Positions 1 to 61,184 of a stretch of 61,184 nucleotides of DNA are shown here, in pieces; positions within the stretch are counted from its first letter, which is position 1; each line of letters starts with the position of its first letter. The DNA is from Flavobacteriales bacterium (GTDB lineage: Bacteria; Bacteroidota; Bacteroidia; Flavobacteriales_D; UBA2798). A program made the translations under genes and the position numbers. The notes under the pieces were generated by a model. The model was not told where the DNA came from. It worked only from the letters and a program-made list of their open reading frames with translations, and did no database searches. Location: contig JAIBBF010000015.1 in NCBI GenBank assembly GCA_019694795.1, positions 1 through 61,184 on the forward strand, in the 5' to 3' direction.

Positions 1-540
1 CGTATCCTTATCCAATTTTTCGTTGGACTCCAACACTTTCCCACTCCATAAAACATTGTCGGCAATAATATACCCACCCGATGGTACCCGATCAATGATC
101 ATGGAATAATAATTCAGGTAATTTTCTTTATCGGCATCAATAAAAACCAGATCAGGATTAACAGACAAACCGGGAATTAATTTCATAGCATCGCCAATCA
201 TATATTCGATCTGAGCCGACCAATCCGATTCATCAAAATAACCACGAACTCTCTTCTCCAGTTCTGCATTTTTATCCAGCGTAATTAATTTACCATCTTT
301 AGTTAAACCTTCAGCCAAACACAATGCCGAATAACCGGTATAGGTACCAATTTCCAAAATGGATTTTGGTTGAATCATTTTAGAAAGCATACTTAATACT
401 CTTCCCTGAAAATGACCCGACAGCATCCGCGGCATTAACACTTTGAGATGAGTTTCCCTGTTGATTTTACGAAGTAAATCGCTTTCACCACTGGTGTGAG
501 AACAACAATATTCGTCCAAAGCTTTACCAATAAATTCCAT
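1..540 (-). CDS. Class I SAM-dependent O-methyltransferase, C-terminus cut by window edge
   Basis: The gene starts at the ATG at 538-540 and runs off the left edge of the window, so only about 180 N-terminal residues are visible. The family (caffeoyl-CoA/catechol O-methyltransferase-like) moves a methyl group from SAM to small hydroxylated substrates in the cytoplasm. Motif I reads EIGTYTGYSALCLAEGL and is followed by the acidic metal/SAM region LVFIDADKENY, which is typical. Its ATG shares one base with the stop codon of the upstream M16 peptidase gene (TGATG), so the two are probably translationally coupled. The family is clear; the substrate cannot be read from the sequence. Confidence 0.88.
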   Translation of the reverse strand, partial: MEFIGKALDEYCCSHTSGESDLLRKINRETHLKVLMPRMLSGHFQGRVLSMLSKMIQPKSILEIGTYTGYSALCLAEGLTKDGKLITLDKNAELEKRVRGYFDESDWSAQIEYMIGDAMKLIPGLSVNPDLVFIDADKENYLNYYSMIIDRVPSGGYIIADNVLWSGKVLESNEKLDKDT

Positions 541-1775
541 CAGGCTTTTGTAAAAATTAATTTACTAAGGTTCGATTCGGCATACACTTCATTGGCCACA
601 TGCAACACATCGCCCGAAGTGATTTTATCTATTTTTTTATAGACTTCCTTTAACGTTTGAATTTTGCCATAAACCAATAAACTTTTCCCGGCAGATAAAG
701 TCCTGTTTAAACGGTTTTCATCCGACAATGCAATTTGACCCTTCAGCTGAATTTTTGCTTGTTGCAATTGAGTTGGACTAAGTCTGTTTTGCTTAAACTT
801 TTTAATTTCAAGATTCACTAAATCCTCACATCGTTTTAGATTTTTATGATCCGTTCCGAAATAAATCATAAACAATCCTGTATCGGAATAGGGCAAATAC
901 GAAGCTTCTGTATTATAGGCAAATCCATTTTTTTCGCGGAGAATTAAATTTAACCTGCTGTTCATGGCATTCCCTCCCATTACATTATTCATTAAAATAA
1001 AAGCCGGACGCCATTTATTTTCCCTTTCATAAGCTTCACCGCCAATAATGTAATGATCCTGAAAAGTGGAATAATTTTTTTTCAGTTTAAAATTAGAAAT
1101 GGTTTCAGGTCGTACTCTTCCTAAGCGTACAACACTCTTTTTAGTAACAGAAAAATATTTTTTTACCAGCGTTTTTACTTTGCTTTCAGATAATGCACCG
1201 GTAATGCTTAAGGTCATATTCTCTGGAATATAATTGCGCTCGAAAAAATCCAAAACAGTTTTTCTTTCAAACGATTTCAACGATTTTTCTGTACCAAGAA
1301 TGTTATGTCCAAGCGGATGGCCCTTAAAAATATTTTCTTCAAACTCATCAAAAATCAATTCCGAAGGAGAATCCTGATACGATTTTATTTCATCTATAAT
1401 CACCGTTTTTTCCTTCGTAATTTCCGCAGCCGGAAAAACCGAATTAAAAACTACATCAGAAATTAAATCCAATCCACGCTCCAGAAATTGCTGATCAAAC
1501 GATCCGTAAACCACGGTTTCTTCCTTGGTGGTGTACGCATTTAATTCCCCGCCAACCGCATCGAGTCGACTAATGATTTCAAGACTCTTTTTCGATTTGG
1601 TCCCCTTAAATAAACAATGTTCAATATAATGGGCCATACCTTGTTCATGATTCAACTCATCACGCGTGCCGGCGCCAATGGTTAAACCGGCATGTACAAT
1701 AGAAGAAGAGGTATCAGGTAGAAAAACGACTTTAAGGCCATTCTTTAATTCAAAAACGAGGGGAGCAGTATTCAT
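540..1775 (-). CDS. M16 family zinc metallopeptidase (insulinase/processing-peptidase type)
   Basis: The protein has 411 residues from the ATG at 1773-1775. A TTG 18 nt upstream is possible, but it would overlap the hairpin that ends mscL. The inverted zinc motif HxxEH is seen as HYIEH at residues 49-53, followed by the usual LFKGT, and the distal glutamate lies in the conserved region around KEETVVYG. The length fits a one-unit bacterial M16 peptidase (PqqL/YmxG-like), containing one active and one inactive half. No signal peptide is visible, so it is probably cytoplasmic. It is followed directly by the O-methyltransferase gene with a 1-nt overlap. The family is sure; the substrate is unknown. 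Confidence 0.92.
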   Translation of the reverse strand: MNTAPLVFELKNGLKVVFLPDTSSSIVHAGLTIGAGTRDELNHEQGMAHYIEHCLFKGTKSKKSLEIISRLDAVGGELNAYTTKEETVVYGSFDQQFLERGLDLISDVVFNSVFPAAEITKEKTVIIDEIKSYQDSPSELIFDEFEENIFKGHPLGHNILGTEKSLKSFERKTVLDFFERNYIPENMTLSITGALSESKVKTLVKKYFSVTKKSVVRLGRVRPETISNFKLKKNYSTFQDHYIIGGEAYERENKWRPAFILMNNVMGGNAMNSRLNLILREKNGFAYNTEASYLPYSDTGLFMIYFGTDHKNLKRCEDLVNLEIKKFKQNRLSPTQLQQAKIQLKGQIALSDENRLNRTLSAGKSLLVYGKIQTLKEVYKKIDKITSGDVLHVANEVYAESNLSKLIFTKA

Positions 1776-1791
1776 GATGCAAAATAAATAC

Positions 1792-1814
1792 AAAAAGGGG
1801 CCTGAGCCCCTTTT
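1792..1814 (-). terminator. Rho-independent terminator of mscL
   Basis: The stem GGGGC/GCCCC (1797-1801 with 1806-1810) has a 4-nt loop and is flanked by A and T runs that extend it. It lies between the mscL stop and the M16 start. On the minus strand the stem is followed by TTTTTG. The symmetric A/T flanks mean it could also work on the plus strand. Confidence 0.8.
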
Positions 1815-1836
1815 ATTTTATAATTGTTTAGAAGAA

Positions 1837-2271
1837 TTATTTTTTCAAAAGATCCCGGATTTCGGTCAGTAATTTTTCTTCATTGCTAGGCTCAGGTGCA
1901 GCAGCAGGTGCGGCAGCGGCTTCTTCTTCTTTCTTTTTAAGATTATTCACGCGGTTCATTGTTTTTATCATCATAAAAATGGCAAAAGCAATAATTAAAA
2001 AATCAACAATGTTCTGAATGAAATTTCCATAATTCATAAATACAGCTTCCTGGGTAACTTTTCCACTGGCATCAACAACCGCATCAGAAATCTGAAATTT
2101 TAGTTCTTTAAAATCCACTCCGCCTAATACATAACCAAGTGGAGGCATAATAACATCATTCACCAAAGAGGAAACAATTTTTCCAAAAGCTCCACCAATG
2201 ATTACACCGACCGCAAGATCAACAACGTTTCCGCGCATCGCAAATTCTCTGAATTCTTTAAATAATCCCAT
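1837..2271 (-). CDS. mscL: Large-conductance mechanosensitive channel MscL
   Basis: The 144-residue inner-membrane channel opens under membrane tension and releases solutes during osmotic downshock. The N-terminal amphipathic helix ([14 protein letters not shown]) leads into the pore helix TM1 ([20 protein letters not shown]) with its small-residue packing face. A periplasmic loop, TM2 ([16 protein letters not shown]) and a charged cytoplasmic helix follow, with an Ala/Pro/Glu linker before the terminal bundle. The length is normal for the family (about 130-150). It appears to be a single-gene unit closed by the hairpin at 1792-1814. A TATTTTTGG sequence reading on the minus strand near 2311-2319 may be its -7 element. 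Confidence 0.97.
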
Positions 2272-2332
2272 AATGATTTGTTTAGCAAGTATTTAATTTA
2301 AAACATCTGCCAAAAATAACAAAAAGGAGGTT

Positions 2333-2893
2333 CTAAAAACGGGGAATAAAGGTTTTCTTTAAAAGATGAAAAAATCGTTGACTCAAAACGGCCTGACCAA
2401 AAATCAAACCTCCCACCGAATCCATTAAAACGATTAGTCCCAATAAAGTAACCCATAACATTACCGGATTCCAAATCCCTGAAACAATGTTATAAAATGA
2501 AAAATAGCACACCGTAACACCAAATAAGGTTCCCACCAGGTAAAAGAAATATTGAACCCAAACTGGAGGCACCCAGGTTATGGGCTGCTGATGCACCGAA
2601 CGCGAAAAGGCCTCATTTTTCTTTCTACGTTCTGCCCGGCGTTCTTCGCGGCTATTGGGTATGGGAGAACTTTGTTGGTGACCTCCATTTAACTTTTGAT
2701 CGTAATGAAAGCGTTTAACAGGGTCCGATAAAGTTTGGTAAGCATCGTTCAATACCTGAAAAAAAGCATGGGCATTTTCTTCCCGGTTTTTGTCCGGATG
2801 GAAACGCTTAGCCTTGATTCTGAAGGCTTTTTTCACCTCCAGATCACTAGCCCACTGATTAATACCAAGTATCTTATAGTAATCGTACTCCAT
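2333..2893 (-). CDS. Membrane-anchored J-domain (DnaJ-like) protein
   Basis: I chose the ATG at 2891-2893 (186 residues) because the J domain begins immediately (MEYDYYKILGI); a start 48 nt upstream would add an unconserved tail. The J domain fills residues 1-70 with the HPD motif (RFHPDKNRE) needed to stimulate Hsp70 ATPase. A basic, disordered linker (ERRAERRKKNEAF) comes next, then two hydrophobic segments (about residues 110-135 and 140-165) likely to span the inner membrane. There are no zinc-finger or substrate-binding domains, so it is a type III J protein that probably recruits DnaK to the membrane. Its client is unknown. Confidence 0.85.
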   Translation of the reverse strand: MEYDYYKILGINQWASDLEVKKAFRIKAKRFHPDKNREENAHAFFQVLNDAYQTLSDPVKRFHYDQKLNGGHQQSSPIPNSREERRAERRKKNEAFSRSVHQQPITWVPPVWVQYFFYLVGTLFGVTVCYFSFYNIVSGIWNPVMLWVTLLGLIVLMDSVGGLIFGQAVLSQRFFHLLKKTFIPRF

Positions 2894-3006
2894 CCTTCTA
2901 AAATTACTAAATTCACTAACACAATAAAAGTAACGGGCCATAAAAAGATATTTTCAATGCCTTGAACCTTTTATTGAATTAAGGGTACAGATACAAAAAC
3001 AACAAG

Positions 3007-4260
3007 ATGTTTAGTCATCCGAAAATATGGACCTTCATTTTCGCTCTTCTTTTCACCCTAACGGGTGATGAGGGATTCTGCCAGGTGAATCAGAATGAAA
3101 AGGAAAAGGAAAAGAAGGAAGAAAAGAGCAACATGCAGAATGCAGCAGGTAACAGCAATCCTGTTATGAATAATTCCATTCAGGAAAATAACGTGGTTTT
3201 ACCTGCCATCAATGAACCCTCGCGCACTGCACAATCCAATGTGTTTTACAACAAGCAAAGCAATGCCTATAAATCAGCCGTAGAGTTCAACCAACTCGAC
3301 GCGAAAGCCTGGTTGGGTTATTATGAATCGGAACGTTATTCATTTTACACAAAAACTTCTAACGACATCAATGCCGAAAACCAGGAAAAGCTGAATGAAA
3401 TCATCAGCGAAATGGGAAAATATGTACCCAATTCGTTTGAATATAATTACGCCAAATACCTCAATGGAAATCACGATGTAAACCTCTTCGGTTTCCTTGC
3501 CAGAGCTTACGAACTCAATCCAAAAGCCAGCGAATTGTACGATCAGTTTATAGCTTATTACGAACTCACCGGTAATGCTTCAAAAAAATCAGAATGGTGT
3601 AAAAAGCTCAATGAAAGCGGAGAGTTTTCGAAAGAGGTAATGGAATTTAGCTATAATCTTTTGGCAGGATTACCAAGTAATGCGGTACTCATCACCCATG
3701 GTGAAATGGACACCTACCCTACTTTTATCTGGCAAACAGTAAAAAAATTCCGACCCGATGTTTTAGTGCTGTATATCGATCTTTTAGAAAAATCAGATTA
3801 CAGAATAAAAAAATCGCAGGAATTAGGCTTTAGTTCCAGTATAGATCCGGTTTCAAATAAACCATCCTTTGTGCAGGACATTTGCCAGAAAATATCACCA
3901 AAGCGACCTGTATACCTTGCAACCACACTTGCGCCGGAATTATTAAAACCAATCAAAGAGCAACTGTTTAATACCGGACTTGCCTTTCGATATGCACCGG
4001 GTGGAATCGACAATCTTGCAGACCTGGAAACAAACTGGGAACGAAATTTTAAAACGGAAGAATTAAGAAAAAAAATAAGCCCTGGAACCATTGCATCTAA
4101 AATCAACATGAACTATGTACCGGGACTACTTTTATTAAGTGAATCATTAAAACAAAAAGGGATGAGCGATAAGGCAAAATTAGCGGAAGAATTAGCCTTA
4201 AAAATCGCAGCAGAAGGAGGAAAAGAACAACAAGTACGTACACTATTAAATAAAAAATAA
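3007..4260 (+). CDS. Exported protein with DUF2723-C-terminus-like region, heads a sigma-factor operon
   Basis: This 417-residue protein has an N-terminal signal peptide (about residues 1-25, ending near FCQ) and then a Lys/Glu-rich low-complexity stretch. The central part (about 80-200) is helical and TPR-like, with repeated ALxxNPKASELY-type patterns. Around residues 215-260 it contains the pattern NAVLITHGEMDTYP followed by RPDVLVLYIDLL. This resembles, from memory, the NAILFTNGDNDTFPL / RPDVRVxNLSLL pattern of the soluble C-terminal part of Bacteroidota DUF2723 membrane proteins. It has no membrane anchor after the signal. The ECF sigma gene starts 15 nt after its stop, so they share an operon. 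A perfect TCACCC/GGGTGA inverted repeat lies inside its signal-peptide codons (3053-3068). The function is not known. Confidence 0.75.
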   Translation: MFSHPKIWTFIFALLFTLTGDEGFCQVNQNEKEKEKKEEKSNMQNAAGNSNPVMNNSIQENNVVLPAINEPSRTAQSNVFYNKQSNAYKSAVEFNQLDAKAWLGYYESERYSFYTKTSNDINAENQEKLNEIISEMGKYVPNSFEYNYAKYLNGNHDVNLFGFLARAYELNPKASELYDQFIAYYELTGNASKKSEWCKKLNESGEFSKEVMEFSYNLLAGLPSNAVLITHGEMDTYPTFIWQTVKKFRPDVLVLYIDLLEKSDYRIKKSQELGFSSSIDPVSNKPSFVQDICQKISPKRPVYLATTLAPELLKPIKEQLFNTGLAFRYAPGGIDNLADLETNWERNFKTEELRKKISPGTIASKINMNYVPGLLLLSESLKQKGMSDKAKLAEELALKIAAEGGKEQQVRTLLNKK

Positions 4261-4275
4261 TCACATCACCGGGTG

Positions 4276-4878
4276 ATGGGAATTTTCGGAAGGAACTATA
4301 AAACAAAGACCGATGAGGATCTGATGCAGGCTATTGTAAAAGGAGATAGTCTTGCCTTCGAGGAGCTGTACAACAGATACAGCAAGCCGATGGTAAACTT
4401 CTTTTGCCGTATGCTGTGGAAAGACAAAGAAAAGGCACAGGATTTTATGCAAGATCTTTTTACCAAGATTGTACATAAACCTGATTCCTATGATGCTTCG
4501 CGGTCATTTAAAACATGGATCTATTCCGTTGCAAACAACATGTGTAAAAACGAATACAGGAAACAAGAAGTACGGAAAAACACAGTGAACATGGGTCACG
4601 AAAATTTTTCTGTAATAGATGAGGCAGCAGATCAATCGAAAAAAGTTGACCATGCCGCATTCAACGAATTATTGCATAAAGAATTGGAAAATCTTGAAGA
4701 AATACAACGCACTACTTTTTTATTACGCTATAAAATGGATTTATCCATTAAAGAGATCGCAGAAATAACAGAAGCATCAGAAGGAACAGTAAAATCCAGG
4801 ATTTTCTATACCATTAAAAAATTATCTGAAAAGCTCAGAATGTTTGATCCCAAATTGAGCAACGCCTATGAAAAATAA
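4276..4878 (+). CDS. ECF-type RNA polymerase sigma factor
   Basis: The protein has 200 residues from the ATG at 4276; a GTG at 4273 would add one residue. Region 2 (about residues 15-85) shows the core-binding and -10 recognition pattern, FEELYNRYSKPMVNFF through FKTWIYSVANN. Region 4 (about 135-190) has the helix-turn-helix DLSIKEIAEITEASEGTVKS. It lacks regions 1.1 and 3, as expected for an extracytoplasmic-function sigma. It overlaps the next gene (single-pass, anti-sigma-like) by 11 nt, the usual sigma/anti-sigma coupling. The start codon lies in the 3' arm of a hairpin, CATCAC-CGG-GTGATG (4265-4279 region), which may modulate its translation. Confidence 0.93.
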   Translation: MGIFGRNYKTKTDEDLMQAIVKGDSLAFEELYNRYSKPMVNFFCRMLWKDKEKAQDFMQDLFTKIVHKPDSYDASRSFKTWIYSVANNMCKNEYRKQEVRKNTVNMGHENFSVIDEAADQSKKVDHAAFNELLHKELENLEEIQRTTFLLRYKMDLSIKEIAEITEASEGTVKSRIFYTIKKLSEKLRMFDPKLSNAYEK

Positions 4879-5836
4879 TTACCCAACATATGATCCAAAC
4901 GACATTGAATCGCTTCTTCACCATAAAGCATTCGATGAACTATCTTCTTCAGAACAAGATTTTGTTTTAAGTCTTGTTGAATCGAAAGAGGAATACGAAC
5001 GTATGAGAAATACAATCGTAAACATTGAAAAAACATTTTCATTCGAAGATGTTATCGAACCTGAAGATTATGTTAAAACCCAATTACTGGATCGCTTTAA
5101 ACAACAACATCAACATAAATCAACGTTTTGGTCAAGGATAGGTCAAACATTATTTCCATCAGGGAAAAATATTTTGCTCTCACCCGGATTTCAGCTTGCA
5201 GGATTAGCGCTCATTATTGCCGTTACTGTAATATGGTACCAACAATCAGGAAACATAGGAAACACTGAACTTGCCCAGCATAAATCCTCTGCAAATGATG
5301 AATATGATCTTGTTTCCAAAGACACTACAACAAATACCGAAATCCTTCAACCTACAGCACCCCTCGAGGATGAAAAGCTAATGGAAAGTCCGGCTATTGC
5401 AGAAGAATCCGTTATTGATAATCGCGTTACTTCAGGCGAAAGTGTGGAACTAAAACCAAATGGGCTTATAAGCAATGCAAAAATAGCTGAAGCTGAAATT
5501 GATAGAATGGACGTGAATCAAAACAGTGCTATCGAAGAAAAAAGTCTGGCAAAAACAATTAATGTCGCCAGAGAAGAAACAGTGACTGCAAATGATGATT
5601 TCATTTCAACCGAGAATGTTTCGGATGTTTCCACGTCAACGGAAAGAAGCAAATCATCCAAAAAATCAAAAGACGCAACTCCCGGTAAAAACGATAAAGC
5701 TAAAGAAACGGTGGGCTATGAAACCTATTCTTCAGGGAGCACCTCTAAAGATAATTTTGCTTCAGATAAAGAACAAAAAGGAACCAATGCAGGGAAAAAT
5801 CCTGAGCTTTTAGAACTATTATTTACGGCGCTTTAA
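4868..5836 (+). CDS. Putative single-pass membrane anti-sigma factor
   Basis: This 322-residue protein begins 11 nt inside the sigma gene. Residues 1-95 are acidic and helical, in the position of an anti-sigma cytoplasmic domain. One hydrophobic segment at about 105-124 (FQLAGLALIIAVTVIWY) is preceded by basic residues, giving an N-in topology. The remaining 200 residues are low complexity (Thr/Ser/Glu/Lys) and would be periplasmic. I see no zinc-binding HxxxCxxC motif, so the anti-sigma role rests on gene order, topology and the 11-nt overlap. Its stop codon overlaps that of the convergent porin-like gene (shared TTAA at 5833-5836). Confidence 0.7.
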   Translation: MKNNYPTYDPNDIESLLHHKAFDELSSSEQDFVLSLVESKEEYERMRNTIVNIEKTFSFEDVIEPEDYVKTQLLDRFKQQHQHKSTFWSRIGQTLFPSGKNILLSPGFQLAGLALIIAVTVIWYQQSGNIGNTELAQHKSSANDEYDLVSKDTTTNTEILQPTAPLEDEKLMESPAIAEESVIDNRVTSGESVELKPNGLISNAKIAEAEIDRMDVNQNSAIEEKSLAKTINVAREETVTANDDFISTENVSDVSTSTERSKSSKKSKDATPGKNDKAKETVGYETYSSGSTSKDNFASDKEQKGTNAGKNPELLELLFTAL

Positions 5837-7581
5837 TTCATAAATCTCCAGCGAATTCCAAAGAATAATGTTCGGCTGAGCATTGGATAAGCCGGTATTG
5901 AGAAATAATTTCTTCCAAATAATCCCTCAGTCACGTGTTGTACAGCAATGTAACTGGTCACCTTATAAATATCCGCTTCAAAAAACAATCCAAACAAGGG
6001 ATAATTCCCTACTGAGACTTTATCCTGATAGTAAAATGAGGATAATGCAGGGTTATAGGCATTGGCATAATACTTAGAGAAATAATTAAAATCTAAACCG
6101 GTTTTATAACTCATACTCCAGGCTTTTCCCTTAAACATGAATTGAGATTTGGCTGCAAAACCTGGAACTCGAAACAAAGGCGAATTATCTGTTTTCTGAA
6201 CCAATACCTGATTGCAAAATTCCCAGTGCTTACCTATAGCTAGACAATTTTTAATTCTTAAACCGGCATTAAAATTTAAGTCCGTCGATTGATTAAATAC
6301 AGAAGCACTGTCGAGATAAACTCCATTCTGTACTGCCTGGCCAAAAACCGAAATTGCCAATGCATTTCCTTTTCGAAATACTATTTCAGATCTAAAGGTT
6401 GTAACAGGTGTAAATACATTGGCCCACTGATAGTGATTAGAAGAATAAAACAACGTATTTATGGAAGGATGATTCTTTACTATTGCCAATGAAAAATCAA
6501 TGATGTTTTCTTTGGCCAATATTTTCCGGCTATAATTTCCTTTTAAATTAAAATCATCACTGTATTCTCCATAAAGAAAAACTTCTGCAGATAGATGTAG
6601 CTGTTGAATGGAGTCTGAATATTGAACATAAGAAAACAAAGCCTGATTGACCGACTTGCTATAAAACGTTAGATTATGATAATTGCTTTGATAATTTTTG
6701 CCAAGAATTCCACTACTCCACTTTTTGTTTTTTATAGTAAATCCCAAACCTGAATTTATTCCTTCTGTACTGGAGGCGTCGTCCGTTCGCAGGGAATCAA
6801 TGAATATATCTGAAAAATAAGACTCAACTTTTTCATCCGAGAATTGATGCTTCATAAATTGATAATTTCCAAAAATTACCAATGAAAAAATGTTTTTCCC
6901 CTTATTTAACCGAATTGAATTATTAAAATCGATATTCCAATTGTATTGCTTACTGATAGCAGAATTTAATCCTGTTAAATAAAGTTTATCGTTTCGATAT
7001 ACATTGTCCATAAACAAAGTATCATCCACACCTCCATTTTCCTGGCGGTAAGCATTCTTATAGGATAGAATCACCTCCGATTTTAATGTTTGTTGCCCCC
7101 CCCCATACCTTAATCCGGAAATTAAATTCGAATTTTCCGAAAGCTGGTGATTATAATAGCCTTCAAATCTGTTTCTATTGAATTCAATAAATCCTCTTAG
7201 GTTGTTTCCTATTCTTTGTGAATGACGAATATAAAATGTTTGACTTTTATTGGTCCCGATATTAAAATGTGCTACAGTTTGGGGAATATCGCTTAATACA
7301 AATGTGTTTTGCGTTGTCGGAAGAAAAAATGAGGAACTGTTAATACGGAATTCGGGAACTTGGGCAATAAAATTTACAGAAGGTGAACCAGGATTACCCA
7401 AATTAGAGTATAAATTTGAATCGGATACCACTTGGAAGTATAATGAAGCCGTATCATGAATTATTTTTTTACCCTGCAAATAAATTCCGTTATCCCTAAA
7501 TACTGCCGAAGAGTCGGTTTGGGAAAATCCGGAAGACATTAGAACAAAAATAAGTAGGAAAGAAAATCCAACTTTCATCAT
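5833..7581 (-). CDS. Putative outer-membrane porin (Porin_10-like beta barrel)
   Basis: The 582-residue protein starts at the ATG at 7579-7581; an ATG 3 nt later is equally possible. Upstream in-frame codons run through the rRNA terminator and the 5S gene, so they are not part of it. A signal peptide ends near GFSQ. The N-terminal region has SNLGNPGSPSVNF and a segment on IRHSQRIGNNLRGFIEFNRN, the layout I know from Bacteroidota putative porins. The rest is alternating amphipathic strands, and it ends in an aromatic residue close to the C-terminus (FGIRWRFMN), as barrels do. It lies in the same direction as, and just after, the rRNA terminator, so it needs its own promoter within about 20 bases. 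The substrate is unknown. Confidence 0.72.
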   Translation of the reverse strand: MMKVGFSFLLIFVLMSSGFSQTDSSAVFRDNGIYLQGKKIIHDTASLYFQVVSDSNLYSNLGNPGSPSVNFIAQVPEFRINSSSFFLPTTQNTFVLSDIPQTVAHFNIGTNKSQTFYIRHSQRIGNNLRGFIEFNRNRFEGYYNHQLSENSNLISGLRYGGGQQTLKSEVILSYKNAYRQENGGVDDTLFMDNVYRNDKLYLTGLNSAISKQYNWNIDFNNSIRLNKGKNIFSLVIFGNYQFMKHQFSDEKVESYFSDIFIDSLRTDDASSTEGINSGLGFTIKNKKWSSGILGKNYQSNYHNLTFYSKSVNQALFSYVQYSDSIQQLHLSAEVFLYGEYSDDFNLKGNYSRKILAKENIIDFSLAIVKNHPSINTLFYSSNHYQWANVFTPVTTFRSEIVFRKGNALAISVFGQAVQNGVYLDSASVFNQSTDLNFNAGLRIKNCLAIGKHWEFCNQVLVQKTDNSPLFRVPGFAAKSQFMFKGKAWSMSYKTGLDFNYFSKYYANAYNPALSSFYYQDKVSVGNYPLFGLFFEADIYKVTSYIAVQHVTEGLFGRNYFSIPAYPMLSRTLFFGIRWRFMN

Positions 7582-7600
7582 GGGACAAGTATAAAAAGAA

Positions 7601-7636
7601 AAACCCCGAACACCAATAAAGGTATTCGGGGTTTTA
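7601..7636 (-). terminator. Rho-independent terminator of the rRNA operon
   Basis: The arm AACCCCGAACACC (7602-7614) pairs with GGTATTCGGGGTT (7621-7633) around a 6-nt loop. On the minus strand it follows the 5S gene by a few bases and is followed by a T-rich run. It separates the rRNA operon from the downstream porin-like gene. Confidence 0.88.
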
Positions 7637-7640
7637 GAAA

Positions 7641-7750
<110 letters not shown>

Positions 7751-7767
7751 AAATTGTAAATATCATA

Positions 7768-7812
7768 ATATTGAAAGAGGATAAACTGAAAAGTCTGGAA
7801 CTGAACAAAACG
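7768..7812 (-). other. 3' arm of the 23S precursor processing stalk
   Basis: The segment from about 7768 to 7812 is complementary to the segment at about 10690-10740 on the other side of the 23S gene. For example, ATAAACTGAAAAGT pairs with ACTTTTCAGTTTAT, and GAACTGAACAAAAC with GTTTTGTTCGGTTC. Long pairing across the ends of 23S is the known RNase III substrate in rRNA precursors. Confidence 0.75.
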
Positions 7813-7817
7813 GAGAT

Positions 7818-10683
<2,866 letters not shown>

Positions 10684-10689
10684 TAATTA

Positions 10690-10740
10690 CGTTATTAGTT
10701 TTGTTCGGTTCTCAAACTTTTCAGTTTATCATTTCAATAT
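10690..10740 (-). other. 5' arm of the 23S precursor processing stalk
   Basis: This stretch between boxA and the 23S 5' end is complementary to about 7768-7812, in two blocks of 13-14 bp separated by short mismatches. It should form the base of the pre-23S stem cut by RNase III. Confidence 0.75.
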
Positions 10741-10750
10741 TTCAAAGAAC
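10741..10750 (-). promoter_or_regulatory. boxA-like antitermination element in the 16S-23S spacer
   Basis: The minus strand reads GTTCTTTGAA, identical to the element in the leader ahead of 16S at 12685-12694. boxA sequences recruit NusB/S10 and keep RNA polymerase in the antiterminated state over rRNA. A copy ahead of both 16S and 23S is the usual arrangement. Confidence 0.7.
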
Positions 10751-10784
10751 TTTCCCTAGCATGAATCACTTCATCTAGAAATTG

Positions 10785-10858
10785 TGGAGAATAACGGATT
10801 CGAACCGTTGACCCCCTGCGTGCAAGGCAGGTGCTCTAGCCAGCTGAGCTAATTCCCC
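10785..10858 (-). tRNA. tRNA-Ala (anticodon UGC)
   Basis: The minus-strand cloverleaf has acceptor stem GGGGAAT/ATTCTCC with discriminator A, an anticodon loop of CTTGCAC with anticodon TGC, and T-arm AACGG-TTCGAAT-CCGTT. It is 74 nt long. CCA is not encoded. It sits in the 16S-23S spacer beside tRNA-Ile, the common bacterial arrangement. Confidence 0.96.
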
Positions 10859-10868
10859 CAACATAATG

Positions 10869-10943
10869 TAGTCCCGAGCAGATTTGAACTGCTGACCCCT
10901 ACATTATCAGTGTAGTGCTCTAACCAAGCTGAGCTACGGGACT
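10869..10943 (-). tRNA. tRNA-Ile (anticodon GAU)
   Basis: The minus-strand cloverleaf has acceptor stem AGTCCCG/CGGGACT with discriminator A, anticodon GAT in the loop CTGATAA, and T-loop TTCAAAT. It is 75 nt long and CCA is not encoded. It is the first tRNA after 16S in the spacer, 10 nt upstream of tRNA-Ala. Confidence 0.96.
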
Positions 10944-11010
10944 AATTACTCAGACCCTCGTACCCAGTCATTTAGATTACACTCGTCTGAGTTGGGAAAG
11001 ACAAAAAATT

Positions 11011-11035
11011 CGAAGAAAGTAAAGAGACAGAAAGC
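11011..11035 (-). other. 3' arm of the 16S precursor processing stalk
   Basis: The stretch containing AGTAAAGAGACAGAAAGCA (11019-11035 region) is complementary to the leader stretch 12651-12679 on the far side of 16S, with a small A/T bulge. This is the expected RNase III stem of pre-16S. Confidence 0.75.
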
Positions 11036-11069
11036 AGATCTACATTGTAGATCAGGAGAACATTACTCT

Positions 11070-12593
<1,524 letters not shown>

Positions 12594-12650
12594 AAAAGAA
12601 TTTAATTGTCAACGAATGAACTCCTCAAAACTTGAATTGAATCAGGTTTG

Positions 12651-12679
12651 TGCTTTTTTCTGTCTCTTAACTTTACTTC
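12651..12679 (-). other. 5' arm of the 16S precursor processing stalk
   Basis: The leader stretch TGCTTTTTTCTGTCTCTTAA and following bases pairs with 11011-11035 downstream of 16S. It lies between boxA and the mature 5' end of 16S. Confidence 0.75.
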
Positions 12680-12684
12680 AAATC

Positions 12685-12694
12685 TTCAAAGAAC
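12685..12694 (-). promoter_or_regulatory. boxA-like antitermination element in the rRNA leader
   Basis: The minus strand reads GTTCTTTGAA, about 90 nt upstream of the mature 16S 5' end and downstream of all three promoters. It is identical to the spacer copy at 10741-10750. Confidence 0.7.
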
Positions 12695-12763
12695 GTTAGA
12701 TATATAAGAGCCTCACGGCTATATCTGACTTTCAGAACTAAATCCCTTGTTTCGAAAGGGGCT

Positions 12764-12795
12764 GCAAAGATATGCAGCTTTTTGTAATCTCCAAA
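12764..12795 (-). promoter_or_regulatory. rRNA promoter P1 (proximal)
   Basis: On the minus strand it reads TTTG, exactly 19 nt, then TATCTTTGC followed by AGCCCC. This matches the Bacteroidota primary-sigma consensus TTTG-N19-TAnnTTTG. It is the closest of three tandem promoters to 16S. The initially transcribed region CAGCCCCTTTCGAAA is shared with P2. The 12.60-13.04 kb stretch holds no gene; it carries these promoters and the leader. Confidence 0.88.
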
Positions 12796-12876
12796 AAAAA
12801 AGAAAAATATTTTCGATTTTTTTTTCGTTTTCGAATTCAGGATTTAAAGAACTTGCTTTCGTTTTCGAAAGGGGCT

Positions 12877-12908
12877 GCAAAGATAGTTACGTTTTCTATT
12901 TCTGCAAA
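12877..12908 (-). promoter_or_regulatory. rRNA promoter P2 (middle)
   Basis: On the minus strand it reads TTTG, 19 nt, TATCTTTGC, then AGCCCCTTTCG. It lies 113 bp upstream of P1 and repeats the same -7 element and start region as P1, so a short duplication of the promoter block is likely. Confidence 0.88.
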
Positions 12909-12958
12909 TTTTTTCTGCTTTTTTTTTCTGAAGCAGTGGCCTTTCGTTCAAAGCGGGT

Positions 12959-12990
12959 GCAAATGTAGCGTCTTGTTTCTAATTTGCAAA
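12959..12990 (-). promoter_or_regulatory. rRNA promoter P3 (distal)
   Basis: On the minus strand it reads TTTG, 19 nt, TACATTTGC, then ACCCGC. It lies 82 bp upstream of P2. Its TTTGCACCCGC is identical to that of the tRNA-Lys promoter at 24150. A/T-rich DNA upstream (12991-13030) could act as an UP element. Confidence 0.85.
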
Positions 12991-13042
12991 AAAAAGATTA
13001 AAAAAATATTAAGTCACTGTAAATCAGTCGCAACTTTATTGA

Positions 13043-13723
13043 TTAGGGGGTTGAAACTGATACAGGTAGGGTTTTACCATTAAACAACTTATAATGGGTA
13101 AGTGCAAAGTCTACAATAAAAGGTGCGATTTCCTCCGGTTTATGGGGGGCTTTAAATTCAGGAAATGCCTGATTCTTCATGTCAGTCTCTACTGCCCCTA
13201 AGGCAAGCGAATTGCAATGGATGTTTTGATTCTGGTATTCTACCGCAAGACACTCAGTTAAACAAGATAATGCGGCCTTGGAACTACTATAAAATAACAT
13301 ACCCGGAAATTTTAATGCACCTGACACCCCTCCCATACTACCAATTGTTGTTACGGAAGCCCCGGGCAAAATCAATTGATCAATTGTACGTATTAAGTGA
13401 AAAACACCATATACATTCGTCTGATAGATGTGATGAAAGTCCTCTTCGGTTAGTAAATGGAAATCCTTCTTTATAAGTAATCCAGCTGTAACAATAATTG
13501 CGTCGAGTTTCTTTTCGTAAGATTCGAATTGTTGAACCATTTTTTCAACGGAATCCGCATTAGAAATATCACACTGAAGGGTGTATAGATTATTCTCCTT
13601 TAATTCAATAAGAGGATTCAAATTTCTGCTAGCTGCGAATACCCGGTTGCCTTTGCTCAATGCTACTTTCACTGTTTCAAATCCAATACCCTGACTACAG
13701 CCTACAACTAAAACGTTTTTCAT
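13043..13723 (-). CDS. Short-chain dehydrogenase/reductase (SDR) oxidoreductase
   Basis: This is a 226-residue classical SDR. The Rossmann NAD(P) motif is VVGCSQGIGFE (G8, G12, G14); the usual first Thr is replaced by Val-Gly-Cys. The catalytic residues are Ser129 (TIGSMGG), Tyr145 and Lys149 (YSSSKAA). It lacks a signal peptide and is cytoplasmic. It stands alone between the rRNA promoters and dnaE, with dnaE diverging from it. The substrate cannot be predicted; the length is slightly shorter than the 250 residues usual for classical SDRs. Confidence 0.9.
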   Translation of the reverse strand: MKNVLVVGCSQGIGFETVKVALSKGNRVFAASRNLNPLIELKENNLYTLQCDISNADSVEKMVQQFESYEKKLDAIIVTAGLLIKKDFHLLTEEDFHHIYQTNVYGVFHLIRTIDQLILPGASVTTIGSMGGVSGALKFPGMLFYSSSKAALSCLTECLAVEYQNQNIHCNSLALGAVETDMKNQAFPEFKAPHKPEEIAPFIVDFALTHYKLFNGKTLPVSVSTP

Positions 13724-13832
13724 ACTTACCTAAAATTGAAGGCACTAAAATGTGAATATTTCCTGAGTTTTCAACAGTTCTATCGTTTTGTTCTAATCTG
13801 AACTATTTTTAGTTCCCAATTCAGATTTTTCG

Positions 13833-16800
13833 ATGTTTTTAATATTTGATACCGAAACCACAGGTTTACCGCAGGATTACAATGCTCCGATTGAAAGGAC
13901 AGAAAACTGGCCGCGTGTGGTTCAAATTGCCTGGCAGATTCATGATATAAAGGGGAAGCTCATAGAGGTAAAAAACTTTATTATTAAACCTGTTGGCTAT
14001 TCGATTCCTTACAATGCAGAAAAGATTCATGGAATTTCTACGGAAAGAGCATTAAAATCGGGTGTTGATATTGAATTTGTATTCGAGGAGTTTAATCAGG
14101 CTATTGCCCATTGTGAGTTTATTGCTGGTCATAATATTGAATTTGATATTAAAGTTTGGGGTGCAGAATTCGTTCGAGCAGGTTTGCCTATTGGAATGCT
14201 TCAAAAAAAGTGGGTTGATACGAAGGATGAATCCACCGAGTTCTGTGCAATTCCAGGAGGAAAAGGCGGAAAATTTAAATGGCCTACATTAACTGAATTA
14301 CACCAAAAGTTATTTCAATCCGGATTTAGCGAGGCGCACAATGCCAGTGCTGATGTGGAGGCAACTACTCGTTGCTTTTTAGAATTGATTCGATTAAATG
14401 TAATCACTCCTGCCCGTCTCGGATTTGGCAATGAATTTTTACATGAATTCAGAATTGAAAATCCGAATCCGATAGCGCTTATTGGTTTAAATATTCAACC
14501 CTATCAACCACTTAATTCTGAACAAAAGGAGAATACAGAAATTAATTTATTTGAAACGACAAGCTCGGAAGATCATAGCGAGCTTTTAAAAGATATTTCA
14601 TTCTCTCATTTACACAATCACTCCCAATATTCCATTCTTCAATCGACTTCGGAAATTAATAAGTTGGTAAAAAAAGCAGCTCAATTAAAAATGCCGGGTA
14701 TTGCACTTACCGATACCGGAAATATGATGGCTGCTTTTGAATTTGTTAAAGAAGTGTTCTCTTATAACAAAGGAGTAGATTCAAGAAGAAAGGAAGCGGA
14801 AGCAAAAGGCGAATCGTTTGACGAAATAAATTTAAAGCCAATCGTAGGTTGCGAGTTTAATATTTGCAGAAATCATCTCGACAAATCGACAAAGGATAAT
14901 GGTTCTCAAGTGGTATTATTAGCCAAGAATGAAAAGGGATATCACAACCTGGCTAAAATGTCGTCGATCGCTTTTGTTTCAGGTTTTTATTATGTACCAC
15001 GTATCGATAAAGAAGTTCTACTCCAATACAAGGAAAATTTAATTGCAACCACAGGTGGATTATATGGAGAAATCCCTAATCTGATTCTGAATGTTGGAGA
15101 GGAACAAGCGGAAACAGCTTTTTTGTGGTGGAAGGAACAATTCGGAGAAGATTTTTATGCTGAGTTGTTAAGGCATGGTCAGGATGAAGAAGAAAAAGTA
15201 AATGAAATTCTATTAAAATTTTGCCATAAACATGGTGTAAAATATTTTGCTGCTAACAATACCTACTACCTCAACCAAACGGATGCAAATGCGCACGATA
15301 TTTTACTTTGTGTAAAGGATGGTGAAAAGAAAGAAACCCCTATTGGAAAAGGTAGAGGATTCAGGTACGGGTTTCCGAATGACCAGTATTATTTCAAGTC
15401 GCAAGAAGAAATGAAAAGCCTTTTTGCTGATCTTCCTGAAGCCATTATTACCACCAATGAGATTGTTGCAAAAGTAGAGCCCTATAAACTTGAAAGAAAT
15501 GTATTGTTACCGAAGTTTGAGATTCCGGATGAATTTAAGTTTCCGGAAGACGATGAAGATGGGGGTAAACGAGGGGAAAATGCTTATTTAAAATTCCTCA
15601 CCTATGAAGGTGCAAAAAAGCGATATACTGAAATAACACCGGAAATTCAGGAGCGTCTGGATTTTGAATTAGCAACCATTGAAAAAACCGGATACCCCGG
15701 GTATTTTTTGATTGTACAGGATTTTACAACCGAAGCCCGAAAAATGGGCGTAAGTGTGGGTCCGGGTCGTGGTTCTGCGGCGGGTAGTGCTGTTGCTTAT
15801 TGTATAGGAATTACCAACGTAGATCCCATTAAATACGATCTACTCTTTGAGCGTTTTTTAAATCCGGAACGCGTATCACTCCCCGATATTGATATTGATT
15901 TTGATGATGAGGGTCGGGATAAGGTTATTGATTATGTAGTAAAAAAATATGGTGCCAATCAGGTGGCTCAAATTATTACCTATGGTACCATGGCTGCCAA
16001 ATCTGCCATACGCGATACAGCCCGGGTGTTGGATTTACCTCTACCCGATGCCGATCGCATTGCGAAATTGATTCCTGATTTATCGCTGGGAAAAATCCTT
16101 GAATTGAATGAAACTGAACTGAAGGAAAAACTGAGTGGGGAAGATCTTGAGATGGCCCAACAACTCAGGAAAATTTCGACGGGTCAGGACCTCTCTGCTC
16201 AAACCGTTCAGCAAGCAAAAATGCTGGAAGGATCCTTACGGAATACCGGTATTCACGCCTGTGGTGTAATTATTACTCCGGAGGACATCACCCGTATTGT
16301 TCCTGTTGCTACAGCAAAGGATTCTGAATTATACGTAACCCAATTTGATAACTCGGTAGTAGAAAGTGCCGGTCTCTTAAAAATGGACTTTTTAGGCTTA
16401 AAAACCCTAACCATCATTAAAGATGCCTGCAAAATTATTAAGGAACGTCATGGTTTAGATCTTGATCCGGACAGTTTTCCGCTGGATGATACCAAAACCT
16501 ACGAATTGTACCAGCGGGGAGAAACGAATGGTACGTTCCAGTTTGAAAGTCCCGGAATGCAAAAGTATTTGCGGGAATTAAAACCGGATACATTTGCCGA
16601 CCTCATTGCGATGAATGCCTTATACCGTCCGGGTCCCTTGGAATACATTCCAAACTTTATCCGGAGAAAGCATGGTCAGGAACCCATCACTTACGATTTA
16701 CCGGAGATGGAAGAATACCTGAAGGAAACCTACGGTATTACAGTATACCAGGAGCAGGTAATGCTTTTATCGCAGAGTCTTGCGGATTTCTCGAAAGGAA

Positions 16801-18212
16801 AAGCAGATGAGTTGCGTAAAGCAATGGGTAAAAAAATCAGAGCAAAGCTGGATGAATTAAAACCACTTTTCATTGAGAATGCAATGAAGAAAGGTCATCC
16901 GGAAGATCGTTTAAATAAAATCTGGACCGACTGGGAAGCGTTTGCATCTTATGCCTTTAACAAATCTCACTCTACTTGTTATGCCTATGTTGCCTACCAA
17001 ACAGCATATTTAAAAGCTCATTATCCGGCAGAATACATGGCTTCTGTTCTCACTCATAACATGAGTGATATAAAAAAGGTAACCTTCTTTATGGAAGAAT
17101 GCCGCAGAATGAAAATTCCGGTATTGGGTCCGAGTGTTAATGAGTCGGAATTAAAATTTACGGTTAACGACAGCGGTGCAATTCGTTTTGGATTGGGTGC
17201 GATTAAGGGGGTTGGAGAAAATGCCGTTGAAGCCATTGTGCAAACCAGAAAAACTGAGGGTAAATATTCGTCTATTTTTGATTTTACCCGAAGAATCGAT
17301 TTGAGAGCTGCAAATAAGAAGACGTTGGAGAACCTTGCATTAGCAGGAGCATTTGATGATTTTGGAATTTCGCGTTCTGCTTTCTTTTTTGATGAGGGTG
17401 ATAACAATACATTTTTATCCAAAGCCATTAAGTTTGGCAGTAATCACCAGGAGGGATTAAATTCTGCGCAGGTAAGTTTATTCGGAGAAGAAAGCTCTGA
17501 ATCGATGCCAGAACCCAGTATTCCACGTGTTGAGCCATGGCCAACGCTTTATCAATTAAACCGCGAAAAAGAGGTGGTGGGAATTTATATTTCGGGTCAC
17601 CCGCTTGATGATTTTCGCTATGATTTAAACCAACTATGCACTAAAGGATTTCATTGTGGAATGATTTCTTTGTTGAACAAAGATTCGCTTAATAAAGAAT
17701 TAAAGCTGGCTGGTATAATAACAAAAGTGGAGCATCGCCAAACGAAAACAGGAAAGCCGTTCGGGTCCTTTGAAATTGAAGATTATGAAGGCAATGCACG
17801 CATGATGTTGTTTGGGGATGATTATTTAAAATTCCGGCCTTATTTAATTGAAAATACGTTTGTTTACATTAGAGGAAGGGTGCAAAACCGAAAATTTGGC
17901 AATGAAATCAAGGAAGATGAGTTTGAATTTAAAATCAACATGATTGATTTGCTTGCCAATGCACGTGAACGTTTTGTAAAAGGAATCAATTTTACAATTA
18001 ATCCGTACAAAGTGAATGAGCGTTTTGTGGATGAACTGGAGCTCTTAATTCAAAAATACAAAGGCAAGACCAGAGTAAAAGTTACGCTCATGGATCATAT
18101 TGAAAAGATTAAAATTGATATGCCGAGTAAAGGGAATGGTGTGGACTTGAGCAATGAATTATTGGAAGAACTGGAACAATTGGAAAATTTAGAATTCGAA
18201 TTTATTTTTTAG
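13833..18212 (+). CDS. dnaE: DNA polymerase III alpha subunit with fused N-terminal 3'-5' exonuclease
   Basis: This 1459-residue replicative polymerase carries a DnaQ-like exonuclease at residues 1-200: ExoI FDTETTG with D6 and E8, ExoII NIEFD, and ExoIII HNASADVEAT. The PHP domain starts at His259 (HLHNHS). The C-family polymerase core follows, with GPGRGSAAGS and the catalytic PDIDIDF (D685, D687, and a third Asp downstream). The clamp-binding motif is QVSLF at 1213-1217, and an OB-fold lies near the C-terminus (VEHRQTKTGKPFGSFEIED). The exonuclease fusion is known in Bacteroidota DnaE and means proofreading is in cis. The MORN-like gene begins 5 nt after its stop. Start choice: the ATG immediately precedes the ExoI strand. 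Confidence 0.97.
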   Translation: MFLIFDTETTGLPQDYNAPIERTENWPRVVQIAWQIHDIKGKLIEVKNFIIKPVGYSIPYNAEKIHGISTERALKSGVDIEFVFEEFNQAIAHCEFIAGHNIEFDIKVWGAEFVRAGLPIGMLQKKWVDTKDESTEFCAIPGGKGGKFKWPTLTELHQKLFQSGFSEAHNASADVEATTRCFLELIRLNVITPARLGFGNEFLHEFRIENPNPIALIGLNIQPYQPLNSEQKENTEINLFETTSSEDHSELLKDISFSHLHNHSQYSILQSTSEINKLVKKAAQLKMPGIALTDTGNMMAAFEFVKEVFSYNKGVDSRRKEAEAKGESFDEINLKPIVGCEFNICRNHLDKSTKDNGSQVVLLAKNEKGYHNLAKMSSIAFVSGFYYVPRIDKEVLLQYKENLIATTGGLYGEIPNLILNVGEEQAETAFLWWKEQFGEDFYAELLRHGQDEEEKVNEILLKFCHKHGVKYFAANNTYYLNQTDANAHDILLCVKDGEKKETPIGKGRGFRYGFPNDQYYFKSQEEMKSLFADLPEAIITTNEIVAKVEPYKLERNVLLPKFEIPDEFKFPEDDEDGGKRGENAYLKFLTYEGAKKRYTEITPEIQERLDFELATIEKTGYPGYFLIVQDFTTEARKMGVSVGPGRGSAAGSAVAYCIGITNVDPIKYDLLFERFLNPERVSLPDIDIDFDDEGRDKVIDYVVKKYGANQVAQIITYGTMAAKSAIRDTARVLDLPLPDADRIAKLIPDLSLGKILELNETELKEKLSGEDLEMAQQLRKISTGQDLSAQTVQQAKMLEGSLRNTGIHACGVIITPEDITRIVPVATAKDSELYVTQFDNSVVESAGLLKMDFLGLKTLTIIKDACKIIKERHGLDLDPDSFPLDDTKTYELYQRGETNGTFQFESPGMQKYLRELKPDTFADLIAMNALYRPGPLEYIPNFIRRKHGQEPITYDLPEMEEYLKETYGITVYQEQVMLLSQSLADFSKGKADELRKAMGKKIRAKLDELKPLFIENAMKKGHPEDRLNKIWTDWEAFASYAFNKSHSTCYAYVAYQTAYLKAHYPAEYMASVLTHNMSDIKKVTFFMEECRRMKIPVLGPSVNESELKFTVNDSGAIRFGLGAIKGVGENAVEAIVQTRKTEGKYSSIFDFTRRIDLRAANKKTLENLALAGAFDDFGISRSAFFFDEGDNNTFLSKAIKFGSNHQEGLNSAQVSLFGEESSESMPEPSIPRVEPWPTLYQLNREKEVVGIYISGHPLDDFRYDLNQLCTKGFHCGMISLLNKDSLNKELKLAGIITKVEHRQTKTGKPFGSFEIEDYEGNARMMLFGDDYLKFRPYLIENTFVYIRGRVQNRKFGNEIKEDEFEFKINMIDLLANARERFVKGINFTINPYKVNERFVDELELLIQKYKGKTRVKVTLMDHIEKIKIDMPSKGNGVDLSNELLEELEQLENLEFEFIF

Positions 18213-18217
18213 ATCGT

Positions 18218-18598
18218 ATGAAAAAGGCTGTAGTATTTTTCCTTTTATTTTTCTCATCACTCGTTGCGAGTGCACAGGTGAGAAAAGTGGTTATTCGTCA
18301 GTATGCCAACGGGAATCCGGAAGTAATTTACTACCTGAAGGGAAAAGAAATGAATGCCGAAAAAATAAAGGAAGAAGTCTTTTATGAAAGTGGCAAAATG
18401 GAATATTCCGGTCAATATAAAAACGGCGTTGAGCACGGTGAGTGGGTTTACTATTATGAAAACGGCAATATTAAAGCCAAGGAATATTGGAAAGAAGGTG
18501 TGGAAAATGGTGTGTGGAAGGAATATCACCCCGACGGAAAACTTGCCCGCGAGATTATTTATAAGGACGGGGTGATAAAAGATAAAATTGTAAAGTAA
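18218..18598 (+). CDS. Exported MORN-repeat-like (YwqK-type) protein
   Basis: This is a 126-residue protein with a signal peptide cut near VASAQ. The rest is a set of short repeats of the type YYENGNIKAKEYWKEG and EYHPDGKLAREIIYKDG, the aromatic-Gly pattern of bacterial MORN/YwqK-like repeats, which form beta hairpins. These proteins are common in Bacteroidota. Some relatives are labelled toxin-antitoxin 'antitoxin' components, but no partner toxin lies here and the signal peptide argues for a periplasmic or surface role. It follows dnaE by 5 nt, and its stop codon abuts the stop codon of the convergent ABC-F gene. Confidence 0.85.
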   Translation: MKKAVVFFLLFFSSLVASAQVRKVVIRQYANGNPEVIYYLKGKEMNAEKIKEEVFYESGKMEYSGQYKNGVEHGEWVYYYENGNIKAKEYWKEGVENGVWKEYHPDGKLAREIIYKDGVIKDKIVK

Positions 18599-20260
<1,662 letters not shown>

Positions 20261-20309
20261 CTAAAACCGCATTATACCCAGTTGTTTCCCGTATTTTATC
20301 AACACTTTC

Positions 20310-20341
20310 TTGGTTTGTATCGAAAAAGCATCGATATTTGC
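20310..20341 (+). promoter_or_regulatory. Candidate promoter of the DUF4878 lipoprotein gene
   Basis: TTG at 20310-20312, then 20 nt, then GATATTTGC at 20333-20341 followed by GCCCTG. The spacing fits the Bacteroidota consensus; the first base of the -7 element differs from TA. The predicted start point leaves a leader of about 30 nt before the ATG at 20380. Confidence 0.55.
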
Positions 20342-20379
20342 GCCCTGTAATCAAAAAAGAAAACCTAATAAAAACCAAA

Positions 20380-20850
20380 ATGATGAAAATCAAAGTTTTA
20401 GCTCTTTCAGCAGTTGCTGCCTTTATGGTTGCCTGCGGTGGCGGATCTACTCCAGAAGATGTTGCCAAAAATTTCCATGAAGCTCTTACCGCTCAAGAGT
20501 GGGACAAAGCAAAAGATCTTGCTACTGAAAGTGGTAAGAAGAACATTGACCAAGCGAAGGAATTCTCTGAATCAATGGGTGCACTTGGTGGTGAAAAACC
20601 AGCTAAGCCTGAAATCGAAGAAGTAAAGTGTGATACTAAAGAAAATGAATCAACTTGTACTTGTAAAGAAAAAGGTGGAAAAGAAACTAAGTACACTTTG
20701 AAAAAAGAAGGTGACAAGTGGTTAGTAGACTACAGCAAGCTTGGTAACATGGGCGGAGAAACTCCAACTGAAGAAGCTGCTCCAGTTGAAGAGCCTGCTA
20801 CTGACGAAACTGCTCCAGTTGAAGAAACAGAAGCTCCAGTTGAAGAATAA
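20380..20850 (+). CDS. Small DUF4878-like lipoprotein
   Basis: The protein has 156 residues from the ATG at 20380; the next codon is also ATG. The lipobox is FMVAC with lipidated Cys19, followed by GGG. Residues 24-118 form a small alpha/beta domain resembling DUF4878 (SnoaL/NTF2-like: PEDVAKNFHEALTAQEWDKAKDLATE ... KYTLKKEGDKWLVDY). An acidic tail rich in Glu, Pro and Thr with repeated APVEE units ends the protein. It is probably attached to the inner or outer membrane, facing the periplasm or surface. The next gene starts inside its 3' end. The role is unknown. Confidence 0.8.
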   Translation: MMKIKVLALSAVAAFMVACGGGSTPEDVAKNFHEALTAQEWDKAKDLATESGKKNIDQAKEFSESMGALGGEKPAKPEIEEVKCDTKENESTCTCKEKGGKETKYTLKKEGDKWLVDYSKLGNMGGETPTEEAAPVEEPATDETAPVEETEAPVEE

Positions 20851-21463
20851 GATTATCTTATTACTGATATTAATTATCCCCGTTTCAGGTTGCCTGAGCG
20901 GGGATAATTCTTTACAGCAGGACCTAAGTTGTCCTGTTCCTGAAAACGTACTTTCCAGTCTTCAGGAAGGCGATTTTATCCTTCGTCAGGGTGGTGGGGC
21001 TTTTTCTGAAAAGATCATTGAATACATGGGCGAGGAAAAACACTTTTCACATGTAGGTATGGTTTGCAACATCAACGGAAAATTGAAAGTTGTGCATTCC
21101 GTTTCGGAAGAATTATCGGGAAGAGACGGAGTTCAAACCCAAGGCATAAAAGCGTTTTGTACCGATGTTGCTGATAGCAATATTTGTATTATGCGTCCGA
21201 AAATGACCAAGGAGGAAATTGCCAAAATGACCAAGCTGGCACGCCATTATCTCCGCGAAAAAATACCTTTTGATTATGATTACAATACGGAAGATTCGAG
21301 TCAACTGTATTGCATTGAACTTGCCTATTACACCTACGGAACAGTAATGGGAAAAAACCGTTTCGACATGAAAGATTGCGGCGACGGTATTTTTGTTCCT
21401 TTATTCGGTTCTTTTTTTAAATCCGAATACTTCGAGACAATTTTTTGTCTGAAGCAATATTAA
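20840..21463 (+). CDS. YiiX-like permuted NlpC/P60 cysteine hydrolase, lipoprotein
   Basis: I place the start at the TTG at 20840, overlapping the preceding gene by 11 nt, because it gives a lipoprotein signal peptide (MKNKIILLLILIIPVSGC, lipidated Cys18) and no ATG is available. The 207-residue protein has the permuted papain-like fold signature: QEGDFILRQG, then His in HFSHVGMV, and the nucleophile Cys in LYCIELAYY. YiiX/YebB relatives are thought to be amidases or thioesterases on cell-wall or lipid substrates. The overlap suggests translational coupling with the DUF4878 lipoprotein, so the two may act together on the envelope. Confidence 0.8.
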   Translation: MKNKIILLLILIIPVSGCLSGDNSLQQDLSCPVPENVLSSLQEGDFILRQGGGAFSEKIIEYMGEEKHFSHVGMVCNINGKLKVVHSVSEELSGRDGVQTQGIKAFCTDVADSNICIMRPKMTKEEIAKMTKLARHYLREKIPFDYDYNTEDSSQLYCIELAYYTYGTVMGKNRFDMKDCGDGIFVPLFGSFFKSEYFETIFCLKQY

Positions 21464-21468
21464 TCCAT

Positions 21469-22422
21469 TTATTTCCCCGTTTCCAGTCCGATATGAAACA
21501 CGGCATCACCCTGGTGCACGACCGGATTATTATTCATTCCAATGACATACCCTTCATATTTTGAAATGATTTTTACTTCGTAGTGTCCGAAGGGATCATT
21601 GATTACGCCAACGGGTTGATTTTTCATGACAGGATCTCCGCATTCTACGAATGATTTAAACATGCCTGCACGTGTAGCACGAAGCCAGGAGCTATCCAAC
21701 AATAATTTGGAAGTTCGCTCTTCATATTTTTCATTGATCATTCCCAAATAGCAAAGCAAACGCTTGGTCCCATCGATCGCCTCTGAAATGGAGTTTTCGT
21801 CGAAACGCATGGACTCTCCTCCTTCGAATACAATCACCGGTTTACCCATTTTGGAGGCCTGGTGACGAATGGATTTTGCAATCAGGGAAGAATTCAATGT
21901 AAATGGTGCTGCAAATGCCTTTGCAATCAGTTCTGAGTTTTTATCGACCACCGAATAGCGCATTTGTGGATAGTTGGTTCGCTGGGCTCCACCGGTGTGA
22001 AAATCGACCCCATAATCGATAATGGGAAGTATATTTTTGGTGATGTGCCAGGCTACCCTACTTGCCAGTGATCCATTAGCGTCTCCGGGAAAACTTCTGT
22101 TGACATCTTTTCCATCGGGCACCTCACGTGAGTAATTTAAAAATCCAAATACATTTAAAACCGGAATAGCTATTACTGTTCCGCAAATGAGGTTGTTGAA
22201 CCTGTTTTCGGAAATCATACGGCGGATGATTTCAATCCCATTCACTTCATCACCATGTAATCCTCCCGACAAGAGGAGCACGGGTCCGTCGGTCTTACTT
22301 CTGTAAACGAAAATGGGCATGTTAATCATCATCCCGGATGGGAGGCGGGCGATATCGTAATTGATGATTTTATGCTGACCCAGGGCTACTGATTCTTTAC
22401 CGATGGTGATTAGTTCCGGCAT
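21469..22422 (-). CDS. Succinylglutamate desuccinylase/aspartoacylase family zinc hydrolase
   Basis: The 317-residue protein has the M14-like zinc site GGLHGDEVNGIEI (His and Glu ligands), a third-ligand region DYGVDFHTGG, and the substrate Arg motif NRSFPGD. The C-terminal third (IINDPFGHYEVKIISKYEGYVIGM ... QGDAVFHIG) is the beta-barrel/biotinyl-lipoyl-like domain seen in this family. The protein has no signal peptide. Members remove acyl groups from amino acids or related amides; the exact substrate is not clear. It converges on the YiiX-like gene with a 5-nt gap. Confidence 0.88.
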   Translation of the reverse strand: MPELITIGKESVALGQHKIINYDIARLPSGMMINMPIFVYRSKTDGPVLLLSGGLHGDEVNGIEIIRRMISENRFNNLICGTVIAIPVLNVFGFLNYSREVPDGKDVNRSFPGDANGSLASRVAWHITKNILPIIDYGVDFHTGGAQRTNYPQMRYSVVDKNSELIAKAFAAPFTLNSSLIAKSIRHQASKMGKPVIVFEGGESMRFDENSISEAIDGTKRLLCYLGMINEKYEERTSKLLLDSSWLRATRAGMFKSFVECGDPVMKNQPVGVINDPFGHYEVKIISKYEGYVIGMNNNPVVHQGDAVFHIGLETGK

Positions 22423-22530
22423 AGTTTTTTTTTACTAAAATAATGAATGGACGCTTCACTCAATTATTTTTTTTGCGGCCTGAGAAGGATATCTTAAAAT
22501 GATTTACATTGGTTGCAATTCTCCCGCACC

Positions 22531-23115
22531 ATGATGCATCCGGACACTGAACTCCGATTTATAAGTCCTGAAATTGGACATGGAGTTTTCGCTTCTGCTT
22601 TTATTCCCAAAGGCAGCATTGTTTATATTAAAGATTTAATGGAGATCGTAATTCTGCCTGATGATCCATTACGGAAAGATCCGAGGTATGCTCCACTCAT
22701 TGAAAAGTATTCGTATGAAGAACCCAATGGAAATTTAGTTTTCAGTTGGGATATTGGTCGTTTTGTAAATCACTGTTGTGCGTGCAACACCATTAGCACC
22801 GGATACGGATTTGAAATTGCCCTTCGCGATATTGAAGCGGGCGAAGAAATTACTGACGAATACGGATTATTCAACTCGGGCTGGGAAATGAAATTAAGCT
22901 GCAGTAAACCCGGTTGTAGAGGGAAATTATCACCGGGTGATATTGATGTGTACGCCGGAAAATGGGACGAACAAATTAAAGATGCGTTGAAGGTTTTTAA
23001 TCTGGTACCGCAACCGCTGGAGGTATATATGGAAGAAATCACCAAAAAAAACCTGGATCTTTTTCTACAGAAAGGCGAAGGCTATGTATCGGTGTTAACC
23101 TTAAAAAAGAAATAA
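22531..23115 (+). CDS. SET-domain protein (putative lysine methyltransferase)
   Basis: The protein has 194 residues from the ATG at 22531 (or the adjacent ATG). The N-terminal SET strands include GHGVFASAFIPKGSIVY. The SAM/lysine-channel motifs are RFVNHCCACNT (equivalent to RFxNHSCxPN, with Ser replaced by Cys) and GEEITDEYG (equivalent to GEELTxDYG). A post-SET-like cysteine group follows (CSKPGCRGKLS). SET enzymes methylate lysines in proteins and are mostly eukaryotic; bacterial members occur in scattered lineages. No obvious target lies nearby. It ends 1 nt before the convergent ruvX stop. Confidence 0.85.
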   Translation: MMHPDTELRFISPEIGHGVFASAFIPKGSIVYIKDLMEIVILPDDPLRKDPRYAPLIEKYSYEEPNGNLVFSWDIGRFVNHCCACNTISTGYGFEIALRDIEAGEEITDEYGLFNSGWEMKLSCSKPGCRGKLSPGDIDVYAGKWDEQIKDALKVFNLVPQPLEVYMEEITKKNLDLFLQKGEGYVSVLTLKKK

Positions 23116-23116
23116 G

Positions 23117-23530
23117 TTATCGTTTTGCATCGAGCCATGATTGCAAAATGATAGCTGCAGAAACGGCATCGAGGGTTGATTTATCTTCTTTCTTTTTTTT
23201 CGAAGCTCCACCCAAAGCCATAGCCTGGGCTGCCATCGAGGAAGTAAAACGTTCATCGACCCGAACGAGTTCTAATTCGGGAAAGGTCCGTTTTAAATGC
23301 ACGCAAAATTCATTGATCATTTTACTGGCATCGGTTTCTGTTCCGTTTAACCGCTTTGGTTCGCCAACTACCAGTGTCTTAATTTTAAGTTGAGGAATAT
23401 TTTTTTTCAGCCAATCTGTTATTTCGGAGGAGTGAATGACTTTAAGCGGACTGGCAATCATTCCCAATGAATCGGTAATGGCTAATCCCACCCGCTTTGA
23501 TCCATAATCTATTCCCAGTGCTACACTCAT
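23117..23530 (-). CDS. ruvX: Putative pre-16S rRNA nuclease / Holliday junction resolvase RuvX (YqgF)
   Basis: This 137-residue RNase H-fold protein begins MSVALGIDYGSKRVGLAITD, with the first catalytic Asp in the GIDYG motif. It has the conserved VVGEPKRLNGTE and VDERFTSSMA segments and the final Asp in STLDAVSAAIILQSWL. The family processes 16S 5' ends and may resolve junctions. Its ATG overlaps the aroK stop by 4 nt (ATGA), so they are co-translated. Confidence 0.94.
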   Translation of the reverse strand: MSVALGIDYGSKRVGLAITDSLGMIASPLKVIHSSEITDWLKKNIPQLKIKTLVVGEPKRLNGTETDASKMINEFCVHLKRTFPELELVRVDERFTSSMAAQAMALGGASKKKKEDKSTLDAVSAAIILQSWLDAKR

Positions 23531-24045
23531 TTTTTGCTTTTAATGATTTCAATTAATTCATGGAGTAATTCCGATTTGGACTGATCGGCATTCACTTTTT
23601 CTTTTGCCAATAGATAATAGGGCATTCGTTCATTTAATTTCTGTGTTACGAAGGGCAATAAATCTTCGTCGGGAATATTTTTAAGCAATGGCCGGTGAAC
23701 CTTGCGTGGAAGTAAACGTTGTGTAAGCTCTTTTGCTGTGGAAGAAAAATAAATGGTTAAGCCCGCCGCATTCATTCGTAATGCATTATCGGCAAAACAA
23801 GGTGTACCTCCCCCAACCGAAATTACTCCTGCTTCATTGGAATGAATGATTTGTATTAAGTTTTGATGTTCCACTTCTCTGAAATAGGCTTCTCCTTTGG
23901 CAGAAAAAATCTGTGCGATGGTTTGACCTTCTTCCATTTCAATTTTCTGATCGAGATCGATGAAATCGACATTCAGGTGTTGCGCCAGTTTTTTTCCTAC
24001 ACTGGTTTTACCTACTCCCATAAATCCCCAAAGAAATATTTGCAT
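23527..24045 (-). CDS. aroK: Shikimate kinase
   Basis: The protein has 172 residues from the ATG at 24043-24045; upstream in-frame codons add an unconserved leader. It phosphorylates the 3-hydroxyl of shikimate with ATP in the chorismate pathway. Walker A is GFMGVGKTSVG, the shikimate-binding Asp lies in DFIDLDQKIE, GGGTPC is the conserved glycine loop, and the LID arginines are in LLPRKVHRPLL. It overlaps ruvX by 4 nt downstream. The tRNA-Lys unit diverges upstream. Confidence 0.94.
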   Translation of the reverse strand: MQIFLWGFMGVGKTSVGKKLAQHLNVDFIDLDQKIEMEEGQTIAQIFSAKGEAYFREVEHQNLIQIIHSNEAGVISVGGGTPCFADNALRMNAAGLTIYFSSTAKELTQRLLPRKVHRPLLKNIPDEDLLPFVTQKLNERMPYYLLAKEKVNADQSKSELLHELIEIIKSKK

Positions 24046-24122
24046 TTTAAAGCGAATGTCGATTAATTGAACCTGTCTATTCAACAATTGTTAATAGTTT
24101 TTCCCCAATTTTAAGTTTTTAT

Positions 24123-24154
24123 TTTGCAAAAAAGAATATCCCTTTTATATTTGC
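24123..24154 (+). promoter_or_regulatory. Promoter of tRNA-Lys
   Basis: TTTG at 24123-24126, then exactly 19 nt, then TATATTTGC at 24146-24154 followed by ACCCGC. It is a full match to the Bacteroidota consensus and has the same N19 spacing and the same TTTGCACCCGC as rRNA P3. Confidence 0.88.
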
Positions 24155-24199
24155 ACCCGCTTTCAGGGAAAAACTTCTCAAAAAGCCAATAAAACCAAC

Positions 24200-24272
24200 G
24201 ATTCCGTAGCTCAGCTGGTAGAGCACAACACTTTTAATGTTGGGGTCCTGGGTTCGAGCCCCAGCGGGATCA
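24200..24272 (+). tRNA. tRNA-Lys (anticodon UUU)
   Basis: A 73-nt cloverleaf: acceptor stem GATTCCG/CGGGATC with discriminator A, anticodon loop CTTTTAA (anticodon TTT) on a CAACA/TGTTG stem, and T-loop TTCGAGC. CCA is not encoded. It is a single-gene unit with its own promoter and terminator. Confidence 0.97.
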
Positions 24273-24273
24273 C

Positions 24274-24313
24274 AAACCGTGAAGCAGATTCAATCTCTTC
24301 ACGGTTTTTTTTT
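24274..24313 (+). terminator. Rho-independent terminator of tRNA-Lys
   Basis: AAACCGTGAAG pairs with CTTCACGGTTT across a 12-nt loop and is followed by a run of T. It begins 1 nt after the tRNA. The 24314-24569 stretch that follows holds no gene I trust. Confidence 0.88.
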
Positions 24314-24569
24314 GCATTCAACTTTCCATCCCTCCATTTTATTTCCTTGAATTCCCCATCCTTCTGCATTTGCATTTGCCATCACCCGAAGGGTGAAGGT
24401 GATTTTGTAATTAGCCTGACTGCTTATTTTATTTTCTACTTCCCAATTTCGTTTGTTCTTATCCCAAGATGGGAAATATTTTTTGGCAGCACTCTTTATT
24501 AACAACTACAAATCAACACATTAACAAGCGTGGCAACATTCATGCTCTTTGGATACAAAACAATGTATC

Positions 24570-27269
24570 ATGGGCGCAATTCAATCTTTCCGTTTAATCC
24601 TTCTTAACACAATGGTGTTGTTGATTGGATTTTCCAATATCTCTTATGGAGCTTATTGCTCTACTCCTTCTTCTACGGTTGCTATTACTCCGACCACTAC
24701 TGCGCAACAAAGTGCGTCGTACAATTCAGGTAAACGTGCATTTAGCTTTACGGCTACTGCAGGGTGTACCTATTATTTCGAAACTTGTGGGTATTCCACT
24801 GCAGATACCTATTTGCGTTTGTACTCCGGATTGGGTACAACATTACTTGCAAGCGGCGATGATAATTGTGGTCTTCAGTCGGCCATTACCTGGACCTGCT
24901 CCAGCTCCGGGACCTATTCAGTTTTATTGACAAAAAGCTCTTGTGCGAACCTGAATTCGGCCACAAGACTGAATTATTATATTGCTTCATGCGTTGCTCC
25001 GTATGATCCTTGCGCTTCCATCACTTCTATTCCCACATGCGGTACCAGCGTAACAGCTTCGATGTCGGGAACCGGTGCCGGATGGTCGCCCTCTTCTTGC
25101 GGATATTCTACTCCCGGTCAGGAAAAACTTTTTTCATTTACACCATCTGCCAGTGGTAATTATTCCATTAATGTAACCGCCATTTCCGGTGGATATATTG
25201 ACTTTTTCTGGAAAGATGCTTCATCGGGTTGCAATGCAACGGGGTGGAATTGTATTCAGGATATTGTTTCTACCGGGACTTACTATGGCGGTACTTCTAT
25301 TTCACTTACTGCGGGTGTTACTTATTATTTTTTACTCGATCCGGAAGGAAGTGGATCTTATTCTGCTACCTTTTCGATTGGTTGTCCTGCTGCTGCCGTT
25401 AGCAATGATATCTGCTCTTCTGCAACACCCATCACCTGTGGCCAAACCTTAAGCGGAACTACCATTGGTGCCACTTCTACTGGTGAAACCACGTTGAATG
25501 GCGGAACATGCGGCACCTCGATTACTCAAGCAGGCGTATGGTATGTGGTTACAGGAACCGGTCAGGATGTTCTTGCCAGTTTATGCGGTACTTCGTGGGA
25601 CAGTAAAATTTCTGTTTTTTCGGGATCATGCGGTGCATTAACCTGCATTGGAGGAATAGATGATAATGGTCCTGCCTGCACTGGACTTTCTGCCTCCTAT
25701 TCTTTTTCTACCGTAGCAGGAACTGCTTATTACATTTTGGTTCATGGATATTCTTCGGATTCGAATTTCGATTTGACTTTGAGTTGTTCAACTCCGGATC
25801 CACTTTCAGCAGCAGTATCATCTCCTGCCTGTACGAATGGTTCCATTTCACTTAGTGTTACGGGTCAGGTAGGAACTGTTGACTGGTACACCGGATCATG
25901 CGGTGGCACCTACATCGGTAGCGGAAATCCCTTTTCCACTGTAATCACTGGTGCAACCACCTATTATGCCCGCAACAATGCAGGAAGCGTATTAAGCAGC
26001 GGTTGTGCGAGTGTCAGCGTATCTCCCAATGCAATTCCTTCTGCACCTATGGTGACGGGTTCAAGCATTTGTTATGGTGCTACAGGTCCTGTATCGAGCA
26101 GCAGCACTGTTTCGTGGTATAACGCGAGTTCAGGAGGAACTTTATTGGGAACAGGAACAAGTTATACCAGCGGAAGCTTAACCTCAACCACGACTATTTA
26201 TGCGGAAGAAAATGTAGGCGGATGTTTGAGTTCAAGATCTGCTGCAGTGATTGCCGTAAATCCACTCCCCTCTTCTATTGCCAGCACGAATTGCAGTTCA
26301 ACCGGTTGTTATATTGCCGATGCGAATAACTGGGTTTTAATGCCGAATCCTGCCAATGAACTTGTGGCTTCGGTTTACGATGCCAGCGGTGGAAATGCAT
26401 TGGGTAATACCATGGCTGATGTATTGATTAATACCAGCGTTCAATCCTTTAACGGAATGCCTTACCTGCAACGTGTAATTACCATTACTCCAACATCGAA
26501 TGGTCCTGCCCAGGTAAAACTTTATTTCACCAATGCTGAATTTGCTGCCTTGCAAGCTGCGGATCCTTCGTTGAATTCCATTTCTCAATTAGGTGTTACC
26601 AAATTTGCAGGTCCTGGTTTAAGCGGTGCATCTGTTTACGTTGCTCCTTCGCAGATTACAGCGAATACGCCATATGCCGGTGTAAATGAAATTACCATTA
26701 CCGTGACTGGCTTTTCAACCTTTGTGATTCATCGAAATGTTAATGCAACTCCACTTGCCATTCACCTTGCTTCATTCGATGCTCGTCCCGTAACCGATCA
26801 TGTTTCCATTGAGTGGGTAACTGCTTCTGAAGAAAACAATGATTTCTTTTTAATTGAGCGTTCGGAAGATGGTATTTCGTTTGAACGTATTCTGGAACAT
26901 GATGGCGCGGGTAACAGCAATCACACACTACATTATGCCATGGATGACAATTCTCCTCTTACAGGATGGTCGTACTATCGTCTGCGCCAGGTGGATTATG
27001 ATGGTCACAGTACCGTTTCTCAAGTGAAAGCTGTTTATTTTGATCCAAGTGAAAATGATATCACCGTGTATCCAAATCCTGCTATCAGCGGAAGTGTGGT
27101 TCAAATTAAAGGAAGCTACAGCGGATCCATCGAAATCTTCTCGATGAGTGGTCAATTAGTAAAATCCATTCAAAACAGCAGTTCTATTTCTACCGAAGAT
27201 CTTACACCCGGGGTTTACTTTGTACGCTTCGGTGGAAATGGTGCCGCTAAAAAATTAATTATCGAATAA
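24570..27269 (+). CDS. Large T9SS-exported Cys/Ser/Thr-rich surface protein
   Basis: The protein has 899 residues from the ATG at 24570; a TTG 21 nt upstream is possible. A signal peptide ends near SYGAYC. Repeated domains of about 120 residues, rich in Ser, Thr, Gly and paired Cys, follow (patterns such as TAGCTYYFETCGYSTADTYL and TAGVTYYFLLDP), resembling pre-peptidase C-terminal/beta-sandwich modules. Next come Ig-like CHU_C-type segments (TVDWYTGSCGGTYIGSG, STVSWYNASSGGTLLGTG). The last 80 residues are a type A sorting domain: VYPNPAISGSV ... GVYFVRFGGNGAAKKLIIE, which sends cargo through the type IX system to the cell surface. No catalytic domain is visible. It is probably an adhesin or matrix protein. 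Confidence 0.85.
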   Translation: MGAIQSFRLILLNTMVLLIGFSNISYGAYCSTPSSTVAITPTTTAQQSASYNSGKRAFSFTATAGCTYYFETCGYSTADTYLRLYSGLGTTLLASGDDNCGLQSAITWTCSSSGTYSVLLTKSSCANLNSATRLNYYIASCVAPYDPCASITSIPTCGTSVTASMSGTGAGWSPSSCGYSTPGQEKLFSFTPSASGNYSINVTAISGGYIDFFWKDASSGCNATGWNCIQDIVSTGTYYGGTSISLTAGVTYYFLLDPEGSGSYSATFSIGCPAAAVSNDICSSATPITCGQTLSGTTIGATSTGETTLNGGTCGTSITQAGVWYVVTGTGQDVLASLCGTSWDSKISVFSGSCGALTCIGGIDDNGPACTGLSASYSFSTVAGTAYYILVHGYSSDSNFDLTLSCSTPDPLSAAVSSPACTNGSISLSVTGQVGTVDWYTGSCGGTYIGSGNPFSTVITGATTYYARNNAGSVLSSGCASVSVSPNAIPSAPMVTGSSICYGATGPVSSSSTVSWYNASSGGTLLGTGTSYTSGSLTSTTTIYAEENVGGCLSSRSAAVIAVNPLPSSIASTNCSSTGCYIADANNWVLMPNPANELVASVYDASGGNALGNTMADVLINTSVQSFNGMPYLQRVITITPTSNGPAQVKLYFTNAEFAALQAADPSLNSISQLGVTKFAGPGLSGASVYVAPSQITANTPYAGVNEITITVTGFSTFVIHRNVNATPLAIHLASFDARPVTDHVSIEWVTASEENNDFFLIERSEDGISFERILEHDGAGNSNHTLHYAMDDNSPLTGWSYYRLRQVDYDGHSTVSQVKAVYFDPSENDITVYPNPAISGSVVQIKGSYSGSIEIFSMSGQLVKSIQNSSSISTEDLTPGVYFVRFGGNGAAKKLIIE

Positions 27270-27271
27270 TA

Positions 27272-27346
27272 AAACAGACCGAATCAGAGATTCCTTTCTA
27301 TCGCCGCCCATGATTATTGCGGGTTTTTGAATCGGTTCTGTTTTTA
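27272..27346 (+). terminator. Probable terminator of the T9SS cargo gene
   Basis: AACAGACCGA (about 27274-27283) pairs imperfectly with TCGGTTCTGTT (about 27332-27342), followed by a T run. A smaller GAATC-AGA-GATTC hairpin is nested at its start. The long loop makes this less certain than the other terminators here. Confidence 0.5.
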
Positions 27347-27353
27347 CATCTTT

Positions 27354-27420
27354 CCATCTCCGGCCGGTGAATTCATTCCCACCGCAGCCCAATTTTCGAA
27401 GAATTTGCCTCCGGAGATGG
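27354..27420. other. Structured intergenic element with three-way-junction potential
   Basis: A perfect 10-bp inverted repeat, CCATCTCCGG (27354-27363) and CCGGAGATGG (27411-27420), encloses two smaller hairpins: CGGTG/CACCG (27365-27369 with 27380-27384) and AATTTT/GAAGAATT-type pairing (27391-27405). It lies between two convergent genes. It is not a simple terminator, since no T run follows directly on either strand. Strand and function are unknown. Confidence 0.55.
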
Positions 27421-27455
27421 TTTAAAAATGACTATATAACCGAAAATATTTTTCT

Positions 27456-27471
27456 AACTAAATTCTTAGTT
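27456..27471 (-). terminator. Weak terminator hairpin after the patatin gene
   Basis: AACTAA (27456-27461) pairs with TTAGTT (27466-27471), and on the minus strand the hairpin is followed by AGAAAAATATTTT. It sits directly after the patatin stop codon. Confidence 0.4.
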
Positions 27472-27473
27472 GA

Positions 27474-28661
27474 TTATAATTCGAAATGATCCAGCCAATC
27501 CGGATCACTCATCTGGGCTTTGATGCGTTCCATATCGCCAAATGCAGAAACCAATTCATCTCGTCCCTTTTCATTGACCAAATCTTTTTTAAACCAGTTT
27601 CCTTTTTCGGGATGGTATTCGGGACAAATAAAATCGACCATGGCCTCGCCGATGTCTTTCATCAAATCAAATTTGGCCACCTCATCCAATCCTATTCCAT
27701 CCAATTCTTCATTGCTGATATCCCATAACCATTCTGCTTTTATTCCTGCTACCTTCTTAATTTTCCGGTTAGGCATTTTACGTAAGGAGGACTGATCGAG
27801 CGATAGCTGAAAACGCCGGTAGTCGAGTCCGTTCATTAATCCACTCCGGATTAAATCGAGTTGCATATCGGATGCATCTGCGCTGGCTTCTTCCATTACG
27901 TAGTTTAACCAAAACGCGACATCGAGTCCTTTCGGATTAATGGTTTCTTCTGGCTTCACAAATTTTACGGATGTTCCTGTTCCGAGACTGAACACGGTTA
28001 ATTTATCGGAAAAATATTTTCCTCTTCCACTATATCTCACTGCCTCCATAATGGCAGCCAGTGATGGATTATTGTAGGTAGTTGTCCCCCCATCCACAAA
28101 TCGTTCTAATGGGGTAAAATAGGTGGGTGCCGACATGGTTGCTTCAAGTACGGCTCGGAGTAAAACAGATTTGTACATGCCATGGTATTCTTCTCCATTT
28201 CTGAAACAAGCGAAAAACGTTTCTTCGCTCGCGGCTAAATCTTTAGAAGTAATCAGCAAGTCGGTTTCTGTTTCTTCGCATACATTTTCTAAACTTACAT
28301 TACCTAAAATTTCTTTTAATCGCTTCCGGTAATTGGCTTTGGAATAAAGCGGCGGATTTAAAAAGCGGTTGGCCAGCATTCCCTTTTTCAGGAATACTTC
28401 GGTGACCAGCTCCACGTATTTTTCTTCGATTTCGGTTGCCGTAAATCCTTTTGCAATGAGTCCTGCAATTATTCCTCCGGTGGATGTCCCCGCCACCATA
28501 TCCACTAATTTATACAAGGGAATTCCTGCCAATTCTTCCATTTTTTTCAGAAGCTGGAGCGTCATAATTCCCCGTATTCCTCCTCCATCGAGGCAAAGGA
28601 TAACCCGATTTCCTTCCGGAATATTCAGTCGTTCAAATGCTTGTTGACGTTCTGTACTCAT
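27474..28661 (-). CDS. Patatin-like phospholipase
   Basis: This 395-residue cytoplasmic patatin has all catalytic parts: oxyanion loop DGGGIRG (25-31), nucleophile elbow GTSTG with Ser60, and the dyad Asp190 in VDGG. These enzymes hydrolyse acyl esters of lipids. There is no signal peptide, POTRA or barrel domain, so it is not an autotransporting patatin. Standalone bacterial patatins of similar length include CBASS effectors (CapV type), but no cyclic-nucleotide synthase, ubiquitin-like or other defence gene is near, so lipid turnover is the simpler reading. It converges on the T9SS cargo gene. Confidence 0.9.
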   Translation of the reverse strand: MSTERQQAFERLNIPEGNRVILCLDGGGIRGIMTLQLLKKMEELAGIPLYKLVDMVAGTSTGGIIAGLIAKGFTATEIEEKYVELVTEVFLKKGMLANRFLNPPLYSKANYRKRLKEILGNVSLENVCEETETDLLITSKDLAASEETFFACFRNGEEYHGMYKSVLLRAVLEATMSAPTYFTPLERFVDGGTTTYNNPSLAAIMEAVRYSGRGKYFSDKLTVFSLGTGTSVKFVKPEETINPKGLDVAFWLNYVMEEASADASDMQLDLIRSGLMNGLDYRRFQLSLDQSSLRKMPNRKIKKVAGIKAEWLWDISNEELDGIGLDEVAKFDLMKDIGEAMVDFICPEYHPEKGNWFKKDLVNEKGRDELVSAFGDMERIKAQMSDPDWLDHFEL

Positions 28662-28740
28662 GGTATGAAGTTTATATGAAACTAATCATTTTCCGGATAT
28701 CGTGTTTATATTTATCCATGCATTCTTTTAATAGCAAACT

Positions 28741-29061
28741 ATGAATTCGCAACGCTTCAAATTAATTAAGGACATGCTGGAAAATAATCCGGGTGATTCC
28801 TTTTTAAAATATGCCGCTGCACTGGAATATAAAAAGTCGGGCGACATTGAAAAAGCGATTCAACTTCTGGAAGAATTAAGAATTGAGCATCCCCATTACC
28901 TGGCTTGTTATTATCAGCTTGGTAAATTGCATGAGCAACATTTATCTCCACAGCGTGCACAATCCGTTTATGCAGAAGGCTTGGAAATTGCGAAAGCGGC
29001 CGGCGATCAAAAAGCGTTGAGTGAATTAAGGGAAGCGCTGCAACAGATTTCGGAGGACTGA
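28741..29061 (+). CDS. Small TPR-repeat protein
   Basis: A 106-residue all-helical protein with two to three tetratricopeptide repeats (DSFLKYAAALEYKKSGDIEKAIQL, then HYLACYYQLGKLHEQHLSPQRAQSVYAEGLEIA). It has no signal peptide, so it should be a cytoplasmic protein-protein adaptor. It stands between the divergent patatin gene and sanA. Its partner is unknown. Confidence 0.85.
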   Translation: MNSQRFKLIKDMLENNPGDSFLKYAAALEYKKSGDIEKAIQLLEELRIEHPHYLACYYQLGKLHEQHLSPQRAQSVYAEGLEIAKAAGDQKALSELREALQQISED

Positions 29062-29086
29062 TTTCAAACAATCATTCAAGTGCAAC

Positions 29087-29126
29087 ACATAATGGTTCAG
29101 CCCACCGGGTGATAGGCCAATTATGT
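29087..29126 (+). repeat. Inverted repeat between the TPR gene and sanA
   Basis: ACATAATGG (29087-29095) pairs with CCAATTATGT (29117-29126) with a single bulged base. The interior contains GCC/GGC and CACC-G-GGTG pairing. It covers an upstream ATG (29123) and ends 11 nt before the likely sanA start, so it could affect sanA translation or end the TPR transcript. No T run follows. Confidence 0.5.
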
Positions 29127-29137
29127 ATTGTTGTTGT

Positions 29138-29791
29138 ATGAAAAAAATCTGGTTGAAACGCATTATTGGGGCTTGCCTTGGATTTGCTTTGATTTTGCTG
29201 ATTTTACTTTTTTATGCCAATCAGCGAATCATCTCCTCTTCGCAGGGAAAAATATACGCTGATGTGCATGAAATTCCTGCCAATGATTTCGGACTGGTCC
29301 TCGGAACCTCGAAATATCTTGGTCGCTATTTGAATCCCTATTTTAAACGAAGAATTGAAGCTGCTGCGGAGTTGTATCATGAAGGCAAAGTAAAGCACCT
29401 TGTGGTAAGTGGCGATAACTCTTCTGATGTTTATAATGAGCCGGAGGATATGAAACGCATGTTGATGGAAAAAGGAGTTCCTTCGGATGCCATCACCTGT
29501 GATTATGCCGGATTGAGAACCTTCGACTCGATGATTCGCATGAAGGAAATTTTCGGTTGTTCGAAATTCACCATTATTTCGCAACAATTCCACAATGAAC
29601 GAGCATTGTATATTGCGGAATGTAATGCTTTGGATTGCATTGCGTTTAACGCCAAAGAAGTTTATCGTGGTCCCAAATCGCTCCTGCGCGAATATTTTGC
29701 ACGGTTAAATGCTGTGTTAGATAATTGGTTCGGGACTCAACCCAAATACCTCGGAAAAAAGGAATTTATCGTGCTAAGGCATCAAAGATAA
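29138..29791 (+). CDS. sanA: SanA/YdcF-family (DUF218) membrane protein
   Basis: The protein has 217 residues from the ATG at 29138 (MKKIWLK); the ATG at 29123 would add MYCCC and lies in a hairpin. One N-terminal membrane segment (about 7-28) is followed by a DUF218 domain: FGLVLGTSKYL, LVVSGDN, NEPEDMKRMLMEKGVP, and FTIISQQFHNERALYIA. SanA proteins affect envelope permeability to large antibiotics at high temperature. Its 3' end overlaps the convergent trmN6 by 10 nt. The family is sure; the exact biochemical role is unsettled in the field. Confidence 0.88.
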   Translation: MKKIWLKRIIGACLGFALILLILLFYANQRIISSSQGKIYADVHEIPANDFGLVLGTSKYLGRYLNPYFKRRIEAAAELYHEGKVKHLVVSGDNSSDVYNEPEDMKRMLMEKGVPSDAITCDYAGLRTFDSMIRMKEIFGCSKFTIISQQFHNERALYIAECNALDCIAFNAKEVYRGPKSLLREYFARLNAVLDNWFGTQPKYLGKKEFIVLRHQR

Positions 29792-30495
29792 AATTCCCCG
29801 GTTATGCGCGAATACCATTCGGAACGCTGATTGGCTTCGGTGTAAATAAATTCATGTTGAATAAGTACTTCCGTTTTTTCTTTTTTGAAAGCAGCAACCA
29901 ATCTCACAGGACTTGTATCGGAAAAAGAAGAAATACGAATGAATTGATCGGCGTACAATTGATTTTTTGTTGCAAGATCCTGCAAATGATTTTCACTTTC
30001 TGCCGGAACAATAACATAAAATTTTCCCGTGTTGCTAAGCAAAGTAAAAGCTGAAGCAAACAAATGTTCGAAAGGAAGAAACTGGTTATGCCGGGCTGCA
30101 TCGCGTTGACGATTGCCGGATGAAAGTGCGTTTTTATAATATGGCGGATTGCAAACAATAAGATCAAATTGCTGCGCAGGGTGGTAGTCTTGCAAACTCA
30201 CTTCTTGCAATTTAATTCTGTTTTGAAAAAGTGTCTGATTAAAATTCAATACCGCATCCGTACACGCATCTGTATCCGGTTCAATTGCATTTATCTGTGC
30301 ATGCAGAAATCGTTGTGCAAGCATCATAGCGATTAATCCTGTTCCCGTTCCTATATCAAGAATAGAAGTCGGTTGATTTGCATCTGCCAAAGCACCCAAT
30401 AATACGCCATCGGTTCCCACCTTCATGGCAGCATTGGATTGTGAAATAGAAAATTGTTTGAATTGAAAGGGACGATGATATTTATTTTCGGCCAT
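29782..30495 (-). CDS. trmN6: tRNA1(Val) (adenine(37)-N6)-methyltransferase-like protein
   Basis: The 237-residue protein has SAM motif I LDIGTGTGLIA (46-56) and the N6-adenine signature NPPYY at 116-120. The N-terminal FKQFSISQSNAAMKVGTDGVLLG is diagnostic of the YfiC/TrmN6 family, which methylates A37 of tRNA-Val. It follows rimM by 5 nt and ends an rpsP-rimM-trmN6 operon. In many bacteria the methyltransferase next to rpsP-rimM is trmD (m1G37), which is not seen here. Confidence 0.9.
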   Translation of the reverse strand: MAENKYHRPFQFKQFSISQSNAAMKVGTDGVLLGALADANQPTSILDIGTGTGLIAMMLAQRFLHAQINAIEPDTDACTDAVLNFNQTLFQNRIKLQEVSLQDYHPAQQFDLIVCNPPYYKNALSSGNRQRDAARHNQFLPFEHLFASAFTLLSNTGKFYVIVPAESENHLQDLATKNQLYADQFIRISSFSDTSPVRLVAAFKKEKTEVLIQHEFIYTEANQRSEWYSRITGEFYL

Positions 30496-30500
30496 TCGCT

Positions 30501-31058
30501 TTAAATATCTTTATCGCCGGAATTGATGTTCGGATCGAGGTACATCTCTACCAATCCTTCGGGTACATCCACAAAAACCTTTTTCTGCTGGCGGTCCACC
30601 AATGTGATGATCTGATCTGTAACCGGAATCAGAATTTCCTTTTTATCGCGCAGTACCTGCAATAATACTTGTGCAGCACCATCGAATACATCCTTAATTT
30701 CTCCGATTGTCCCCAGCGTTTTATCCTCTACCTCAAAGCCGATCACTTCGTGAAAATAAAATTTATTGCCGCTGAGTGGTGGTAAAAATGCGAGTGGCAA
30801 CCAGAGTGATTTACCCACCATTTTTTTTGCTTCAGCTTCTCCTTCTACTCCTTCAAATTTCGCTACCACCTTTCCATTGTTTCCGGGAGAGTAGCGGTCG
30901 AACTGATACATTTTCAATTCGCCATTGATCTCCACATAAATTTCATCGAGATCATTATAATAAGAAGGGGAATCCACATCCAGAAAGATGTTGAATTCCC
31001 CTTTGAATCCGTGTAATTTGGCGATGTAGCCTACATTAAAACAGTCCTCTTTTTTCAC
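30501..31058 (-). CDS. rimM: Ribosome maturation factor RimM
   Basis: The 185-residue protein has the N-terminal RimM beta-barrel (GYIAKLHGFKGEFNIFLD) and a PRC-barrel-like C-terminal domain (VEDKTLGTIGEIKDVFDGAAQVLLQV ... ILIPVTDQII). It binds ribosomal protein S19 and helps mature the 30S head. It lies 14 nt after rpsP and 5 nt before trmN6, consistent with a ribosome-assembly operon. Confidence 0.95.
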   Translation of the reverse strand: MKKEDCFNVGYIAKLHGFKGEFNIFLDVDSPSYYNDLDEIYVEINGELKMYQFDRYSPGNNGKVVAKFEGVEGEAEAKKMVGKSLWLPLAFLPPLSGNKFYFHEVIGFEVEDKTLGTIGEIKDVFDGAAQVLLQVLRDKKEILIPVTDQIITLVDRQQKKVFVDVPEGLVEMYLDPNINSGDKDI

Positions 31059-31072
31059 AGGACCGCTTTTAA

Positions 31073-31591
31073 TTAAGCTTCAGTATTTTCTGCTGATTCT
31101 TCTGCTGCCGGAGCTTCAGGAGCCTCAGGAGCCGCAACTGCTGCAGCTGCACGAGCTTGTTCTTTAGCAGCACGAACTTTGCTTTCTGCTTCTAAGCGCG
31201 CTTTAACGTCTGCTTTTTTCGCTGACTCAAGGTTATTGCGTTTAGATTGAATTTTACCTTCTTTTTCGCTCAGCCATTTTTCAAATTTAGCATCCGCTTG
31301 TGCTTGTGTTAAAGCTCCTTTTTTAACCCCTTTGTTCAAGTGACTTTTGTAAAGGATTCCTTTGTAAGAAAGGATAGCGCGGCAAGTTTCTGAAGGCTCT
31401 GCACCTTTTTCTACCCATGCTAATGCTGCATCAAAGTTAAGATCGATGGTAGCAGGATTTGAAGTTGGATTGTAAACACCGATTTTCTCGATGAAACGAC
31501 CATCACGTGGTGAACGTGAATCTGCTACTACAATGTGGAAAAATGGTTTTCCTTTTTTACCGTGACGGGCAAGTCTGATCTTAGTTGCCAT
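31073..31591 (-). CDS. rpsP: 30S ribosomal protein S16 with C-terminal extension
   Basis: The S16 core occupies about residues 1-80 (MATKIRLARHGKKGKPFFHIVVADSRSPRDG, here named by its ends; GVYNP). The full protein is 172 residues, roughly twice the usual 80-90. The extra part is a charged helix followed by an Ala/Glu/Pro-rich tail. Extended S16 proteins are common in Bacteroidota. It is the first gene of rpsP-rimM-trmN6 and has a good promoter upstream at 31647-31678. Confidence 0.97.
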   Translation of the reverse strand: MATKIRLARHGKKGKPFFHIVVADSRSPRDGRFIEKIGVYNPTSNPATIDLNFDAALAWVEKGAEPSETCRAILSYKGILYKSHLNKGVKKGALTQAQADAKFEKWLSEKEGKIQSKRNNLESAKKADVKARLEAESKVRAAKEQARAAAAVAAPEAPEAPAAEESAENTEA

Positions 31592-31646
31592 AGTTAATTG
31601 TTTTAAAAGGGTCCTAAACCCGGTTAATTAATAAGTGAATTGGGCT

Positions 31647-31678
31647 GCAAAAATAGATAAAAACAAGACACAAACAAG
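31647..31678 (-). promoter_or_regulatory. Promoter of rpsP-rimM-trmN6
   Basis: On the minus strand it reads CTTG, 19 nt, TATTTTTGC, then AGCCC. The spacing and the TTTGCAGCCC start region match rRNA P1 and P2. It lies about 56 nt upstream of the rpsP ATG. Confidence 0.7.
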
Positions 31679-31761
31679 ATTATCGCTTTAAAAAAGTGAT
31701 CTGCGTTAAATATTATTTAAAATTTCATCGGTGTACCTATAAATGCACTAGGTTTACGCAA

Positions 31762-32094
31762 ATGTTACGACTGTTTACAGTTTCCCTCTGGTTTGCCATT
31801 GCAGTGCTGAGCGGCTTTTCGGGCCAAAAGCAGGCAAGCGGAAAATCTGATTCCGGATTTACGCTGGACCAGTTCACCATTGTCCCAGGCGGACAATTCA
31901 CCCGTGAGAATGCGTTTGAGCAATTTTCTGAAGAAATTCAGGCCTTAAGTCCCGGTTGCAGTTTTATTTCTGCGATCGATTTTGCCCCCATAAATCCCTC
32001 CTTTAAATTCCTCATCCCGGAACACGATTCGTTTGAGGAAGTCCCCCCGACCGGGCCACCCTTATTCCTTAAAAACAGAACGCTATTGATTTGA
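31762..32094 (+). CDS. Hypothetical exported protein
   Basis: The protein has 110 residues from the ATG at 31762 (MLRLFTVSLWFAIAVLSGFSG), which gives a signal peptide ending near residue 20; in-frame codons upstream carry no signal. The mature part has no domain I recognise and contains a single Cys. It lies between the divergent rpsP operon and the NhaD-like gene, 53 nt before the latter's start. Coding status rests on the open frame plus signal peptide. Confidence 0.6.
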   Translation: MLRLFTVSLWFAIAVLSGFSGQKQASGKSDSGFTLDQFTIVPGGQFTRENAFEQFSEEIQALSPGCSFISAIDFAPINPSFKFLIPEHDSFEEVPPTGPPLFLKNRTLLI

Positions 32095-32146
32095 TGTGCA
32101 ATTGGTTATAAATAACTAATTGAATTATTCACATCAAATTTTAGTC

Positions 32147-33457
32147 ATGAAAAAATTGATCATGTCGGCACTTTTTCTGTTGCCGGCAATAGCCGTGTTT
32201 GCAGGAAGCGGCCATGAAGTTCCTGCTTTATTCGGTATCCGTATTGAGTTTATCATTTTTGCCTTAACACTGGTTGGTGTTGCTCTGTTTCACCATTACA
32301 CCATGCAAGTGGCGCTGGGCGGATTAACCGTGTTGCTCATTGCAAAATTTGCCTTCGACCCGGAGTTTAGTCTGGGCGGATTAATGCTGGGGAACGAACA
32401 TCACGAAGGTGAATGGAAAACCTTGTTAAACCTGGTGGGATTACTCCTTGGATTTGGAATTCTGGCCCGGCATTTTGAGGACTCCGGATTACCCCAGATT
32501 CTACCGAATATTCTACCCGACGATTGGAAAGGCGGTTTTGTATTACTCGCCATCATTATGTTGATTTCATCGTTCCTCGACAACATTGCTGCAGCCATGA
32601 TTGGCGGAACCGTTGCTCTGGTTGTTTTTAGAGGCAAAGTTCATATCGGATATATTGCCGCCATCATTGCAGCTTCCAATGCGGGAGGAGCTGGATCGGT
32701 TCTTGGCGATACCACCACTACGATTATGTGGATCGACGGGGTGAATCCATTTGATGTAATTCATGCTTATATCGCTTCGGTTGTTGCATTTTTAGTGTTC
32801 GGATTTATCGCTTCACGTCAACAACAAAAATTCCAACCCATTACCAAAGACGCTGATCCAAACGCAAAGATTATTCCGATGCGCCTGGTGATTGTGGTTC
32901 TCATTTTAGCCGGTGCCATTACTACCAATTATCTCATGGATTTTCCGGCAGTAGGTGTTTGGGTGGCCATTTTAATTGGCGCCTTGCTTGTGCCTACTCC
33001 ATGGCATGAAATTAAGGATGCATTACCAGGAACAATTTTCCTTACCGCGTTAGTAACCTGCGCCAGTCTGATTCCGGTAGATGAACTTCCAGCTGCATCC
33101 TGGCAAACAGCCTTGTCGTTAGGATTTATTTCTTCCGTATTCGACAACATTCCCCTTACCAAGCTTTGTCTGGACCAAGGTGGTTACGACTGGGGCGTAT
33201 TGGCCTATGCCGTTGGTTTTGGCGGATCCATGTTATGGTTCGGAAGTTCAGCAGGTGTTGCCATCACCTCGAAATTTCCGGAAGCAAGAAGCGTAGGCGC
33301 CTATTTACGTCACGGCTGGCATGTGATCCTTGGCTACCTGGCCGGATTTATGGCCCTGATCTTTATTATGGGCTGGCATCCCCATGCAACACATAAAAAG
33401 GCCGTTGAAACAGAAACACATCAAACCACTACTAACAACAAAACACATGGAAACTGA
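32147..33457 (+). CDS. NhaD/citrate-type (ArsB-NhaD superfamily) transporter
   Basis: The protein has 436 residues from the ATG at 32147, with about 11 hydrophobic segments. The first segment looks like a cleavable or anchor signal (LFLLPAIAVFAGS). The superfamily motifs are SSFLDNIAAAMIGG and ASNAGGAGSVLGDTTTTIMW, and the second half repeats SSVFDNIPLT and GFGGSMLWFGSSAGVA. The DN pairs within broken helices are typical of Na+-coupled exchangers in this group. The C-terminus is His/Thr-rich (HPHATHKKAVETETHQ). It overlaps a 37-residue microprotein gene by 11 nt and precedes a second NhaD-type gene, so the three form one locus. Confidence 0.85.
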   Translation: MKKLIMSALFLLPAIAVFAGSGHEVPALFGIRIEFIIFALTLVGVALFHHYTMQVALGGLTVLLIAKFAFDPEFSLGGLMLGNEHHEGEWKTLLNLVGLLLGFGILARHFEDSGLPQILPNILPDDWKGGFVLLAIIMLISSFLDNIAAAMIGGTVALVVFRGKVHIGYIAAIIAASNAGGAGSVLGDTTTTIMWIDGVNPFDVIHAYIASVVAFLVFGFIASRQQQKFQPITKDADPNAKIIPMRLVIVVLILAGAITTNYLMDFPAVGVWVAILIGALLVPTPWHEIKDALPGTIFLTALVTCASLIPVDELPAASWQTALSLGFISSVFDNIPLTKLCLDQGGYDWGVLAYAVGFGGSMLWFGSSAGVAITSKFPEARSVGAYLRHGWHVILGYLAGFMALIFIMGWHPHATHKKAVETETHQTTTNNKTHGN

Positions 33458-33560
33458 AAATGACACTCCCGAAAAAAAAGGGAATTATCTTCTCTTTTTA
33501 TTGCTGATTTTTGGAATAATGACCATTCTTTCTCTGATATTCAGCAAACTAAATCCATAA
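33447..33560 (+). CDS. 37-residue single-pass membrane microprotein
   Basis: A short frame runs from the ATG at 33447 to the TAA at 33558-33560. It starts 11 nt inside the NhaD-like gene, which suggests coupled translation. Residues 1-13 are polar (METENDTPEKKGN), residues 14-32 form one clear membrane segment (YLLFLLLIFGIMTILSLIF), and the tail is SKLNP. It is followed by a strong terminator at 33583. Short one-pass proteins often regulate or stabilise transporters. I know no family for it. Confidence 0.65.
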   Translation: METENDTPEKKGNYLLFLLLIFGIMTILSLIFSKLNP

Positions 33561-33582
33561 ATAAATAACACTTCCACTTTCT

Positions 33583-33609
33583 AAAGGAACCTTCGGGTTC
33601 CTTTTTTTT
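33583..33609 (+). terminator. Terminator after the first NhaD-type gene and microprotein
   Basis: GGAACC-TTCG-GGTTCC (33586-33601) with a stable TTCG tetraloop is followed by eight T. It closes the unit that contains the NhaD-like gene and the microprotein. Confidence 0.9.
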
Positions 33610-33679
33610 GTTTCGGGCCATTGGCAAAAGTGAAAAAAGACTATTTTCACCACCCGAAAACAAAACTCTTAAGAAGCCG

Positions 33680-34990
33680 ATGGACATTTTCTCTATTTTG
33701 ATGATTGTGGTATTCGTTGTAGGATACGCCGCAATTGCGCTGGAGCACCCGATTAAAGTTGACAAGGCAGCCTCTGCCCTGCTGACTGGTGTTCTGTGTT
33801 GGACATTTTACGTATTTGGAGGTTACCAGGATGCTCACCATGTTGAGTTAAGCCTTCTCCACCATGTGGCAGAAATTGCCAGTATCCTATTCTTCCTGAT
33901 GGGGGCCATGACCATTGTAGAGTTAGTGGATGCTCACGAAGGATTTTCTGTAATTACGGATCGAATTTCAACTACCAACAAAACTTCTTTATTGTGGGTT
34001 GTTTCATTTATTACTTTTTTCCTTTCAGCAGCGTTGGATAACCTTACCACTGCTATTGTAATGATTTCTTTATTGAGAAAATTGATTAAAGATCAGGAAA
34101 CACGCTGGTTATTTGGTGGCTTTGTAATTATTGCAGCCAATGCAGGTGGAGCCTGGAGTCCTATAGGTGACGTAACCACTACTATGTTATGGATTAAAGG
34201 TCAGTTACCTGACACGGGTGCGATGATCATCCACTTAATTGTACCTTCTTTGTTTACTATTATTCTTCCTTTATTATTCGTTTCGTTGTTTATGAAGGGC
34301 GGAAAAATTGAGCGTCCGATTCGAGTTGAAGAAGAAGGTCATTATACCAATCCTGTAACGAGTAAAGAAAAAAACCTTGTATTTGTATTGGGAATTGGAG
34401 GCTTGTTATTTGTTCCGATTTTTAAAACCGTTACTCACCTTCCACCATTTATGGGAATGATGTTATCTCTCGGAATTCTTTGGGTGGTAACTGAATTAAT
34501 GCACGCTTCTAAAAACCGTGAAGAACGCAAATCACTTTCGGTAATTGGAGTACTTCAAAAAATCGATACTGCATCCGTTCTTTTCTTCTTAGGAATCTTA
34601 TTAGCAGTAGGTGCATTGCAAGTGGTGGGTCACCTCGCAACAACAGCAAACTTCCTCGATACAGCATTAAACAAAAACATTTATTCCATCAATATTGCCA
34701 TTGGTTTACTTTCTGCGATTGTTGACAACGTTCCACTTGTGGCAGCAGCACAAGGTATGTATGAAATTTTACCTAGCGGCGATTTTGCAGCCGGTGGTTC
34801 TTTCTGGGAATTCCTCGCTTATTGCGCCGGTACAGGCGGATCTTGTTTGATCATTGGTTCTGCTGCAGGTGTTGCGGTTATGGGACTTGAACACATCAGT
34901 TTTGGATGGTACCTTAAAAAGATTTCCCCACTTGCCTTTTTAGGTTATTTGGGTGGCGCAGGAGCTTATATTCTAATGCACGTTTTATAA
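33680..34990 (+). CDS. nhaD: NhaD-type Na+/H+ antiporter
   Basis: The protein has 436 residues from the ATG at 33680 (MDIFSILMIVVF). Upstream in-frame codons overlap the terminator, so I exclude them. It has about 12 membrane segments with NhaD motifs: SAALDNLTTAIVM, ANAGGAWSPIGDVTTTMLW, and in the second half SAIVDNVPLVAAAQ and GTGGSCLIIGSAAGVAVM. NhaD exchanges Na+ or Li+ for H+ at alkaline pH. It is the same length as the upstream paralogue but separated from it by a terminator, so it has its own transcription start or is reached by readthrough. Confidence 0.92.
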   Translation: MDIFSILMIVVFVVGYAAIALEHPIKVDKAASALLTGVLCWTFYVFGGYQDAHHVELSLLHHVAEIASILFFLMGAMTIVELVDAHEGFSVITDRISTTNKTSLLWVVSFITFFLSAALDNLTTAIVMISLLRKLIKDQETRWLFGGFVIIAANAGGAWSPIGDVTTTMLWIKGQLPDTGAMIIHLIVPSLFTIILPLLFVSLFMKGGKIERPIRVEEEGHYTNPVTSKEKNLVFVLGIGGLLFVPIFKTVTHLPPFMGMMLSLGILWVVTELMHASKNREERKSLSVIGVLQKIDTASVLFFLGILLAVGALQVVGHLATTANFLDTALNKNIYSINIAIGLLSAIVDNVPLVAAAQGMYEILPSGDFAAGGSFWEFLAYCAGTGGSCLIIGSAAGVAVMGLEHISFGWYLKKISPLAFLGYLGGAGAYILMHVL

Positions 34991-35008
34991 ACATTCTTAC
35001 CCGTTGAA

Positions 35009-35041
35009 AAAAGGTCACTTAAACAGTGACCTTTTTTTTTA
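35009..35041 (+). terminator. Terminator of nhaD
   Basis: AAAGGTCACT pairs with AGTGACCTTT across a 5-nt loop, followed by a run of T. It begins 18 nt after the nhaD stop. Confidence 0.9.
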
Positions 35042-35062
35042 TTCCTTCCTTAACTTTAAGGC

Positions 35063-37003
35063 ATGATTTATTCTTTAAAAACTCCATTTGTTGTTGCATC
35101 ACTCGGTGTATCAGTATGGATGATGGCGAGCATTGAAAATGGTTCTTCTCAACGTAATTCATTTCACGGTAAAAAACCTGTGTTAAATGCTCATCAGGTT
35201 CGCTCGCTCGGATTTCAATCGAACGCCTTGTTTTCTGCAGCAGGGATCTGTTATAATTGTCATGGTTATGATGCTAATCAATCTTCTTCTGTTGATGCTG
35301 CCGGAAATGATATTAATGTAATTGATGCCTGGGCCGGAACAATGATGGCCAATTCTGCCCGTGATCCATTTTGGCGCGCTAAGGTTAGTCACGAAGTGGA
35401 TGTAAATCCTGCGCACCAATCTGCATTGGAAGGAACCTGCACCAAATGTCACGCACCATTGGGGAAATTTAATGCCATGCATTTGGGAACTCCTTATGGC
35501 ATGACCGAACTGGCAGCTGATTCTGTTGGATTAGATGGTGTATCCTGCGGTGCTTGTCACCAACAAAAAGACACTTTAATGGGCAAGCGTTTTTCGGGAG
35601 AGTTGTATTATGACACTCTGAAAAATGTCTATGGTCCTTTCACCAATCCGATGGGTCCGATGGCAGGAAATATTGGTTATACACCCGTGTACAGTCCACA
35701 CATCAATCACGCTGGTTTATGTGGTGGTTGCCATACGCTCATTACACAAGCGACGGATTTAAGCGGGAATTTAACAGGGACATCGTTTGTTGAGCAGGCT
35801 ACCTATCATGAATGGCTGAACTCCAATTTCAACAACGAAACGTTCCCTACCACCGGAATAACCTGTCAGGGTTGTCACATTCCGCGCACCAATGATCAGG
35901 TGCGTTTGTCGACCGGTCCGCCTTTCGGTTTATACCGTTCTCCATTTGGAAAACATGAATTGGTAGGTGCCAATATTTTTATGTTGCGTTTACTTAAAAA
36001 CAACCGGACGCTTTTGAATATTTATTCAACTGCTGTTCAACTGGATTCTTCCATCTTGCGTACACAACGCATGTTGCAGCAACAAACGTTGGATTTAAAT
36101 TTAGCCTTAAGCAACCGGACAGCAGATACTGCATTTTATAGTTTGACGCTCCATAATAAAGCCGGACATAAATTCCCGAGTGGATATCCATCCCGCCGAG
36201 CTTATGTGGAATTTGTAGTGCGCGATGAAATGGGTGATACATTATTTAAATCCGGGATTCGAAGCAATAATGAACTTGTTGGACAAGATCCGGTTTTTGA
36301 ACCTCACTATAATTTTATCCGCGACGAAAATGAAGTGCAGATTTATGAAATGGTGATGAGCGATATCAACGGCGATCCAACTTCCATATTAGAACGAGGT
36401 TATCAGGCATCGAAAGACAATCGCCTTGCTCCGGAAGGATTTACAGATGCACATATTGCTTACGACACGTGTAAAATTGTTGGCAATGCAACGCTTGATT
36501 CTGATTTTAACCGCAATGGTGCAACACAAGGTACGGGAAGTGATATTCTTCACTATAACATTCCATTGAATGGTTATTCCGGTTTATTGAATGTAAGTGC
36601 AAGGGTTTATTATGAGTCGGTTCCCGGCAGATTTGTACAGGAAATGTTTAGTCACTCCACTCCGGAAATTGATTTATTTGAAACACTTTTTAACAGTGCA
36701 GACCGGAGTCCGATTCTCGTTGCAGAAGCATTATTGCAAGAAGGATTTACAAATGTTGAGGAAAATAATTTACCTGATTTAATTATTTATCCGAATCCTT
36801 CTGCCGATGGATTATTCCGCTTTAGTTCAAGCACCATTTCCATTTCTACCATTGAGGTTTTTGATTTATCGGGACGAATGATTGCATCGTATCAACCGAA
36901 TGGTCCGACCCAGCAATTTCAGATTTCTACCAGTCCGGGCATCTATCTTGTTCGTATTTGCACGCCATCCGGAAATTGTATCCGCAAAGTGGAAGTGCGA
37001 TGA
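35063..37003 (+). CDS. Exported pentaheme c-type cytochrome with T9SS sorting domain
   Basis: The 646-residue protein has five CxxCH heme sites, beginning at residues 63 (CYNCH), 126 (CTKCH), 162 (CGACH), 220 (CGGCH) and 268 (CQGCH). Many His residues between them could be distal ligands. An N-terminal hydrophobic segment (about 8-25) should serve as the signal. Residues 330-560 are a beta-rich region with no heme. The end is a type A sorting domain (IIYPNPSADGLFRFSSS ... GIYLVRICTPSGNCIRKVEVR in parts), which implies surface delivery by the type IX system. A surface multiheme protein suggests electron transfer outside the cell. It overlaps the next gene at ATGA. Confidence 0.88.
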   Translation: MIYSLKTPFVVASLGVSVWMMASIENGSSQRNSFHGKKPVLNAHQVRSLGFQSNALFSAAGICYNCHGYDANQSSSVDAAGNDINVIDAWAGTMMANSARDPFWRAKVSHEVDVNPAHQSALEGTCTKCHAPLGKFNAMHLGTPYGMTELAADSVGLDGVSCGACHQQKDTLMGKRFSGELYYDTLKNVYGPFTNPMGPMAGNIGYTPVYSPHINHAGLCGGCHTLITQATDLSGNLTGTSFVEQATYHEWLNSNFNNETFPTTGITCQGCHIPRTNDQVRLSTGPPFGLYRSPFGKHELVGANIFMLRLLKNNRTLLNIYSTAVQLDSSILRTQRMLQQQTLDLNLALSNRTADTAFYSLTLHNKAGHKFPSGYPSRRAYVEFVVRDEMGDTLFKSGIRSNNELVGQDPVFEPHYNFIRDENEVQIYEMVMSDINGDPTSILERGYQASKDNRLAPEGFTDAHIAYDTCKIVGNATLDSDFNRNGATQGTGSDILHYNIPLNGYSGLLNVSARVYYESVPGRFVQEMFSHSTPEIDLFETLFNSADRSPILVAEALLQEGFTNVEENNLPDLIIYPNPSADGLFRFSSSTISISTIEVFDLSGRMIASYQPNGPTQQFQISTSPGIYLVRICTPSGNCIRKVEVR

Positions 37004-37662
37004 TGACCAAGGAAGAATCCGCCATCATTGATAAAATCACACTGGTGATGGAGGAAAAATTTCGTGGCGAAGGAAGTGGTCACGATTGGCATCATATTTA
37101 CCGCGTATTGACTATGGCCCGCAGAATTTGCGAGGAGGAAAAGGCCAATGAATTTATCGTTTCACTTGGTGCTTTGTTGCACGATATTGCAGATCATAAA
37201 TTTCATCCTGATGATTTAGGCAAGGGTGAACGCGATGCTGATGCGTTGATGATTCAATTTTCTATTGAGGATTCCATTCGTGAAGCGGTGAAAGCTATCA
37301 TTCGTGAAATCAGCTATAAAGGTGCAGGAGTACCCACACCGATGTCGAGCTTAGAAGGACAAATTGTGCAGGATGCGGATCGGTTGGATGCGATTGGTGC
37401 CATTGGAATTGCGCGGGCCTTTGCCTATGGCGGGAGCAAGCATCGTCCGCTTTGGGAACCAGACCGGGAACCTGAAATGCATCAGGATTTTGATTCGTAC
37501 CGAAAATCGGAGGGGAATACAATAAATCACTTTTACGAGAAGTTATTGTTTCTCAGGGATAGAATGAATACCTCCACCGGAAAAAGATTAGCTGATGAAC
37601 GTCATACTTTCATGGAAAGCTGGATGGCACGATTTTTCGATGAGTGGGAAGGCCGTTGTTGA
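37000..37662 (+). CDS. HD-domain phosphohydrolase (YedJ/YpgQ-like)
   Basis: The protein has 220 residues, starting at the ATG at 37000 that overlaps the cytochrome stop (ATGATGA; an ATG at 37003 is equally possible). The HD metal ligands are seen as HDWHHIYRV (first His), LLHDIADHKF (His-Asp pair) and a distal Asp in VQDADRLDAIGAIGIARAF. This matches the small nucleotidase-like HD proteins such as YedJ. The coupling to the cytochrome is by position only; the substrate is unknown. Confidence 0.9.
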   Translation: MMTKEESAIIDKITLVMEEKFRGEGSGHDWHHIYRVLTMARRICEEEKANEFIVSLGALLHDIADHKFHPDDLGKGERDADALMIQFSIEDSIREAVKAIIREISYKGAGVPTPMSSLEGQIVQDADRLDAIGAIGIARAFAYGGSKHRPLWEPDREPEMHQDFDSYRKSEGNTINHFYEKLLFLRDRMNTSTGKRLADERHTFMESWMARFFDEWEGRC

Positions 37663-37699
37663 CACGGATTTTGACTATTTTTGAATAATGCATTTAGAC

Positions 37700-38356
37700 A
37701 TGAAACCATCTTTCCGATTTATAGCTCTCCTTTTCCTTTTTGTTTTTTTCAATCTGGAAATGAAAGCACAAAAGGACACTTCAAAATTTTCGATTAATAG
37801 TCCGCTCGTTCAATTTTCAGGAATCATTGTTTCTGCCGATTCATTGCGTCCCGTGCCCTTCGTAAATATTTACGACAAACATACCGGTAGAGGAACCATT
37901 TCGGATTATTATGGATTTTTCTCTTTTGTAGCGATGAAAGGTGACACCATTGTTTTTTCCTGTGTTGGTTTTAAAAAATCGAAATTTGTTATTCCGGATT
38001 CCTTAACGGAGGATCGTTATTCGCTGATTCAAATGATGCAGAATGATACCATTCTCCTTACATCTGTAGATATTTTTCCCTGGCCTTCGAAAGAACAATT
38101 TGCACAGGCCTTTGTGAACCTGGAACTTCCCGACGATTATATGGCCCGCGCCAATAAAAACATGGAAGATGCCCGTGTTCGGGAAGCCGCACTTGAAATG
38201 GGGAATGACGCACAAATGGCCTATTACCAGACCCTGCAAAAAGAGCGTTATCGCTTGTATTATGCGGGACAAGTTCCTCCGAATAATCTCCTGAATCCGA
38301 TTGCCTGGTACAAGTTTGTGCAAGCATGGAAAAACGGCGATTTTAAACAGAAATAA
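37700..38356 (+). CDS. Exported carboxypeptidase-regulatory-like-domain protein
   Basis: The protein has 218 residues from the ATG at 37700; a TATTTTTG element at 37676-37683 would start transcription just before it, so the ATG at 37688 is less likely. A signal peptide ends near MKAQ. Residues 35-110 form the CarboxypepD_reg-like beta sandwich (FSGIIVSADSLRPVPFVNIYD, DYYGFFSFVAMKGDTIVFSCVGF), as in the N-terminus of TonB-dependent receptors. The C-terminal helical part is not recognised. It precedes a TonB-dependent receptor gene by 160 nt and may share its envelope role. Confidence 0.8.
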   Translation: MKPSFRFIALLFLFVFFNLEMKAQKDTSKFSINSPLVQFSGIIVSADSLRPVPFVNIYDKHTGRGTISDYYGFFSFVAMKGDTIVFSCVGFKKSKFVIPDSLTEDRYSLIQMMQNDTILLTSVDIFPWPSKEQFAQAFVNLELPDDYMARANKNMEDARVREAALEMGNDAQMAYYQTLQKERYRLYYAGQVPPNNLLNPIAWYKFVQAWKNGDFKQK

Positions 38357-38516
38357 ATCTCATTATTGGTCCGGATTTCTCCTTTTCAATTGAGAAATGG
38401 TATTTCACCGTGTTTTAAAGACCGATTTTCCCGTTTTCCTCCAATGAAGCTGCAGTTATTACACAATATGTGGTTTATTCTGCGTTTTTTATGTGTTTTC
38501 ACTACTTTTGGCCTCC

Positions 38517-41063
38517 ATGTTCAGAATTGTCCTGATTAGTTTGTTGCTCTGCTGCAGCTCCGTTTCGAGCTGGGGACAAACGGCTACCCTAAAGGGAACG
38601 ATTCGCGATGAATTGGGAACGATTCTTAAAGATGTAAATATTTACATCACGCCTCTTGCCAAGGGGACAGTTACCAATGAAAACGGCGAATATGAAATTG
38701 AACTTCCTGCCAATGAGAATCTGGTGGTTCATTTTTCCTATTCGGGCTATGAGCGAAAAACGGTCAACCTCAAACTAAAACCCGGAGAGGTAAAACGCAT
38801 CGATGTAAAATTGATGTTTATTACGCTGATCGATGTGAACGTGGTTGGCGATCGTGTTCGTGAACCGATTGAAAAACTTCCGCATATTGATTATAAAGCA
38901 ATGGCTTCCATTAACGGAAATGTGGAGGACATGATTAAATCTGCCGGTCTGGGCGTTTCTTCTAACAATGAAATGAGTGCTCAATATTCAGTACGCGGCG
39001 GAAATTTTGATGAGAATCTTATTTACGTTAACGACATTGAAATTTATCGTCCCTTTCTCGCACGGAGTGGTCAACAAGAAGGATTATCCTTTATCAATTC
39101 GGATTTAGTAGAAGATATTTATTTTTCCAGCGGTGGATTTGAAGCGAAGTATGGCGACAAACTTTCTTCGGTTCTGGATATTAAATACAAAGATCCGATT
39201 GAAAAAAAAGGAAGTGCATCTGCTTCTCTGATGGGAGGTACGGTTCACTTTGAAGGAAAACAAAATAAGTTTACTTATCTCACCGGTATACGTTATCGTT
39301 CCAATTCCTACATTTTAAATTCCTTACCCACCAAGGGTGATTACAAACCGGTATTTGCCGATGGACAAATGCTGTTGGGTTATACCATTCTTGAGAACTG
39401 GAAAGTTTCATTTTTAGGTCACTACTCCAACAACCTTTATCGATTTGTTCCCCAAACCCGCGAAACAGATTTCGGAACGGTAAACGAAGCTTTACGCTTA
39501 ACGATTTATTTCGACGGACAGGAGATCACGCAATTTGAGACCATGACCGGTGCATTTACCAGTGAGCACACGGTGAATGATAAAACGAAATTGAAATTTA
39601 TTGTTTCCGGTTTCAGAAGCAATGAATCGGAATCGTACGATGTGCAGGGTCAATATCGTTTATCGGAATTAGAGCGTGATTTGGGATCTGAAAATTTTGG
39701 TGATGAGAAATTTCTGAGAGGCGTTGGAACTTTTTTAGATCATGCCCGCAACCGGTTGAATGTTTCTGTTTTTAATTTTTATCATTTAGGCAACAGCAAA
39801 ATTAATAAGCATGAAATCAATTGGGGAATTCGTGCTCAAACCGAAAAAATTAATGATGTTCTTTCCGAATGGGAAATGATTGATTCGTCCGGTTTTTCCA
39901 TTCCACAAACACCTTCGGATCAAATCATTTTAAATTCTGTTTTAAAAGCAAAAATCAATCTTGGTTCCAATCGTTTGATGGGCCATTTTCAGGATAGCTG
40001 GTCGAAATTTATCACCGACACTATCCGCATTAACGATACTGTTTTTACCAGTACCAGTATTTGGGATTTTAATGTTGGTGTTCGCGGAAATTATTGGGAC
40101 TTCAGCAATCAGGTGGTCGTTTCTCCCCGCGGTTCCATTAGTTATACGCCCAGCTGGTTTAAAGTAAAAAACGGAAAAATACAGCGTATTAACACCGTAT
40201 TCCGTTTTAAATCGGGCGTGTATTATCAGCCACCGTTTTACCGTGAACTACGCGATTTAAGTGGTAATATCCACTATGATATTCGTGCACAACGTTCCAT
40301 TCATTTTGTTTTGGGTGGCGATTTATTTTTCGAATTGTGGGACAGAACTTTCAAGTTTACCACCGAGATGTATTATAAAAAACTCGATTATCTCATTCCT
40401 TATGAAGTGGACAATGTGCGCATTCGTTACCTGGCCACCAATAGTGCAAAAGGTTATGCAGCGGGTTGGGATTTTAAAGTAAATGGTCAGTTTATTAAAG
40501 GCGTTGAATCCTGGGCAACATTGAGCTTTCTGCGCACTTACGAAGATTTAAAAGACGATTATTTTTACACCTATTTTAACAGTGATGGCGATACCATTAT
40601 TCAGGGATATACCTACAACAATATTGCAGTAGACTCCGTGAGAACTAATCCGGGATACATTCCTCGTCCGACCGACCAGTTGGTAACCTTCTCTATTTTC
40701 TTCCAGGATGAAATGCCTAAATGGCCTTCGTTCAAAGTTCACCTCAATGTTCTTTTCGGTTCTCCACTACCCTATGGTCCGCCCGGTCCGGAACGCTACA
40801 ACGACATTTTGCGAACACCACCTTACCGTCGTGTTGATATTGGATTTTCCAAACAATTCCTCACGCATCGTGATCGTTTAAAACCGAATTCGTTTTTACA
40901 CAAAATCGACGATATGTATTTATCGCTCGAGATTTTTAATCTTTTAGGAATCAACAATACGATTTCCTATCAATGGGTAGAAGATGTGAATGGTCGCCAG
41001 TATGCCGTTCCGAATTACCTCACATCACGACGTGTAAATCTGAAATTAGTGGTTCGCTTTTAG
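38517..41063 (+). CDS. TonB-dependent outer-membrane receptor
   Basis: The protein has 848 residues from the ATG at 38517 (MFRIVLISLLLCCSS), which gives a proper signal peptide. A CarboxypepD_reg domain (about 30-110) is followed by a plug domain (QYSVRGGNFDENLIYVNDIEIYRPF ... SVLDIKY) and a 22-strand-type barrel ending in an aromatic strand (RRVNLKLVVRF). It takes up an unknown ligand using TonB energy. No SusD partner follows, so it is not a glycan PUL pair. Its 3' end overlaps the convergent rsmE by 18 nt. A TACTTTTGG sequence just upstream of the start may be the -7 element. Confidence 0.93.
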   Translation: MFRIVLISLLLCCSSVSSWGQTATLKGTIRDELGTILKDVNIYITPLAKGTVTNENGEYEIELPANENLVVHFSYSGYERKTVNLKLKPGEVKRIDVKLMFITLIDVNVVGDRVREPIEKLPHIDYKAMASINGNVEDMIKSAGLGVSSNNEMSAQYSVRGGNFDENLIYVNDIEIYRPFLARSGQQEGLSFINSDLVEDIYFSSGGFEAKYGDKLSSVLDIKYKDPIEKKGSASASLMGGTVHFEGKQNKFTYLTGIRYRSNSYILNSLPTKGDYKPVFADGQMLLGYTILENWKVSFLGHYSNNLYRFVPQTRETDFGTVNEALRLTIYFDGQEITQFETMTGAFTSEHTVNDKTKLKFIVSGFRSNESESYDVQGQYRLSELERDLGSENFGDEKFLRGVGTFLDHARNRLNVSVFNFYHLGNSKINKHEINWGIRAQTEKINDVLSEWEMIDSSGFSIPQTPSDQIILNSVLKAKINLGSNRLMGHFQDSWSKFITDTIRINDTVFTSTSIWDFNVGVRGNYWDFSNQVVVSPRGSISYTPSWFKVKNGKIQRINTVFRFKSGVYYQPPFYRELRDLSGNIHYDIRAQRSIHFVLGGDLFFELWDRTFKFTTEMYYKKLDYLIPYEVDNVRIRYLATNSAKGYAAGWDFKVNGQFIKGVESWATLSFLRTYEDLKDDYFYTYFNSDGDTIIQGYTYNNIAVDSVRTNPGYIPRPTDQLVTFSIFFQDEMPKWPSFKVHLNVLFGSPLPYGPPGPERYNDILRTPPYRRVDIGFSKQFLTHRDRLKPNSFLHKIDDMYLSLEIFNLLGINNTISYQWVEDVNGRQYAVPNYLTSRRVNLKLVVRF

Positions 41064-41762
41064 CAGATCCCTTTTCAAGGCAAACATAGCAGCCACAGCC
41101 ACCCCTGCCGTTTCCGTCCGCAAGCGCGATTCTCCCAATGAAACGGGTTTAAAGTGATGTTGAAATGCCTGCTCAATTTCGCGTGCCGAAAAATCTCCTT
41201 CCGGACCTATCATCACCAAGGTGTTTTGCTGAACATTTAATCCATCGTACAGATGATTTTTTTCTCCCTCTGCACAATGTGCAATCCATCGCTCTTGTTC
41301 CGGAATTTCAGCCATCAATAGTTTAAACGAAACAGCTTCGCACAGCAAGGGTAAATGCGTATGATTGGATTGTTTCATGGCCGCCAGAAGAATTTTATTG
41401 AGTCGGTCAGTTCTAACCTCTTTTCGCTCGGAACGGTCGCAAATCAGCGGGGTTATTTTTCCTATTCCCAGTTCAACCGATTTTTCTAAAAACCATTCGA
41501 AACGATCGATGTTTTTGGTTGGAGCAATGGCAATATGAAGTTTGTTTTTTTCATCTTTTCCTTTACTCACGTTTTCAATCTGTGCCGCAATTTCTTTTTT
41601 TCCGATATGCGCAATACGACATTGAAAAATTTCTCCTTCACCATTGGTGACAAAAACCTCATCGCCTTCTTTTAACCGCATCACTCTGGTGGCATGGGCT
41701 GATTCTTCTTCGTCGAGAAGAACCATATTATCATTTCTGCGATTGGAAAAATAGAGTTGCAT
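41046..41762 (-). CDS. rsmE: 16S rRNA (uracil(1498)-N3)-methyltransferase RsmE
   Basis: The protein has 238 residues from the ATG at 41760-41762; a TTG two codons upstream is possible. The N-terminal PUA-like domain (HATRVMRLKEGDEVFVTNGEGEIFQC) is followed by a SPOUT knot domain with IGPEGDFSAREIEQA and SLGESRLRTETA, the SAM-binding trefoil motifs. It methylates U1498 of 16S rRNA in the assembled 30S subunit. It converges on the TonB-dependent receptor gene. Confidence 0.95.
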   Translation of the reverse strand: MQLYFSNRRNDNMVLLDEEESAHATRVMRLKEGDEVFVTNGEGEIFQCRIAHIGKKEIAAQIENVSKGKDEKNKLHIAIAPTKNIDRFEWFLEKSVELGIGKITPLICDRSERKEVRTDRLNKILLAAMKQSNHTHLPLLCEAVSFKLLMAEIPEQERWIAHCAEGEKNHLYDGLNVQQNTLVMIGPEGDFSAREIEQAFQHHFKPVSLGESRLRTETAGVAVAAMFALKRDLLKANH

Positions 41763-41836
41763 TCCCAAATTTAATTATTTGGGCGATATAAGAAGTCGAC
41801 CCACCGGAGGGACCCCTTGTTGCGCAAATTAAACCC

Positions 41837-41878
41837 CATCCGGCAGGTGACTTTCCTACTGGATGCAGTTTTTTTATT
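41837..41878 (+). terminator. Plus-strand terminator-like hairpin between rsmE and yqaA
   Basis: CATCC (41837-41841) pairs with GGATG (41861-41865), with further pairing GG-AGG/CCT inside, and is followed by CAG and a T-rich run on the plus strand. The flanking genes are both on the minus strand, so it would stop plus-strand transcripts running past the TonB receptor gene and antisense to rsmE. Confidence 0.45.
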
Positions 41879-41888
41879 TTTCCATAAA

Positions 41889-42320
41889 TCAACTGTAAAC
41901 ATAAATGAGGGCCATTACGATATAGCGGACAATTTTACCTGTAAAACTTAAAATAGCAACCCACCAGACATTTACTCGAAACACGCCAAGTGCCAGCGTT
42001 AATGGATCTCCCAGCACGGGCAACCAGGAAATCAGAGCGGTCCACACTCCATATCGATTCACCCAATTCCTGAATTTTTCCAGTTTAGCGGGATTGAGTT
42101 TAAACCATTTTTCTAAATGATGAAAATCGAGCAGCACGCCTAATCCATAATTGGTCATACCCCCCAGCCAATTGCCTAAACCGGCCACCAATACCACCAT
42201 CCAGGGATCGAATCCCCCAAGAAACATAGCAATAACAAATGCTTCTGATGCAAAGGGAATAATGGTTGCCGAAAGAAAACAACCTGCAAATAAACCGATA
42301 TAGCTTAATTCGTCACCCAC
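41889..42320 (-). CDS. YqaA-family (DedA/SNARE-associated-like) membrane protein
   Basis: The 143-residue integral membrane protein starts at the GTG at 42318-42320; no ATG exists before the first membrane helix, so GTG is required. It has re-entrant/hydrophobic segments (SYIGLFAGCFLSATIIPFAS, WMVVLVAGLGNWLGGMTNY) and the conserved W-LP-GDPLTLALG motif (ISWLPVLGDPLTLALGVFR) of YqaA/VTT proteins. The family is linked to lipid scrambling or membrane homeostasis. The GTG lies in the loop of a TCACCC/GGGTGA hairpin (42313-42327). Confidence 0.88.
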   Translation of the reverse strand: MGDELSYIGLFAGCFLSATIIPFASEAFVIAMFLGGFDPWMVVLVAGLGNWLGGMTNYGLGVLLDFHHLEKWFKLNPAKLEKFRNWVNRYGVWTALISWLPVLGDPLTLALGVFRVNVWWVAILSFTGKIVRYIVMALIYVYS

Positions 42321-42424
42321 GGGGTGAAAATAAGGAATAGTGTTGAACTATGTTTTTATTCACGAAAAAGATGATTTTTAGCAGTTATCGTTCTCACTTG
42401 TGTAAAAGGTGGTAATTTTAGACG

Positions 42425-42661
42425 ATGAAATATATTTTCATTGGATTGGTTCGTTTTTATCAAATGGCAATTTCGCCTTTGACGGGTCCAACCTGCCGGC
42501 ACACGCCCACTTGTTCGGGTTACACCATTGAAGCAATTCGCGAATGGGGTGCTTTTCGCGGTGTTTGGCTTGGGATGAAACGACTATCTAAATGTCACCC
42601 TTGGGGAACACATGGTCATGATCCGGTTCCTCAGCGTAAAAAAGGTCAATGGAAATTTTAA
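42425..42661 (+). CDS. yidD: Membrane protein insertion efficiency factor YidD
   Basis: The 78-residue protein has the full YidD signature: LVRFYQMAISPLTGPTCRHTPTCSGYTIEAI with conserved cysteines, then GVWLGMKRLSKCHPWGTHGHDPVP. An N-terminal amphipathic helix attaches it to the inner membrane, where it assists YidC. It usually neighbours yidC, but here it leads yidD-hemB-dinB-caspase; hemB starts 17 nt after its stop. Confidence 0.95.
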   Translation: MKYIFIGLVRFYQMAISPLTGPTCRHTPTCSGYTIEAIREWGAFRGVWLGMKRLSKCHPWGTHGHDPVPQRKKGQWKF

Positions 42662-42677
42662 TAAACAAGGTAAAACG

Positions 42678-43658
42678 ATGTTAATACGCCCAAGAAGAAA
42701 TCGTAAGAGTGAAGTGGTTCGCTCTATGGTACGTGAAACCAGACTTGAATTGGATAATTTAATTTATCCGTTGTTTTTAGTGGATGGTAAAAACAAAAAA
42801 TCTGAGATAAAATCCTTGCCCGGCAATTTCAGGTTATCCGGAGATTTAATTCTGAAGGAGATTGAAACATGCATGAACCTTGGTTTAAATTCTTTTATTC
42901 TTTTTCCTGCAGTTGAGGATAGTTTAAAAGATAAAACGGCGACTTACAGTTACAGCAAAAAGAATTTTTATCTGAAGACCATTGCAGAAATAAAAAAACG
43001 CTTTCCGGAATGCGTATTGATTTCAGATGTGGCCATGGATCCCTATTCGAGTGATGGTCATGATGGTCTTGTAAAAAACGATCGCATTGTAAATGACGAA
43101 ACGCTTCCGATTCTGGCAAAGATGGCAATAGCACAAGCAGAAGCCGGCATTGATATGGTTGGTCCGAGCGACATGATGGATGGTCGCGTAGGATACATTC
43201 GTGAAAGTCTGGACGACGAAGGTTTTTCTGAAGTCTCCATTATGAGCTACACCGCAAAATACGCCTCAGCCTTTTATGGTCCCTTCCGCGATGCCCTGGA
43301 TTCAGCTCCCAAAAAAGGAGATAAAAAGACCTACCAAATGGATCCTTCCAATAAACGTGAGGCTTTAAAAGAAGCGATGCTTGATGAAAGCGAAGGCGCT
43401 GATTTTTTAATGGTAAAACCTGCGTTGAATTATCTGGACATTATTCATCTTCTTCATGAACAAAGCACATTACCCATTGCTGCCTATCATGTAAGTGGTG
43501 AATGTGCCATGCTAACTGCCGCATGTAAAAATGGATGGCTCGATTATAAAAAAGCAATGCCCGAAACCCTACTGAGTATTCGTCGCGCCGGTGCCGATGC
43601 CATTCTCACTTATTTTGCGAAAGATTACGCTTTACTTATCAACGGAAAACTGAAATAA
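42678..43658 (+). CDS. hemB: Delta-aminolevulinic acid dehydratase (porphobilinogen synthase)
   Basis: The protein has 326 residues from the ATG at 42678, just after YidD. It condenses two aminolevulinates into porphobilinogen for heme. The two active-site lysines are in SYTAKYASAFYGPFRDA and MVKPALNYLD. The metal region reads DVAMDPYSSDGHDG, with Asp where zinc-type enzymes have Cys, so this is the aspartate-rich (magnesium-type) form. It sits in an apparent operon with dinB starting 1 nt after its stop. Heme from it would serve the cytochromes encoded elsewhere. Confidence 0.97.
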   Translation: MLIRPRRNRKSEVVRSMVRETRLELDNLIYPLFLVDGKNKKSEIKSLPGNFRLSGDLILKEIETCMNLGLNSFILFPAVEDSLKDKTATYSYSKKNFYLKTIAEIKKRFPECVLISDVAMDPYSSDGHDGLVKNDRIVNDETLPILAKMAIAQAEAGIDMVGPSDMMDGRVGYIRESLDDEGFSEVSIMSYTAKYASAFYGPFRDALDSAPKKGDKKTYQMDPSNKREALKEAMLDESEGADFLMVKPALNYLDIIHLLHEQSTLPIAAYHVSGECAMLTAACKNGWLDYKKAMPETLLSIRRAGADAILTYFAKDYALLINGKLK

Positions 43659-43659
43659 G

Positions 43660-44166
43660 ATGCGTCCCGATACCGATGAATATCCCGGATACTACGAACC
43701 GTTTATTGGTCTTGTAAAAACCAGCGAGATTGTTGCCGAGCTGCGGGAATCGGGCGATCAGATTGTTGAATTTTTAAGTTCGATTTCCGAAGAGCAAGGC
43801 AATTACAACTACGCGCCAGATAAGTGGAGCATTAAAGCAGTAATCCTGCACATGATTGACACGGAACGTATTTACACTTACCGTGCATTGCGCTTTGCGA
43901 GAAATGATTCCGAAGAATTGCCAGGTTTTGATGAAAATCAATTTGCCAATAATTCCTTCGCGGAAAAACGCAGTATGGAAACTATCATTGCCGAATTTAA
44001 AGCCGTTCGAAATTCTACCATTGCACTTTTTGAAAATCTGGATTCTTCTACACTTACTAAAAAAGGTAAGGCTAACGGACATTTAATTTCTGTCCGGGCC
44101 ATTGCTCATATACTTGCCGGACATGCCTTGCATCATTGCAACATCATCCGGGAACGATATCTCTGA
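43660..44166 (+). CDS. DinB-family protein
   Basis: The 168-residue protein is a four-helix bundle of the DinB/YfiT type: KWSIKAVILHMIDTERIYTYRALRFARN, and a final AHILAGHALHHCNIIRERYL. The three metal histidines (H in LHMID, and two in GHALHH) are present. Family members include thiol-S-transferases and stress-induced proteins; the substrate is unknown. It is tightly placed between hemB (1 nt) and the caspase gene (4 nt). Confidence 0.92.
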   Translation: MRPDTDEYPGYYEPFIGLVKTSEIVAELRESGDQIVEFLSSISEEQGNYNYAPDKWSIKAVILHMIDTERIYTYRALRFARNDSEELPGFDENQFANNSFAEKRSMETIIAEFKAVRNSTIALFENLDSSTLTKKGKANGHLISVRAIAHILAGHALHHCNIIRERYL

Positions 44167-44170
44167 TACC

Positions 44171-47100
44171 ATGAAACAACAACTTGCCCTTATCACCATT
44201 CTGGTGACGTTTTTTTCTTTTACGCTTCAAGCTCAGGTGGATTTGATTACCCAATCGCGGATGAATGGGGCCATTACTAAAATTGAATATTCGCCGCAGG
44301 GAAATTATATTGCATCGGTGAATGAGGGCGACAATGCCATTCGGGTTTGGGATGTTAGAAGCGGAAAAATTATCGGTTCTTTATTTGGACATGAAAGTAA
44401 AATCCGTGCCCTTGCCTTTGTCCCCTCAGGCGACCGCATTATTAGCGCCGATAAATCCGGAACCATTATATCGTGGGATTTGAATACCTGGATTCCTTCA
44501 GACAGCAGCTCTGCCGGTGAAGAAATTAATTGTTTAAGGGTGATCAATCAACAACAATTTGTAATTGGAACTGCTAAGGGAAATCTGGTTTATAAAAACA
44601 TCAGTGATTTAAAAACAACACAATCGATTGCCTGTGGTAAAAGCGAAATCAGCGATTTAACCATTCATCCGAACAATACGCAACTAGCAATTATTGTTAA
44701 GGGAAAAGAAATACAGGTTTATGATGCCGGCGGAAAAAAACTGCAAGTTATCCCATGTAAAGATCCCATCCATTCTCTCCTGTACGGAAGTGATGCGCAA
44801 CTGATAACAGCCGGAGCCGAAGGAAAATTGGCTTTATGGGATATTAAATCCAAAAAGAAAACAGCAGAAATCAGCGCACATGGCGGACAAATAAACACCA
44901 TGGCGATACGGAAAGACTTTAGCTATTTAGCCACTGCAGGAAGCGATAAATCGTTAAAAATCTGGAAAGCGGGCGATTTATCTGTAGAAAAAATAATAGA
45001 AGAATCTGCCGGAACACCTATTGGAGCATTGAGTTTTAGTCCCGACGGCACCTCACTGGCCACATCGGGTTTTAAGAAAAACATGATTACCGGTATTGCT
45101 AAAAGTGAAAACACCATTCGCATTTTTAATCTCAATACAGGTAAAGTTTACAAAGAATTAAAGGGTAGTGTTAAACCTGTAATTACGTTTAGCTTTTTTC
45201 CGAACGACAATAAAATTGCCATATTACATGAAGACCAGGAATTAAGTTTCTGGGATTTTGATCTGGGCGAAAAAACCGGATCCTTCACTCTACCCGATGC
45301 AAAACGCGAATATTATCCTTCGGCCGATAAAGTGAAAGATAATGCAGTGGGAACCATTAATTCCGGTGTAAATACTGCACAGGATATAATGAATGGAAAC
45401 TTCCAGCTGAATAAGAAAAAAACGGCAAAAACGGTGGGACTGGCCACCCAAAAAAATCTCGATAAAATCATCGATTTTGATCCTGTGATTTTATTTTCCT
45501 CGAAAGGTAATTTTATGGTTACCCAATTGCCCAAAGATGAAATTCGCGTTTATCAGATCATTGATGGAAAACCTGTTTATCGTTTTTATCTGAAACATCG
45601 CTTACAAAAAGTCAACGCCATTGCCATTTCTCCGGATGAAAATTTTGTAGTGTGTGGTGGAATTGGTGATGAATATGTAACCGTGTGCGATTTAAAAACG
45701 GGAGAATTCAGCGGCTCATTTTATTACAACATCCCCAATCAAACAGCTGCTATTTCAGAAATCCTTGACGTGAGTTTTAGTCCCGACGGAAAACTTTTTG
45801 CTGCTGTTTTTAACACCGGAAAACTTTTTGTTTCGGACTTCGGTAAGCGTTCGGTGATTTTCGAAAATCTTCTTCCCGTTAACCTATCTGCCTTACAAGG
45901 CGGATTTGTGAATTTCAGCAGAGATGCCAAATACATTTTATATAATTCGGTAGATGGTTTTCGCAAACTTTCCATTGCCGGATTTACCGATGAGATTGCA
46001 GCCAGCATTCATTTAAAAGGCCGGATTCTCCCCATGTACGATCCGCAGGATTTTGCCGTGAGCAAGACCAAAGATGGTATTTCCGTGTTCAATATTCTCA
46101 ACGGAAACACAGTGGATATTCCCTGCCCTACCCGCGAAATCACCAATGTAGGTATCAGCTCCGGCGGTAGAATCGCCATCAGTTTTAAATCGGGAGAGAT
46201 CCGGATTTTTAATGTGGAGAATGGGAAAAATATTGCCACGATGGTGACCGAGGGCGATAATGCCATTATTAAAACTTCCGACAACTTTTACAAGGTGAAC
46301 AAGGAAGGTTATTCGCTGGTGACCTTCCGTGTGGGAAAAAATGCCTATCCCTTTGAGCAATTCGATTTATTTTTTAACCGTCCCTCCCGCGTTTTGGAAG
46401 CGTTGGGTTCATCCAATAAAAACCTGGTGAAACTTTATGAATCGGCCTATGAAAAAAGGCTGCAAAAAAACGGTCAGCAAAGCCAGATTTTGTCCATTTC
46501 CAACTTACCGGGCATCGAAATCACGAACCGTGCGGAGATCGGATTAAGCACAAAGGAAAAAAGCATCCGTATCGCCGTAAAAGCCCAGGCCAGTCATTCG
46601 AAAATTACGGGACTTCAATTCCGTGTTAACAATGTTCCGGTTTTTGGCATTCAGGGTATTCGTTTTGCTGCCCGAAATTCGATAGATACAACAGTTGTCA
46701 TACCCCTTTTAAGCGGAACCAATGAAATCCGTGTTGCCAGTTATGCTGCCGACGGGACAGAAAGCTTAAATGAGGCTTTTCAAATAGAAGCGGATTATAA
46801 AGCCAGCAGCAATTTGTATTTGGTTACCATTGGGACATCGGCTTACAAGGACAAAAAATTCTCTTTAAAATATGCCGCCAAAGATGCCAAAGATATGGCC
46901 GCCGCATTTGGAGCTTCAGGCGGATTTAGCAGTGTAAAAACCAAGTCGCTCACCGATGCTGAAGTAACGAAGAAAAACATTCTTGCATTAAAAGATTTTC
47001 TCCTGCAGGCGGATGTCAACGACGTGGTGATGATCTTTGTTGCGGGTCACGGTGTGCTCGACAAAAACTTCAATTATTTCTACGCTCCTTTTACGATGGA

Positions 47101-47632
47101 TTTTAATAATCCCGCCAAAGAAGGCATCTCTTATGATTTACTGGAAAGCCTGCTCAACGGTTTAAAAGCCATCCGTAAAATTCTGATTATGGATACCTGT
47201 CACAGTGGTGAATTGGAAAAAGAAGATGTTCAAGGTTCAACCTCCAACAATGCAAACGTGGAAAGCGGCGATGTTGAGTTCCGTGCCGTGGGTGAGGGTG
47301 CTGAATACAAGGACGCTCAAATGGCAGGTGCCAGTAAAATGGTGAAGGAATTATTTGCCGATTTACGCAAAGGAACGGGTGCAATTGCTATTTCAAGTGC
47401 CGGTGGAACTGAATATGCCATGGAATCGGAAACCTGGAAAAACGGATTGTTTACCTATTGCCTTTTGGAAGGATTAAAATCGAAAAAGGCCGACCTCAAC
47501 AGCGATGGAACCATCACCTTACAGGAGGTGCAAAAATACGTTGTAGAACAGGTCAGCAACATCAGTTCCGGAAAGCAGGTTCCCACCACCCGTGTGGATA
47601 ATTTTATGCTGGATTTTCCATTGTGGAAATAG
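44171..47632 (+). CDS. Exported WD40-repeat protein with C-terminal caspase (C14) domain
   Basis: The protein has 1153 residues from the ATG at 44171. A signal peptide ends near TLQAQ. About residues 30-770 hold many WD40-like blades (AIRVWDVRSGKIIGSLFGH, KLALWDIKSKKK, SLKIWKAGD, IRIFNVENG), enough for two propellers. A beta-rich linker is followed by the caspase domain from about 885 (LYLVTIGTSAYKD): catalytic His960 in AGHGV and Cys1010 in DTCHSGE, then a Ca/acidic-type region and SSAGGTEYAMES, where the family has its substrate pocket. Both catalytic residues are intact. It ends a tight run yidD-hemB-dinB-caspase. Prokaryotic caspase relatives cut after Arg or Lys, but the target here is unknown. 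Confidence 0.9.
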   Translation: MKQQLALITILVTFFSFTLQAQVDLITQSRMNGAITKIEYSPQGNYIASVNEGDNAIRVWDVRSGKIIGSLFGHESKIRALAFVPSGDRIISADKSGTIISWDLNTWIPSDSSSAGEEINCLRVINQQQFVIGTAKGNLVYKNISDLKTTQSIACGKSEISDLTIHPNNTQLAIIVKGKEIQVYDAGGKKLQVIPCKDPIHSLLYGSDAQLITAGAEGKLALWDIKSKKKTAEISAHGGQINTMAIRKDFSYLATAGSDKSLKIWKAGDLSVEKIIEESAGTPIGALSFSPDGTSLATSGFKKNMITGIAKSENTIRIFNLNTGKVYKELKGSVKPVITFSFFPNDNKIAILHEDQELSFWDFDLGEKTGSFTLPDAKREYYPSADKVKDNAVGTINSGVNTAQDIMNGNFQLNKKKTAKTVGLATQKNLDKIIDFDPVILFSSKGNFMVTQLPKDEIRVYQIIDGKPVYRFYLKHRLQKVNAIAISPDENFVVCGGIGDEYVTVCDLKTGEFSGSFYYNIPNQTAAISEILDVSFSPDGKLFAAVFNTGKLFVSDFGKRSVIFENLLPVNLSALQGGFVNFSRDAKYILYNSVDGFRKLSIAGFTDEIAASIHLKGRILPMYDPQDFAVSKTKDGISVFNILNGNTVDIPCPTREITNVGISSGGRIAISFKSGEIRIFNVENGKNIATMVTEGDNAIIKTSDNFYKVNKEGYSLVTFRVGKNAYPFEQFDLFFNRPSRVLEALGSSNKNLVKLYESAYEKRLQKNGQQSQILSISNLPGIEITNRAEIGLSTKEKSIRIAVKAQASHSKITGLQFRVNNVPVFGIQGIRFAARNSIDTTVVIPLLSGTNEIRVASYAADGTESLNEAFQIEADYKASSNLYLVTIGTSAYKDKKFSLKYAAKDAKDMAAAFGASGGFSSVKTKSLTDAEVTKKNILALKDFLLQADVNDVVMIFVAGHGVLDKNFNYFYAPFTMDFNNPAKEGISYDLLESLLNGLKAIRKILIMDTCHSGELEKEDVQGSTSNNANVESGDVEFRAVGEGAEYKDAQMAGASKMVKELFADLRKGTGAIAISSAGGTEYAMESETWKNGLFTYCLLEGLKSKKADLNSDGTITLQEVQKYVVEQVSNISSGKQVPTTRVDNFMLDFPLWK

Positions 47633-47777
47633 CTGCTCTAGATTGCTGAAGTAAATCCCGAAAATTGCGCTTTTCAGTCAACTTTCAACAAATACAAGTC
47701 TTTTTTCAACACATACTCATTTCCCGTTAGTATGTGTATGCTTTCTTAGTACTTTCGGCCACTGAATATTTAGGAAA

Positions 47778-49301
47778 ATGGCCGATAAAAAGATTAAAAG
47801 TGCTCTGATTTCCGTTTTTTACAAGGACGGACTCGATGATATTGTAAAGGAACTTCACAAAAATGGTGTTATCATCTACTCTACCGGTGGTACGCAGGAT
47901 TTTATTGAAAAATTGGGTATTCCCGTTGTTGCGGTAGAGGATTTAACTTCCTATCCTTCCATTTTGGGCGGACGTGTAAAAACCCTTCACCCGAAAGTTT
48001 TTGGAGGGATTTTGGGTCGACGTGAAAACGACGGTGACCTTGCACAGCTGGAGCAATATGAAATTCCTGAGATCGACCTGGTGATTGTGGATTTATATCC
48101 CTTCGAAGAAACCGTTGCATCGGGTGCCGGGGAATTGGACATCATTGAGAAAATCGATATAGGCGGAATTTCCCTGATTCGTGCCGCAGCCAAAAATTTT
48201 AAGGATGTGGTGATTGTTTCGTCCAGAGATTTATATCCCGATTTTTTACAATTACTTCAGTCGAAAAACGGCAGTACTTCATTGGAAGACCGCAGAAAAT
48301 ACATGGCTTACGCCTTTCATATTTCATCGCATTACGACACGGCTATTTTCAACCATTTCAATACCGGTTTCGATTTTCTGAAGATTAGTGTTGACCAATC
48401 GCAAGTTTTGCGCTATGGTGAAAACCCGCATCAAAAAGGCAGTTTTTATGGTCAACTTAATGCTCTTTTTGATCAGCTCAACGGCAAGGAATTATCCTAC
48501 AACAATCTGTTGGATGTAGATGCAGCTGTGAATCTGATGGACGATCTGGATAATGGACAACCTGCATTCGCTATTTTAAAACACAATAATGCCTGTGGAG
48601 CAGCCATCCGCTCTACCCTGTTCGATGCCTGGACTGCAGCCCTTGCGGGTGATCCGGTTTCTGCTTTTGGCGGAATATTGATTGCCAATCAGGAAATCGA
48701 CATTGCTACAGCGAGTGAAATTGACAAGTTGTTTTTTGAAGTCCTGATTGCTCCTTCTTTTTCGGAAGATGCCATGCAGGTATTAAAAGGCAAAAAGAAC
48801 CGCATTTTATTGCGCCGTAAAAAAACACAGATGCCAAAACAATTGGTTCGTACTGCTTTAAATGGCTTTCTGGTACAGGATAAGGACCAAATCCGCGATA
48901 AAAAAGAGGATTATAAACTGGCCACTACCAAAGCTCCAACATCTGCCGAATTGAATGATTTGGAGTTTGCGGGTGTATTGGTAAAACATACCAAATCCAA
49001 CACCATTGTATTGGCAAAAAACAACACACTTCTTGCCAGCGGTACGGGTCAAACGAGTCGTGTTGACTCTCTCCGCCAGGCCATTGCAAAAGCACAGGCC
49101 TTTGGTTTTTCACTAGAGGGAGCTGTAATGGCAAGTGATGCTTTTTTCCCTTTCCCTGATTGCGTAGAAATTGCAAAAAATGCCGGTATCACCGCTGTGG
49201 TACAACCTGGTGGATCGATTAAGGATCAGGAATCGGTGGATTATTGCAACAAGAATGGAATGGCGATGGTAATGACCGGTGTTCGTCACTTTAAACACTA
49301 A
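47778..49301 (+). CDS. purH: Bifunctional AICAR transformylase/IMP cyclohydrolase
   Basis: The 507-residue enzyme performs the last two steps of IMP synthesis. The N-terminal MGS-like cyclohydrolase domain (about 1-195) starts KKIKSALISVFYKDGLDDIV with STGGTQ and GGRVKTLHPK. The transformylase domain follows, with QVLRYGENPHQKGSFYG and the catalytic KHNNACGAA. It is complete. A TACTTTCG element at about 47748 could be its promoter. The 145-nt gap before it holds no gene. Confidence 0.97.
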   Translation: MADKKIKSALISVFYKDGLDDIVKELHKNGVIIYSTGGTQDFIEKLGIPVVAVEDLTSYPSILGGRVKTLHPKVFGGILGRRENDGDLAQLEQYEIPEIDLVIVDLYPFEETVASGAGELDIIEKIDIGGISLIRAAAKNFKDVVIVSSRDLYPDFLQLLQSKNGSTSLEDRRKYMAYAFHISSHYDTAIFNHFNTGFDFLKISVDQSQVLRYGENPHQKGSFYGQLNALFDQLNGKELSYNNLLDVDAAVNLMDDLDNGQPAFAILKHNNACGAAIRSTLFDAWTAALAGDPVSAFGGILIANQEIDIATASEIDKLFFEVLIAPSFSEDAMQVLKGKKNRILLRRKKTQMPKQLVRTALNGFLVQDKDQIRDKKEDYKLATTKAPTSAELNDLEFAGVLVKHTKSNTIVLAKNNTLLASGTGQTSRVDSLRQAIAKAQAFGFSLEGAVMASDAFFPFPDCVEIAKNAGITAVVQPGGSIKDQESVDYCNKNGMAMVMTGVRHFKH

Positions 49302-49312
49302 TGGTTTTTACC

Positions 49313-49344
49313 TTGACATTCGCTTATTAATTGATTATTTTTAG
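49313..49344 (+). promoter_or_regulatory. Candidate promoter of the mre/rod operon
   Basis: TTG at 49313-49315, then 20 nt, then TATTTTTAG at 49336-49344. It is a near-match to the Bacteroidota consensus, ending 23 nt before the mreB ATG. Confidence 0.6.
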
Positions 49345-49367
49345 AGACTCAACAAACCGGAGGATAC

Positions 49368-50393
49368 ATGGGGCTTTTTGATTTTTTTACGCAAGAGATT
49401 GCGATTGACTTAGGAACGGCGAATACGCTGATTATACATAACGACAAAGTAGTAGTGGATGAACCCTCCATTGTTGCGGTTGATCGTTCCACCAATAAAA
49501 TTATTGGCGTTGGACGTAAAGCGCAAATGATGCACGGTAAGACCCACGAAAACATCAAAACGATTCGTCCCCTGAAAGACGGTGTAATTGCCGACTTCCA
49601 TGCTGCGGAGCACATGATTCGTGAGATGATAAAAATGATTCACCCGAAGAAGCGATTGTTTAATCCTTCTCTTCGAATGGTGATTTGTATTCCGAGTGGT
49701 ATTACCGAAGTAGAAAAACGTGCAGTACGCGACAGTGCGGAACATGCCGGAGCTAAAGAAGTTTACCTCATTCACGAACCGATGGCTGCTGCTATTGGTA
49801 TTGGAATTGACGTAGAAGAACCGATGGGTAATATGATTATCGACATCGGAGGTGGTACTTCTGAGATTGCGGTAATTGCATTGGGCGGAATTGTTTGTGA
49901 TAAATCCATTCGTGTTGCCGGTGATGAATTCACTTCCGACATTGAAGAATACATGCGTCGCCAGCACAACATTCTGGTTGGTGAACGTACTGCAGAGCGT
50001 ATTAAAATTGAAGTCGGCGCTGCATTACCCGAACTAGAGGATGGTCCCGAAGACTATGCCGTAAGCGGAAGAGACTTAATGACCGGTATTCCGAAAGAAA
50101 TTACCGTATCCTACAGCGAGATTGCGCATGCGTTGGATAAATCCATTTCGAAAGTGGAAGAAGCGATTTTAAGCGCATTGGAAATGACGCCACCTGAATT
50201 ATCGGCCGATATTTACAAAACCGGTATTTACCTTGCCGGTGGTGGTGCATTATTACGCGGTTTGGACAAACGTATTTCGATGAAGACGAAATTACCGGTT
50301 CACATTGCAGATGATCCACTCCGTGCCGTTGCGCGTGGTACAGGTATTGCGCTTAAAAACATCGACCGCTTCCAGTTTCTTATCCGCGATTAA
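49368..50393 (+). CDS. mreB: Rod-shape-determining actin homologue MreB
   Basis: The 341-residue protein has the actin-fold nucleotide motifs DLGTANTLI (phosphate 1), DIGGGTSEIAVIALG (phosphate 2) and AGGGALLRGLDKRI (adenosine). It polymerises on the inner membrane and directs elongation-mode cell-wall synthesis. It heads the complete operon mreB-mreC-mreD-mrdA-rodA. Confidence 0.98.
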   Translation: MGLFDFFTQEIAIDLGTANTLIIHNDKVVVDEPSIVAVDRSTNKIIGVGRKAQMMHGKTHENIKTIRPLKDGVIADFHAAEHMIREMIKMIHPKKRLFNPSLRMVICIPSGITEVEKRAVRDSAEHAGAKEVYLIHEPMAAAIGIGIDVEEPMGNMIIDIGGGTSEIAVIALGGIVCDKSIRVAGDEFTSDIEEYMRRQHNILVGERTAERIKIEVGAALPELEDGPEDYAVSGRDLMTGIPKEITVSYSEIAHALDKSISKVEEAILSALEMTPPELSADIYKTGIYLAGGGALLRGLDKRISMKTKLPVHIADDPLRAVARGTGIALKNIDRFQFLIRD

Positions 50394-50404
50394 ACCTGTG
50401 CTGA

Positions 50405-51247
50405 ATGAGGAACCTGAGGCTGTTCATCGTCAAGAATTACTTCTTTTTCCTCTTCCTGGTCTTTGAGATCATGAGCATATCCTTATTGGTATCGTATAAC
50501 GATTATCAACGAAGCACATTCATGAATTCTTCATCGACCATGGTTGGTTACATGATGGAAAAAAAATCGGAGTTCACCGAGTATTTCCATTTAAAAGATG
50601 CCAATCTGCAATTGATGGAAGAGAATGCCAAACTTCGTTCGATGCTGAATGAATCGCAATACGAAAAAATAAAATCGAACGAATACGTTCTCGACTCCAA
50701 CAAAATTCCCCAATACACCTATCGCGCTGCTAAAGTGATAAACTCTACGGTTCAACTTCAGGATAATTTCATGACCATCAACCGCGGAAGTAATGATGGC
50801 ATTCGCAAGGATATGGGTGTAACCAACGGAACTTCCATTGTAGGATTTGTAAAAGATGTTTCGCCACACTACGCAACAATTATTTCGGTACTCAATAAAA
50901 ATTTCGTTTTATCAGTTAAACTTCAAAAGACCAACGATCACGGTTTGATCAACTGGGAAGGAATCGATGATAAAACCGTAGTGCTGAAAGGCATAACCGT
51001 AGATGCTCCCGTTGAACCCGGCGATACCGTGGTTACCAAAGGAAGTTCCGCCCGTTTTCCGGAAGGTGTTTTGGTGGGAACCGTAAAAGAAGTGTATCAA
51101 AAACCCGGATCGATGCACCACACCATCATTGTGAATTTAGCGACCGATTTCAGTGCTGTTTTCCATGTGTATGTAATCGAAAATCATTTACGTGATGAAC
51201 AAATGGAACTGGAAGCTTCCATTAAAAACGAGGTAATAAAACCATGA
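50405..51247 (+). CDS. mreC: Rod-shape-determining protein MreC
   Basis: The 280-residue bitopic protein has one N-terminal membrane segment (YFFFLFLVFEIMSISLLVSY), a coiled coil (about 60-90) and a periplasmic beta-barrel pair with the family pattern FMTINRGSNDGIRKDMGV and VVTKGSSARFPEGVLVGTV. It scaffolds PBP2 in the elongasome. It lies 11 nt after mreB and overlaps mreD by 4 nt. Confidence 0.96.
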   Translation: MRNLRLFIVKNYFFFLFLVFEIMSISLLVSYNDYQRSTFMNSSSTMVGYMMEKKSEFTEYFHLKDANLQLMEENAKLRSMLNESQYEKIKSNEYVLDSNKIPQYTYRAAKVINSTVQLQDNFMTINRGSNDGIRKDMGVTNGTSIVGFVKDVSPHYATIISVLNKNFVLSVKLQKTNDHGLINWEGIDDKTVVLKGITVDAPVEPGDTVVTKGSSARFPEGVLVGTVKEVYQKPGSMHHTIIVNLATDFSAVFHVYVIENHLRDEQMELEASIKNEVIKP

Positions 51248-51759
51248 TCGGAGAAATTATACTCAATATTATCCGCTTTGTTTTTCTGCTACTGCTTCAG
51301 GGACTGGTATTGAACAACATCAATCTTGGTCCTTATTTTCAACCGTATATTTATATTCTCTTCATCATTGCCCTTCCTTTTGAAACGCCTTTATGGTTGT
51401 TAATTCCACTCGGATTTGTTTACGGATTATTCATGGATTCATTTACAAATACATTGGGACTACACACCTCTGCCTGCGTTTTTCTTGCATGGGTTCGTCC
51501 GCGTATTCTCCGCCTCTATTCACCACGTGAAGGCTATGATTTTAACATGCAACCTCATTTACAATCCTTAGGTTTTACCTGGTTTGCTTATTATGCGGGG
51601 ACCATGATTCTACTTCATCATACGGTCTTTTTCTTTCTTGAAGCATTTCGTTTCGACGGATTTTTTCACACGCTCTTGCGAATTGTTGCTAGTGGAGCGC
51701 TCAGTCTGCTGGTAATGACAATTGCTCAATTATTGAATTTTCGAGCCACTAACCGTTAA
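51244..51759 (+). CDS. mreD: Rod-shape-determining protein MreD
   Basis: The 171-residue protein has five to six membrane helices and the MreD pattern FVYGLFMDSFTNTLGLHTSACVFLAW in its middle. It belongs to the ATGA-coupled chain mreC-mreD and precedes mrdA by 3 nt. MreD activates the elongasome through MreC/PBP2. Confidence 0.93.
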   Translation: MIGEIILNIIRFVFLLLLQGLVLNNINLGPYFQPYIYILFIIALPFETPLWLLIPLGFVYGLFMDSFTNTLGLHTSACVFLAWVRPRILRLYSPREGYDFNMQPHLQSLGFTWFAYYAGTMILLHHTVFFFLEAFRFDGFFHTLLRIVASGALSLLVMTIAQLLNFRATNR

Positions 51760-51762
51760 GTC

Positions 51763-53628
51763 ATGAGGAATTACGAAAACCGGCAATTCGTTCTTCTGCT
51801 CATTTACATTACAGTGGCAGTTATTTTCATTATTCGTTTGCTGTTTATGCAAGTGTTAACGGATAAATGGTCGGACCGTGCTGCTGAAATTTCTGAGTAC
51901 AAATTATACACCTACGCCCCGCGTGGAATTATTTACGATCGTGCCGGTGAGAAATTAGTAGAGAACAAAACCTTTTACGATTTAATGGTGACCCCCCGCA
52001 AAATGAAAGAGATGGACACGCTCGCATTTTGCAAATTGGTTGGCATCAGCAAAGAAGATTTCGATAAAAAAATTGAAGCCGCAAAAAATTATTCCTTCAA
52101 CATCCCATCTGAATTTGAAAAACAAATTTCTTCGGATCAGTTTGAAGTCATCTCTGAAGAACTTTATAAATACCCCGGATTTTTCGCTCAGGACAGAACC
52201 ATGCGTGGATACCGGAGAGAAATTGGTGCACACGTTTTCGGTTATATCAGCGAGGTGAGTCCGGAAGACATTGAGAAAAACCCCTATTATCGTCCGCGCG
52301 ATTACATTGGAAAAAAAGGCCTTGAGCAATCCTACGAAGAAATTCTGCGTGGAGAACGTGGGGTTCGTTATTTGTTGAAGGACGCCATTGGTAAAGAAAG
52401 CGGCAGTTATGAAAACGGGAAATACGATACGATGTCGGTCCCCGGAAAAAACATTTACTGCACCATTGATGCAAAGCTGCAGGAATATGGCGAATTGCTG
52501 ATGCAAAATAAAAAAGGAAGTATTGTTGCCATAGAACCAAAAACGGGTGAAATCATTGCCATGGTCTCTTCACCGACCTATGCACCTTCATTAATGACGG
52601 GTCGCGAAAAAGGAAAAAACTATTATGGACTACTCAATAACGATTCTTTAAAACCACTTTACAATCGCGCCATCCAGGCGATGTATCCTCCCGGCTCCAT
52701 TTTTAAAATGGCTCAGGCATTGATTGGCTTGCAGGAAGGTGTGATCGATTTTAATACCGGATTTCCCTGCGATAAAAGTTTAGTGGGTTGTCACAATCAC
52801 CCCGGTGCAAGTTCGTTGAGTAAAGCCGTGCAGTATTCCTGTAATCCGTATTTTTTCCGTGCTACACAACGCATTATTCAACAGGGAAAATCGCGCAGTA
52901 TTTTTAAAGATGCCGAAATGGGATTGCGGCGTTGGACTGAATACATGTATGATCTAGGTTTCGGTGTTCAGCTTGAAGTGGATATTCCTTCATTGAAAAA
53001 AGGATTTATTCCCAATGTAGAATTTTACGATAAATACTACGGAAAAGGACGCTGGGCTTTCTCCACTATTTATTCCATTTCCATCGGTCAGGGAGAAGTT
53101 TTGGTGGTCCCCATGCAAATGGCCAATTTCACTGCCATTATTGCGAACAGAGGATTTTATATCACGCCACATTTTATCCGTGGTATTGGCAAACCGGGAG
53201 AGATTCCCGAAAAATATAAAACACCGCATAAAACCAAAATCAACACCGAATATTTTGAACCCCTGGTAGAAGCCATGCGTGCGGTGGTAGAAGAACCGGG
53301 AGGAACCGCATCCAGTGCCAAGCTTCCGAACATCACCGTGTGCGGAAAAACAGGAACAGCGCAGAATCCACATGGTGAAGACCACTCTGTATTTATTGCT
53401 TTTGCTCCAAAGGATGATCCGAAAATTGCGATTTCCGTTTATGTGGAGAATGCAGGATTCGGCGGACAATGGGCTGCTCCGATTGCGAGTTTAATGATTG
53501 AAAAATACCTCACCGGAACGGTGACGGATACCATCAAAGAAAAACGCATGATTGATGCCGTAATTCTGGATGTGAAAAAGGAGAAGGCCACCACCAATGC
53601 CAAGAGTAAAAAGAGAAAAGGACTATGA
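51763..53628 (+). CDS. mrdA: Penicillin-binding protein 2 (elongation transpeptidase)
   Basis: The 621-residue class B PBP has one N-terminal membrane anchor (about 10-27), a dimerisation/pedestal domain (RGIIYDRAGEKLVENK, GYISEVSPEDIE) and the transpeptidase domain: SxxK with Ser312 (GSIFK), SxN as SCN in YSCNPYF, and KTG in CGKTGTAQNP. It crosslinks peptidoglycan during rod elongation with RodA. Its stop overlaps the rodA ATG by 4 nt. Confidence 0.97.
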   Translation: MRNYENRQFVLLLIYITVAVIFIIRLLFMQVLTDKWSDRAAEISEYKLYTYAPRGIIYDRAGEKLVENKTFYDLMVTPRKMKEMDTLAFCKLVGISKEDFDKKIEAAKNYSFNIPSEFEKQISSDQFEVISEELYKYPGFFAQDRTMRGYRREIGAHVFGYISEVSPEDIEKNPYYRPRDYIGKKGLEQSYEEILRGERGVRYLLKDAIGKESGSYENGKYDTMSVPGKNIYCTIDAKLQEYGELLMQNKKGSIVAIEPKTGEIIAMVSSPTYAPSLMTGREKGKNYYGLLNNDSLKPLYNRAIQAMYPPGSIFKMAQALIGLQEGVIDFNTGFPCDKSLVGCHNHPGASSLSKAVQYSCNPYFFRATQRIIQQGKSRSIFKDAEMGLRRWTEYMYDLGFGVQLEVDIPSLKKGFIPNVEFYDKYYGKGRWAFSTIYSISIGQGEVLVVPMQMANFTAIIANRGFYITPHFIRGIGKPGEIPEKYKTPHKTKINTEYFEPLVEAMRAVVEEPGGTASSAKLPNITVCGKTGTAQNPHGEDHSVFIAFAPKDDPKIAISVYVENAGFGGQWAAPIASLMIEKYLTGTVTDTIKEKRMIDAVILDVKKEKATTNAKSKKRKGL

Positions 53629-54956
53629 GGCAAGGTGAACGTCAGTTAAGGAAAATTGACCGGGGACTCCTGGCTTTGTATCTGATTTTGGCGGTGCTAG
53701 GCATTATCAATATTTATTCATCGGCCTACAATCCGGAACATGCATTTATTCTGGATCAGAAAATGGAATATGGCAAACAAATTTTGTGGTTTGGCATTTC
53801 ACTGGTGCTGGGTGGAATTATTTTTCTTCTCGAAGGAAGTTTTATCCGAAAATATTCCTTTGAATTTTACGGCGCCATGTGTGTTTTACTGGTTGCTGTT
53901 TTAATTGTTGGAGAAGAAAAAAACGGTGCTAAAGCCTGGTTTGGTATTGGTTCTTTTGGAATACAACCTTCGGAATTTGCCAAGATTGGTGTGGCGTTGG
54001 CGCTTTCTAAATATTTATCTACCGCTCAAATTCGTTTCGAAGATTTTAAAACGCGTTTGTACACGGCGATGTTTATCGGTTTCCCTGCCATGTTGATTTT
54101 ATTGCAACCGGATGCCGGAACAGTTATTGTTTTCGTTTCGTTTATTCTGGTGCTTTACCGTGAGGGGATGTCGGGTAACCTTTTACTCTTTGGATTATTT
54201 GTTCTGGTATTGGGTGTATTGAGTTTAATGCTGAAAGAAAGCATTATTGAACTTCCGGTTATTCAACAAGAAGTTTCGGGTCAAACCGGTCTTATAATTA
54301 TCCTATCCATCATATCTCTTTTGGTGTTTTTACTCATTCGCCAAATGATTATGAAACGAAATCGCCGTTCGGCCATCACGATTTTAATTTTAGCGTATGT
54401 GGCTTCCATTGTGATTGTGGTTGGAACCAATTATGCCTTTTACCATGTGTTACAAAAACACCAGCGTGAACGGATCGATATTACTCTGGGTCTCATTAAC
54501 GATCCCGATGGTAAAGAATACAACATCAACCGTTCCATGGCGGCGATTGGTTCAGGTGGCGTTGGCGGAAAAGGTTATATGAAATCGACCCTTGCCAATA
54601 GCGGACAAAAACACGTACCGATGCAAAGTACCGACTTCATTTTTTGCACCCTGAGTGAGGAATGGGGATTTTTCGGTTCGGTTACCATTCTGTTCCTCTT
54701 CGTTTTTTTACTTATCCGTATCACCCTCATTGCGGAGCGACAGCGTTCTGCCTTTACCCGGATTTTTGCCTACTGTGTTTCCGGAATTATTTTTTTTCAT
54801 ATGCTCATCAACATCGGAATGGCCATCGGATTAGCGCCCGTAATTGGAATTCCACTTCCATTTTTCAGCTACGGCGGATCTTCCCTCATGGCATTTTCCA
54901 TTCTAATTTTCCTCTTGCTTAAACTTGACAGTGAGCGTTTGGATGTGTTGCGTTAA
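53625..54956 (+). CDS. rodA: Peptidoglycan glycosyltransferase RodA (SEDS)
   Basis: The 443-residue polytopic SEDS protein has the family motifs KAWFGIGSFGIQPSEFAKIGVAL and LSEEWGFFGSVTILFLF near its C-terminal half, with FFSYGGSSLMA in the last helices. It polymerises glycan strands in the elongasome with PBP2. An extra hydrophobic insertion around residues 210-280 makes it longer than the 370-residue E. coli protein. It is the last gene of the operon; a T run follows, without a clear stem. Confidence 0.96.
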   Translation: MRQGERQLRKIDRGLLALYLILAVLGIINIYSSAYNPEHAFILDQKMEYGKQILWFGISLVLGGIIFLLEGSFIRKYSFEFYGAMCVLLVAVLIVGEEKNGAKAWFGIGSFGIQPSEFAKIGVALALSKYLSTAQIRFEDFKTRLYTAMFIGFPAMLILLQPDAGTVIVFVSFILVLYREGMSGNLLLFGLFVLVLGVLSLMLKESIIELPVIQQEVSGQTGLIIILSIISLLVFLLIRQMIMKRNRRSAITILILAYVASIVIVVGTNYAFYHVLQKHQRERIDITLGLINDPDGKEYNINRSMAAIGSGGVGGKGYMKSTLANSGQKHVPMQSTDFIFCTLSEEWGFFGSVTILFLFVFLLIRITLIAERQRSAFTRIFAYCVSGIIFFHMLINIGMAIGLAPVIGIPLPFFSYGGSSLMAFSILIFLLLKLDSERLDVLR

Positions 54957-55017
54957 TTTTTTTTTCCATTTTAAACTATTTTACCGGTTCATTCGACTTA
55001 ATAGCTAAACGCGTTTT

Positions 55018-56034
55018 ATGGATTCATTAACCCAGATTGTTTTAGGCGCCGGGGTCGGCGAATTGGTACTTGGCAAAAAGGCCGGAAATAAGGCCATGCT
55101 CTGGGGTGCCATTGCAGGAACCGTTCCCGATCTGGATGTTTTTGGCGCCTTATTCACCGATCCGCTTCATGCTATGTTGAATCACCGCGGATTTATGCAT
55201 TCCATTGTCTTTTGCGCGCTCTTTGCTCCTTTAATGGGTTGGTTTATTCACCGGGTGAGTAAAAACAAAAACATTAGCGCAAGAGAATGGTCCTGGCTGG
55301 CCTGGTGGTCGCTGGTAACTCATCCTCTACTGGATGCATTTACTACCTGGGGAACGCAATTGTTCTGGCCGTTCGAATACAGAGTAACCTGGAATGGCGT
55401 ATTTGTAATTGATCCACTTTATACCTTGCCTTATATCGTCTTTTTAATTCTCGCTATGCGCAAAAAGAAGGATGATCCTAAGCGATTCCGTTACGCCAAA
55501 CTTGGATTCTATCTTTCAACCGGATATTTGTTTTTCGGACTCGGAATGCGTCTTTACAGCACTTCGGTTTTCGAGTCATCACTCCGTGAACAAGGCATTG
55601 CATTTGATCGCAGCGATGTAAAACCAATGCCTTTTACCACTTTCTATTGGGAATGTACCGCCGAAGGGAAAGATGTATTTTATACCGGTGCCTGGAGTGT
55701 TTTCGGAAATGCTTCTGCCATTCAATACCGCTCAATTCCCAAACAGCATGAATTGGCGGATGTTATTGGATTAAGTCAACATCCCGATTATAAAGCACTG
55801 CAGCGAAATGCCCGTGGATTTTATGCATTGGAATTAAAAGGCGATACCCTCGAATTTCACGATTTGCGTTTTGGACAAACCGATGCCATAAGTTCTCACA
55901 TTGAGAAGCGATCGAATTTTGTGTATCTGCTTCAACTGAAAGAAGGAAAAATCATCTTCCATCGCAAGGCTCCTGCCATTGCACAAGGATTTTCGTTTCT
56001 GGGAGAATATTTCGGAAAAGTATTCGGAAACTGA
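55018..56034 (+). CDS. YdjM-like membrane metal-dependent hydrolase (DUF457)
   Basis: The 338-residue membrane protein has the DUF457 signature: MDSLTQIVLGAGVGE at the start, GTVPDLDV, HRGFMHSIVF and THPLLDAFTTWGTQLF with the metal-type His and Asp residues. The first 200 residues carry about five membrane helices; the last 140 are soluble and not recognised. YdjM-type proteins are membrane hydrolases of uncertain substrate. It abuts the convergent msrA gene directly. Confidence 0.88.
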   Translation: MDSLTQIVLGAGVGELVLGKKAGNKAMLWGAIAGTVPDLDVFGALFTDPLHAMLNHRGFMHSIVFCALFAPLMGWFIHRVSKNKNISAREWSWLAWWSLVTHPLLDAFTTWGTQLFWPFEYRVTWNGVFVIDPLYTLPYIVFLILAMRKKKDDPKRFRYAKLGFYLSTGYLFFGLGMRLYSTSVFESSLREQGIAFDRSDVKPMPFTTFYWECTAEGKDVFYTGAWSVFGNASAIQYRSIPKQHELADVIGLSQHPDYKALQRNARGFYALELKGDTLEFHDLRFGQTDAISSHIEKRSNFVYLLQLKEGKIIFHRKAPAIAQGFSFLGEYFGKVFGN

Positions 56035-56694
56035 TTATTTGAGTTTGTCCTTAAACACCTTTCTGAATTTGTCCATTTTCGGCGCAATTACATACCTGCA
56101 ATAACCCTGATTGGGATTATTGATATAATAATTGCGATGGTATTCCTCGGCCGGATAAAATGTGGTGGCGGGACTTATCTCCGTAATAATGGGTTTATCC
56201 CATGCTCCACTTTCATTTAATTTTTTCTTATACAATTCGGCTTTTTGCTTTTGTTCTTCGCCATGGTAAAAAATAGCCGAACGGTATTGGGTTCCCACAT
56301 CATTTCCCTGACGGTTCATGGTGGTAGGATCATGCGTTTGCCAAAAGACCTCCAGCAATTCGTCGAAACTAACCACCTTCGGATCGAACACTATGCGTGC
56401 TACTTCAGCGTGCCCCGTATTGCCACGACACACTTCTTCGTAGGTGGGATTTTGGGTTTGTCCACCGCAATACCCGGGCATAACGGATTTCACTCCTTTC
56501 AGTTCCTGAAACACGGCCTCTACACACCAAAAACAGCCTGCTCCAAAAACTGCCACTTCCAGGCCCTGCGCTTTCAGTGTATCTGCATTTTCCATATCCA
56601 TTGCATTTAAATTTTCGTTATAATCAAACCGACAAGATACAGCTGTTAAGGGCAGAATAAGCATCAGCAATAAAAGTGAATAAAAGCTTTTCAT
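56035..56694 (-). CDS. msrA: Lipoprotein peptide-methionine (S)-S-oxide reductase MsrA
   Basis: The 219-residue protein starts with a lipoprotein signal (TAVSC, lipidated Cys21). The MsrA catalytic motif is GCFWCVEAVFQ with Cys54; PTMNRQGNDVGTQYRSAIFY and the C-terminal EEYHRNYY are the family's substrate-binding parts. It repairs oxidised methionines in periplasmic or surface proteins, unlike the common cytoplasmic form. It stands alone. Confidence 0.95.
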   Translation of the reverse strand: MKSFYSLLLLMLILPLTAVSCRFDYNENLNAMDMENADTLKAQGLEVAVFGAGCFWCVEAVFQELKGVKSVMPGYCGGQTQNPTYEEVCRGNTGHAEVARIVFDPKVVSFDELLEVFWQTHDPTTMNRQGNDVGTQYRSAIFYHGEEQKQKAELYKKKLNESGAWDKPIITEISPATTFYPAEEYHRNYYINNPNQGYCRYVIAPKMDKFRKVFKDKLK

Positions 56695-56885
56695 AAATTC
56701 TATTTTGATGAATAAACGCAGAACAGACTGCTTTTGGTTTTTATTTCACTTTATTTAACAATCCGGAGCTTTTTTGGTTCAGGTTGAACCTTTGATGATG
56801 ATTTTTGTACAGTTCTCCAATGTAATTGCCAACAATTGGCTTTGTATTTGCATTTTAGTTTAATTTTGAGTCTCAGTCTCTGGAT

Positions 56886-58478
56886 ATGAAAAAACTAACC
56901 ATACCTTTTCTCTTTTTGTGCACCTTTTTGCATGCGCAGCAAGATGAAATCCAAGTGAAATCTACCGTTAAGGAGGTCACCCTCTACCTCAGCGGCGTAC
57001 AAGAAGTTCGTCAAGCCAAAGTAAGCATTCCGCAAGGTAGCAGTGTGCTGCGTTTTACGGGACTACCCTCGGGTGTTAATCCCTCGAGCATTCAATTGCG
57101 GGGCGTTAACGAATTTGCCATTCTTTCGGTGAATTATCGTCAAAACCACCTCAGCCAGGAAGGTGCTGATCCGGAAACGGAGTCTTTACGCGACAGTTTA
57201 AATAAACTGATGTATCAACTTGAAGTTTTAAATGCAGAGAAGCTGGCCTTATCGGAAGAACGCTCCATGTTTCAGTCGAACCGGAAACTGGCCAATAACA
57301 ACGGATTGATCATTGATGACCTTCATGAAATTTCTGATTTTGCATCTGAACGTATACGGGCCATTGATTTGAAACTGATGGATCACCGTAAAACGGAAAC
57401 CAAACTCAATGCTTCCATTCAACGCATCAATGCAGAAATTAATCAGGTGATTAGTGGCCGACAAAAAGCTACCGGTGAAATTCTGGTTAACGTGAGTGCA
57501 AAAAAAGCAATCAGCGGTCAGGTGCAACTCACCTATTTCACCCAGGGAGCGGGTTGGTCGCCCTTTTACGATTTGCGTGCAGAGGAGGTGGGCGGACCGG
57601 TAAGTCTGGCCTACAAAGCACATGTATCTCAAATTACTGGCAGCGATTGGGAAAATGTAAAACTGACGCTTTCGACTTCTTCTCCTAATTTTTCGAATAA
57701 TATTCCGGTTGTCCCTGTTTGGTACCTGGATTTTATTCAATACCGCAACTACAACAGCAATGGTGTGTACAATGGTGCCTATTCCAACACCACCCTCAAT
57801 ACGGAAAGCGGAAAAGCGAAAGGTGGAAATACCTATTCATGGCAACAAAATGCACAGATTTCGCAAAACGCTTTAAATACCGAATTCAAAATTGCATCCG
57901 CCTACTCGATTCCTTCGGATGGAATTGAATATGTAGTAGAAATCGGTAATTATGATTTCCCTGCAAAATACCGTTATTCCACTGTACCTAAAATGGCAGA
58001 AGATGCTTTTCTGATGGCTCGTGTTAGTGGCTGGACCGAATACAGTTTGCTATCGGCAGAAAGTAATATCTATTTTAAAGGGACTTATGTCGGCAAGTCC
58101 TACATCAACACCAATACCACCAACGATACCTTAGAATTATCGATGGGTGCAGATGAGGGTGTAGTTGTGCAGCGAAAAAATGTAAGCGACATGAGTTCGA
58201 AATCGGTGAGCGGCAATACAAAAAAGCAACAGGAAGATTTCGAAATTTCTATCCGCAATACGAAATCGCTGGCTATTGAAATTGAAATTGAAGATCAGAT
58301 TCCACTTTCTTCTCAAAAGGAAATCTCGGTTGAACTACTTGAGAGTTCCAATGCTGAGTACAATAAGGAAAGTGGAAAATTAAAATGGAAAATAAAACTG
58401 GAACCCGGCGAATCGAAATCGCTGCGTTTTAGTTATCTGGTGAAGTATCCCAAAAATTTTGTAATCCAGAACCTCTAA
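56886..58478 (+). CDS. Exported MuiA-family protein (DUF4140/DUF4139), first of a pair
   Basis: The 530-residue protein has a signal peptide ending near LHAQ, an N-terminal DUF4140 (VKEVTLYLSGVQEVRQAKVSIPQG ... GLPSGVNPSSIQLRG), a coiled coil at about 100-190, and a C-terminal DUF4139 (YDLRAEEVGGPVSLAYKAHVSQ ... LKLEPGESKSLRFSYLVKYPKN in parts). The family name, mucoidy inhibitor A, comes from one member, but the biochemical role is unknown. It lies 4 nt before a paralogue. A candidate TAATTTTG element sits just upstream at about 56861. Confidence 0.88.
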   Translation: MKKLTIPFLFLCTFLHAQQDEIQVKSTVKEVTLYLSGVQEVRQAKVSIPQGSSVLRFTGLPSGVNPSSIQLRGVNEFAILSVNYRQNHLSQEGADPETESLRDSLNKLMYQLEVLNAEKLALSEERSMFQSNRKLANNNGLIIDDLHEISDFASERIRAIDLKLMDHRKTETKLNASIQRINAEINQVISGRQKATGEILVNVSAKKAISGQVQLTYFTQGAGWSPFYDLRAEEVGGPVSLAYKAHVSQITGSDWENVKLTLSTSSPNFSNNIPVVPVWYLDFIQYRNYNSNGVYNGAYSNTTLNTESGKAKGGNTYSWQQNAQISQNALNTEFKIASAYSIPSDGIEYVVEIGNYDFPAKYRYSTVPKMAEDAFLMARVSGWTEYSLLSAESNIYFKGTYVGKSYINTNTTNDTLELSMGADEGVVVQRKNVSDMSSKSVSGNTKKQQEDFEISIRNTKSLAIEIEIEDQIPLSSQKEISVELLESSNAEYNKESGKLKWKIKLEPGESKSLRFSYLVKYPKNFVIQNL

Positions 58479-58482
58479 ACGA

Positions 58483-60156
58483 ATGATTATGCGTCACTAT
58501 ATTTTAACCTCGCTCTTTATTTCCGCTGCATGCCTTTCTTCGTTTGCACAGGTGAAGGAAATTGAAATCAACTCCAAAGTTACGGATGTCACCATCTTTT
58601 TTTCCGGCGCACAGGTAAGCAGAACGGCCAGCCTGCAATTAAATCCGGGAACAAATATTATACGGATGAGTCGACTCTCCTACACCATGGACCCCAACTC
58701 CATTCAGGTAGAGGGCAGCAAGCAATACACCATTGTATCCGTTAATCACCGCCACAATTTTCTGCAGGATGCCGACGAATTGCCGGAAGTAAAATCCCTG
58801 AAAGATCAATTGGAAAAAGTGAATAACGACATTGAGCTGAACCGCATTGAAATGGGAGCCCTCAATGAAGAAAAAGCCTATGTGGAAGCCAATAAATCGT
58901 TTATCGGAGAAAATAAATCGATTACGGTGGATGATATGATGGACATGAGTGAATTGTATCAAAGCACGTATCGTGAATTGCTGAAACAGTTGGCGGATCT
59001 TAAATTTAAAGATCAGGCGCTCCGTAAGGAATCTGCTAAAATCACTCAGCAATTACAGCAATTACGCAGCTCTAAAAATTTATATACTTCAGATATCATC
59101 GTTAACATTTCCTCCCCTGCACGAATTACCTCCGAATTGAAATTTAAATACGTCACCGGCAATGCAGGCTGGACCCCGAGTTACGATGCAAAGACCACCG
59201 ACATTCAATCGCCCATTGCCTTAACCTACAAAGCCAAGGTTGCACAAAGCACAGGTGAAGAGTGGAAGAATGTAAAACTGAAACTCAGCACCGGAAATCC
59301 TTCGAAAAACAACAACCTTCCTTCATTGGCAGTTTGGCAGATTTCGGGTTACGATTACGAAGAAGCAGAACGTCGCCGTAAAGAACAGGAACGTTCCTAC
59401 AGCAATGCACGAAAAAAATCTTCGGCTGCCTATGAAACCGGTGCAGCACCTTCAGCTAAAGAGGCCAAATCGGAGACCGATGAATATATTGTGGAGGAAA
59501 GCGATAAACTAACCACCACTGCGCAATACACCACCATTGCAGAATCGTCGGTAAACACCGAGTTTAATATTTCCATTCCGTATACGATTAATGGGGACGG
59601 ACAAGAATACACCGTTGAAATCGGCGATATTAAACTGGATGCCAAATACAGGTATTTTGCAGCACCAAAATATGATGCATCTGCATTTTTGGTTGGTTAC
59701 ATCAGTGGTTGGGAAAAACACAATTTAATTTCCGGAATGGCCAATGTGTATTTTATGGATAGTTATGTTGGTTCTTCTTACCTCAATACGCAAAGTACGC
59801 TCGACTCCATTTCATTATCATTGGGCAGAGATAAAAGTGTAATTATTGAACGCAAAAAAATTAAGGATTATTCCAAACCCAGTTTTTCAGGCGGTAAAAA
59901 GAAAGTCACTATTGGCATTGAACTCACTGTAAAAAACACCAAAAACGCAGAAATTTTGCTCGATTTGCAAGATCAGTATCCGGTGAGTCAGAATAAGGAA
60001 ATAGAAGTGGAATTGATGGAAGAAGCCGGAGCAACCGTGAAAAAGGAAATAGGCGGATTGTTTTGGGTATTGAATCTAAAACCCAATGAAAGCAAAACCA
60101 TACGATTTGTTTATTCGGTAAAATTCCCGCAGGATAAAGACGTTGCCAACTTTTAA
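58483..60156 (+). CDS. Exported MuiA-family protein (DUF4140/DUF4139), second of a pair
   Basis: The 557-residue protein has a signal peptide ending near SSFAQ (start at 58483 or the ATG two codons on). It has the same order as its upstream neighbour: DUF4140 (VTDVTIFFSGAQVSRTASLQLNPG), coiled coil (about 100-195), then DUF4139. It differs by an inserted charged linker (about 290-345, RRRKEQERSYSNARKKSS then acidic). The two are an old tandem duplication rather than a recent one, since identity is low outside the motifs. Its 3' end overlaps the helicase gene by 14 nt. Confidence 0.88.
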   Translation: MIMRHYILTSLFISAACLSSFAQVKEIEINSKVTDVTIFFSGAQVSRTASLQLNPGTNIIRMSRLSYTMDPNSIQVEGSKQYTIVSVNHRHNFLQDADELPEVKSLKDQLEKVNNDIELNRIEMGALNEEKAYVEANKSFIGENKSITVDDMMDMSELYQSTYRELLKQLADLKFKDQALRKESAKITQQLQQLRSSKNLYTSDIIVNISSPARITSELKFKYVTGNAGWTPSYDAKTTDIQSPIALTYKAKVAQSTGEEWKNVKLKLSTGNPSKNNNLPSLAVWQISGYDYEEAERRRKEQERSYSNARKKSSAAYETGAAPSAKEAKSETDEYIVEESDKLTTTAQYTTIAESSVNTEFNISIPYTINGDGQEYTVEIGDIKLDAKYRYFAAPKYDASAFLVGYISGWEKHNLISGMANVYFMDSYVGSSYLNTQSTLDSISLSLGRDKSVIIERKKIKDYSKPSFSGGKKKVTIGIELTVKNTKNAEILLDLQDQYPVSQNKEIEVELMEEAGATVKKEIGGLFWVLNLKPNESKTIRFVYSVKFPQDKDVANF

Positions 60157-61184
60157 CGCTTCGTATTCATTGGAAATTCCGGTAAAACAACATCTGCAAC
60201 AGCTTACGGATCTTCTTTCCATTGAAAAGGAAGAAGACCACCGGCAATACCTGGAGCAATTTACGCGTGCAGGCATTCAGGAGCGAAGAAAAAATGGCGT
60301 TACCTGGTATCCCATTCGTGTTTTAAGCGAAGAAATGGGAATGGGCGATTATGCCGTTATTGAAATCGAGCGAACGCAAGGCCAGGACGAAGCACATCAA
60401 TTCGGATCGGGAAAAGTGATTGAATTATTTTCGAATCACGACGAAAAAGATTCCTCCAATAAAGTGAGCGGAACAATTAAAAACGTATGGGGAAACCGTA
60501 TGCGTATTGTGCTCAACAACGATGAAATTCCCGACTGGGCCGACCGCGGTAAACTGGGTATTAACCTGATGTTCGATGAGAACAGTTATCGCGAAATGCT
60601 CTTTGCATTACAGAAAGTTGCTGAAGCAGAAAAAAACCGATTGGCTCACCTTCGTGATGTTATTTTCGGAATAAAAAAAGCTTCTTTCGATCGCGAAGTT
60701 CATAGTAAAACTCCGAGTGGTGGTTTAAATGAATCGCAAATGGAAGCATTGCGTTTGATTGAAAGCGCAGAGGATGTTGCCCTGGTGCATGGTCCGCCCG
60801 GTACCGGAAAAACCACCACATTCATTGAGGCGATTCGTCAAACCTTAATGCATGAAAAACAAGTATTGGTTTGTAGCCCGAGTAATGTTGCGGTGGATCT
60901 CCTCACCGAAAAATTGGTCCGCCAAGGAATTCACGTTTTACGTTTAGGTAATCCTGCCCGCGTATCGGAAGATGTCATGAACAACACCCTTGATGCGCGC
61001 ATGATGAATCATTCTTCGTACAAGGAATTAAAAGAATACCGAAAACGTGCAGAAGAATTTTTTGCAATGGCCAAAAAATACAAGCGTCAATTTGGAGCAG
61101 CAGAACGGGAGCAGCGTAATTTATTATTTAGCGAAGCCAAGCAATTATTGAAAGAAGCTACCGTATTGGAAGATTACATTCAAT
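60143..61184 (+). CDS. IGHMBP2/UPF1-like superfamily 1 DNA/RNA helicase, cut by window edge
   Basis: About 347 N-terminal residues are visible and no stop is reached. I place the start at the TTG at 60143 because the frame has no earlier good start and the next ATG (residue 67) would cut into conserved sequence. The N-terminal beta-barrel region (GSGKVIELFSNHD ... GTIKNVWGNRMRIVLNNDEIPDW) matches IGHMBP2-type proteins. LNESQMEAL (Q motif) precedes Walker A GPPGTGKTT (residues 217-225) and motif Ia CSPSNVAVDLL. The overlap with the MuiA-like gene suggests shared transcription. Function in bacteria is not established. Confidence 0.88.
   Translation, partial: MPTFNASYSLEIPVKQHLQQLTDLLSIEKEEDHRQYLEQFTRAGIQERRKNGVTWYPIRVLSEEMGMGDYAVIEIERTQGQDEAHQFGSGKVIELFSNHDEKDSSNKVSGTIKNVWGNRMRIVLNNDEIPDWADRGKLGINLMFDENSYREMLFALQKVAEAEKNRLAHLRDVIFGIKKASFDREVHSKTPSGGLNESQMEALRLIESAEDVALVHGPPGTGKTTTFIEAIRQTLMHEKQVLVCSPSNVAVDLLTEKLVRQGIHVLRLGNPARVSEDVMNNTLDARMMNHSSYKELKEYRKRAEEFFAMAKKYKRQFGAAEREQRNLLFSEAKQLLKEATVLEDYIQ

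Follow-up and report, generated by a model that had tools for sequence, protein, structure and literature searches.

A predicted exported WD40-caspase with an intact His-Cys dyad and a candidate self-cleavage arginine in a Flavobacteriales bacterium

The window, a stretch of 61,184 nucleotides of Flavobacteriales contig JAIBBF010000015.1, carries at 44171..47632 a gene for a WD40-caspase predicted to be exported, the frame of which is intact over 1153 codons from ATG to TAG. It is preceded by yidD (42425..42661, Pfam YidD), hemB (42678..43658, Pfam ALAD) and a gene (43660..44166) that had been read as dinB but encodes, according to Pfam (DinB_2) and NCBIfam, a DinB_2/YfiT-like protein of the thiol-transferase type, not DNA polymerase IV. 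All these genes, as well as the features described below within the caspase gene, lie on the plus strand. The gaps measure 16 nt between yidD and hemB, 1 nt between hemB and the DinB_2 gene and 4 nt from the DinB_2 stop to the caspase; an earlier note on this DNA had the last two right and gave 17 nt for the first.

The protein opens with a signal peptide and two beta-propellers, continues with a conserved module that has no annotation and with an Ig-like sandwich, and ends in a C14 caspase domain. This order was derived from the translation, Pfam and AF2 model mb6e8a1a6ccff of the full-length protein (36 sequences, mean pLDDT 82, pTM 0.79), in which the propellers are connected via a poorly predicted linker and the helical conserved module, the sandwich and the caspase domain lie downstream. 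A second AF2 model, restricted to residues 671-1153, was built with 68 sequences (pLDDT 90, pTM 0.88). WD40 repeats were found by Pfam, and Foldseek aligned the N-terminal propellers of the AF2 model with tandem-propeller proteins such as 1nr0. The first propeller comprises approximately residues 24-373 (44240..45289; Pfam WD40 matches, AF2 strands and the tandem-propeller matches), the second approximately residues 439-710 (45485..46300; AF2 strands and Foldseek), hence the WD40 array that the earlier note described as two-propeller-sized indeed forms two propellers in the model. They are separated by a helical, low-confidence linker (residues 383-433, 45317..45469; pLDDT < 50 for 385-433), and mean identity among relatives is 19.5% over the inter-propeller residues 374-438. 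Overlapping the end of propeller 2 is the module with the YPFEQFD...NRP motif (residues 700-770, 46268..46480), which has 58.8% mean identity to the query among 25 relatives and no significant match in a Pfam scan, hence no Pfam family. Conservation of its YPFEQFD stretch, as that of MDTCHSGE in the caspase domain, is inflated in the named loci because these were picked with patterns that include both, which does not apply to Arg1038 or the EF-hand-like loop discussed below. The module could serve as a family-defining mark. It is followed by the Ig-like beta-sandwich (residues 781-874, 46511..46792), recognized by AF2 strands in both models, with a sub-threshold Cadherin-like hit (E=0.04) as the sole Pfam match.

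The signal peptide (residues 1-22, 44171..44236) is of type I, lacks a lipobox and was called by inspection, a hydropathy heuristic that is a loose rule, and conservation among relatives. The N-terminus reads MKQQLALITILVTFFSFTLQAQ, then Val; its Lys/polar start leads into a hydrophobic core that closes with an A-Q-type end, and its hydropathy score is 2.78. By the same rule 75 of 80 relatives are signal-peptide-like versus 464 of 861 neighbouring ORFs; two of the five relatives that fail are fragments and the others appear to be hydrophobic or mis-started. The export signature, with A-x-A-like ends, extends across nearly the whole caspase family, and the six C14 proteins of this genome that share the C-terminal module all have signal-peptide-like N-termini and no T9SS tail. 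Export looks like a family trait. Regarding destination, a profile search gave no match to the T9SS C-terminal sorting domain in the WD40-caspase, which is thus not placed among T9SS substrates, and export by T9SS was rejected for lack of the sorting tail. The genome has approximately 123 such tails and no caspase bears one, which favours the periplasm over the cell surface as the probable location. From the earlier proposal of a periplasmic or surface caspase the export signature was recovered in the N-termini of nearly the whole family, with the periplasm favoured and the surface less likely.

Peptidase_C14 (PF00656) matches residues 886-1141 with 66.6 bits against a cut-off of 21.4. The p20 part (residues 882-1014, 46814..47212), delimited by Pfam, the alignment to AtMC4 (6w8s) and Foldseek, holds Asp905, Asp1008, His960 and Cys1010. 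Since AGHG begins at residue 958 and DTCHSG at 1008, the dyad is formed by His960 (CAC, 47048-47050) and Cys1010 (TGT, 47198-47200), precisely the residues named before. All four are present in 68/68 sequences of the alignment, and the dyad is found in 20/20 proteins of a whole-genome set free of pattern bias. Judged from sequence, similarity this strong across 1153 codons combined with a dyad that is invariant in all aligned family members is not chance. Top Foldseek matches of the 671-1153 model are GSU0716 (3bij, E 5e-10), MALT1 and procaspase-6. As to a metacaspase p10 domain, which the p20-only orthocaspases lack, the fold matches cover approximately 280 columns of whole caspases, whereas the sequence match to AtMC4 covers p20 only. 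The p10-like part (residues 1061-1153, 47351..47629; AF2) shows 64.9% mean identity among relatives. The structure prediction that the earlier note had proposed as a check hence backs the caspase fold, and the exported WD40-caspase fusion with intact dyad can, given the open frame, Pfam, the dyad residues, AF2 and Foldseek, be considered real. NCBIfam NF047832 (caspase, EACC1-associated type) scored 81.2 bits, below its 140-bit score, and EACC1-type identity was rejected.

Asp905 and Asp1008 align to the S1-pocket Asp residues of metacaspase-4 (AtMC4 6w8s) and via this alignment correspond to TbMCA2 Asp95 and Asp211, two residues important for basic substrates (PMC4357240, PMC6426788). Given their invariance, cutting after Arg or Lys is therefore predicted. 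The position of the metacaspase pocket Cys (TbMCA2 Cys92) is occupied by Ala (53/68) or Pro (15/68), so that activity could be low; of the features of the metacaspase type C14B (basic P1), the family has the two S1 Asp but lacks this Cys. Intact dyads are the rule among Bacteroidetes C14 proteins, with 10 pseudo-variants of 1078 (PMC6426788). We predict the protein to be a C14 cysteine protease. A paralogue pair elsewhere in the family (L075:7496-10747 and L082:6851-10093) has DTCLSG instead of DTCHSG, hence keeps the Cys and has lost the next His.

The p20-p10 linker (residues 1015-1060, 47213..47350) is, according to the conservation profile, variable and largely acidic, with the exception of a V-x-F-R-x-V-G motif (residues 1035-1041, 47273..47293) that shows 72% mean identity to the query in 25 relatives versus 24-27% on either side. 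Residue 1038 (codon 47282-47284) has the lowest entropy in the linker, being Arg in 62 and Lys in 4 of 68 sequences; Arg1038 is kept in 19/20 proteins found without sequence patterns, and most proteins that lack Arg here carry Lys, the pattern expected at a P1 site. The motif is missing from more distant C14 proteins of the sampled genomes, in which the linker is short. Within the caspase domain the linker has the lowest model confidence, with pLDDT of approximately 56-61 (full model) and 67-80 (module model). A basic residue conserved between the subunits of a predicted basic-P1 protease has the look expected of a self-cleavage site, and self-cleavage probably occurs after Arg1038. Precedents exist: MaOC1 autoprocesses and needs the cut for activity (PMC5756287), and the available parts of a work on metacaspases describe intra-chain cuts for maturation, Lys/Arg specificity and calcium dependence (PMC9622860).

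The p10-like part contains an EF-hand-like loop, D-L-N-S-D-G-T-I-T-L-Q-E (residues 1108-1119, 47492..47527), with a helix-loop-helix around it in the AF2 models. Ligand positions 1, 3, 5 and 12 are conserved in 65-67 of 68 sequences, and the usual Gly is present in 39/68 only. Since Pfam EF-hand_1 scores 19.2 bits (E=8e-4), below its cut-off of 25.4, calcium binding by these residues is put forward as a proposal. The cytoplasm has little free calcium compared with the space outside; such a loop would therefore tie activity to export.

Among known systems, GSU0716 of Geobacter sulfurreducens (PDB 3bij) is the best fold match (TM 0.63 on target), and its GEIRYRAMP segment aligns with the GDVEFRAVG motif of the query, but it is a 285-residue chain without propellers and with 18% identity. 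MALT1 paracaspase and the procaspase-6 zymogen share the fold according to Foldseek at 12-17% identity. MALT1 has Ig domains and a basic P1 preference, with the order of Ig and caspase domains reversed compared to the query. AtMC4, TbMCA2 and the Candida glabrata metacaspase resemble it in the two S1 Asp, basic P1, intra-chain maturation and, for several, calcium; these are eukaryotic metacaspases, however, and the query has Ala or Pro instead of the pocket Cys and a calcium site that, if any, is a different EF-hand-like loop. MaOC1, the orthocaspase of Microcystis aeruginosa, is likewise a prokaryotic C14 protein with basic P1 and required self-processing (PMC5756287), but is a p20 protein without additional domains, for which the available parts of that paper report no propeller or export feature. 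PorE/PG1058 of the T9SS is a multidomain WD40 protein outside the cytoplasm in Bacteroidota, according to the parts available of PMC5053529, and lacks a caspase domain. As far as the accessible parts of a survey of prokaryotic metacaspases go (PMC3501461), prokaryotic C14 domains are combined with WD40 more often than with any other partner, some of the catalogued architectures have an N-terminal helix that is likely a signal peptide, and genomes can hold many copies (28 in Haliscomenobacter); those parts mention neither the EQFD module, the conserved linker Arg and the EF-hand-like loop nor the query clade. The fusion is thus real but less unusual than the earlier note implied, given the common WD40 partnership, the catalogued helices and the prevalence of intact dyads. 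Exported or periplasmic caspases of this type were not found in the open-access literature searched. What appears new is the acidic linker with its near-invariant Arg1038, the two invariant S1 Asp residues and the EF-hand-like loop; the architecture as such is known and the protein a variant of it, for which a specific activation hypothesis can be put forward.

The earlier note also suggested a search for C14 proteins with signal peptides and WD40 repeats in Bacteroidota, and this identified a multi-copy family across the phylum. The genome itself (G000) has seven C14 proteins, six of which share approximately residues 640-1152 while the seventh is more distant; the query is 39-43% identical to its five module-sharing paralogues. 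A C14 match was found in 18/80 genomes of the order, six of which, including this genome and its congener, have at least four, and full-length relatives occur in approximately 10/150. Several families of the class have the shared C-terminal part; strong matches in the rest of the phylum are few. Scanning named genomes yielded 140 relatives; the 80 retained come mostly from Bacteroidota, and a few belong to Ignavibacteria, Nitrospirae, Cloacimonadota and Myxococcota. In a tree of 96 proteins, made by a quick method and with midpoint root, the query and its counterpart in the congener (G002) fall within a 28-member clade of mainly Crocinitomicaceae and relatives. Several other copies pair with copies of the congener in separate clades; the copies hence appear to be old and to have been inherited separately, which speaks for several distinct functions.

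The mechanism we favour, at about an even chance of being correct, is that of an exported basic-P1 zymogen, with the fold taken from the predictions. It would be made as a zymogen and secreted via Sec. Outside the cytoplasm, presumably in the periplasm, the EF-hand-like loop may take up calcium, which would order the p10 part, although calcium dependence is the optional element of the scheme. The enzyme would then cut its own acidic linker after Arg1038, in line with the predicted Arg/Lys preference at P1, and thereby free the active site. The two propellers and the Ig-like domain may hold an envelope protein or complex, such that a chosen client is processed. A broader and distinctly more tentative idea is that the family as a whole consists of location-gated exported caspases, silent in the calcium-poor cytoplasm, with an EF-hand-like switch, a self-cut Arg and propellers aimed at the envelope, the copies having different clients.

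A rather unlikely alternative to cleavage is that Arg1038 acts as a structural or inhibitory latch, in which the V-x-F-R strand would be paired with the core and its Arg lodged in the acidic S1 pocket, so that the enzyme stays off until a ligand engages the propellers. The models do predict a strand at 1035-1038 (full model) or 1035-1037 (module model), procaspase-6 zymogen structures are among the top folds and the pocket Asp residues are invariant; linker confidence is low, however, and a purely structural role leaves the long variable acidic flanks unexplained. Since a latch can be the first substrate, it is compatible with cleavage at Arg1038. That the apparent signal peptide is a membrane anchor of a cell-death or anti-phage caspase seems improbable: the export signature with its A-x-A-like ends is family-wide, the paralogues are old and separately inherited rather than mobile, and no recognised defence genes adjoin the caspase in the window or among the neighbours inspected, which led us to reject a defence island, even though the PADLOC caspase model gives a weak match (E=6.6e-9) and NACHT/WD40-caspases occur elsewhere, as the available parts of PMC3501461 describe. 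The earlier suggestion of a role other than that of a cytoplasmic death or defence protease fits an exported propeller-caspase with intact dyad. Hardly more probable is a secreted protease for nutrient breakdown or fratricide outside the cell. Its export signature and the suggestion of such roles for some prokaryotic caspases, in the same parts of that survey, agree with this, but the T9SS tail is absent in a genome that has approximately 123 and the large docking domains suit selective processing over bulk digestion.

The last alternative is that the caspase works with its operon, such that heme synthesis or YidD-assisted membrane insertion is jointly regulated with the protease. The short gaps fit a single transcript, yet scans for promoters and terminators between the genes gave no signal above chance, so that co-transcription is what we infer from spacing. 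Gene order was compared with the congener (Flavobacteriales UBA2798) and, within the same family, with one other genus (G001). The earlier note had asked whether the order is seen only in this genome: the yidD-hemB-DinB_2-caspase order is kept in the congener and in no further relative, and the congener is collinear over the whole surrounding block (TonB-type protein, yidD, hemB, DinB_2, caspase, purH, mreBCD, mrdA and rodA). In the sister genus the yidD-hemB-DinB_2 trio is intact, but the gene after it is unrelated and convergent; the best caspase match is located on a separate contig among other neighbours (58% over the 76 residues remaining at the contig end). This fragment probably represents the orthologue, though it may instead be a paralogue. 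Caspase relatives in other families have other neighbours, and hemB, yidD, DinB_2 and purH are absent from the DNA examined around the caspase in the other 79 named loci. On the simplest reading the caspase came to be placed behind an older trio in a single genus, and its heme-gene neighbours are probably accidental. Since the hemB linkage is not conserved, shared regulation or a heme function is unsupported; the functional link to heme synthesis or YidD was rejected on the gene order in the sister genus and the 79 loci, and we regard joint operation with the operon as largely refuted and very improbable. Recurrent neighbours in the query clade are a CoA-transferase, a flavin amine oxidoreductase-like protein and a 546-aa protein (Crocinitomix-type genomes); as these are clade-specific and not shared with the window, no partner can be derived from them.

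Near other caspase-family members an exported-looking protein of approximately 260-290 aa (e.g. L163:6628-7416) recurs in eleven loci (L163, L167, L171, L176, L178, L183, L187, L189, L193, L201 and L211), often adjoining the caspase. It had no Pfam match in the two members scanned and may be a caspase partner in those sub-clades. Several of these loci have a SpoIIE-domain protein nearby, with regulator-propeller and Y_Y_Y domains in the one copy scanned (L178).

To our knowledge the trigger or substrate is known for very few prokaryotic caspases, and cytoplasmic ones have received most of the attention. The preferred reading of an exported zymogen with self-cleavage is of interest since the family provides a clear candidate site of activation together with a predicted specificity, and does so in a compartment for which the usual models of death and defence are a poor fit. 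The negative result on the heme operon is useful as it indicates that the operon is no clue to function.

Other features of the window deserve mention. A complete rRNA operon (16S, two tRNAs, 23S and 5S) occupies 7640-12593 of the minus strand and accounts for the lack of long genes there. At 13833-18212 DNA polymerase III alpha is encoded with a PHP domain and an N-terminal exonuclease-type (RNase_T) domain in one 1459-aa chain. The product of 35063-37003 carries five CxxCH heme motifs and a T9SS sorting tail and has a cytochrome c7-type match; it is a candidate cell-surface multiheme cytochrome exported by the T9SS.
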